Below, one piece after another: positions 1 through 45,048 of a stretch of DNA of 45,048 bases (within the stretch, counting starts at the first letter, position 1; every line of letters starts with the position of its first letter). Source of the DNA: Ectocarpus siliculosus (lineage: Eukaryota; Sar; Phaeophyceae; Ectocarpales; Ectocarpaceae). The stretch lies in assembly GCA_000310025.1 (NCBI GenBank), contig FN649728.1:2397299-2442346 (forward strand). Direction: 5' to 3'. The position numbers and the translations under genes were made by a program. Below the pieces are notes generated by a model, which made no database searches, was not told the origin of the DNA, and was given only the letters and a program-made list of their open reading frames with translations.

Positions 1-409
1 GGGGGGGGGGGGGGTGTACTCATAGTCGTGCATGCCGTAGTCGTTTGACCATTGACCTCGCATCCCTACAAAGCCGGGACGGAGCACGCCGGGTTCTCAC
101 CGGACCAGGCTCTCACATCACCAAGCGCGAAGCGCCGTGAGGTATTTGGCGAGTCGCATGAAGGGTGAGCTGCATCCTGCTAAGGGTGTTCGGCATCTTG
201 TGCTTACTTCCTTGCGTACGGATGACAGCTACGTATGACTTAATTTATTTTCTGGTGCTTTCACTTCCAGAGACAGTTGTAAGCACTGTGTAACTGCCTC
301 GAGGGTGCTTGACCATTTTAACACAACGTGGTGCGATCATCCCCCGTTGCGCGGAGTGAGGGTCCTCCACCCCGCACAACATGATCTACTCGACCACCAG
401 TATGGTTAC
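1..409. repeat. Left copy of a dispersed ~400-bp repeat
   Basis: This stretch recurs in the same orientation at 44323-44731, offset by 44,322 bases, with roughly ten mismatches and no obvious gaps. Both copies start with a run of G followed by TGTACTCATAG. Similarity stops at TATGGTTAC in both. After that the left copy enters an A-rich segment and the right copy a different sequence. A G-run followed by TG would suit a polypurine tract and an LTR start, but no terminal CA, primer-binding site or retroelement gene is visible, so the type of repeat is open. Confidence 0.85.
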
Positions 410-486
410 CGCCAAAAAAAAAAAACCGAGGTAAAAAAAAAAAAAACGGTAACCTGGTTGCCGAGTTCACGAAGTGAATTGGCTTG

Positions 487-672
487 TTTTACAACGTCGT
501 TGCCAAGCGACGAAAACCCAATCCCGATGGCAAACACCGAGCGGGGGGCTCGTTTTACAACGTCGTTGCCAAGCGACGAAAACCCAACCCCGATGGTAAA
601 CACCGGGGGGGGCGGCTTGTTTTACAACGTCGTTGCCAAGCGACGAAAACCCAAACCCCGATGGCAAACAAG
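487..672. repeat. Three tandem copies of a ~66-bp repeat
   Basis: Copies start at 487, 553 and 620. Each reads TTTTACAACGTCGTTGCC, then AAGCGACGAAAACCC, and ends near GATGGCAAACACCG. Each contains a short dyad (CGTCG...CGACG). Poly-A runs lie to the left (413-446) and a G-run to the right (680-693). All six frames can be read through parts of the array, which reflects the repeat rather than coding. Confidence 0.8.
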
Positions 673-699
673 GCCGAGGGGGGGGGGGGGGAGGGGCCG

Positions 700-1088
700 G
701 CTTTTTCGGCACTGTCCACAAAGTTGACATCGGCTCCTGCCATGATGAGCATTCTCGCCGCAGCTGCATGTTAGCCCACGATTGACTGGTACAGCGCCGA
801 TCTACCTGTGGAAAAGGCCACGACATTGACATCCGGTCCACACCCTGCTTGGAGTAAGTCAGACATCACGTCAGCGTTTCCACCCAAGGGTGCGGCATTG
901 AGCATTGTCCGGCCGCGGCAGTCCCTCCAGCCGGCCTTGCCGTCAGCCCTAGCCCTCAGTAGCCTTTCAACGAGGTCCAAGTTGCCGCTGGCGGCGGCGT
1001 GCTCGAGTGGAACTCGCAGCCACCTCGCCCACTGTCGTGGGGTGGCACCTTCGGATACGATCTTGAAAAATCTCCACTTCGTCCTCTC
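700..1088 (-). pseudogene. Decayed ankyrin-repeat protein fragment
   Basis: On the minus strand one frame is open from 1088 down to an in-frame TAA at 771-773. It then continues in the same frame with ankyrin-like residues (LIMAGADVNFVDS) until it dissolves into the G-run and tandem repeats near 700. Recognisable pieces are RQWARWLRVPLEHAAA, GNLDLVERLLRARADG, CRGRTMLNAAPLGGN and LLQAGCGPDVNVV. This resembles from memory an ankyrin family that is very large in brown algae. The stop within a repeat, the missing start and the truncated end indicate a pseudogene or gene fragment. An intron hiding the stop is possible but no good donor is seen. Confidence 0.7.
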
Positions 1089-1610
1089 TCAGCACATCGC
1101 GGTTCGGGCACCGGGGCATGATGACCAGCGGTGCGGTGGAATTTGAATTTTTATGCAGTTTGGTTCCACGTGCTGCTGCGGCTGGTTGCTAATTCGGAGA
1201 CGAAGGGAATGCAGGGTCTTGATTAATCGTTTGACCTTCTTGTGCCACGAAAGGAAAAGTAGTAGCTGTGGCATGCATGCAACAAGCTCAGGTCCTCGGC
1301 CTGCTTTGTTGTCGGCCAAACTGCCAAGGGCTGCAGCAGATCTCCGCTTCGGTGGGGGGGTACCACTTCAACGTCGATACCACGGAGCCCCAATGTGAGG
1401 ATCATCCCCATCCACCTTGCAAGCGTGTTGTATGATATGCACACTCCTATGCATTTGTAGTCACTGAGCCATGCAAACGATGTTAATATTGCTGATGAAT
1501 TAATGCACGCTGAGGCTACTGTACAGCGCGAAGGCCGCTGTATCTAGCTATTGTATGTTGGTCGTGGCACGGGAACCAGATGGTACTGTATGTAGCCTAG
1601 AGGTATAGGA
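1089..1610. other. No gene recognised
   Basis: Short open frames occur on both strands, but none has conserved-looking composition with splice signals. It may be the decayed upstream part of the ankyrin copy, since 1089-1160 on the minus strand is still GC-rich. Confidence 0.4.
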
Positions 1611-2192
1611 CGATGGGGCCATAAGAAACGTCAAAATCGGGTCGAGCCTCAATTTCTTATTCCGGGCAGAAGGACCAGCCGAAGTCGGCCAATTTCCTAA
1701 AATGGATTTCTTATTGTTCCTATGGGCTGTCGCATCCTGCTGATTCTCTTATTTTCTTATTATTTCTGGTGGCGAAGAAAACAACAACACACACACCAGA
1801 ACCAAGCCTTCATGCAGCATTGAATGAACCGACAGCTCGGTTTGGCGAACATTGGGGGTTGTGGCAGTACAGTACAGCAGCAGTGGGTATAGCAGCCCAC
1901 GACGGCGCTGGGGCGCGGGGCGCGGGGGGCGCCGCGAAAATGACCACTCTCTGCCCCGACCAAAAAGTCACATGACATGTAGCTAGGTATAGTGGGACGT
2001 TTGGACATGCTCCCCCAGCTTCTACCCCCTCGTTTCTTTTGTCTTGGGGAACCGCACGATAATGTTTCTTATTGGGGCGTTTCTTATGTTGTGGCCGAGA
2101 TTGAGCTGTGTTTCGTAGCCTTTTTTCTTATTTTCCTTAAAAATTTGAGCCTTTTTTTCTTGCCAGAAATTTTCTAAACTGCGGCCCCATCT
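1611..2192. mobile_element. Degenerate small DNA transposon with TTTCTTATT subterminal repeats
   Basis: The stretch starts CGATGGGGCC and ends GGCCCCATCTG, so GATGGGGCC forms a short terminal inverted repeat. Inside there are repeated TTTCTTATT motifs (about 1652, 1703, 1745-1765, 2064, 2080, 2125) and an inverted ATAAGAAACG at 1621. Arrays of one short motif near both ends are typical transposase-binding regions of non-autonomous elements. More partial copies at 2210-2255 blur the right edge. No transposase remains. The boundaries are inferred. Confidence 0.45.
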
Positions 2193-2773
2193 GTAGCACG
2201 GGTGTGCTTATACGTTCTTATCAGGAACCTCGGGGCAGACTAAGAGTTTCTTAGATGCGGGCGCGTTCTATACCGGAGTTACGGAGACGCTGGGCGCACT
2301 ACAGTGCATTTATATGGCTGAAAACGCGACGCTTCAACTCCAAGGTTGGTGCTCAAGAAAAGGGAGTAGCTTTGTGCCGGAACTGACGACATATTCTGGA
2401 CGAAACCATACAGGCAAACAGACAGAGAGACACCAACAGACCCAAGGACATACTGCACCACCACTCGCCCACATTCGCGTTTAATAGGACTGTCATTTTT
2501 TCTTCCGGTGCTCCACAACCTGCCGTTGCCTGGCGAGCGCCAAGAAGCTAAACAAACACTGCAGCAAGATTTGCCTCGCGCTGCCTCTCTCCTCTCTCCT
2601 ACACACAAGGTGTCCAAGCGGTGGTTGACCGAGGCGCCAAAACTATCCTTGCCGCCGTCCTGCTACCGCACACAAGATCAGACTCGAGTTCTCTGTACAT
2701 GTCAGCTCCTCATGTTTTCGGACCCCAAATTCCCTCTGCCAGATGAGCAAGAGCTCCTGACTAAAAAAATGCA
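2193..2773. other. Downstream region of the FNIP gene
   Basis: No coding exon is recognised. The part next to 2774 should contain the 3' untranslated region of the minus-strand gene. AT-rich stretches suit a poly-A signal on that strand, but none was assigned. Confidence 0.4.
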
Positions 2774-3697
2774 CTACCACAACTCAAAGATGTTGGTCTT
2801 GTAAACGCGAAGCTTGCAGTCTTTTGGCATGCCGTCCGGCTCGAAGGTGTCACACACGTCTGGGATACGGAGCAGCCTGAGGCCCCTCGGAAGTTGGCTC
2901 GCGAATAGCTGCTGGTCGAAGCAAGGTCCAAAATGTAGCTCCCTTAGCCCCGGAGACCACGCGACGTCGGTAACGGCGCAGCGGAAGGCGGTCCCGAACT
3001 CGAGTATCCTGAGGTTGGTCGCGCTCGTCCAGTCAGCCGCCTGGACCGGGTGGTTGAAGGCGTCTCCGAGCCTTAGAACTTCCAGGCCGCCGGGCCACTT
3101 CATTGCCTCTATGGGCTGATCGAAGGACGAGCCAAAGGTCAGGCTCTGCAGCGTGGCAGGCCACGCCACCAGCTCTACCTGACGGTTGAATCGATCCCCG
3201 AAACGCAGCACGACAAGTCGTGGCGGCCACGTGACCCCCTCGATATGGTGATTGAACGTGCCACCGAGATGGAGATCTATCAGCGAGTCAGGCAGCGGAT
3301 GGTCGAGCGGGTGGTCGAACCTCCAGCCGAACTTCAGCCCACGAAGGCCTTCGGGCCAAACGACTTGCGACAACGGCAAGTCGACGCGAAACGCCAGCCG
3401 AGAAATCCGGCGGTGAGGCAGTACTCTACTATTCTCCGCAGGTATCACAGGCACGGCGCTGTCACTTTTTATGTCACCGCCGTAGAGTGATAGGGGTGAT
3501 GACGATTCTCCTTCATCTTGCCGTCTTGAAGGTGAAACGAGGCGAACGTTCTCGTTCTTGACCACCATGGAATAGTCCGTGCTGCTCTCGCGGCAGGCAT
3601 TGCAGATCGAAAGGCACACCAGCTCTACTTCAGCAGGCTGGACAACGCCCGATAGGACTACAACACGAAGAACGTCCGCGGCTTTGGTGCTCTCCAT
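2774..3697 (-). CDS. FNIP/LRR-type repeat protein, intronless
   Basis: An intact 307-residue frame starts at ATG 3697 (MESTKAADVL) and ends at TAG 2774. Residues ~100-275 hold about seven tandem units of 22-24 residues with the pattern WPxxLxxLxFGxxFNxPI, for example LVVLRFGDRFNRQVE, LQSLTFGSSFDQPIE and LEVLRLGDAFNHPV. This matches the FNIP repeat, a leucine-rich-repeat variant abundant in Dictyostelium and some other protists, where it is thought to mediate protein binding. The N-terminal ~35 residues are hydrophobic with spaced cysteines and could be a degenerate F-box-like region, but that is a guess. No signal peptide or membrane helix is evident. The lack of introns is unusual for this window and could mean retroposition or a recently expanded family. 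Confidence 0.85.
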   Translation of the reverse strand: MESTKAADVLRVVVLSGVVQPAEVELVCLSICNACRESSTDYSMVVKNENVRLVSPSRRQDEGESSSPLSLYGGDIKSDSAVPVIPAENSRVLPHRRISRLAFRVDLPLSQVVWPEGLRGLKFGWRFDHPLDHPLPDSLIDLHLGGTFNHHIEGVTWPPRLVVLRFGDRFNRQVELVAWPATLQSLTFGSSFDQPIEAMKWPGGLEVLRLGDAFNHPVQAADWTSATNLRILEFGTAFRCAVTDVAWSPGLRELHFGPCFDQQLFASQLPRGLRLLRIPDVCDTFEPDGMPKDCKLRVYKTNIFELW

Positions 3698-4179
3698 GCG
3701 CTTCGATCGAGCCCTTCCCGAGAGGATGTTCTGCTGCGTGGAAGTGTAGCACGACGCTCCCCGAGCCGAACACCTACTTTCCCACGCAGAAGAACGTCAA
3801 AGCCTCGGTGATTTTCACCACACTTCTACGCCATGTGCAGAGAGAGCAATGTGGTCGTATCAGCGTAGTTATGTCGAATCACACCCAGAGTCCGTCCACC
3901 TCATAGCCTGGGCAGGCAGTTTTGTGGTTGATCTCCGGGGGTCGAGGCCTAGCGCTAGAAGGGGCACGTCCCACAAGTCTTGTCTTGAGCCGACCTCCGT
4001 TTTCTGTGAGGTAGGGCGGACGAAGTTCAATACCCACGCAAACCGGCGGGGGGAAGCTAAGAGATTATCCGCCACACAGATAGTAGGAGGAGCATGTTGC
4101 AACCTATGGAAAACGAAACCCATTCCTGTTCAGTCCAGGCTCCTCCCAGATTCTCATCCCTCTACGTCACCAAGGTCAA
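3698..4179. other. Upstream region of the FNIP gene
   Basis: Contains the presumed promoter of the minus-strand gene at 2774-3697. No TATA box or known site is recognised. A motif TGCTGCGTGGAA near 3730 recurs at 4327 (diverged) and 4567, linking this area to the repeat on its right. No coding exon was identified. Confidence 0.35.
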
Positions 4180-4185
4180 TCACGT

Positions 4186-4650
4186 TCATCGTCGTTCCGC
4201 GCCTCACAGAGACGGCGGGGGAGCACAAAAACACAGGACGTCCCAAACATGGTTCTGGTCTTCACACGAGAGAGCAGATCAAAGGACATCCTTTCGCTTT
4301 TTATGTTCGGGAGAAATGCCGGAAATGCTGCGTGATGATAGCTCGAAGCAGCTACTGTGTGTTGTCTCAAAAATCGAAAACTTTTCTGTGAAGAGGGAGA
4401 ACGAGCTTGTCGCCCCCATCTCTTCTTCATCACCTTGCGCCTACGGGGCCTTTTAATCGTCACCACGTTCCTCACAGAGATCGCAGACGAGCACGGAAAT
4501 AGAGGACGCCTCAGAAATGGTCCCACCCTTTTAGGTACGGCTTCGTTCGCCATCGATCAAGACAACTGCTGCGTGGAAATAGCTCGAAGCAACGCGGTCG
4601 TTCGTGCAAAAAAGCACTCTAACGGCTACCACGACACGAGCTTGCACGTT
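4186..4650. repeat. Two diverged copies of a ~270-bp module
   Basis: The segment around 4199-4260 (CCTCACAGAGACGGC...GAGCACAAAAACACAGGACG) recurs at 4471-4530 (CCTCACAGAGATCGCAGACG...GGAAATAGAGGACGCCTC). The linked motif TGCTGCGTG...AGCTCGAAGCA is at 4327 and 4567. Spacing and order agree, so this is an old tandem duplication of non-coding or long-dead sequence. Confidence 0.55.
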
Positions 4651-5639
4651 TGGCGCGGGGTGAGGATAAAAAAGTAGCCACTTTGAAGCTATCTGGCAGG
4701 CTAGACACACATAACTTTGGTCTTTACCAAGAGCATCGTAGTCGAAATGAACTCTACGCAGAAGTAGCAGTGGAGGATCAGAGGAAAGCTACGGACAGAA
4801 CACCATCACGGCGTGTGGAAAACCTGCAACTTCTTAGATCAAGCTGACGTTGAAATCTCCTTTCTTTTTTAGCGGGTTGTCGCGGCTCGCAGGAGACACC
4901 GATTCCTCTGTCGCCATGCCGCCACAAGATACACTATCAATATAGAGGGTGCCTTGACCAAGCCCGCAAAGAGTTGGATCCCAACTACAGTACGGACAGC
5001 ATACAGCGGGAGATACTGCAAAACAATCTTCGTTCCTGTCGGAATTTATCTAGGGTGTCTGACTGTCGGCGAGTGCAAATTGTAAAAAACAAAACTAATA
5101 ATCCCACAAGGGTGCCACAAACAGCACAACCGACGAACCAACTACCCAACACAAGCATACAGAGAGATGCACAAGATGGCCACCAAACACATGTTGAACC
5201 TGTTACCCACAGGGGAGATGTCGCTGTGTCCTGCTCGGGGAAATCGTGGAAATATAGGTAACTTCCGCTGACGCTATGGATCCCTTGCTAATCTATCTTA
5301 GACTCTTTTCGATAGAAAGAGATGGATTCGTTGTGTCATACAACGAAAGAAAAAATTATCCGAGTGCCGCAGCACCGGTGGAACTTGACCCGTTGTGGGC
5401 TGAGGCCAATTGTTATGGGAAGAATTCCCAGACTGGAATCCCGACTTTACGCATTTACATCCAAACCCACATGAGGCCGCCGGAGTTCTGCGCAGTTCGT
5501 GGGAAAAGCACACGAACGCGCTATGTCACTTAGTACTCGGCTCGCAGAGACCCGTTTGCAATGAAACCTTCGAAACCGCACAGTACATTGCTGTGCCTCT
5601 TCGAGCCAAGTTTGGAGAGCTGGGGTGCAGTGTGTGTTC

Positions 5640-5765
5640 ATCATGCTTGGTAAAATTGGAATTCCAATTTGGAAGTGCTGGATGATCTTGGTTGGAATTC
5701 CTCATGAATTCCAAGCTGGAACTCCAAGCTGGAATTGGTTGAAATTCCAAACTGGAAATGGTGAA
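5640..5765. repeat. GGAATTCCAA-type short palindromic array
   Basis: About ten imperfect copies of GGAATTCCAA/GGAACTCCAAGCT are packed into ~120 bases, reading almost the same on both strands. Related words occur at 5414-5445 and 5993-6010. The pattern suggests slippage around a palindromic core. No coding potential is seen. The flanks, 4861-5639 and 5766-6688, contain no recognised gene. Confidence 0.6.
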
Positions 5766-6688
5766 TTGCTTTCACATCCGAGGCATACCCTGTGCACACT
5801 TCTCTCTAGCTGCCCAAACTTGGCTCCTAGAAGTCACAGTAGTGGAGTGTACAGCCTTATCGGTTAAATAACAAACAGGGGTCTGTGAGGCGAGGACGAA
5901 CTGGCGAAGTGCCATGGTGTGCTGTGCTTACTGTCCAGTACGCAGACCGCCTGCTTTTAGGAGGTGGTTGAGCATTTTCTGTCCATCCCCCGGATTCCAA
6001 ATCGGAAAATTTCTCCACAACAACTGGCCTGAGCAAGGCCGAGGAAACAAAGTAGCCTGCCTCTCTGCACATGGCGACAGGCTAGATACATGGGTCGGCA
6101 GGTTATTGTTGCGAAAGGCGCGAATCAATGGGGCCAGAACACAACAGACATGCCGCCAGGTGAAACTCTCTAGTCTATAGACTGCCGTAGTCTACAGCAA
6201 CAGCAAGACATACCTACCGCTTCGTAATTCTTAACTCTAGCGAGTTGGAGTGCGGAACACTCACCGACAGATCTGCCATATTGGCTGCTGCTCGAGTGAT
6301 AGTCGCAACGCTAATAAATAGGACAAGTGCGGTTATGTGTGAAGACTGCCATTCTACTACTGCTGTAGGACGACTGCCGTATAAACGCCCAGTGGTGTAA
6401 AGGGATTCTTGCCGCAACACCGGAAACTTGGAGGGTAACAAAGATACCTCCTCTAGCAGTACAACATAACGCAGCTCGACCCTCGGTCGGTTATGTATGC
6501 ATGAAAGTTTTGCAATTTATCGTTATTTTCCAAGCTGTTGCTCAGAGAACCCGAGCTAAACTTGCCTAGAGCCGCACCATCTAGTGCTGCACCAACATCC
6601 GTGCGAGAGGAAATAAAGAGCACTATTGTTGGTGTGGAAGTCTATCTCACTGCTGCGGAGATCGCTCTCTTTTTTGCTGTTCAAACTA

Positions 6689-7779
6689 CAGTAGTGGTCC
6701 CGATATAGTGGCACCCTGAATAGTGAAATGCCCTCAATAGTGGCATCATAATCTCGTGTCACAATCTCAACCCGATATAGTGGCGTTGTACCACTTTTGA
6801 CGGGACGCTCAATAGTGGAATTTTGGGCATCTCATCCACCCAATAGTGCAATTCAAAACGTCGGAGCCCCCCTGTATTCACCGCAAGCTCTGTCTGAAGA
6901 CGCAGAGAGATTTTTATGGAGAAGGTTGGCAACACGTACGTCCAAGCACTTTCTTTCCGACGACGAGCTAGAGCTAGACAACACCGAAGATTCTGAGAGT
7001 GAGGGGGGTGGAGGGATGATGGCGCCGCCGTCGTTCGCGGAATTGTCTGAGCTTTTTGGTCCTCTAGAAGAATAAGCGGAGTCGTGTGGCATGAGTCGTG
7101 TGGCATTGGCGAGGTCGGGCATTTCCTCCGTAAGGCAAAGATGGCAGTCTTCGCAGCACATGCCGCTAGATCGGCACGGCAGTTGGACATCGGAGCGTTT
7201 GCCCAGTCATAGTGTAGTGGCATTGGTCGGTTGAGTCCTACAGGTGCAAAGCATCGTGGCGGTTGGGATTGATGCGCCGAAGTGGGGAGTGTTCGACGTT
7301 TTCAACTTGGTTGCTCCAGCTTGTTTCGCGTACATTGATGTTTTCCACACGTGTGTTTCGCTTGCGTCGAACCCCATCATGGATGGCTGGACAAAAAAAA
7401 AAAAATGTTACTTTGTTTCTGCAGTCCGCAGCCTGCACACAAAGGAAGGTTGCGATCGCCGAAGGTCTCGTTATCACAAGGACGATCAAGTGTCAATGCA
7501 CACGTGATGGGCGGACACCTGCGTTTTCACGCGGATACTGGTGCACACAACAAAAGAGGGACCCAAAGATACATATGCATACACAACGCATACGAGTGAA
7601 GATCCAAGGAACAACTTCCGTAGCGTAAGCATCAAAGCTTATTCTCCGATGTAAATGCCTATTGACATATAGTGGCATTATTGCCACCACATCGAATAGT
7701 GACATTGCCCTGAATAGTGGCATGATTTTCTCTTGCCACCTCTGCATGCCACATATACAGTATATCGGGACCACTACTG
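6689..7779. mobile_element. Non-autonomous pogo-like DNA transposon
   Basis: The left end reads CAGTAGTGGTCCCGATATA and the right end is its inverse, TATATCGGGACCACTACTG, giving perfect ~19-bp terminal inverted repeats that begin CAG as in pogo/Tigger elements. The left flank supplies TA (6687-6688), the expected target. The right flank does not show TA. Nine or so NATAGTGGCA-like motifs cluster within ~170 bases of each end, in opposite orientation, as subterminal transposase-binding sites would. Inside, a plus-strand frame ending at 7075 codes an acidic tail (FLSDDELELDNTEDSESE), possibly the relic of a transposase C-terminus. No DDE catalytic domain remains, so it cannot move by itself. 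Confidence 0.75.
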
Positions 7780-9125
7780 CTGTTGTACTACACATATTCT
7801 GTACACCATGCGTGCGGAGCGGCTTGCTGCTGCAAAGGCATACCTGTGTGCCGTAACAAGGGGGAATGAGCTGCTGTTGATTCGGCACTCACCAGAGGTT
7901 ACAACTACGACAGCCCAGGCTGCCGTTCGCTCCTGTTCTGTGCTGCCTGTCTTTGGTGCTGTGCGTCGAACACCTCTTGCCGCAGCTCGGCTCTCCTGTC
8001 TCGGCTCTCGGCTTGACCTCCGGTCGCCCGCAGATTGCCCCCGTGGCCCTAACACGAGACTAGGGTACGGGCCGCAGAGCCCCCCTGCCTATCGGGCAAG
8101 GCGGAACAGGGACCATGGGTAGGGATAAATTTTTTAAAAGCGGCGCCTCTGATTGGCCCAAACCGCCGCATTTGAACGAAGCTGATTGGGAGTTTGAAAG
8201 CGGGTTTTAAAAGCGGCACTTGGGATTAGTACGGGAGGAGTTGTAAAGACCGCGCGCGCGTGCGTTGTACTAAGAACCAACGTGCGCGCCGGCAGCACTG
8301 CACAGCTGCACAGCGCACAACACGTGCTTGCCAGCGTATGTATATCGCGTGGACAGACGCCGCGACGTGGTGAGATGCCAGGCAATGCCCCTCATGAAAC
8401 CACCTGGGGCTGGGCTGCTATTGCGGCGGCGTGAACCTCCTGCTTGAAGCAAACGACCTCATCATCAACCAGAGCGCCGGTTGTGTTTTGGCATCATCAT
8501 CATCATCATGACCGACCACGAAGCAACGGACATGGGATAAGGGCGTGGTGGCGACGGCTGGCTGTGTAAAACACGTTGCTGAGCACTGGCGGCGGTAAAG
8601 CTAGGAGGAGAGGCAGAGGTAGCAGCGGTCACCCCGTTTCGGCTTTTCCAGGTGAATATGTTGGTGCTACAAGCAAGTGTACAGCAACAGCAGTGAGTTG
8701 CAGCGCTTAGCCTTCGTGGGGTGTATCGTGTGCGTGCCTCTCTGTACGCTGCTTAGTACCCCATTGATGTGACGGCTGCTGCTGTACTGCTGTAGTGTGC
8801 GTACATAACGGGTACCGAACGTTTCTTTATTAACAGATCAGCAGGTGCTGTCCTGCAACGTCGTCACGAAATCAATCGGTCTTTTCTCGCAAGCATTATT
8901 TCACCACAGCGCAGCAACTTTACAGCAGTGTAGCAGATAGAGTCGATGACCGTCAGCAGTGCCGGCCCGCTCGTAAGAGCTTGGGCGAGGTTAAGCACCT
9001 TGCCGCAGCCATGTGAGCTGTGTATCATATCCTCTTACTTTATTTTTGCCAGCTAGTACAGCGAAGACAGCACAGCAGATAGAGTTCATGCCCACCCCCT
9101 TTGAACACCAAGCTTTCATCCCAGT
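7780..9125. other. Intergenic; one weak open frame
   Basis: A plus-strand frame from ATG 7808 to 8122 reads MRAERLAAAKAYLCAVTRGN and ELLLIRHSPE, faintly like the first strand of a Nudix fold, but it then loses any pattern. I do not call it. An ATCATCATC run sits near 8493-8510. 8300-9100 holds only short unconvincing frames. Confidence 0.3.
8130..8219. promoter_or_regulatory. Promoter-like cluster: repeated TTTTAAAAGCGGC and CCAAT boxes
   Basis: The word TTTTAAAAGCGGC occurs at 8133 and 8205 in the same orientation. ATTGG (inverted CCAAT) is at about 8153 and 8184 between them, and an AAAGCGGG lies at 8197. GCGG-containing words after an AT tract resemble E2F-type sites of cell-cycle promoters. 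This is pattern recognition only. It lies about 1 kb upstream of the spliced gene starting near 9126. Confidence 0.35.
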
Positions 9126-10618
9126 ATGTCTAGTCTACCTCAGAAGAAGGCATTACAAGACCGTCTGCAAGCACCTTACAGTAGGTTACCGTTCCCAAAT
9201 GAGAACCCACACGATCTATCGTATGCATATTTATCCTCATCCTCAGTCGCTGTTTCAAACGTTGAGAATCCGCGCATGTTTCCGTGCCGGGGTGCCGCTC
9301 ATCGCAACCGTCGATCCGCTCGGTCAACGCCTATTCTCCCACGGCTGATTTCGCCTCGTCTACACTGCTCGCATCTAGAGGCAACGTCACGCTAATAGTC
9401 CTTTGATGGGGCGTCAATGCCACGCCGTATGCATACGTCGTCGTACATGTGGCTGTTCAGGGCAGCCACCTGATTGATCTGCCCCAATAACTACCCCCGA
9501 ACCAAGCCTCAAGAACATACAAACAACCAATACAAAGCGCAACCTAGCTCGTGAGGGGGGACCCCCGAAGACGAAATCCGTCCGGAAGCTGCATCGCTGC
9601 ATGTATCAAGCTGTGACTAGGGGTCAAAGGCCGTTTCTTCCCACGTCCAACCTCAAATCCTTTCATTTGTAGCAACTGTATCCACGCAGTCCCTTCCGAG
9701 GAACTGGAGATCTGTGAAGGTCTGCTTGCTGTACGTCGGCAACCTTGTCACGGTTCTTTCTTTTTTGTCGTCAACGTTCAACTGCAACCTTCAGCAGTAT
9801 GTAGCGGGTTGTTTGTTCTTACCTCCTGTGTACCGCAGTTTTATGTACATAGCGCGAGTGTAATTCCTACTTGTACAGCAGTAGTTTCAGGGTTTATCAT
9901 CGGTAACGCTCGTTGAGGCGGACACAGGGTGCAGGCTTGTATGGTAGTAAATACGTGGTACATCGTTGAGGCGTGTCAATGCAGTTGCTGACGTTTTCCC
10001 TCCTGTGTGTTCTTCGTACCCCTTTCCTCCTCTTGCTCCATCCGTGCATCAGGTACTCTCGCTCAGCATCCTAACGGCACCGCGGCGCTGGCGGGAAGCC
10101 GGCCGCGACTCGAGCCTCACTTGACAAGCCGGTTCATCTTTAGGTGGGTCATATGCATAGAGCAGCAACAGGGGGTTTCGTGCAGTCCAGATTGCGATAC
10201 AACTCTACGGATGAGCGTGATATTGTTGAGGGATACGCTTGCATGCGTGCTGCTGGGAGCGACATTTGTGCTACTCAAGTGTTTGTAGAGTTTCTGCATT
10301 TTTGTTTACGACGCATACTTGTATCGATGGCACAAACGGCCGGGCACACTTTTACCAACTGTCCGCGGTCCAACCATGGCACTACAAAGGGCCGTAGAGA
10401 AGTTCGACGCTTGGGTATGTTCACTTTTGCCTTTTGGCCTCTGATGAAAATGCTGAATCGCAAAACACATGTCATGTTCTCGCTTTGGATGACAGGTGTT
10501 CATACAACCGAGCGCTGGACATCAAGACGGGGTCGAAGGCTGGTTTGGCGGTTCCTCTCCGTCGAACAGCTACCCAACCTATGGGGTGCCAGGGCAGTGT
10601 TTGAAGACGTGGTGTTAA
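9126..10618 (+). CDS. Unrecognised spliced gene, at least three firm 3' exons
   Basis: Firm exons are 10053-10143, 10291-10414 and 10496-10618 (TAA). They join in phase and read TLAQHPNGTAALAGSRPRL..., FCIFVYDAYLYRWHKRPGT...VEKFDAW and VFIQPSAGHQDG...LKTWC. The first has a strong pyrimidine tract before CAG and a GTGGGT donor; the second ends TGG|GTATGT; the third starts after GATGACAG. A likely 5' part is exon 9126-9180 (MSSLPQKKALQDRLQAPY, donor GTAGGT) joined in phase to 9673-9719 (TVSTQSLPRNWRSVK). The link from 9719 to 10053 is out of phase, so one exon is missing or wrong. FCIFVYDAYLY could be a short hydrophobic helix. I recognise no domain. Confidence 0.5.
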
Positions 10619-11282
10619 TCCTGCGCGATGTAACGGCGATTCAATGCGAACCTCTTGGTGATCATTGGCAGCCATCTTGCATCCTGCGGAGAACTGTTGT
10701 GACGACCGGAAGATGTAAACGCTTGGTTTACGCACAGGCACATTCGGAGATCTAGGGTTCGTTTTCCATGCTTATTCGTTGCTATTTCAGCGAGCGCCTA
10801 TTCGGCGAGCAAATGCTGTTGTGTCCCGTTGGAATTTGGAAACGCCTTGTGTATAGGTTACAGCGGTAGCAGCCGGTGACTGGGGTAGTGAGTAGGGGCG
10901 GTTTGGTGGGGACGGGGGCGTCCATGCCGAATGCGAAGATGGGCATGAGGGGATAGAAGTACCATCCGTGCTATGGAGGCTGGACATGTGTCATTTTTCG
11001 GGGGGGCGTGCAAACCTTGTGGGCACCACAACAGCAGTAGGAGTGCCTGGCAGCAACGTAAGTACATAGCAGTAATGGGAGAGAACTACATAGTGTTGGC
11101 AAACTCTGCTGTCGCTGAAGTTCCAATTCTTGTTTCCCAAACCGGTTTGGGGGTAAACGGCAACGGCCGATGCTAGCCCTGATCGGGGTGTGGTGCAGTC
11201 TTCTGTAGCAGAACCAACCTACACAGACGTGATGCTGCCGTGTTTTTCGTAGACGTCTGAATGTAGAAGAACACATGGCTTG
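10619..11282. other. No firm gene
   Basis: A possible first exon reads from ATG 10973 (MEAGHVSFFGGACKPCGHHN) to a GTAAGT donor at 11059, but no in-phase partner was found. Otherwise nothing is recognised. Confidence 0.25.
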
Positions 11283-11610
11283 AATGTACACGCATCGATC
11301 CTTCTCGTAAGATGCCCAATGTAGAGCAAAACACTATACTTTGAAATCGTACTCGATTTGAAAGAGATAAGTACACGTACAACAGACGCATGCAAGAAAA
11401 AAAAAAAAGGGTGGTACCTTCCGCACAATCATAAAGCCTCTTAATTTAGTGCACTCCCTCGGCCGCAATTCCTTGTACATTCTGATGCGCATGCATCAGT
11501 CCTCCTCGCAAAGTGCCAGGCAATGCAGAACAAAAAACGATTTTGAAATCGAGCTCGATTTGAGCGAGATAACAGTCAAAACAACAGGGCACAGAAAGGA
11601 GAAAAAAAGA
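11283..11610. repeat. Diverged tandem duplication (~190-bp spacing)
   Basis: The segment 11288-11400 (TCGTAAGATGCCCAATG...TTTGAAATCG...CTCGATTTGA...GAGATAA) is repeated at 11479-11575 (TCGCAAAGTGCCAGGCAATG...TTTGAAATCGAGCTCGATTTGAGCGAGATAA). The second copy has the palindromic core ATCGAGCTCGAT. Both are followed by an A-rich tract. No coding potential is evident. Confidence 0.6.
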
Positions 11611-11640
11611 GGCTTCAGCCCAAACGCCTCTTCGTATTTT

Positions 11641-11659
11641 TTTCGCGCTTCGCGCGAAA
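11641..11659. promoter_or_regulatory. Perfect TTTCGCGC palindrome (E2F-like dyad)
   Basis: TTTCGCGC-TTC-GCGCGAAA is a perfect 8-bp inverted repeat with a 3-base spacer directly after a T-run. TTTCGCGC is the classic E2F/DP half-site known from plants and animals. A hairpin function is the alternative. No gene start can be assigned to it: the nearest open frames (plus from 11815, minus at 11686-11940) are unconvincing. Confidence 0.4.
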
Positions 11660-12424
11660 TTAATATAACTCGTTCCCGGGTTGCCCTACCCATGGTCGCT
11701 GAGCCGGCAAGGCCTCTCGGCAACTCGGCAACGCATCATTCGCGCTGAGAGCAGAGAGTGACCCGGATAGCTTCTCTCTTCGGGGAGTGTGCGCAGCAAC
11801 CATGGTAAGAGAGTTTGACAGACGGGAATGGAGGTACCTTCATGTCTGCGGCGTTCCCCCGGCCCAATCTTTCGTCCATCCCGACGTCCAAAGTCGGCGT
11901 AAACTGCGGTAATCGCGCCGCACAAATTGCAGGCGGTCACAGCAGGCAGCAGGCTACACAGCAGCGCAGCAGCTGCCTGAACAACTCAGTTATTACGCTT
12001 GGCAATGCGTGTGTCGTACACGGTGAACCCCTTGTTTGTTTCGAAACCCTCGCGGTCAAGGAGGTTGTTCGTGGCCTGCCGGTCTTTGTAGGCTGCGGTT
12101 GGTGCTCTTGGTAGGTACTTGGATTCACCTTGGACATGTATGTAGTGTAGGCTCCCAGCGCATGGCTTATGTTGACTACTATTGAAAACACCGATGGAGC
12201 ACCAAGTAATCACATACGAGACACATAAGACCACGCAGGGTGGAGATTATAGCGCAGCAACATCCGTTCGTTGTCATTCAGATCAGGCCGAGCAGCTAGC
12301 GGTTAGGGCTTATCTCCACCAGCGCATCATGGAGTCTACATTACTCAATGTCTTCTCTCAAACCGAACCCATTTTTCAACGAGTCTATATTCAAGACGTA
12401 ACGGGCGACATGGCAAGCGCTCAA

Positions 12425-12590
12425 GCAGGTTCCTTGCGTTGTGAAAGGTCCCAACGTCCCAACACGAACATTTATGTCAACAGACAAAATAATCATGCAG
12501 AGGCAACCTCGCGTTGGCACGCCCAGATCTGCTGCAGCTGCGGTCCGAAAACCCCGCAAATCTGGTTCCATGTAGCATTGATGATCCGCT
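12425..12590 (-). repeat. Diverged repeat, minus-strand copy of an inverted pair
   Basis: Read on the minus strand this segment (ATGGAACCAGATTTGCGG...TTTCGGACCGCAGCTGCAGCAGATC...CCAACGCGAGG) matches the plus-strand segment at 13437-13597 at about 65-70% by eye. Both contain a frame starting M(E/D)P(D/N)LR and ending near (D)IxVRVG. A partner of this kind in opposite orientation within 1 kb suggests two copies of a mobile or duplicated sequence. Confidence 0.55.
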
Positions 12591-12713
12591 GCTGTCACAG
12601 ACCCAACCTGCCAATTGTGGGTCGTCCAACAAAGCTAGTGTGAGCTATTGTTGTACACCCGCGGTTCAGGAGTAATGGGTCTATGGTGGCGTGGGTCGTA
12701 TATGGAGTATGTA

Positions 12714-12740
12714 TGTTGTTGTTGTTGTTGTTGTTGTTGT
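12714..12740. repeat. (TGT)n microsatellite
   Basis: Nine perfect TGT/GTT units in non-coding sequence. Confidence 0.9.
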
Positions 12741-13059
12741 CTTCACATTAAAAACCGTTCCGATTTCTCTCTACCCAGGACCTTCGTATGTCCGTACTGA
12801 TCCAACACTCGACGCGGTCGATTCCCGTGGTCACAGGTTAACTTACCCTAAAAAAGTACACTCAAATAAACTGGCCCCGAGGGGTCCGCAAGTCAATAGA
12901 AATTCAACGGCAGATATTCTGGAATCCTCCACTCCCTCTGCGCGCTATGCGAGGGATCAACTGAGACTAGGAGTCACTATCATGGGCCGGAGAGAAAGAG
13001 GTACACCCCCTTGGTTCAATCCTGGTACTCCACAACGCAAGCAGAGACAAAGCCATCTG

Positions 13060-13195
13060 GCACAGAAAAAGAGACAAAAAATAGAGAAAAAAGAGAAAAG
13101 AGAGAAAAAATAAAATAAAAAGGAAACAGTAAAAGAAAAAGAGAAAATAAAATGAAAATAAAATGAAAAAGAGCGAGGACAAAAAGGGACTAGGC
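13060..13195. repeat. Purine-rich low-complexity tract
   Basis: About 135 bases almost free of pyrimidines on the plus strand (AAAGAGACAAAAAATAGAG and similar). Open frames on both strands here are lysine/arginine-rich or phenylalanine-rich artefacts of composition. Confidence 0.8.
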
Positions 13196-13436
13196 CGAAA
13201 ATAACAAGAAATAAGAGGCAGAAACAGGCACACGATGGGGAGACCACTAACGAACAAGCAAACACGCAAACATGGCCACCACCCAGCGATACATTGTAAT
13301 GGTACGTCATCACTACTGGGGGGTTGGTGCAATGGTGCAGCGTTGGGGGGGGGGAATTGGCTAAAATATATCAATCCGGCACGCATCGTGCCACTCGGTC
13401 CGTCTCTTCTCGTTTGCTTTCTTCCCTCGCCGTCGT

Positions 13437-13655
13437 ATGGACCCAAATTTGCGGCGAACTTTTCGAACTGCAGCTGTAGCATGCGAAAGCATGACCCCAG
13501 TAGCAGATCCGGTCGTCCCAACGCGCAACTCGCTGCTCGATGATATCCTCCACTTGTTTAGATGTATAGATATCCGTGTCGGGCCTCCGAACGCAATGAC
13601 CGTAATTGAACACCCTCTGCGTCGCCTGGTTCACGTTGCATTTAAACTGTGTTGG
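13437..13655 (+). repeat. Diverged repeat, plus-strand copy of an inverted pair
   Basis: Partner of 12425-12590, with a ~21-base insertion relative to it. It encodes an open stretch MDPNLRRTFRTAAVACESMT ... VHVAFKLCW that ends exactly at a good donor (TGG|GTAAGTTG at 13656). It could therefore be an exon of an unresolved gene or an exonised transposon. No in-phase acceptor exon was established. 13690-14215 holds short frames only. Confidence 0.5.
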
Positions 13656-14215
13656 GTAAGTTGTCTTGGTCTGGGAGAAGGTGTGTGAAGGTAGGCTACA
13701 GGTGATATGCTGCCACAGCGCAACCGTTGCTTGGTGTGACCACTACCGCAATTTTTGTTGCTCAACACTTCCCGACTGGCCTTGTCTACGTGTCTCGTGT
13801 GCTGGGTGCTACCCGGTTAGTTTTGGAAATCAATCAAACCAAGACCGTTTCGCACTGAGTCCTGCGCCTCAGCAGAAACTCGATTCGACCACATTTTGCA
13901 AAATTAGCTGTTGAATTAAATTTGTACGCATGTAGGCTACATATGTTGTTTGGACAGCGGCGTGTGTACTCGGTGAAAGACTCAAACTGCCAGCTCCTGA
14001 GTGCTTGTGCGATTCTCGGCTGGTTCGGTCGTAAAGCACCTGTCCTCTTTCCCGCGTTGTAGCCGTCGACACTGTATCGGTGGATGCAGCAATAGTCATT
14101 TCCCATCTACACGCATGGTGTTATCCACCTGTAGCGCACCGTGTAACGACTCACCAAGGCGTCGCTCCGCCCCCCTTTTGCCTCCGGCGTCATTTCGTTT
14201 GCGTTTTGCTCGAAG

Positions 14216-15266
14216 GCGGCCGACCGGTTCAACATGAACCGTAGTTGGGATCATATCCAAAACAAATACGTCGGAACCGGCCACTCGGACACCACCAAAT
14301 TGTAAGTACACTGCAGTAGCATGAACGACTCTCATGCGCTGTTGTCGTCAGCTTCGGGTCCGTACTGCTGCTTTCTCTTCGCATGTGCTGAATTTCGTGA
14401 TGGTGGCGTGCAGTGCGCCTTTTCCTCTCGAAAATATTTGAAAATGTTTGGGAGCACCCGTTTTGCATGTCTCTCCTTGTATTCGCTGCGAATGGGCTTG
14501 ACGTACCACTGCCGCCCTCCCCACCGCCATCCGCGCTTGTGCACTTTTCCCCCTGCCAATCATCCCTACTTCAGTGAATGGGCAACAAACCAGCACCGAG
14601 ACTCTATCGCATCACACATTGGACACAGCGACTTGCTGATGTACTTTGCCGTGGCGGAGAACAATGCCGTGGGCCGTGTGCGGTACCAGCTGCTCGAGGT
14701 AACTCATTCCACACTTGCTGTAGTTTTCAATTGGAATTTTTTTTTGTATCACCGGTTCCTCCTTGTCGAATCTTCACGTGCCAAATAGGCGTGTACGTTG
14801 GAAGGAAAGGCCGTTGTTTTCGCCCGGCTGGGTTGGCGACGGAAGCAGTATACCACAAGCGGCGCTCACGGCTGGGGCTCAACTGCATGGCAATGTTTTC
14901 ACCGCCAACCTGCGTGTTCTAGCACTATAATAGCTCTGGTCGCGTGTCTAGGGGCCAAGTGCCTGCTCTCAGTATTAGATAGATTCTTGCATGGTAGCAT
15001 ACTACGATTTGATATTCTCCCTGTTTCCAGTCGTGCACACACAACCGCGATGAGTGGAACTATCACTGCGTAACACGTCGCGAGGAGGCACCGGGAAAGG
15101 TTCGTTGTCCGCTGTGCGTTTCTCTTGTACCATAGTGTGGCTGCCGTTGCTTCGCGCCGTATTTTTACTCACTGGGCCGTACTGCTTCCCGCCCCGTTTT
15201 CTTCCTTTGCAGAAAATGCTGCAACCGTGCGGGCCACCACCAGCAAAAGACGACGACGATATATGA
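14216..15266 (+). CDS. SF3B5: Splicing factor 3B subunit 5 (SF3b10)
   Basis: SF3B5 is the ~10-kDa subunit of the SF3b part of U2 snRNP, which helps U2 recognise the branch point. Exons are 14216-14301, 14575-14698 and 15213-15266 (TGA). The spliced product reads DRFNMNRSWDHIQNKYVGTG, HSDTTKFEWATNQHRDSIAS, HIGHSDLLMYFAVAENN, VRYQLLEKMLQPCGPPPAK and DDDDI. The family landmarks are all present: KY(V/I)GTGH(A/S)D, EWxxNQHRDS, YFA(I/V)AEN and KMLQPCGPP. Splice sites are AAATT|GTAAGT, TTCAG|TGAATGG, CTCGAG|GTAACT and TTTGCAG|AAAATG, all in phase. Length is about 81 residues from ATG 14234, near the usual 86. The in-frame codons before that ATG (AADRFN) match plant homologues and follow a good acceptor (CGAAG at 14215), so translation probably starts in a small upstream exon that I could not place. 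Confidence 0.93.
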
Positions 15267-17342
15267 CACTGCTTTTGGAAGCGCCGACGTCTTGTCGGTT
15301 CTTCGTCGATTTACATTTTTGCGTGTTTGAGCGCCACTCTTCGTGTGTAGACATGTAGACCAACGTTGTGTTGGTGGCGTTATTATTGGCAAAACATATA
15401 GCGTACAACGGTGGATGTATTTGTGGCCATGTGGCGAAGAGATAATGAAACGAAATGCCGTATGCATACGATCCGCGGCTGTTGCTTGCCGAGTATGTGT
15501 CTTGAGGTTCTTGGGTGGCATCTGTTTGCGTGCATCTAGACCCTATGCTATCGCTTCATGTGGTGCTTGACCTCAGCCCGGACATGACCCCCCGTCTCGT
15601 CAACAGCCGTTCAGAACGAAGCTGCACGCGGCGGGATAGCTAGGTTATCCGGTTTGAGCCCTCGTGTCGGGATGCGTTTCGCCATTCTTCAACACATCGG
15701 CGGAGGGCGCAAATTGGTGAATGCAACCAGGGAAGGATTCGCCCCCCTCGGGATTTAACGCGGGAGACTAAGGAAGAGAGTTCCTTCTCCAGAGTAAACA
15801 CGACCGCAAGCTGAGCAGATACTGCGAGAAGCGAACGGTGCGGAAGTAAATGTTGAACAACTTTGGTGGGGTTAAGTGCGGTGAACACGATGGATGTGTG
15901 GCGAGCGTATTTGTTCATCAGCGAGTCAATCAAGCTATTCAGCTCACCTATCTATACTGACTCTGGCAAACGCTCGCGGCCCCACCGCCGAAACCTGACT
16001 TTTTGTAGAACGGTGCTTTGTGCAACCAATCGCGGCGGGTACCGCCACTCAAGGCGCAATATACCCACCACCCTGAACAAAAGGACGTCGGCAACTCGTT
16101 CCGGGTACAAACTTGTCTTCATTCTGAATCAGCCTTGTTCTTGTCAACGGCGTACATGTTACGTCTTCACCACGCCAGGATCACTCAAGCAACGTCCACG
16201 ATGTGGAGCTGTGTGGCGGTGCAGCCCAGCTTTGTCCTTGATCCACAAAATATCTCACGGGTACAGCAATTGTTGTTGTTTTCCTTTGATTGTTTGCATT
16301 TTTTGTTGTTCATGTGGTGTGCACCGTAACCACCGCTCCGGTCGCTCTGTTCAGTACCTTTGTAACATCCGTACCGGGGGGTCCTACGGAAGCGGGCGCA
16401 TTGGTCTACATGGTCACAGGCCAAAACTACCCTCAAAAAGCGAAAAACGCTTGGAAAAAGTAGAAAGGAACGCGACACCCGAAAACCACTGAACTGAGAC
16501 TTACGTACTGCTGTACGTCTGCCAGAAGGCATTTGCAGCGGAAGGTGGTAGTGGATATAGACGACTTGTCCAAAAAACAAAAAGTTACACGTGTTTGTGC
16601 CGGCGTATATAGATGTGCCGTCGCTCCAGATTAACAGGCATCCTACACATGCAATGATAATTCTCGTTGTCATGCTATCATAACACTCGTAAATAAATAA
16701 TAAAGACTGCCTGTATGTAGTGTGTAATGTGTTCTCATTACATAGCCGTTCGACTGTGGTCTTATCTCGAATGGGTAGTCTTTCTGTGTTTGTATTTATG
16801 TTTCCTAATGTGCTACATAGCACTGCTGTGTCTGTTGAGTACAGCAGTATACATGTAGTATTGTAGTACATGACGTTCGAAATATATTGATGTCCAAAAC
16901 CGGAGGGCGGGGTGGGTGGGTTGAAAAGTCTTACAATGAGTGTTGCGAACGACCTGCTGGATATAATATTGGACCTATAGTCTACTGCTGTATTTGAGTC
17001 TGCCAATATTCCCGGAGAGCTGTGTGGCGGCTTGTACTGTGTAATCATGTACCTCATGTGACCTAATCCCGCCGCGTCCGAAAATGGAGTTCTATGATTG
17101 GCTGGCTTGCTCGCTAGTGGCAAGAACCAAGAACCAAACACCTTACTTGTACAGCAGTAGTGCTGGTGACGTTTCGGATAAGGATGAACCAGGTTTAATC
17201 CTGCCGCACACCAAAAACATCCTTTTCTGCTCGCGGTGTCTTGTGAATCTTGTGCCGGTGTTCCACATGCAAAGGGCGGGTGCAAGAACCTTGTCCAGAG
17301 GCCGAGGATCCGAAAGTATAGCATACGGGGACAAAGTCTGAC
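15267..17342. other. Long intergenic stretch, no firm gene
   Basis: A minus-strand frame at 15640-15933 (PTKVVQHLLPHRSLLAVSAQ) and a plus frame from 15890 (MDVWRAYLFISESIKLF) look partly protein-like but lack supporting splice sites. 16185-17324 carries a long stop-free minus frame that I judge to be chance. Three copies of the decamer TACAGCAGTA or its complement lie at 16506, 16840 and 16983, and a fourth at 17150. Confidence 0.35.
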
Positions 17343-19715
17343 ATGGCAAAGCGAAGAAACAGCCAGGTAAGCAACTCAAGGTGTCCGCTCTCTGCTGTAG
17401 TCTGTAGACTACGGCTTTTTCATTGGCTTTACGACTACACATATATATACTGACCCTTTCGCTGTGAACATTGTTTGTTTGCGTGAAATTCTTGTATTCA
17501 AATTTAATGAATGGCCAACAGACCCTACTACATGTGGACTGGTGTTTCGAATCCAATCGTTGGGGGGCTCCTTTCGCGATGCCGACGACTGGGCGCGCAT
17601 GGACCAAGAACCGGCATCAAGAGTTGTTTCCAGCTTTGAGCATGTGCTTGCTGGATCGTACGTTGCACGGGGCATTCCCCACTGTTGTTCGACATTGGAC
17701 AGGTGGGGTTTCGGGACGATACGAGCTACCTCACAGCCCACTACGGTGGGCGAAGCCCTAGGCGAACTACTCGAGTGACGACCCATGGGATTCCAAGGCC
17801 ACCCGAAAAGGCATCACCGGTCGGTAGCCAGGCTGACCCCACCGTGAAATCAATCGCGCCAACCAGGGGCAGCCGCCCCGCGTCAACTGGTGTCGTTATT
17901 GCTAGAAGAGAGACGATTGGAGTTGGTGCGCGGAATGCTGGAGAAGGGAGGTTCTTGGTGAGGCCTACCTTGAGCGAGCAGCTTGCGTCTATCGGGAAGG
18001 CTGCGGAGGATATTACCGCGTAAGGTTTGTTTTGTTCTCGCCCCACGTCGTCCTGTCAACAAAAACACAAGAACACATGAGTTGATTGATTGTTGCTTTC
18101 TAAAGAACGGTCCGAGTGTATCCAGTTACCAATGTCATGGCAGTGGCAGCGGCGGTTGTTGGTGGCCTCGCTGTCTTTGATGTCGTCACACTGCTGCAAT
18201 CAGTTTCACCTTGCCAACAACAAGGCAGGCGTGCATTGGCAGCGCAACCCTCGGCGCTTTCCCATAATATTGTGACAAGCGTGTTTCACATGGACCGCAC
18301 CGTCCGATTTTCAGCAAAGCTATTCAGCAAACACAACATTTTTTTTTGCATTTCGTGGCTTTTTCAGGGGTATTCGAAAATCGCACGGACTAAAACCACT
18401 GGAGGGGGCGATACTCACCACACCGTCGGAGAGCTTCCTCGTTGGCAAGCTGCGGTGGTGAGTGCCGTTTTCGTACCATACCTATGTATCTCCCGAAATA
18501 TAGCTATTTGGACGAAGGAATTTGGTTCCTCCCTGTTTGTCTCATTTAAGGATGAACCATGTACCCTTTGCTGGTGTCCGATCTCTATGACAGATGACCT
18601 ATTCTGAATGGGACGAACGTATTGTGTGGCTTGGCATGAGATGACCACTTGAGTGCCACCACCAGACTTCCAGCACGGATGGGTGGAAATTCAGCTGATA
18701 GTTTCTAGTAGTCGGTGTCAGCTGACCACACCAGGGCCCCAAGGGTTGGGGTCACATTATTTTATTGGATTGTGCGAGTGTTGTGTCGAGGGTTCTCCTG
18801 GCACACACACACCGCGCCGCTCCCTCCTCGCATGTTACAATAGCTGCTTGGCGATGTGTGCGTTTTGCGCTTGTCCCACGCATCGCGACCTCAAACACGG
18901 AACAGCACTGACGCCTCTCATGGTGCATGCATTTTTCGATCAACTTGACCTTGTTGATTCTGTGAAATATCCTCCCCCCGTCCGTAATACTTACGAGGGA
19001 ATAGCGGTAACATGTTCGCGTGTTGTCCATCCTATCATCGTGTTTCACTCCTGACCACGGCAGTAAATACCCGTCGCCAGTGGCCTTCTTCAATCACAAG
19101 TGCGTCTACACGTTTCATCACCCTTTTGAAGCGACAAGGGTAAGGCGGTGTCCGGTCCAAAACTTCAATTAAATGTTGAATGTTGTCCTTTCACTCTATA
19201 GATGCATCTAATGCCACGTGATTAACCCATCAGCGAATCATTGGGGGCCAAAACGGCCGTGAGATGTTTTTCCTATGACGTCAGATAGTAGGTACGGTCG
19301 TTGGCAGATGCAAAATCTGCAGTTGTCCCGCATGTAAACATTACCGCTTTGTTTGGTTAGAACGACATCGTGAGCCAAACAACATCTTGTGTGCAGTATC
19401 GCCACACCAGGTGAATGTGACGAAAGACGTGCGATTTCAACCGATCACGCCATAATAGGTTTATGTATGTGCGATACCACAACCCATCATCTAAAACATT
19501 TGTGTGAAAATGACGGGCAGATCACCATGGAGATGTTCTTCCGCGACATGCGGAGCGCTGCGCTCGACTCCCCACGACGCGAGCTGCGTTTCAAGATCGA
19601 CCACCCTCTGTGCCACTACACCAAGGACTATTCTCACGACGACCCTTCCCACTTCGTCGTGATACAGTTCAGTTCGGGCCTAGATGCGGAGAGGGTCCTG
19701 GAGAAGGTGGAGTAA
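17343..19715 (+). CDS. Unknown protein, five exons, ~233 residues
   Basis: Exons are 17343-17366 (MAKRRNSQ, donor CAG|GTAAGC), 17703-18019, 18368-18457, 19064-19139 and 19521-19715 (TAA). Every junction keeps phase and total length is 702 bases. Donors are GTAAGG, GTGAGT and GTAAGG; acceptors include TTTTTCAG before exon 3. The first half is basic and probably disordered (SPRRTTRVTTHG, TRGSRPASTG). The second half looks folded: PLEGAILTTPSESFLVGKLR, YPSPVAFFNHKCVYTFHHPF, EMFFRDMRSAALDSPRREL, RFKIDHPLCHYTKDYSHDDP, SHFVVIQFSS. Alternating polar/hydrophobic strands there could suit a small beta-rich (PH-like) domain, but I do not recognise the family. The reading is convincing as a gene because five exons join cleanly; the first exon is the least certain because it is only eight codons. 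Confidence 0.72.
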
Positions 19716-19898
19716 ATGCTGCACACCTGTTATCCTCAGACTCAGAGGGCCTTCCTACTTATCAATGAATCATACCGCGCTGGAGTATTGTAGTTTGCTC
19801 GAATTTGGACATTAACGTACCATGGCTTTTTGTTTCGATCTGGGGTACTGCGTCGACGGTTTGGGGTAAATCTGATGAACGGGTATCCCGTGTCACGA

Positions 19899-20083
19899 CT
19901 ACGGTGCTTCCAAAGCACGCGCAAGCATCTTCTCCCGTGCTTGCATTTTGCCGTGAACGATGCGAATGAGTCTTCGCTCAACCCACCAGGGTTCAAAAAC
20001 AATGCGAACGTTTTGCTTCTCTTCCTCCACCAACCGCCAGGTCATGCCGCTCATCCGAAGGTCAGGCGGTGTCTGTTGACGGG
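19899..20083 (-). CDS. Candidate terminal exon of an unrecognised gene
   Basis: After an acceptor-like GTCAACAG, the minus strand reads TPPDLRMSGMTWRLVEEEK, QNVRIVFEPWWVERRLIRIV and HGKMQAREKMLARALEAP to a TAG. The charged amphipathic composition looks like real protein. A possible partner upstream is the minus frame around 20410-20513 (DTRDVLEFCPTSGIVSCDVT), whose GGA|GTGCAG donor would join in phase, but this is weak. The gene body would lie between 20.1 and 20.7 kb. Confidence 0.35.
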
Positions 20084-21109
20084 AAACTATGTGGTGCCGA
20101 CACCGGTGACTTTTGGCAACCGACACGATTTCGCTTGCTGAAGACTGCAACACGTGGAGATATCATCATATGTGTTCATGTCGCAACTAGGTTACAGCCA
20201 ACCCGCCTTACTTAGTAGGTACACTTGATAAATAACGTATCGTGGGTGGGTATGTGGCAGTAATAAGTAGCAAGCAGGGTGACTTTCCTTTGGCCCCGTG
20301 AACTCTTAAACGGTTGATTTGTCGTTAATTCCGGCGCTGGGGTAACTCCGTAAACCAAGCGTCTACTTGGCGTCTGCATCGGGGGGGAATTGGCCGCCCA
20401 CGCCAACGCTGCACTCCTGTCGATGTTGCCGGAAGAAACGTCACATCACACGAAACAATTCCGCTGGTAGGACAAAATTCGAGTACATCTCTTGTGTCGG
20501 GGTCATGTTCCACCGTTCATTAGCGCTTTTGCAAGAAGGAAGGCCCGCCAAGAAAGAACTGGCTCTGCTCTTTCGTCAATGTATTTCGACGACAAGCGGA
20601 AAATAGGGTGATTTTGCGGCCTAGACCCCTCTAAAACGTGGCTGTATGGTCGCACAAACCCATTGGCGGAAGGGCTGTCAGAATTCGCATGGAACACGTC
20701 TTCGAAGGGAACCCAGAAGCTGGAATCGGGTAGGCCTGCGCCTCTACTGGTCTGGGTGGGTAGGGGAAATGAAGGTTGCCTTAATATTCATCGGTCAAAG
20801 AAAGACCGTTTTCATTGGCGATTGGAACGATAAAACGAGTCGCTATTCAGATGGGAGGTGACCATTGGTCTTGGCGTACGAAATCGTATGATACAAGCAC
20901 CCCCCACCGCTATAACGCCTCAGAAGGCATGCATGGGGGGAAAAATAAATAGAAAATGACCCAACCATGGAGTCCACTCCTCTGCTCGCTCGCCTACTGT
21001 CCTCGGCTATTTAATGGGCGCGACTTGAGACATACTAGGTTTTCCTACTTTCTGAAGAGCACGACACGCGAAAACATCTAGCGCAGAGAGTTTATTCACG
21101 GGGACGAGT

Positions 21110-21708
21110 GTGGTGATTCTCGTTTCTCCTCTCGTGTTGTCCCTTACTCACAAAGACCATACACATAAGGGCGTTTCACGGTCCAACCGGTGGTCCAGGA
21201 TATGCCTGTATGATTCCATTCTCTTCGCACTTGCCCAACATACCAACCCTTACGAAGCAGGCACGTGCCACAAGAAAAATATTGCGGAGACTTCTGCGTG
21301 TTTCCTACAAATACTCCCAAGCGAGTGCCGCGTGAAGGCTATGGTATTGGTAGGTGCGCCTTTGCCTGGAGCTCAGCAGTGCTACCTCGCGAGGAGATAT
21401 TGACGATTGTCAAGCCTTTGGGTCTATGCCACACGTCTTTGACGAGCTGGGCTTGCGAACATGAACCTCTTTTAGAACAAGCACCAACCCTACTCGTTGC
21501 CTCCACCCACCTCCCCCGTCCCAGAGCTGCTCTCTCCCCTCCCGGTTCGCGTCTCCCCGATTCGTAACCTCCCCTCCCCTCTCCTCCTCTTTGTAATCTG
21601 CCGGGGTTCTGCTCCTTCAAACAACAGCCGTCAACTTGTGATACGGTTCCTCCGGCGCCCATATTGTTAGTCATAAAACGAAGCTTGACACGCTCATATG
21701 CGCAGTGA
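21110..21708 (+). CDS. Candidate two-exon 3' part of an unrecognised gene
   Basis: A plus frame ending at a strong donor (ATGGTATTG|GTAGGT, 21349) reads VSRSNRWSRICLYDSILFAL, AQHTNPYEAGTCHKKNIAET and SACFLQILPSECRVKAMVL. It joins in phase to 21628-21708 (PSTCDTVPPAPILLVIKRSL ... SYAQ, TGA) after a long CT-rich tract ending ACAACAG. The start is unknown; 21110 is only where the open frame becomes plausible, and no ATG lies upstream in frame nearby. No domain is recognised. Confidence 0.38.
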
Positions 21709-22892
21709 CTGAGTGCGCAACTGACTACATAACAAACTACGTCAGTAGTTAAAGACAGAGATCCACCACGAGAAACTGTGCGAATGAACCCCCAGAACAA
21801 TCTAAGGCAGATTGGTCAGCAAGTGCCCATCGCGACATTAGAATGCACACGCCGCGCCGATCATCTTACCCGACCACAAGAGAGACAAGTACACAAGCAC
21901 ACGTATGAAGCAACATGCAGACAACACATCTGTCCCGGGCACAATCAACTTCGATTATCTTGAGTCTCGTTAGCATGATTGAAGGACCGAGCAAACGACT
22001 CCCCAAACGTACGTGTCGTCGCGTGCCGGGTGGTATGGTATTCCACGAGCTGTGAACGAACCGATCACCAACCATATTGTCCTTGGACAAACAGCCCGCA
22101 GCATCCTCGCACGTAGCCCGCCCGCAAGCCCACGCGAAATGTGATACCTACATTGCAGTGCATGTGCCCCCACCATTCCGGAAGCCAACAATCATTGTCG
22201 GCGTATGTTGCTACCGGAGATGAACTATCGTCAAACCAACTGCAGTTTTTCCCAGCACATGCTGCTTGTATTCCTCTCTTTCTCACTGCTCCCGTCCAAC
22301 AAACACATCACACACGCGGTGCAGATGCGTAAAACACACCATTCCTTTGTACTGCCAAGCCAAAATGCTCCGGCCGATGTGTCGACAAACAACTACTATC
22401 CAAGCGTGTCGAAACTCAATCTATCTTCCAGGTGCGCTCTTGCCTGGTCGTTGTCGTTCGGGCGAAAATTCCACGATAGTAGTGGAAGACGAAACCCAAA
22501 GATTGCGCGAGCTAAGTATACACTCAAATCGTTTGTCCCCCACTCCACCCCGGTCTCCGTGACCAACCAATCGCTTTTTGTGTGCATTAAGAGGGCACAG
22601 CAAACCGCTTCCTGAAAACATACAATACAGGAAAAATTCAACCTCCCCTAGCTTATTCCACGTCTGCGATGTGTTTCGCAACTCCCGACCTCTACCACAG
22701 CCTGGTCCCCGAGCCATCGCCTGCTTCAATTTCCAAGGCGTTCCATCCCGAGATAGTCCATTGCAGTAGGAAGGACTGACAAACAAATCTACATCCCGAT
22801 CAATCACCACTTGCGCAGCCGGTGACAATAGTTTCCTCGCGGATAGCTCGCTAGCCAACGTGGATGCCGAAGCGACCCACAAACCACCGCAG
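21709..22892. other. No firm gene
   Basis: A minus frame at 22640-22882 (LASELSARKLLSPAAQVVID, RDVDLFVSPSYCNGLSRDG) looks partly coding but could not be joined to neighbours. 21710-22400 is featureless apart from short frames. Confidence 0.3.
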
Positions 22893-23354
22893 TCAAGCTA
22901 GGAGCAGCAGCCAATTGTCCGAGTACAGTAATTTCTGAAGCATCAACGCCCGTTTCTCCAACCCTGCTCCCCTCGTCGATCGTGATCCAGGCACCCAAAG
23001 CTCGCGTCGCTCTAACCGTTGCCGAAGTCCGAGTAGCGCTGGACCACCAACAGGGCTGGAGGGGGGGCCGTCCCCTGCCGTGACTGTGGGCGAGGCCTGG
23101 ACGCTGCTGGCGGCATGGGCTGCGGGATGGGAGGAGGCGGCGGCGGGGCCGTTCTCTGTTTCTTCTGTCTTTGCTGCGGCGGCAAAGTGCCTTGACTGTC
23201 CGCCAGCTGCTGCGGAAGAATCCTCTTCGGCTTCTGAGCCTGTTGCTTTATCGCCGTCGCGACCACCGGCCTGTGGAGTCTCGCAGGTGTTTGCTGTCAC
23301 GCGGGAGGCCGTGGTGGGTGATCCAGGGGGGGAGTGGGGGGTACTCAGTGTCAT
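22893..23354 (-). CDS. Low-complexity open frame, possible exon or small gene
   Basis: From ATG 23354 a 153-residue frame reads MTLSTPHSPPGSPTTAS, then an acidic and Ala/Pro-rich middle (GSEAEEDSSAAAGG), then a charged tail (LGLRQRLERRELWVPG, GLEKRALMLQKLLYSDNW) to a TGA. An overlapping minus frame is proline/glutamine-rich, so the choice of frame rests on the better-looking tail and full length. It may instead be an internal exon of a longer gene whose upstream part lies near 23.6-24.0 kb. No function can be given. Confidence 0.35.
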   Translation of the reverse strand: MTLSTPHSPPGSPTTASRVTANTCETPQAGGRDGDKATGSEAEEDSSAAAGGQSRHFAAAAKTEETENGPAAASSHPAAHAASSVQASPTVTAGDGPPSSPVGGPALLGLRQRLERRELWVPGSRSTRGAGLEKRALMLQKLLYSDNWLLLLA

Positions 23355-24016
23355 GCAGCATCACCACAGGCGCTAGGCTGTATTTGGAGCGGGATTAGGA
23401 AAGTCGACGGTTGTTGCGGGCGGAATGCAATGGCCTCGCGAGGCTCCGACCACTAGGGGAGGAGAGGCCAACAGTGGAGACATTCGCAGCGGTACCGCCT
23501 TCGTCACAGTTTTTGGTCACTGAAGCGTCAGCCAGGCCACCACTACATCAAGCAGGGTCTCAACGGCGATAAATCGAGTGCACTTATTCAGGTTGCTCGT
23601 CTCGAAATTCCGATGGTGTCTGGAAGACAGCCATCAAACAGCTGTTGCGACGCAGAGGGAAAATCCACGGCTTGTAGGTATAGGATCGCGAGGAGGATAC
23701 GAAAGAACGCGAGTGAGTACATTTTGTGGCCTTCCGCTACAAAGTTCAAGTTAAATCCGATACAGTGGTTGCTGATGCTGCTGTTGTGGATGTACTTGAC
23801 GTGTTCTCATACCTCTGGGTGGTTCTTCCTGTGGGCCATCAGTTCCTCCATTCTGCTCATGCCACGACCCGGAAAACCCAGGGAGGCGTGTGTTCGAGGT
23901 AGGGGAGGAAGGTGACGGAGTAGTTTGAGAAACAACGGCTTCGTTTGATGACAAGGCTTCCCTCTGATGACATGTTTCGTAGAAGCGCGCGGGGTATGTG
24001 TTCACCACGCCCCCGC

Positions 24017-25163
24017 TCAGTGCGCCGATTGGCAGAACACCCGGCAACCAGCTGCATTCCCGAAGGAAAACGATCTGCAACGCAGAAACATGCCGTTGAT
24101 AGGGCAGATTTTGGAGGCTAACGGGTTCCTACATTCGCCTGAAAAGAGAAGCACCGCAGACAAAAACACAGCTAAAGCAAGATTAGCCAAAGGATCACAA
24201 AGCACACGATGGTCCCCTCACGTTTTAGACGCGTACTCGCAGCCGGGGGCGCGGCAGTGGTAGTGCTCCGTCTTGCTCTGACCGTCCGCGGAGACGAATC
24301 GGCACTGGGAGCTGATTCGGCAGGACCCGCGTCTGCCCGTGACCTTCTCGTAACCGTCCCTGATTGACGGGTCGGGAATAAGGTGGATGAGGTGGTTCAG
24401 TTGGTTCGTCTCGTCTAGATATGTTGGCATCGTGTTGGCGGGAGGGATGATTCCGAATTCCCTCCGTGCCGAACCTCAGCATCCGCGTTGTCTCCACACA
24501 AACCTGTTTGTGGTTGCCAAGCCACCGCCCTCATATCGAACAGGTTGCGACGCTATCTGATCTGCTATCCAGCAAGTCTCCTTTCGTCTTGCTCGTGATT
24601 GCTCTTTGTTGGTGTTCAAATTTAAAAATGTTGGCACATGCGGCGGTCTTGAGCTCGCACTTACCGAGGAATGATAGGACCAATCGTCCCGGTCTTGTGG
24701 CCGTTCGAATCTCTGCAGGGGATATCGGGTGTAGGGCACGGAGGCGACACGGAGCATCAGGAGGACGGGAATAGAGGTTACGGGGGCGTCGTTTTGGAAG
24801 AAACGATCTACGACATGAGTACCTCCAGAGGGCAAGCGCCCAACCGCCGAATACGTAATATGTTCATGCCTCGGAGTGCCTGCAGGTTGCAGGAAATAAA
24901 ACGTGCCCCTACAACTGCCACCAACACCAATGACACCCCCCATAACCAGTTCGTTTTACCCGGAGAGTACAGCCGCAAGTGCAGGATAGAAGCAAAAGCA
25001 TCCGGCCACAGCAGAACAGCCTGTTTGGCATTCGGCGACAATCTCCACGGGAAGAAAACAGAAAACCTAGATTTGGTCGTTCACCTCGGTCCCGAGCGCC
25101 TACAGATGCTGAAGTGGCAGGTGGCGCCAACTCTGCTGCACTGGAAGCATCCCTCTTTGCCAT
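24017..25163 (-). CDS. Small Cys/His-rich protein, four exons (145 residues)
   Basis: Exons run right to left: 25163-25085 (MAKRDASSAAELAPPATSAS), 24712-24665, 24474-24222 and 24074-24017 (TGA). All junctions are in phase and the total is 438 bases. Donors are CGAG|GTGAAC, CTCG|GTAAGT and AAAC|GTGAGG; acceptors are CCCTGCAG, GATGCTGAG (weak) and GCGTTGCAG. Exon 3 reads MPTYLDETNQLNHLIHLIPD, PSIRDGYEKVTGRRGSCRIS, then SQCRFVSADGQSK and EHYHCRAPGCEYASK. Together with the tail GCRVFCQSAH this gives pairs C-x5-C, H-x-H-C-x4-C and C-x3-C-x3-H, which could bind one or two zinc ions. It does not match a zinc-finger class I can name. Nuclear or nucleic-acid roles are only a possibility. An alternative last exon in another frame exists further left (24080-23860). 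Confidence 0.58.
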
Positions 25164-25902
25164 CGCACCTTACCTGCTTGTTCAAGAGGGAGGCAGCTAT
25201 CAGATGAGGGAGGGAAACAAAATTTGTGGGAGTTTAATGTGCCGATCGATACAATCGAAAGAGGACCACACGGATCCCCGCCCCACCCGCATTTGGGTGA
25301 GAGCTATATCCCTTTTCTTTCTTGATTCCTGGTGCGTCGAAGATTCGAAACGTTTACACCGACTCTCGAGCCAAGATATATCAATTGGCGCAAAGTGTGC
25401 ACGACAAGTCTACCCCCCCCGGTCAGATATCCCAGATATGTCATTTGCATAACGAAGGTCGGGCATGTACGTGAGTATCGTGAATCGCCTCCCGGCGTAC
25501 GTACGTCAACCATGTTCACGTTCGTGGACATGTTCATGTACATTGTTTGACGAACAACCTTTCTGTAACGTAATTCTCCAGAAGGCCGGAAGCACTATGA
25601 TTGGGCAAACTGTATTCGGTAGTTTTCTCGTTTTGTGGGGTCACTGAACCTTTTTGCTCGTGCACCGATCGCACGCTTTGCGCAGCTGCGACCATACGGG
25701 CTTCTTAGTCTTCTTGCGCGACGGCCTCCGAGGGCGGCCTGATAGATGGTCGTTACGTTTCGGCCGGTGGGGAGTAGAAGGAGTAAGACAGACGACACCA
25801 AATACATCAAAAACATATGATTCCTCTTCTCAAACTTGTAAGAGGATATAAAGTTTTGACCAAGAAGATGAGCAACTTGACCGCGTCCGACGACATTATT
25901 AC
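25164..25902. other. Spacer between two minus-strand genes
   Basis: Should contain the promoter of the gene starting at 25163 and the 3' end of the gene to its right. A minus frame at 25600-25810 is basic (GRRARRLRSPYGRS) and might be a last exon. No sites are assigned. Confidence 0.3.
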
Positions 25903-26299
25903 CGCGGGCATCTCAACGAAAGAGAAAGGGTGCCAAAGCAAAGAAGTTCTTCTTGATGCAAGTTCTGCATACGCTAACATCAACAGCACCGTGAAGACAG
26001 GCGTCGTGTATTGGACCGGGGAATAGTACACAGTGCAGGGATGGGATAGTACGCCCTTGATCAACAGTGGTTCTCGAAGGAAGCGGACTCACTCTTGCTG
26101 ATGATAATGCCGACGGTGGTACTCTTGTTGATGATGCGGCCTCCACCGAGGCCGCTTGCTTCACCCTGCGCGGCGAACTCATCTTCGTCGTCCTGAGTTT
26201 TCAGCAGGAAGAGGCGGGCAAGATGATTCCGAGTAGATTTAGTGTATTCGGTGTCAGCGTTCAGCATTCCCTCGTAGTCGTCATACGGCTTGAATGAAA
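25903..26299 (-). CDS. Probable 3' exons of the zinc-cluster gene, or a small separate gene
   Basis: Exon 26299-26093 reads SFKPYDDYEGMLNADTEYTK, STRNHLARLFLLKTQDDEDE, FAAQGEASGLGGGRIINKS and TVGIIISK, then a strong AAGA|GTGAGT donor. It joins in phase to 25973-25903 (YAELASRRTSLLWHPFSFVE, donor GCG|GTAATA) or reads on to a stop at 25807. The composition is clearly coding. Its 5' phase does not fit the preceding large exon (ends 26493 in phase 0): a small missing exon, an indel in the sequence, or a separate gene would explain this. An alternative exon after the excellent acceptor CTGCTTTAG (26347) gives a short tail ending at TGA in the same DNA. No family is recognised. Confidence 0.55.
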
Positions 26300-26492
26300 C
26301 TGCTTACGGAAGTGTGCATGATAAACGCAAATGGTATTTTTTCCGCCTAAAGCAGAGAAGGAGCGGGAGGAGTATAACTCTCAGCCTTTATCGAAACTGA
26401 AAGCATCGTATTAGATTGAGCCACTCGTCTACTGGGTTCGTCATCCCTGCCATCGTTTCGTATAGAGAAGAAAATACGTATATCTCCCTCAC

Positions 26493-29400
26493 CTCTTCAT
26501 CCTCGTCATTTCCATCCTCCCCGTCGTTTCCTTCCTCTTCATCCTGGCTACCCCACCCTTCCGCTTCCATGTTGTCGCCACGGTCTCCCCCCCCCCTCGC
26601 CATCTCTCGCCGGGGCCCATCTTCACGGCCATCACCTTCCCCTCCGCTGATGTCGCCGTCGCTGCTGGCTTCGCTGCTGCTACCGCTGCTACCGCCGCCG
26701 CTGCTTCTGCTGTTGCCACCGCTGGAGCCACCGGCACCGAGACTGTGCTTGATACCGTCTTCATCACCACCCACCCTCCCGTTGCGATCCCTAGCATCAC
26801 CACCGTCGTCGTCTGAACCCTGTTCCCGGCGGGCCTGGTAGGACCCTGAGTAACCGGTTGCATGCCGTCTATCATTGCTCTCCTCCTCCCCAGCGGTGGC
26901 AGAGGTAGCGGCCGCAGGGGAGGCTTCTAGGCTGTACCCGTCAAGCCCTCCGATCCCTCCAAAATGCCCTATCCCGAACAGTGTCCCGTCTCGTATTTTA
27001 TGCTGCAGCAGGTCGCTCTCCGTCGGGGCGCCCTTGGCGGTTTCGTCCTCGGTTCTGCCTTCGTCTCGATTTTTCTCCTCGACTTTCCCGACGAGGGTGG
27101 CCTTGCTTTGGTTTGCGTTGACTCTGTGCTGCTGTTGGCCTCCACCGTGAGGGATCGGTTGCTGCTGGTGTCGATACATTGTCGGGAACAAAATCTCGTT
27201 TCGCCCATCGCCCCGGTTTATTACCTCCTCTCCTTTCTCGTCGGGTAGGCCGGAAGCGGCTGGGACCGCCTGTAGAGTTTCATTTCCGTTGATTGTTTAA
27301 AAGGCATACCGTGCAGCCACAGCAACAACAGAACACCATGTAGTATACCCTATAGGCCGGAACATGTCGCTGTTTGTGCTCGGAGATGCACTAACGGTTT
27401 GGTTGGACTTGTGATCTTTTTTGTGGGGGTAGTTGTGGCGAAATTCGCTCCTTGTTCAGTGTGGCTCATGGTACAGCAAACCAGGAGGATACTAGGGGAT
27501 ATGTTGTTCCTTGTTGCGTCTTGGGTGTCTTACTGGTGGACACGAATTCGCGTAAACGTGCAGGATGCGGACGAGGATAGAATGGGGGTTTGTAAGGAAG
27601 CGAATTGTTTTGAGTTGTCCCATAGGAGAACGGGGTAGGAAATGCGTCACGGTCCCGTTCTGGCTATATCTGGCCATACCGAAAGCACTTCTTGGCGGTA
27701 AGTCAGTAGACCTATGTGCATAGGGTATCTCTTTTTGCTGGGGAGCGTACGGCAGTGCCGCTGTACAACTGATACACACACACCTGCCGTTGTCCCGGTT
27801 GTGCTTGTGGAGGACTTCCCTGCAGCTGCCGCGAAGTCGGGTCTCTCTGCTCCTGTCCTTGCTTCCCCCCAGCGAACGTCGTGATGCAGTTCTCACTCGC
27901 CCCTTTTTGTCCCAAACTGCCTCCATCGGCCTCGTAGTCATCCCTGTCAAGGTGATTCCCTCCAGCCAGTGATGACTCCGCCTCCACGAAGCCAGGTCCG
28001 GACCCACTATCTAGCGGAGAGACCACCGCCCCTGCACCGGCGCGCCCCCTACGTTTTCCGTGTCCTCCTCTGCCTCGACCGCGACCCCGCAACCCGCCCC
28101 CAGCGGCACCCCTCGAGATTCCTCGTGACGCTCCGCGCACAGCGGGGCTGCTAGCACGCAGGGGGCCTCGCAACGAGAAGGCACCGCGGGAAGATTGTGG
28201 TGTTGTCGATTCGCCGCTACGGGGCGAGAGGGGGGCTGATGACGCCGGTGATGAAGTGGCTGGTGCGACGCCAGCAAGCGAGGAGGACGCGAGCTCTACG
28301 CCATGAGACGGTGCAAAGACTGACGATGGGGTGCTCCTGCTCGACCGCGCTGAACCGTAACCTTGGGGTGGGGATGTTCCGCCGCGTGACGAAACTGCGC
28401 CTCCCGGTGACGATGAAGGTGTTGGGTCACCAATCCCAACGGCACCCCGAGGACCAGCGCCATCACCACCATCACCGACACCAGTAACGGCATACTCTCC
28501 TTTTCCTCCTCTACCTACTCGTCCTCCCCTCCACCCTCTTCCTCCTCTTGCCCCTCTCCACCCTCGGCTTCCTCGGACTCCTCGTCCTCCGTTGGGGGGA
28601 GCTCCGTCGTAGGCAGCGAACGGTCGCGACAATCCGGGGGGTGGCCCTGGTCTTCCGGACGGGCCTTCAGTGCCGCCATCTCCGGCTAGGCTTCCGATGA
28701 CAGTCGAAGGAGGAGTTGAGATGATGCCACCCTCACGGAAAGCCGTCATGTTACGGCCGGTCTTGTTGCGCGTTGACGGGACAGGGAGCTGGTGTGTGCA
28801 TGACGGGGTGGAAGCGAGATTGCACGGGGGAGGAGGTGGAGATACCCACGTTGTGAGCATGTCGCGGGTGGAGAGCTCCGTCCAAGGGGCGCGGCATTTC
28901 TTGCATCTAAACGAGTACATCTGGCAGAGGGGAAGACATTTCCTCCTACAAAGGTTGTGCAAACTGAAATGGGGTCTATGTGCCCCATGAAAGCCACTTA
29001 GAAGGACAACGTTCTCCGCCGGAAGGGAGCTACGGTGGGTCTGTCTGTCACCTTCGCGGGTTTGGGAAGTTTACTCTTTTTCTGAGACAGACTGAACTCG
29101 CAGGGCACGCCCTTCCTCCTGCAGCTCAAGCAAGGCTTGGTTCCATCGCACTTGGTCTGCGGCCAGAGTTAAAAAAGGAACAAGACACGGATTAGAGCCC
29201 TAGAGCATACGTGTGTGCGTTCGTGCGTAGGTGCCTGCATGTGCTAACTGAACCGCCTACGGTCAAGCACACCCAAGCACTCCTAGACGGTTGCAGAAAT
29301 CAACCAGCAACTGCTTTTTATCAAATGACAAAGGGTGAGTTCTAATACGGGCTCCGTGACGTCTGGAAGAGGGATACAATATGAGGAAGAGGAGCAGCAG

Positions 29401-31354
29401 CAGTGAAGAAGGAGTGCCCACCTTTTTCATTGCGCACTCGTTACAGGCTGTCCGCAGCACCACTTGACGCCCCGGGACAACGTTTTCAGGGGGGGCATGA
29501 AGACACGGATGTAGACATGCGGGGAGAATGATTTCGAGTGAGACCAAGCGTCGTCATTTGAACGCCAAACAACAAGCGTACCGCCATCACGGTGGGAGGG
29601 ACGGGGTGGCACACCTATGGAGTACCGCCAGCATTGATTGGTCGTGGCCTAAGGCAAGGCAAAGTGTCCCTCGCCACTACACTGAGCAACCGGCGGGAGA
29701 AGTCGGAGGCAGCTCGAGAAAACTGCGAGAAGCGTGGTCCTTTTCACGAATAAAAATACCGAAGTACTTTGTTCAAACATGCCTTCCGTAGAGTACCTAA
29801 TGTAGTGTACGTCCAAGTTCTAAAGTAACACTATTTTTGCCACCATCCGAGTCGCTTGTCTATCCATATTTATGAGACCCCGACCTACAGAATGCCTTTC
29901 TCACCAGCGCTAGGCAACCGGCGTGGTGGCTGTTTCCCAGGCGCAACCCTGGCAGCTATACTCCCGATTCTGTCTTCATGTCTCTCTCCCTCCCCTTCAG
30001 AGCTCCCGTTGCCGCTCTCCCCACAACCGCGACCAGCACCATCCACTGCGTCCACAACAAGGCTACCGCCACCGCTTTGGGTGCTAGAACCGTCAATGGT
30101 ACCATAGGAACCGCCGCCAGCAAGACCTCCGCCCAGATATCCCACAACGGCAGGGAAACGACTGGAGCCGCGGCCATCTACCAAACGACCGTTGCAGGTT
30201 TTGTCGAACCCTCCAAGTGCACCATAGCCGTCGGTGTTGTCGGTGGCTTGTCGCTGCTGCTGTGCTACTAATGGAACCATCAGCTTTTTTGCACCGCCCG
30301 CTGCAGTAGCAGAAGTCGGGGATCGACGAAGCATTCTGCTGGTCAGCTCGGACTGGCTCAGGTCAGCGAGATCCGACGACGACCCTGACGAAAGTGGAGT
30401 TGACGGTGCCATCGCAAAGAAGGAAGAGCTGTCCAGTGAAGCTAAAGATGTAGCTTGCCCTCCTTGGAGCGAGTCCTTGGTCCTGATTTCCCCCTGTTGC
30501 AGCCCTGCAGCCGTGCATGGCGCCGTCCCATCTGGCTGACTCCTATGCTCAACTAACGTTGATCCAACTTCGGCAGGTCTTGTAGTCATGTACAACGGAC
30601 GCTCAGGAGGGGACGGGCCAAAGATATTATTGTGCGGCTCGAAGACGGCGGCAGGCGAGAAAACACCACTACCAGCTCCTGCGTGCATTGGAGCCATGAT
30701 TTGTGATGGCTGGCCATAACTTGACGTTGGATAATAACCTACAGGACCGGGCGAGCCAGACGTAGCGGAGGCGAGAGAGTCCTTGCAGGGGCCTTTGGTT
30801 GGAGACAGCCCGGTAGATATCGTGAGAATTCCCGTTGGTGAAGATACGAAAGTAGGCGAGTCGGGACCGATTCCGATCAACGATGAAGGGCGCTCCGAGC
30901 TCTTCCGATCGCTGAAGTCCGTCAACAAAGCATCATGCCTACTCCCTGCCCCATCAAGGCAACTCCCGCTGGTGCTGGTACCATTGGTAATGGTCTGCGG
31001 TGGCGGAAATGGTGCCGGAACAGGCATTGGCGATCTTTCATGTGGATGCTGTTGACTGTTGTTGTTGCCGTCGCCGTCGCTCACGAGCTGGAGAGTTTTG
31101 GAGGCCCCTTCGAGCGGGGCGGGGAATACCTCTTCCATCGGTTGTTTCGGCACGGCAATGAGTAACGGTGGAGTCTTAAAGACCCGTGTACCATCCATTG
31201 CTGTGCGGGAACGAACGTACGAGAGAGCCGCCCTGTGGATCTTTTCGTTGGATATTATGTACGTCGGCTTGTTTCGACGGAACGGAACAACTTTTTGAAA
31301 CCGTAAAAAAAAGGGCGGCGGGATGTTGAAGGCTACTACTCTCTTCCCCCTCAT
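26493..31354 (-). CDS. Zn(II)2Cys6 binuclear-cluster protein with RG-rich and acidic regions
   Basis: Seven exons run right to left and join in phase: 31354-29905, 29462-29422, 29156-29052, 28906-28755, 28690-27784, 27663-27534 and 27259-26493, about 1,184 codons. Exons 2 and 3 meet at ACNECAMKK|TKCDGTKPC and continue LSCRRKGVPCEF. The cysteine spacing is C-x2-C-x6-C-x5-C-x2-C-x6-C (Cys ~490-516), the exact signature of the fungal-type zinc cluster, which binds DNA through two zinc ions. A basic linker follows (SQKKSKLPKPAK). Exon 1 is Ser/Pro/Gly-rich and probably disordered. Exon 5 has two RG-rich blocks (RGSRGWRGARGGRGWRG and RGRGRGRGGHGKRRGR), which often bind RNA or are methylated. Exon 7 ends very acidic (DEEEGNDGEDGNDEDEE). 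The start is ATG 31354 or, more conservatively, ATG 31198 (MDGTRVFKTPP). Regulator of transcription is the likely role, by family only. Confidence 0.8.
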
Positions 31355-32013
31355 TGAATGCATGTGTGTGTGTGCATTCATCACGGTGTTGAAACTTGGG
31401 TATCGGTATACATCAGAGGTTTCTTCAGTTGTGCCATTCTACAATGGTTTCTAATGCTCGCTCTGTACTTTGGGCACCTCAACGAAACTGCTGTGAAATG
31501 TCTCTTCTCTCACGTCATGATGCTGCTGTAACCCTGATGGTCCGAGGAAATATCTGATTTGCCTTTATCTTCGTGCTCATCACGCGTTCACGCACGGCCG
31601 CGGTACCACAGCAGGGTTTTATTTTCGGAGTTTGGTTGTTGCGAGAAGTGGGTGCCGCCGCTGTTTGGTCAGGACACCAAGTACACACGCAATGAGGACA
31701 TGCAACGTACAGAAGAAGACGGAATGAAGACATGCAACATACACTCAATCAATGAAGAAAACGCATGGTGGGTGCTTCGCTGGTACAGAATGCCAGGTGT
31801 TCTTTTTTTTTAAATGGCTGAATTTTGGCGGGAAAGGGGGCGAACGGCTGGGAACTGCTGAGACTGCTGTAGTCCCCCCATTTGTGTTCGAACCAAGCTA
31901 AGCCCCTTGGCCAGCGGCCATCAGCGTGGTGTGCGTGATGGGCGTTGCAGTTGTTATTTGGAGCTTGGTGTCCGTTGTAGGAGAGTCGGGCGCCCTCTCG
32001 CTTTATCTCTGCC
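31355..32013. other. Upstream region of the zinc-cluster gene
   Basis: Presumed promoter of the minus-strand gene. Contains a short (GT)n run at 31364-31374. No exon is recognised. Confidence 0.35.
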
Positions 32014-32092
32014 ATGGCGGCTCCCTTGTCGGGGGCAGCGTCCACAGATCTTTCAAAATCTGTGAAGCTGAATCTCAACACCCGCCGCCGCC

Positions 32093-32135
<43 letters not shown>

Positions 32136-32829
32136 CAACGGCTCTGCCCAACGATGGTGGCGCATGGCTCCTTGCTCGTTCTGTCGCAGCCAGAGGGTTG
32201 CAAGTTCCAACGGGGTGTTTGCATGCTACAAGATGAACGCGCACCATCGCGAGGTTGAGCTGGTCGACGCCGATGGCGCGCGAGATGGCGTCGGGATACT
32301 CTCTGCTCGCTCCGAGCTGCAGAAGAACCACGTCCTGCCCAAACAGGCGGAACGGCTCGGAACCTTTGGAGACTTGGACCCGGACTCGACGCTCAACTCG
32401 GGCGATGGGGTCACGTTCATTGTCAGCTGTGACGAGTGTGCCGGGTTTTCCCTGGGGCTTTGCATCGACAAAGGGCACTGCCAGCAGGTGCGCAACGTGT
32501 CTCGCTTGTTGCATGTACATGCTTCGTGTGACTCTTATCCGTCTCCGTTTTTTTCTCTCTCCGCCTCGGCAAAGATGGTCCGCTTCTTTCTTCCCACGCA
32601 CACGATGACCCCCCCTTTCGTACCTCCCCGGTGTGTGGTGTACGCCGTCGTCCACATGGCATGTACTCTCTTACGGTATTTTAGTTTGCATGCCGGAACG
32701 GCCTTTCTCAATTCAGTGCGATACTTCATTGTTACATTGTTACAAGCAGGCACGGGGCCAACGTTTTTTTTTTTTTTTGTAACCCGCGGCATCACGGACC
32801 TGGATGTAAGGATACGTACATCGGCATGA
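32014..32829. other. GC-rich open region with a CAG tract, coding strand uncertain
   Basis: Both strands are open. The plus strand starts at a well-placed ATG (GCCATGGCGGCT, 32014), runs through poly-Ser, and reads MAPCSFCRSQRVASSNGV, EVELVDADGARDGVG and SCDECAGFSLGLCIDKGHC up to a possible CAG|GTGCGC donor near 32488. The minus strand (32655-32053) runs through poly-Ala and reads FRLFGQDVVLLQLGASREY and DAISRAIGVDQLNLAMVRV. Third-position GC is high on both. I cannot decide which is real; a gene on one of them is likely. Confidence 0.4.
32094..32132. repeat. (CAG)13 tract
   Basis: Thirteen CAG units, imperfectly extended by AGCAAC. Depending on strand and frame it would code poly-Ser, poly-Gln, poly-Ala or poly-Leu. 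Confidence 0.95.
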
Positions 32830-32961
32830 CACGTGCTGGTTTGTCTTGTCCAAAGACGTTTTGCATAGTTCGTTGTCAGACTCTGCCCTCCCTTCTGGAC
32901 CGCGATTCTGGACGCGTTTCTGGCTGTTTTCTGTTTCAAAAACGGTCGGTAGCCGACCTTA

Positions 32962-34201
32962 GGGCGTATATTAACGAAGTGCCGAAAATCAAAATCGAAA
33001 AAATCAAAATCAAAATCGAGATGTGATTGGTCGAATATATGCTACCTCCTGACGACGCCCTTCGATTTTATGGAAGTTCCTCTGTCTGGGAAGAAGTCCC
33101 CGGGGGACTTTTTTTTTATCAAAATCAAAATCAAAGAGGCAAGGAGTTCAAGACTTCGAAGGCTTGGAGCACCTGCCGCGAGGCCGCTGCAAAGCAAGTG
33201 TACGACACGACCTGCTGCACACTGCTCATAGAGGGGCTATCGGCACCCTACCACCGAGACCATGGCCCGTTATTTGTAGCCAGAAGACTCTGCTCGCCGG
33301 TAAGCCATAAAACGGGCCGGCTCGTTGGGTGCTCGAGGAGAAAATGCCGATCGTGACAAGCGGTAAACGGACTGACGATCAGAACAGGGCTGCGCGGCTT
33401 TTTCGGGCTGTTCCGTGCGGGAGAGGGTAGTTGCAACCTTTTTTCTCCACACTCACGATACCCCAAGGCATCTAACCTTGTATGAGACAGATGGTGGGTA
33501 AAACTACCTCCCGTCGCGTGGCATTGCTAATGCTGTTTCTTCCTCCTTCGAAGAGTTATCGCTGAAAAACTAAACTGTGAGCAGACATTCGGCGCGAACT
33601 TGAACTAGCCTCTCTCTGACGTGGATTTTTTAGGGTCAACCAAAACTTTTTTCCCTACACGCACGATACCCCACGGTAGCAGACCTTGGGCTTGAAAGAT
33701 GGAGCAGGGACGTACCTCCTGCCGCGTGGCGTTGCTGTTGCTGTTGGTTCCTTCTTCGGAAAGTTATCGGTGGATATCGCAACCCGTGGCGGCCCAAAAC
33801 ACCGAACTTGAAGTGACCGCTCGCAACCGTTGGCATTTTTGCTTCAACACAACCTTTTTTTTCCGGCGCACTCGGCACCTCACGGCCCCAAACCTTGGCA
33901 TTGCCCAACAGCCCATGTTTCCAGCTCCTTCCGGATACCCTTCTTGAGGCAACTCGTTCAGTATTGGCGAGATATCGGCTAACACGTGAACAGAAGAGCG
34001 TAAAACGCACCCTAGAAAAATTACCGCTGCGCTGCTGGCTCTTCCCCTGGCGCCAGGTCTTTTTGATTTCTTGCCTCATCTGTCTCCTATCCTCGTTAAC
34101 ATACACGACCCTCTTTTTTCAGTTTTCCACGATAACGCATTTCGATTTTGATTTTGTGCCCATTTGGATTTTGATTTTCGGCTCTTCGTTAATATACGCC
34201 C
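32962..34201. mobile_element. PIF/Harbinger-type non-autonomous transposon (1,240 bp)
   Basis: The left end GGGCGTATATTAACGAAG continues TGCCGAAAATCAAAATC. The right end is its inverse (34201 back to about 34166) with a single T/A difference in the first 36 bases. TTA flanks both ends (32959-32961 and 34202-34204), the 3-bp target duplication typical of PIF/Harbinger. AAAATC hexamer arrays follow each end (32984-33020, 33118-33136 and inverted at 34140-34180). No transposase frame remains. Most of the interior is a tandem array (see the entry at 33432-33960). Confidence 0.85.
33432..33960. repeat. ~205-bp tandem repeat inside the transposon
   Basis: Copies begin near 33432, 33641 and 33843. 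Shared landmarks are CAACC...TTTTTTC, CACGATACCCCA(A/C)GG, ACCTTG, the core GCGTGGC(A/G)TTGCT and TCTTCC...AGTTATCG. The first two copies are close; the third is truncated and more diverged. Confidence 0.7.
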
Positions 34202-35781
34202 TTATATTTGTCTCATCGGCTTGCTTTGCATTCATAGGGAGGGAGAGAGAGAGAGAGAGAGAGACAGAGCGTACAGCAGCCAGCAGCAGTAAAGGCAAGG
34301 CAAGCACCGCACAGGCCCCCTCCTCTGTGAGACCCTGGATGGGAGCTTTTGCTTAGACTGACGATTTTCATGATCTTCTTTGATCTGGCCGGCGGTATGT
34401 ATACGTCGCACGGTGTGGGTAGGATTTTTTAGCACTCGCATTGCAGACAACGGCAATAATCACTCACGACCCTGTGCACTTCAAATTCGACAAGATCATT
34501 TGCAAACATCTCCCCCCCCCGAAATACTCCAAAGAAACACCTCCCGGGGTAAACTTTTACGTGTAGGAGGGAGCGGGGGGTCATTTTTATTGAAGCACAC
34601 GTTTCCTCCCCGGCCAGATAAAAGTTTTGGGGGACGGGCAACACAAAGCGGACAACGGTGACGGGTAAGAGCAGCTGTCAACGACAGCAGTATGTCCGGT
34701 GACTTAAACAAAAATGAATCGCCTTGATTGATGGTTGTGCTACTCACAGCCCTCGAAAGCCAGTGAGGAGTGCCCCTGGTTTTGTCGACGTGTGCACCGA
34801 GGTTTGCGTGCACTACAGTACAGCAGTATACCTTGTAGCGAACAAGCATACAGCGCACCACAATGTTGGTGTGCATACCCCCCTCTCCCCGTCCTATCCC
34901 CATCTATGTCGCCCCCCGCACCCGCACGCTTATGTCTAAGAGATGCCGGTGTTGGAACTGAACCATATTGGCTACTAATTGTGTAACCTCTGTCCTACTT
35001 GTGTGACCTTGGCGCGGGAGCTCCTGCTATTTTTTTTTGGCATGTGCGGTTGTCGTGTACTGCTTGGGATCCGAGAGAGGCGAAACTCAGCCCCGAAAAA
35101 CGGGCGGTGCGGGAAGAGCGGCACGCTCCAAATAAAAATGCAGAACCGTCGCTGAGTGCCGCAGGTAACCATGCCGGTTTGGAGAATCTAAGATAGTCGT
35201 GTGGAAAGTGCAGACGTTCAACTTACAGCGTTCTGGCTGTGTTTCGGCAAGGTTGCTTCTTGTTTGTCCGCGACTTTGCTCGAGTGTTCTAAGCATGTTC
35301 AGCCGACCTGTTGTGTGCTTGAGTGCAGTGCCTCCCACCACCGGAACACAACACCAGCGTAGGCACAACGCATGGTACAAACATGAACGGTGGCATTTGG
35401 TATTCCGTGTCATCTTGGCTTACCCTCCTCAGTCCCACCAGCGCTCGTCCGAGAGGGGTGCCGTGCATGGCAGCACGCCGGCACGCTACCAAATACAGTA
35501 CGTCGGCGTAGACGTGGTGTTTTTGCTCGGACAAGGTACCGAAACGTGGCCAGAAGCCTGACTGGTGATCGACACTACTGTCGATGGCCATTGCTCCAAC
35601 AACGGGCACCTATAGTCCAAAAGAGAGCGCTCAACGAGCGCGCCACCTGTGAACGTGGGGGGGATCGACAAGTTCGTTTTGAAACCTAACGCCGCTTTCC
35701 CAAGGTCCTGGTTTTTTTTTTCGCGTATGATGTACCAACCGTTGGATCGTTTTTTCGTTTTTTTTCCCGCCCCTTTCTTAG
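34202..35781. other. Spacer with one candidate upstream exon
   Basis: Contains a (GA)n microsatellite at 34243-34264. A plus frame up to a CAG|GTAACC donor near 35165 reads VRLSCTAWDPREAKLSPEKR and AVREERHAPNKNAEPSLSA. It could be a 5' exon of the gene at 35782 but does not join in phase directly. A plus frame at 35360-35561 (YQIQYVGVDVVFLLGQGTE) is another weak candidate. Confidence 0.35.
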
Positions 35782-37869
35782 GAGAGGTACGCCAACAGTC
35801 TACCTGAGAGGTCCGCGAGACGGGTGCGCCAGCGCCCCCCCCCCCCGCTCAGAAAGAAAACTACCAAAACGAGCAAGGCCTCGCCTTCGACCGAGAAACC
35901 CACCGCAGGAGGAGGAGGAGGAGGAAAAGGAGGGGTTCACGAGACAGGAAAAGCGGGAGGAGTTGGAGAAGCCAGAGGGGACAAGGGTGGAGGGTGGGGG
36001 AGGGGAGAGAACACGACTAGCAAGAGGGGAGGAGCAGCGGCCGCAGGATCGCCAGGCGCTAGAGGAGGGCGCGCGAGCGCCGGCGGGACTGAAACATGCC
36101 CAGGAGGAGCAGCAGAACCATCAGTAATAAAAGATCCGGGGGCGGAGGGTGGCGGGGACTCCGCAAATTCCAGAAAAGCGACCGGGAAGAGACCAGTCAG
36201 TGGTAGAGGGAAGGGAGAACCGGCGGGGGGCGGTGAGAAACCAACCGTGAGAGGGGTGGGAGTATCAGCGGCGACAACCGAAGTAGGGGAGGGTGGGGGG
36301 GGGGAGAGAAACACCAGTGCCGGGGGAGGGGGCGAAGAGGTTGGAAACGGGATAGAAAAGGGCGGAGGCGGAGGCGGGAAACATCCCAATGGCCGAGGAG
36401 AGTCCGTTCAGGGTGCGAAAAAACGCCCACGTGCCTCGTCGGGCGAGGGGGTGGTCGAAGGTAGCGCTCGTGGCGGAGGAGGGATGCAGCGTTCATCATT
36501 GTCACCCAAATTCGCCGTACCATCTAGCGACAAGCGTAGGCGCCTGCTCGAGGGGACGTCGGATGGGAGGCCGGGGAGTGCAAGAGAAGGCGTTGTTTCC
36601 AGTCCCAGGAGATCAACCCCGAGGCGGTCGAAAGTCAATGGGGTCGATGCTAGTGCGCCCGTGGCGCCGGTGGTCGTGGAAAGGTTGCCAAAATCAGTGA
36701 TTGTGTCCGACACGGACGAGGAGCGAAGCGCGAAAGCGGCGTGCGGCGAACGGAGAGGCGGCGGCAGCGAGCAACGGCAAGATCACGTCGGCGATGGTGG
36801 CACAGCGTCTCGGCCTCAGAAAGCGCCTGCCTTTGCCGACGGCCGCGACTGGCCTCGGAATACGGTAGTGCCATCACCGCCGTTGCCGCCGTCACCGTCC
36901 AGCCCGGGATCGGCGTCGGCGGTTCTTACCGCGAGCGCTCCGGGGAAGGAGCTCGCCGCGGTCGTCACTGGTGAGAGCGACGCGGCGAGACGCGCTATTT
37001 CGCCGTCTTCGGCTTCCTCCTCGTCATGCGTATCATTCTCCACCCCTTCGTTAAGCGTTGTAGACGCTGGCGCCGAGGTTGGTCCTAAGGGCAGCGGCGG
37101 TAAATGTCGCTCAGCCGAGCCCTCCGGCGGACGCGGAGAAGCTGCGGGGGCGGCGAACGGAGGCTCGGCGAAGACGTCCACGCTGAGTAAGCGGCGACGT
37201 GGGCCTGATAAGCTAGAAACGGCTTCCGGAGGAATGGCTGGCGTTTCTGGTGGTGAAGTTGTCGGCAGTGCCAGGTCCGGTGGGGGGCGGACGGCGGCTC
37301 CACAGCGCGCGGGGGCGGAAGCGGGGAGAGGAGAGGGAAAGAAGGACGCAGGGGCCCAGGCGAACGTGAACGGAGGACCGCCACAAACGCCTGGCCCTGC
37401 TGGCGCTGCTTCTTACACCGCTGGTTATGATGGTACTGCTATTGGCTCTGCCGCTGCTGCCGCTTTGCCCTCACGCTTTGCTTCTTCTGCCCCCGCCGCT
37501 GCGATTTCTACCCCCGCCCCAAGTCCCCCTGCTGCCGCCGCCGTCGCTGCCGGCATCGGCAAGAGCGCGCGGACCGGACCGGAGTCCACCACCACGACAG
37601 GCGCTGCTAGCCAGTGCCCCCGAAAAAAGATCGAGCTAGCGAAGTTTGAGGCGATTCAAAACCAAGCGTACAGACAGGCCCAGGAGCACTGTCGGAAGCA
37701 ACTCGCCCCTCTGGAGGCCGAGCGCAGGGCCGTGGAGGCCAAGCTAGAGGCCATGAAGCAGACGCTCCGGAAAACGATGAGGGACGCCCACGACAAGCGG
37801 GTGAGTGAGATCGAGGCGTTCAAGGCTAACCTCTACAGTGGCACCGATGCAACGGCGGGCGGTAGCTAA
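35782..37869 (+). CDS. Long disordered protein with C-terminal coiled coil (last exon)
   Basis: After one of the best acceptors in the window (T- and C-rich tract ending CTTTCTTAG) the frame is open for 695 codons to TAA 37867-37869. It starts ERYANSLPERSARRVRQR, so upstream exons exist. Residues ~40-600 are Gly/Ala/Ser/Pro-rich with basic patches (KKRPRASSGEG, KRRRLLEGT, SKRRRGPDK) that could be nuclear localisation signals, and an acidic spot (VIVSDTDEER). Residues ~625-690 form a charged helix with heptad spacing (KKIELAKFEAIQNQAYRQAQ, LEAERRAVEAKLEAMKQTLR). Nuclear scaffold or chromatin association is an inference from composition. No known family is recognised. The G-rich strand bias of 35.9-36.4 kb reflects glycine codons. 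Confidence 0.75.
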   Translation, partial: ERYANSLPERSARRVRQRPPPPLRKKTTKTSKASPSTEKPTAGGGGGGKGGVHETGKAGGVGEARGDKGGGWGRGENTTSKRGGAAAAGSPGARGGRASAGGTETCPGGAAEPSVIKDPGAEGGGDSANSRKATGKRPVSGRGKGEPAGGGEKPTVRGVGVSAATTEVGEGGGGERNTSAGGGGEEVGNGIEKGGGGGGKHPNGRGESVQGAKKRPRASSGEGVVEGSARGGGGMQRSSLSPKFAVPSSDKRRRLLEGTSDGRPGSAREGVVSSPRRSTPRRSKVNGVDASAPVAPVVVERLPKSVIVSDTDEERSAKAACGERRGGGSEQRQDHVGDGGTASRPQKAPAFADGRDWPRNTVVPSPPLPPSPSSPGSASAVLTASAPGKELAAVVTGESDAARRAISPSSASSSSCVSFSTPSLSVVDAGAEVGPKGSGGKCRSAEPSGGRGEAAGAANGGSAKTSTLSKRRRGPDKLETASGGMAGVSGGEVVGSARSGGGRTAAPQRAGAEAGRGEGKKDAGAQANVNGGPPQTPGPAGAASYTAGYDGTAIGSAAAAALPSRFASSAPAAAISTPAPSPPAAAAVAAGIGKSARTGPESTTTTGAASQCPRKKIELAKFEAIQNQAYRQAQEHCRKQLAPLEAERRAVEAKLEAMKQTLRKTMRDAHDKRVSEIEAFKANLYSGTDATAGGS

Positions 37870-38986
37870 CGGCTCTTGACTGCTTCAGCTTGAACGAAAA
37901 GCGCTCGATGCGATATCGCCGTTATGAAGTGCATTCTTTGTCGAACGTGCATGATGTGTACCATAGGTGAGATATGTAGAGTTGAACAGCAGCGTGAAGG
38001 GCGAACGTATCCCGAATGCTGATGAATGTATCTCACGGACGGCTGGTAACATCCTGCGGGGTAAAGCCGTGGCCCGAGTTTGTTCGCGGGCTTGAGCGCG
38101 CACAGCGGCGAGTAACATTGGTGTGGGTGGGCGTTGGGTGTTTCGAGGCATACAATCTGTGTTTTTGTCGCGCTATTGTTCGTGTTCGGTGGTGGGGGTG
38201 TTGGTGTTTGTGTTTCACGTGCTTCAGGGGGGATAGGCGTTGCAAGTGTGTTTGGTGGCGCTTAGGGGTCGGACAGCAAGTACGTCTGATGGCGTTTGCC
38301 GATCGGGTAGCCCGGTCTCCCTTGTCTTCTTTCCTGTGATGAATAGCGGGAGGTGCCGCCGATTTCGTGGCATTAGCCCGTGTGTGCCTGCAATCTTAAC
38401 ACCGACAAGGGGGTTGCAGGGGGAGGTCGTAAATGCGCTCCCCCTCTCCACACTCGAGCAATCAATCCCATCCAAGGGGCACACGCGAGTTTTCGTGCGT
38501 TTGTGCATAATGCAAAGCTCGTTTCCACGTCAAGTATGACATTCCGCAAGCCCGAAAGCCGGCCTTCGTTACCGCAGGGATTTCCCCGTTTTTCGGAGCA
38601 ACCTCGCATTGACTCCTCCTTTGTTTTTGTTCCAAACGAACTTCACGCTTGTGATGAGATGTGATGTGATCGCCCACCTCGAGAATTATGCATGAACGTT
38701 ATTTGTTTGAAAGCGGAGCTGAAGTTATGTTCTAGAAGTGGGGCATAAGACGACTTGTGCGCAGCGTTTTGGCTGGTGTGGATCAGCTACCTAGGTAGGG
38801 GAAAGACACTCATCATTCGGTTTGTTGTGAGCAAGACCTGCCCGATCCTTTTTCGTGGAGGTGGTTTGTCCCTGACGGCCTGCTGTACGCAACATGGTAT
38901 GCCGTTCCCCACCCCCACGCTGACTCGACGAGGATCATACCAAACCAAACGATAGGGTTTGCATTTTTTAGGAAAGCATCGGAAAC
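37870..38986. other. Spacer between convergent genes
   Basis: Should hold the 3' untranslated region of the plus-strand gene on the left and any remaining exons of the minus-strand gene on the right. A minus frame near 38560-38640 (AVTKAGFRACGMSYLTWKR) is the only piece with protein-like look. Confidence 0.3.
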
Positions 38987-39243
38987 CTCCTTGATGTGGC
39001 GCAATCGGTCTTGAAGCATTGGCTCACAAGAGCAGCATCTTTTTCGCACACTGTACGTGAGTAGCTGAGGGGGATTATGGTGCTGTAGTGTTTTTGCCGT
39101 TGATGCGTCTTATACAGCCGGCTTCTTTGAAAATACGACGAAGCTGGCACGTTGCAGGTGCCGTGTGTGAGAGATAACTATTACATGGTGGTGCTTGAAG
39201 TGGCGACGGTTGTTTAGAAAGCAATTTGGAGGGTACGTCCCAT
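38987..39243 (-). CDS. 5' part of a twin-CX9C mitochondrial protein, COA5/PET191-like
   Basis: A tiny first exon 39243-39237 (ATG GGA C, donor GTACCC) joins in phase to 39050-38987, which follows a good acceptor (CTACTCACGTACAG). The product starts MGLCEKDAALVSQCFKTDCA and ends TSR. It has C-x9-C (CEKDAALVSQC) followed by DC, as in PET191/COA5, a small intermembrane-space protein needed for cytochrome c oxidase assembly. The second CX9C and the family's C-terminal RxRxxGNKG-like motif were not found to the left, so the gene is incomplete here or its next exon was missed. The donor AGGAG|GTTTCC is moderate. A competing plus-strand frame (39242-39445) overlaps. Confidence 0.4.
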
Positions 39244-39450
39244 GGCCTTGTTCGGTGTGACCTGTGCTTCGGAACTCTTAAACATCATACGGTGGCGTTT
39301 CCGAGTATTTCTGCGGCCGGGTGGGTTGGGGGGGGTAATGTCAGGCAAATTAAAAGAAATATGTGCTCGGTTGGACCGATTCCGTATTATTGTACTGCCG
39401 TCTGAAGATGATGCCTTGGCTGAATTGCACATGAAAGGGAGTTAATTTCA

Positions 39451-40140
39451 CTGACAGCGGGAAGTGTGATGTTGTGATTGGAGCGTTTTTTTTTTGGGGG
39501 GGGGTGAACGAAGTGGAAACGAACCCGCTGGCTGGGATGACCAAATATCCGCGTCTTCTTTCTTTTTTAACATTTCGCGTGTTGATGCATCCTACTGCTG
39601 TAAGGTCAAAATATTTCCGTCATCAATTTGCATCAATCGTTACTTTGAAGTTTTATACCTTGTCTTCGATCGAATAAATGCTGTGACCGCACTGAGTGCA
39701 GTAAGTAGTAGTCCCGAACGGTTTTATTTTGTTACTATTAATATCATTGTTCTACAACAATTACACAATGTCACTCATCAACCAATACGATTGCAGCGCT
39801 GGAGAAAAACGTTCGGGCAGCGACCCACAACCAATCTTGTATAGACTGGCCTTCTCAGTACACACACCCCACAATTAATTACTTATGTACGTAGACTTGC
39901 TATTATAGACTTAACTATCAAACACATTGTAGTGTTTGTTGTTTTTATTGATTGGTAGCGTACACCCAAAAGACAATGAATGGTGTCATAGATCACTAAA
40001 TACGTAGTTTCCCCAAGCACCACACAGACAGCTACAAAAATGTATATCTTCCCTGTCGGTACCAGGCTCAGCAATACAGTTTGGGCGGCCATCTTGTATA
40101 GTACCACATCTGGCTGCTCGTGCTTCGGAGAAATGGAAAC
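39451..40140. other. AT-rich spacer
   Basis: Lower GC than the neighbours and no convincing exon. A short plus frame at 39242-39445 just to the left (GKLKEICARLDRFRIIVL, PSEDDALAELHMKGS) looks protein-like but stands alone. Confidence 0.35.
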
Positions 40141-40145
40141 GCCTA

Positions 40146-40365
40146 TATTTTTCTTAATATGACACAACGAAACCATCTCTATCATAGAAAAGAGTCTGAC
40201 TGAGAGATTAGCAATGGATTCATAGCGTCAGAAAGTACCTGTATGTCTATTTTTTTTATTTTTCTTAATATGACACCACGAAACCATCTCCATCATAGAA
40301 AAGAGTCTGAGACAGATTAGCAATGGATTCATAGCGTCAGAAAAGTACCTGTATGTCTACGATTT
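40146..40365. repeat. Recent ~110-bp tandem duplication
   Basis: 40147-40247 and 40257-40358 are about 95% alike (TTTTTCTTAATATGACAC...ATCATAGAAAAGAGTCTGA...GATTCATAGCGTCAGAAA...GTACCTGTATGTCTA). A more distant pair flanks them: CAGGCTCAGCAATACAG (40065) and CAGGCTCAACAAGACAG (40405). This indicates a nested, two-step duplication. Confidence 0.85.
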
Positions 40366-40638
40366 CCCAGACAGCATATAGGGACATCTCCCCTGCGGGT
40401 AACAGGCTCAACAAGACAGTTTTTTGTAAAGTGAAAAAAAAATGAAAACCGGGGCTCAGTGGTTGAATGCCGAAGGTATGGAAGGCATACCTGGGATGCA
40501 TGTAAAGGTTTTGGAGCGCGAACCCCCCTTGACCGATTCACCGATTCCATGATGATTCGATTCGGTCTGGAGCACTTCGACACAGCAGCAGCACCCAACA
40601 GGAGGGGGGGAGAGAGAGGGTCCCGACTGACCACCCAG

Positions 40639-41176
40639 CGTACGCTGGTTTGGCCAAAGCGTGTTGGAGCTGCAGGAGCTGCACGAGAGCAAAAGGGTCG
40701 CCCCAGAAACACTGCGGGCCGTTGCTGACTTCAACCGAGAGATACACGACTTGAGACCTCGATCGAGGTTGCGTCACAACTCTCCGCGTGGACAGCTACT
40801 CTCTCCACCAGCGGTAAGACGCGCCTGGTGTAAGCGCGGATCGGGGAACTAACGCTGCTACGACATCATGAAAGCAGCAGTGTGGACTCGTTTTCGTCTT
40901 GAAGTGTGTGTAAACCTTCACACCATGACCTGTTGTTTGTATACGGGAGTCGTTTATTCTATGTGCGCGTTGTCTCCTCGTCTTCGAAAACACTTCCCCT
41001 TGTGTCGAGTACCAGCGTATCATATGCATGCAAAAGGTTCAGTTGTTCGTGCTGTTGGGCAGGAGGGCCCACCTCTCTCTAAAGATTGTGCATCTCGCCT
41101 ATACAGAGAGAGCCACGCCAAACCGTTTCGCGCCTCGAACCATGTTCACGACGATGTCGTTGTGGAACTGCTATGA
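40639..41176 (+). CDS. Unrecognised gene, two 3' exons
   Basis: Exon 40639-40829 reads VRWFGQSVLELQELHESKRV, APETLRAVADFNREIHDLRP and GQLLSPPAVRRAW to a TGGT|GTAAGC donor. It joins in phase to 41037-41176 (SVVRAVGQEGPPLSKDCASR, LYRESHAKPFRASNHVHDDV, VVELL, TGA) after ATGCAAAAG. An earlier donor (GCG|GTAAGA at 40814) would not keep phase. The first part looks helical. Upstream exons are not identified; a frame starting MEGIPGMHVKVLEREPPL near 40478 is a possible start but does not join. No known domain. Confidence 0.5.
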
Positions 41177-41306
41177 GTGCATTGCCGTTCTACTCGTAAG
41201 TAGAAGTATGTATAATAGTCAGTGAACATTAGTAGAGGTAAGCAGGCCTGCCCGAGAGGAGTGTATGCATACTACGCATGTTGCGTGGTAACGCGTGTTG
41301 CGTGGC

Positions 41307-41567
41307 ATGCTGTCGGTGAAGCCTGCTGCTGTTGAGATTGGTTCCGAGTTCGGGCAGGTGAGCGAGAGAGGTGAAAACGTTTTCTGCACGTTTGCCGACG
41401 GTTCAGTTGTAGCAGCAGCAATAAGGAACAACATAAACAGCAAGTAACCCACCCCGCTTGCTTCTGGTTTAGGTATCTTGGTCGCTCAGCTGTTGGAACA
41501 CGGGCAAATAACACTGCTCTCTGTTCTAGCACGAGCGAACATTCTCCACCTCCCGTTGTTCTGTGCA
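41307..41567 (+). CDS. Possible N-terminus of RNA polymerase III subunit RPC3 (RPC82)
   Basis: Exon 41307-41370 (MLSVKPAAVEIGSEFGQVSE, donor AGAG|GTGAAA) joins in phase to an exon from 41473, after CTTCTGGTTTAG, reading ILVAQLLEHGQITLLSVLAR then ANILHLPLF. The combined pattern FGQVSERGxLVAQLLEHGQITLxSVLAR parallels the first winged helix of RPC3 family proteins (HFGEIVEKIG...LIRTG...). The frame stops at 41570, and a donor before it is not clear. No further RPC3 exons are visible before the next gene at 42505, so this may be a truncated copy, or the match may be superficial. An earlier donor CAG|GTGAGC would break the phase. Confidence 0.35.
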
Positions 41568-41570
41568 TAG

Positions 41571-42504
41571 CAACAGCAACGACGACGGCCCTCACGGTGA
41601 ACCGGCAGCAGCAGCAGCAGCTCGTCACTTGTGGAAGAAAACCTAGGACCACAAGACCACAACATCAACAGGAGAGCGTAGCATACACTGCTTATCAACA
41701 GCGGTACATGTACATAGATGCTCAGCTCGTGATTGTTCACTTTAAGTCTTCAAAAGTAGTCTTAATGTATTGAAATGTACGGTTTACGACAGCTAGGTGC
41801 AGAGAACGGTGAGAACCCATGCGAAGGTGAAATAGACCACAAGCAGCAGGAGGTGTTTCCTCCTCAACAGAAGTAGCACACCTATCACTACCGACAAGCC
41901 CCCGTTTTGGCGTTGAACAGCAGCAGTGGCACCCAAACACAGGCCCTGCAGAACCTAGATTGGGTGGATTGGTCAATAGGAAGCCACCCACGACGAGACG
42001 TTTTGCTACCTGGAAAACCGGGCACTGGCTCCCGTGTGAAGAAATAATCAGTTACAAGAGCATTGGTCTTCGGATAAAGGCAAGAGACCAAATTGGGCTT
42101 GCGCCCCCCATGAGCTGACCTAATGATGGGGTTTACCTGACGGTGCCGACTATAGTACGATGGCACACAGGCCGTGCGGCACTCACACGCATCGCCCACG
42201 CTGCCCATCGCGGGGAAATAGCTGCATATTGCATTCCATGACCATGTGGATTTTCCATGCTAGGTGGGCCGCTGTGGTAAGAATTGCTTCTATACATTGC
42301 GCGATGTCGAAAGCCAACGGTCAGTCAGGTACGCTCCAAGGTGTTTCAACACCGCTACGGATGGGGCTTGGATTGTATAGTACAGGGTCAACCAGGCCTC
42401 CAGATCTATATGTGCACGTGTATGTATTCTCCTATCCTCTACTGTAGGTCCCCCCAAAGCCCTCCTCCCCTCCATACCGGCCCCTCCATGCAACAGGCAA
42501 AGCC
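41571..42504. other. Spacer, no firm gene
   Basis: Contains a short CAGCAGCAG run (41607-41620) and the upstream region of the FPL-domain gene. No exon could be assigned. Confidence 0.35.
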
Positions 42505-43241
42505 ATGTTTTGGAGATCGGTCCCCAGCGTGCCATGGGCCGGTCCGTCTCCGCGGGGGAGCAACAACGGCGCCGGCGGCGGTGCCGTCGGCGCCGGCGGT
42601 CGTCACGCGAAGGGGGGCAACGCTCAGAGGAAACAGCAAGCGCCGGAGCCGTACTCCCTGGGACACCTGAGAGTGCTCTTCCAGCGATTAATCGACGCGC
42701 AAGAGGGGAGGGTGGAGGGGGAGACCACGGTGGTAGAGACGCTTCGAGGTGAGCGTGAGGAAAAGAAATCTCGTAAGTGGTACTTTTGGGGAGGAGGGGT
42801 GGGACGGGTGGAGGGCTGGTCCACGAGCTTGCTTGGTGTTGAGGGATATCATTTTGTTGTGGCATCATTTTGCGTAACCACGCGTCTTGATCGAGACTAG
42901 TGTAGCACTGTGTGTGTTCGTCCCTTTCTATTCCCCAGTAGTTGAGTCGCTTCCGGCGCACTCAAGCGTTCCTTTTCGTGGTTCGTCAAAGTGTTCCGTT
43001 ACGTATGGCACCCATCCACCAATTCTCTCTCGCTCTCGCTCTCGCTCTCTCGCTCTCTCTCGTTCTCTCTCCCACCCCCCCTCCCCTCCCTGTCCCTGCC
43101 ACGCACCCTCGTCTGTACTCTGTGCCGCCGGTCGCTTGTAGCCATATCAGAGGTGGTGGTGTATGGAGAGAACCAGGACGCGAAACTGGCGGCGCGAGCA
43201 GCGGCCAAGGCTCAGGAGAAGCAGGAAGAGGAAGAGGAGGC

Positions 43242-43278
<37 letters not shown>

Positions 43279-43796
43279 GCCGCCGCCGCCGCCGCTGCCG
43301 CCGCTGCCGTGCTTGAGGAAAAGGTGCGCGCCTAGGCTCGAACATCCTTGTATGCGATGTACTTGTGCACATATGAGCTAGATCGTTGGGTTACAAGGCG
43401 AGAAGAACATTCGTATAGCTTCGCTTCGGCACAGAAGACACCAAGACACCCGGCCAGCCCTCCTCGTGGGGATGTAGCGTCGTTGATTCCCCCGCCCGCC
43501 CGCCCGCCCGCCCGCCCGCCCACCCCCCGGCATTGAGGTGCCTCTTCCGGTGCTCACTACAACTCCCCGCGCGCCCCGCCCCCCTCCGCGCGCTACGCCT
43601 ACCGCCGGCAGCCGCTAGCGCCCGACGACGCCCCCGGCGGCGACAAGGCTAGGGCGGAGGGTAGCGGCACGAGACCGCCCCCCAAGGGGGCCGAAGGAAG
43701 CCCCGCGGAGTTAACTCCGGGGAATTCCCCCCCACCCGTTCTGGAGATGTTGACGACGGACGTCCGGAGAGAGGACGCGTTCTTCGAGCTCTTCTG
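42505..43796 (+). CDS. CLEC16A/TT9-like protein with FPL domain, 5' part
   Basis: Exons 42505-42748, 43142-43323 and 43612-43796 join in phase. Exon 1 starts MFWRSVPSVPW, has a Gly-rich linker, then APEPYSLGHLRVLFQRLIDA and TTVVETLR. Exon 2 continues AISEVVVYGENQDAKL. Exon 3 ends VRREDAFFELFW. Together this gives the order SL-HLxxLFxxL...VVETLRxIxEVxxYGxxxD...xFFELF, the start of the FPL domain of CLEC16A (animals) and TT9 (plants), which act in endosomal sorting and autophagy/mitophagy. Human CLEC16A likewise starts MF.RS. Splice sites: CGAG|GTGAGC, CTTGTAG|CC, AAG|GTGCGC, CCGGCAG|CCG and TTCTG|GTAAGG. Oddity: between YGENQD and the FFELF helix lies an insertion with EEEEE, 23 alanines and a Pro/Gly-rich stretch. 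Later exons are beyond the window or not found by 45,048. Confidence 0.82.
43024..43071. repeat. (CTCTCG)n/(CT)n microsatellite in an intron
   Basis: Pyrimidine repeat in intron 1 of the FPL gene, 70-120 bases before the acceptor. Confidence 0.9.
43240..43308 (+). repeat. (GCN)23 poly-alanine tract in coding sequence
   Basis: Twenty-three consecutive Ala codons (mostly GCT then GCC) in exon 2 of the FPL gene. The mix of codons in the 3' half suggests it is partly old and not merely a fresh slippage. Confidence 0.9.
43491..43521. repeat. (CCCG)n microsatellite in an intron
   Basis: Seven to eight CCCG units near the 3' end of intron 2 of the FPL gene. They may add to its pyrimidine-rich context. 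Confidence 0.9.
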
Positions 43797-43948
43797 GTAA
43801 GGGAGAGAGAGAGGGAGAGAGAAATAATGCGGGAGGTTTCAGTTGGGCTGGAGGCGTGTTCTGTGGAGGGTTATGATCATGCCGCGCGAGATATGTAAAT
43901 TTCCACTTAGGTAGTGTTGTTTTGGAAATGTGTGTGTATTGTTTTGCA

Positions 43949-43973
43949 TGTGTGTGTGTATGTGTGTGCGTGC

Positions 43974-44007
<34 letters not shown>
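43949..44007. repeat. (TG)n microsatellite
   Basis: Interrupted TG/CG dinucleotide run downstream of the last recognised FPL exon, probably in intron 3. 43797-44322 otherwise shows no exon. Confidence 0.9.
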
Positions 44008-44008
<1 letters not shown>

Positions 44009-44322
44009 CGGATGCATGTCTTGGCCTGCTCGGTTCTTTCGAAACGGCCGTGCAGCGTCAAGGACTTACGTTCGTGCCGTTCGCGCCAACAAGCATGATG
44101 TAGGTGCAGCCTTGTTCACGTCTCGATATACGAGAAAATTCCTTCTTGTAACATCGTTTGTTTTCAGTAGTGGTAGCACACGTGTAGGCGCCCCCACTGT
44201 CCTTGGCGTTTTTTTCACAACACGGGTAGGGGAGCGGGGATGGCATGCCCGTCCAAGACATCGTGTAGAAGACTGACTACTCCAGTGGAATGAAGGGGGG
44301 GCGGTAGGGAGGGAACGGAAGG

Positions 44323-44731
44323 TGGGGGGGGGGGGGTGTACTCATAGTCTTGCATGCCGTAGTCGTTTGACCATTGACCTCGCATCCCTACAAAGCCGGG
44401 ACGGAGCACGCCGGGTTCTCACCGGACCAGGCTCTCACATCACCAAGCGCGAAGCGCCGTGAGGTATTTGGCGAGTCGCATGAAGGGTGAGCTGCATCCT
44501 GCTAAGGGTGTTCGGCATCTTGTGCTTACTTCCTTGCGTACGGATGACAGCTACGTATGACTTAATTTATTTTCTGGTGCTTTCACTTCCAGAGACAGTT
44601 GTAAGCACTGTGTAACTGCCTCGAGGAAGCTTGACCATTTTAACACAACGTGGTGCGATCATCCCCCGTTGCGCGGAGCGAGGTTTCTCGACCCCGCACA
44701 ACATGATCTACTCGACCACCATTATGGTTAC
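44323..44731. repeat. Right copy of the dispersed ~400-bp repeat
   Basis: Direct copy of 1-409. It is preceded by GGAAGGT and a G-run, the same kind of boundary as at base 1. If the FPL gene continues to the right, this copy sits in one of its introns. Confidence 0.85.
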
Positions 44732-45048
44732 GGAAGGTGGGGGGTATCCCAAATGATGTTCGGCAGTACCAATACAGAAAAATATTGAAAATCTCCAGCG
44801 CTGAACGTGTTATCCTCCCGCCCATCGGTCCCAACCCCGTGGTTGGCCGAACCCCTCACACGAAAACGAATTGATCGATCGGTGGTGCCCCCGCCCCCCC
44901 CCGCCCCCCCGCCCGCCCCCCTTGGCCCAAAAAGCGAGAGGAAAATGATGGAAGGGAATGCCGGAACTCCTTAGGTCCCCTTCCTCGCGCCATCTGCGGA
45001 TGCGAGGTTGCTGTCCCCGTCGGCGGGGCAGGACAGGCGGGGGGCAGC
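44732..45048. other. Window end, C-rich low complexity
   Basis: Contains a C-rich run (44888-44922) and no recognisable exon. Confidence 0.4.

Follow-up and report, generated by a model that had tools for sequence, protein, structure and literature searches.

We identified two full zinc clusters of the Zn2Cys6 class, followed by a Cys/His module, on the minus strand of a 45,048-nucleotide stretch of the Ectocarpus siliculosus genome (the window). The second cluster lies 3.7 kb downstream of the first. We think it fairly probable that all three elements belong to one larger regulator gene, which runs from 31198 to about 23810 and encodes a low-complexity nuclear protein with both clusters and the Cys/His module. 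A light-harvesting protein from the same genome matches the PDB chain FCP17 (E = 3.2e-122), which fits the setting of a fucoxanthin alga. The exons of the joined model, ten in number and chosen by hand with phase agreement kept in view, are listed below; a slash marks a splice boundary.

Exon 1, 29905 to 31198, minus strand: begins at ATG 31198; 431 residues rich in Gly, Ser, Pro, Thr and charged residues; donor GCGCTG/GTGAGA, end phase 1.
Exon 2, 29422 to 29462, minus strand: Cys1 and Cys2 of cluster 1 (VLRTACNECAMKK); phase 1 to 0; donor AAAAAG/GTGGGC.
Exon 3, 29052 to 29156, minus strand: Cys3 to Cys6 of cluster 1 (TKCDGTKPCLSCRRKGVPCEF...KPAK); donor GCGAAG/GTGACA, phase 0.
Exon 4 (proposed), 27784 to 28920, minus strand: 379 residues, RG-rich and S/P-rich; phase 0 to 0; acceptor TTCCCCTCTGCCAG/ATG.
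Exon 5 (proposed), 26493 to 27269, minus strand: 259 residues with an acidic tract at the end; phase 0 to 0.
Exon 6 (proposed), 26093 to 26192, minus strand: small; phase 0 to 1.
Exon 7, 25650 to 25738, minus strand: basic stretch RPRRPSRKKTKKP, then Cys1 and Cys2 of cluster 2 (RKACDRCTSKK); donor AAAAAG/GTTCAG.
Exon 8, 25085 to 25173, minus strand: Cys3 to Cys6 of cluster 2 (VRCDGKEGCFQCSRVGATCHFSICRRSGP); phase 0 to 2.
Exon 9, 24222 to 24359, minus strand: first part of the Cys/His module (DGYEKVTGRRGSCRISSQCRFVSADGQSKTEHYHCRAPGCEYASK); phase 2 to 2.
Exon 10, 23813 to 23852, minus strand: completes the C2H2-like finger (MEELMAHRKNHPE); unless this exon is spliced on, its frame soon ends (HPEV and then TGA).

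The model spans 3,810 nucleotides without a stop and encodes 1,270 residues, with the clusters at residues 438 and 1174. The frames that hold exon 1 (517 codons) and exon 4 (452 codons) are each longer than any found in 500 first-order Markov simulations with the dinucleotide frequencies of the region, where the maxima were 308 and 345 codons, respectively. A Pfam search of exon 1 (over 29891-31198, E up to 1) returned no match, and a search with its first half returned itself and one match with an E-value of 0.14. The acidic tract that precedes cluster 2 carries a net charge of -14 in 20 residues. A charge-hydropathy rule predicts disorder for residues 481-1120; because it spares residues 1-431 and also calls the zinc domains disordered, we term the arms of the protein low-complexity. 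An alternative donor for exon 1 (ttct/gtaggt, phase 2) was dropped, since it clashes with the phase of exon 2.

Cluster 1 is formed by joining 29462-29422 to 29156-29052 on the minus strand. The 5' exon is entered in phase 1 (TG/GTG CTG CGG ACA GCC TGT...), the junction reads AAAAAG/GTGGGC...GGCCGCAG/ACCAAG in phase 0, and the 3' exon translates as TKCDGTKPCLSCRRKGVPCEFSLSQKKSKLPKPAK. The spliced cysteines are spaced CX2CX6CX5CX2CX6C, within the pattern of the class (CX2CX6CX5-16CX2CX6-8C), as are those of cluster 2 in the joined model. The stretch from Cys2 to Cys3 and beyond, CAMKKTKCDG, has both the basic residues and the D/S-G that characterize the class. Against the Pfam profile Zn_clus (PF00172, curated cut-off 21 bits), the 48 residues obtained by splicing reach 42.6 bits (E = 6.2e-11) and cover positions 1-39 of 39; exon 3 alone scores 28.2 bits (E = 5.4e-4) in a six-frame profile search of the whole 189-Mb genome. 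The nearest PDB chains are the fungal zinc-cluster proteins Ppr1, Leu3, CBF3b, Lac9 and Gal4, the best E-value being 0.0025, which is weak by sequence alone. Another acceptor for exon 2, gcggacag/CC TGT, would also be in phase 1. We dropped it, because starting at 29462 brings back the R-x-x-C lead-in that is found in window cluster 2 (QLRKAC) and in paralogous clusters on two other contigs, C124 (QFRKAC) and C12 (DLRRNC). An intron of equal place and phase fits C124, C12 and, with the splice chosen here, window cluster 2, and the splice in cluster 1 is for this reason not an artefact of reading.

These results confirm the observation of the first-pass annotation and support its interpretation in part. 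It had claimed a six-cysteine cluster with fungal spacing, made only by an in-phase join of two exons. Both exon coordinates proved right, and the profile check that it proposed for the spliced protein was passed. It had also placed the cluster after some 440-490 residues. Cys1 is indeed residue 438, counting from the ATG at 31198, which is a candidate start, since the open frame extends some 80 codons further in the 5' direction. Its account of the locus stopped at cluster 1, and the second cluster and the downstream Cys/His module were missed.

Cluster 2 has the same spacing as cluster 1 (CX2CX6CX5CX2CX6C), with a basic stretch and D-G in CTSKKVRCDG, and it scores 33.3 bits against Zn_clus (cut-off 21) over positions 1-34 of 39. 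Its nearest PDB chains are Gal4 and Hap1/Cyp1, with a best E-value of 0.023, again weak by sequence alone. The cluster 2 peptide also matched an unrelated family at 0.097, below the cut-off of that family, and we took this as chance. The exact junction is a choice: a splice scan that disallowed GTT donors gave 25645/25168, which keeps all six cysteines and reads KKVQC, and we prefer 25650/25173, which reads KKVRC and agrees with C124.

The Cys/His module begins 23 residues after cluster 2. No separate small exon was retained between the two, as the window gene and C124 both join across the last GPR codon in phase 2. The module of the window, CRAPGCEYASKTMEELMAHRKNH, has the form C-x4-C-x12-H-x3-H, and its counterpart at C124, CRVGDCSFAGKTMSELLLHRGNSH, the form C-x4-C-x12-H-x4-H; both lie within the C2H2 spacing C-x2-4-C-x12-H-x3-5-H. 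Pfam scores for the window module fall below the cut-offs (FOXP-CC, the best, 16.7 bits against 28.9; the best C2H2 model, 13.8 against 27), as does that of the C124 module with TFIIIA_zf-C2H2 (23.7 against 27), and a PDB search with the C124 module returned no zinc-finger chain. We describe the module as C2H2-like and do not assign it as a C2H2 member. At E up to 1, the part encoded by exon 9 is found at two places in the genome, the window and C124:52706-52837. No viral relative of the block formed by cluster 2 and the module was confirmed in IMG/VR, where a search with two 7-residue patterns, which reach close relatives only, yielded 14 pattern matches.

Over 110 columns, the block that comprises cluster 2 and the Cys/His module shares 62% identity with C124 (58% over 112 by BLASTP). 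The window gene and C124 are drawn with equal phases at five consecutive introns, of which only those within the block have sequence similarity on either flank to anchor them. The C124 gene is also drawn with a 91-nucleotide exon that has the phases of exon 6 and no sequence similarity to it. This gene consists of about 509 N-terminal residues from its own ATG, one cluster (29.4 bits against the cut-off of 21) and a Cys/His module. The C12 gene has one cluster (37.3 bits), followed by an open terminal exon of 457 residues. Beyond the level of shuffled sequences (40 each, composition-adjusted), none of exons 1, 4 and 5 resembles the upstream exon of C124. A composition-blind tblastn match of exon 4 to it (E = 6e-7) is lost with composition adjustment and was set aside as low-complexity similarity. 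Three genome searches returned 12, 38 and 43 zinc-cluster matches; the sets overlap, differ in threshold and count matched exons, not genes. Local amplification is evident, as 25 of the 43 lie on a single 932-kb contig.

Whether the two clusters belong to one gene or to two is decided at the 27783/27270 junction, where the readings part. Two neighbouring genes on one strand are a real possibility, though on the whole we do not expect it: gene A would run from 31198 to a stop at 27712 with one cluster flanked by low-complexity arms, as in C12, and gene B, with cluster 2 and the Cys/His module as in C124, would begin within exon 5 or shortly upstream of it. Both of these loci have a single cluster in the stretches scanned (15 kb at C124; 10 kb at C12, the first ~2.4 kb of it N). 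The window clusters are only 39% identical to each other, and each is nearest to a different paralogue, cluster 1 to C12 (52%) and cluster 2 to C124 (70%). These identities come from 16 cluster domains, a set that leaves out partial clusters (C16, C21, C9:521850 and others) and the amplified 'MRRSC'-type copies of C32 and C34; the tree of these domains is short and poorly supported, and only pairwise identities were used. Short first exons for gene B can moreover be drawn between 27711 and 27270. Against two genes, just 532 bp separate the stop of gene A from the exon 5 ATG at 27179, and the sequence before this ATG, the first in frame, looks coding: exon 5 opens with 28 codons whose coding score is matched by 1.4% of 349 stop-free intron windows. 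This calls for an exon farther upstream, and a donor in the right phase is present in exon 4. Exon 4 itself opens with 28 codons of weak coding score (9.4% of coding windows are lower and 31% of intron windows higher). Its tail, read to the stop as gene A would require, falls in a grey zone (16.5% and 17.7%, respectively). The coding test is small, with seven coding stretches (including parts of exons 1, 4 and 5) and 14 introns. A profile search of the joined model finds Zn_clus twice in the one protein. Two clusters so near each other on one strand would be unlikely under random scatter, for which the expectation within 6 kb is 0.0005 to 0.002 (for 16 or 56 clusters). The closeness of clusters 1 and 2 thus speaks for a link between them, and does not favour one gene over a tandem pair.

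We regard two further explanations as very improbable. The zinc-cluster family is most abundant in fungi, as PMC5415576 relates, and the cluster might derive from a fungal contaminant or from fungal DNA that was inserted recently; however, it lies inside a 7.3-Mb contig, the paralogues C124 and C12 carry the same-place intron on other contigs, and the matches to fungal PDB chains are weak (best E 0.0025). Nor was the Fungal_trans middle homology region found in the joined model, for which Pfam at E up to 1 reports Zn_clus only. Such an origin seems exceedingly unlikely. Hardly more credible is a decayed or untranscribed pseudogene that keeps the pattern by chance. The weak splice sites (the GTTCAG donor at 25649 and the AAG acceptor at 29463) would suit it, but ten exons are open and in phase. 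In addition, all 11 cysteines and all four module histidines of the cluster 2 block are kept in C124, although 38% of the residues differ.

Our preferred reading remains the single larger gene. Fungal zinc clusters hold two zinc ions and read a CGG-like half-site through the Lys/Arg stretch between Cys2 and Cys3. The clusters of the window would each fold around two zinc ions in the same way, and may read a short, CGG-like half-site through their own Lys/Arg-rich stretch. Two clusters per chain, or a cluster with the Cys/His module, could then allow a single polypeptide to read a composite site without dimerization. The acidic tract before cluster 2 might serve in activation, and the adjoining basic stretch in nuclear entry. 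The fullest form of this proposal is a three-headed polypeptide, in which two divergent clusters about 700 residues apart replace the usual dimer and a C-terminal Cys/His reader is fused to the second of them, in an arrangement built independently of the fungal factors that combine C2H2 fingers with a zinc cluster. We advance it tentatively, as a possibility a little short of probable.

Brown algae evolved complex multicellularity separately, and their regulators are little known. If true, the one-gene model offers a clear test of whether two clusters per chain replace the dimer. PMC5415576 raises the question of where zinc clusters come from, as a fungal innovation that later spread or as an old family of eukaryotes. 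A group of zinc-cluster genes that has introns of its own, combines domains in its own way and is locally amplified bears on this question.

The window clusters resemble those of the fungal regulators Gal4, Ppr1, Leu3 and Put3 (PF00172) in how the six cysteines are spaced, in the Lys/Arg-rich run that separates Cys2 from Cys3, and in having CDG at Cys3. Unlike those clusters, they are internal rather than N-terminal (residues 438 and 1174), are interrupted by an intron, and probably occur twice in one protein. Many true zinc clusters have neither the N-terminal position nor Fungal_trans, and the departure from this arrangement bears on architecture, not on domain identity. ZnCys, a lipid regulator of Nannochloropsis, is a zinc-cluster protein of a photosynthetic organism. 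Other such regulators in photosynthetic stramenopiles and haptophytes are the Zn-clus ('fungal TRF') factors of haptophytes and Nannochloropsis, with zinc clusters also in Phaeodactylum (PMC4827209); the portions of that paper considered here describe no two-cluster or Cys/His architecture. The sections considered of PMC11943155 and PMC12629598 contain nothing on algal zinc clusters. A close association of a cluster with Cys/His fingers is known from the fungal dual-specificity factors (Cmr1/Pig1 and the A. nidulans group; PMC5415576). In those proteins, as described there, two C2H2 fingers precede the cluster near the N-terminus, whereas in the window gene the order is reversed and the elements are C-terminal, so it falls outside that group. 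Among the protists that it surveys, the same source in the part considered gives no dual-specificity factors except GR-like+GATA in an amoeba.

Zinc clusters outside fungi are reported from Acanthamoeba (PMC4053784) and from Naegleria, Dictyosteliidea and Capsaspora (PMC5611559). The latter paper also counts 24 canonical Cys6Zn2 proteins in Ectocarpus, and its passages on the algal proteins, in the portion considered, do not describe their architecture, a second cluster or a link to Cys/His fingers. The identity of the domain given in the first-pass annotation stands, and a fungal-type cluster in an alga is less surprising than it might seem, since non-fungal and Ectocarpus clusters have already been published. 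The Ectocarpus proteins have the same domain and probably come from the same kind of organism, and the window gene or its orthologue may be among the 24. Zinc-cluster genes in brown algae are already known, and the window gene is one of many in its genome.

The cluster-bearing gene lies on the minus strand of the window, and its relevant parts are as follows.
31198 to ~23810, minus strand: hand-built ten-exon model, from its ATG
29462-29422 and 29156-29052, minus strand: exons 2 and 3, cluster 1
28920-27784, minus strand: exon 4, proposed
27269-26493, minus strand: exon 5, proposed
25738-25650 and 25173-25085, minus strand: exons 7 and 8, cluster 2; exons 9 and 10, encoding a Cys/His module, follow

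The first-pass annotation had proposed that splicing exons 2 and 3 creates a Zn(II)2Cys6 cluster and had suggested an HMM check of the product. Both are borne out: cluster 1 arises only upon this splice, through a phase 0 intron (AAAAAG before the donor GTGGGC, the acceptor CTGGCCGCAG before ACC), and the spliced peptide, VLRTACNECAMKKTKCDGTKPCLSCRRKGVPCEF..., matches Pfam Zn_clus over its full length (42.6 bits, positions 1-39 of 39). The 3' exon was recovered from the whole genome by a six-frame search, the spacing and basic residues are those of the Zn_clus family, and an intron at the same place fits other clusters; a chance pattern is therefore unlikely as judged from sequence.

The intron in cluster 1 lies after KK, two residues ahead of the third cysteine. 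An intron at this place also fits the clusters of two paralogous genes, on contigs C124 and C12, and, given the chosen splice, cluster 2 of the window, where an alternative in-phase splice can be drawn as well. No intron interrupts eleven other clusters that were examined (listed as 12 'whole' rows, two being one place), and in the cluster at C2:9193378 a hand reading puts the split 5 nt beyond that point, in phase 2.

Cluster 2 came from the cluster 1 query, which also matched the window itself (C3:2422391-2422480, E 0.023), approximately 3.9 kb farther along. The cluster reads RKACDRCTSKKVRCDGKEGCFQCSRVGATCHF and scores 33.3 bits in Zn_clus; its donor, GTTCAG, is weak but has the canonical GT. 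SICRRSGPR follows directly, then a phase-2 intron and DGYEKVTGRRGSCRISSQCRFVSADGQSKTEHYHCRAPGCEYASKT, to which MEELMAHRKNHPE is joined across a further intron. The last part of this Cys/His module has exact C2H2 spacing (C-x4-C-x12-H-x3-H), and the earlier part, spaced C-x5-C-x12-H-x-H, may hold a second metal site. The module passed no Pfam cut-off. At E up to 1 it occurs at two places in the genome, the window and C124:52706. A single-exon cluster, RKACDVCTARKTRCDSVRPTCGTCAAQFATCRYSARLKSGPK (L003, G000:C45:266339-266449), groups with window cluster 2 and the C124 cluster in a small tree; a search for the module at E up to 1 gave no match on contig C45.

The C124 gene, read from C124:42500-57500 with exons picked by hand, encodes about 509 residues, then a small exon, one cluster with the same-place split and the same Cys/His module. 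Aligned over 110 columns, its cluster and module share 62% identity with cluster 2 and the module of the window, and none of the 11 cysteines or of the module's four histidines is lost. At five introns the drawn phases agree as well (0, 1, 0, 2, 2); three of these introns lie inside the block, where similar sequence flanks and anchors them on either side, which is not so for the two preceding ones. The donor following HPE is phase 0 in both genes. Because sequence and phases agree, the comparison supports the final four exons as drawn and shows, at the sequence level, that zinc cluster and Cys/His module form one conserved unit. Exons 1, 4 and 5, by contrast, have no similarity to the upstream exon of C124 above shuffles.

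Joined, the ten exons run for 3,810 nt without a stop, and the 1,270-residue product contains two Zn_clus stretches by Pfam. We somewhat favour one gene carrying both clusters, because the start of exon 5 looks coding (its first 28 codons, 5' of the first in-frame ATG at 27179), the phase-0 donor of exon 4 fits exon 5, and only 532 bp lie between the stop at 27712 and that ATG. Of 349 stop-free windows from introns, 1.4% scored as high as these codons, a result that counts for one gene as an indication only, since the windows overlap one another and few sequences served for training (seven coding stretches, some from the gene under test, and 14 introns). In the same test, the opening 28 codons of exon 4 received a weak score. 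Two adjacent genes with one cluster each is the less probable reading, if a serious one: the nearest relatives of clusters 1 and 2 are separate genes, each with one cluster in the stretches read, and for a separate downstream gene alternative first exons, all short, can be proposed.

The genome (189 Mb, 492 contigs, with the window on C3) is securely, from its sequence, that of a fucoxanthin alga, since a light-harvesting protein matches PDB chain FCP17 (E 3.2e-122) and then other fucoxanthin-protein chains. Its size, its long, intron-rich genes and the algal reading in the first-pass annotation point more narrowly to a brown alga as the probable source. A profile search gave 87 matches to the chlorophyll-binding family. 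Eighteen light-harvesting matches across C92, C232 and C488 have identical profile scores (127.6 bits), which suggests recent local duplication. Elsewhere in the window, a 340-codon open frame (2774-3796, minus strand) encodes three repeats of the Pfam family FNIP (70 bits, E 1.8e-19), and a 695-codon open frame in GC-rich sequence (35782-37869, plus strand) matches no Pfam family at E up to 0.01.

A further zinc-cluster subfamily, MRRSCSECGRKKKSCDGQRPCG, is locally amplified on C32 (932 kb) and C34 (984 kb). A genome search at E up to 1 gave 43 matches: 25 on C32, 6 on C34, 3 on C16, 6 spread over C11, C116, C30, C492 and C3, and 3 that are other clusters. Two types were distinguished.
MRRSC type: L028, L031-L035
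LRKSC type: L029, L030, L041
The six MRRSC-type loci resemble one another in DNA over 70-184 bp at and around the exon; longer pieces, up to 440 bp, are common to L029 and L030. In the copies read the open frame ends at PCG or PCR, followed by GT, so that their intron probably follows the fourth cysteine.

Domain identity, the phases of the drawn exon model and conservation of the cluster-module unit are established. The clusters would bind zinc and may recognise CGG-like half-sites, with a basic stretch (residues 1153-1164) as a putative nuclear entry signal and an acidic tract around 1101-1121 as a candidate activation region. Fungal zinc clusters often work as dimers; here one polypeptide could provide the second contact itself, through a further cluster or through its Cys/His module.

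The first-pass annotation was right to record a zinc cluster outside fungi, but most of what made it surprising had been published before. As far as the accessible text of these sources goes, Ectocarpus has 24 canonical Cys6Zn2 proteins that contamination cannot explain (Scazzocchio 2014, PMC5611559), the family occurs in haptophytes, Nannochloropsis and Phaeodactylum (Thiriet-Rupert 2016, PMC4827209), and Acanthamoeba has 22 zinc clusters and Dictyostelium 3 (Acanthamoeba genome paper, PMC4053784). The portions seen of the open-licence literature contain no description of a brown-algal protein with a cluster plus Cys/His module or with two clusters, a weak argument for novelty. Zinc clusters in brown algae being already published, the novelty lies in the second cluster, in the conserved unit of cluster and Cys/His module, and in the shared intron. 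The available text of Shelest 2017 (PMC5415576) regards the combination of C2H2 and zinc cluster as fungal, reports no dual-specificity factors in the protists it covers, one amoeba case aside, and gives the domain order of the A. nidulans group as C2H2-C2H2-cluster.
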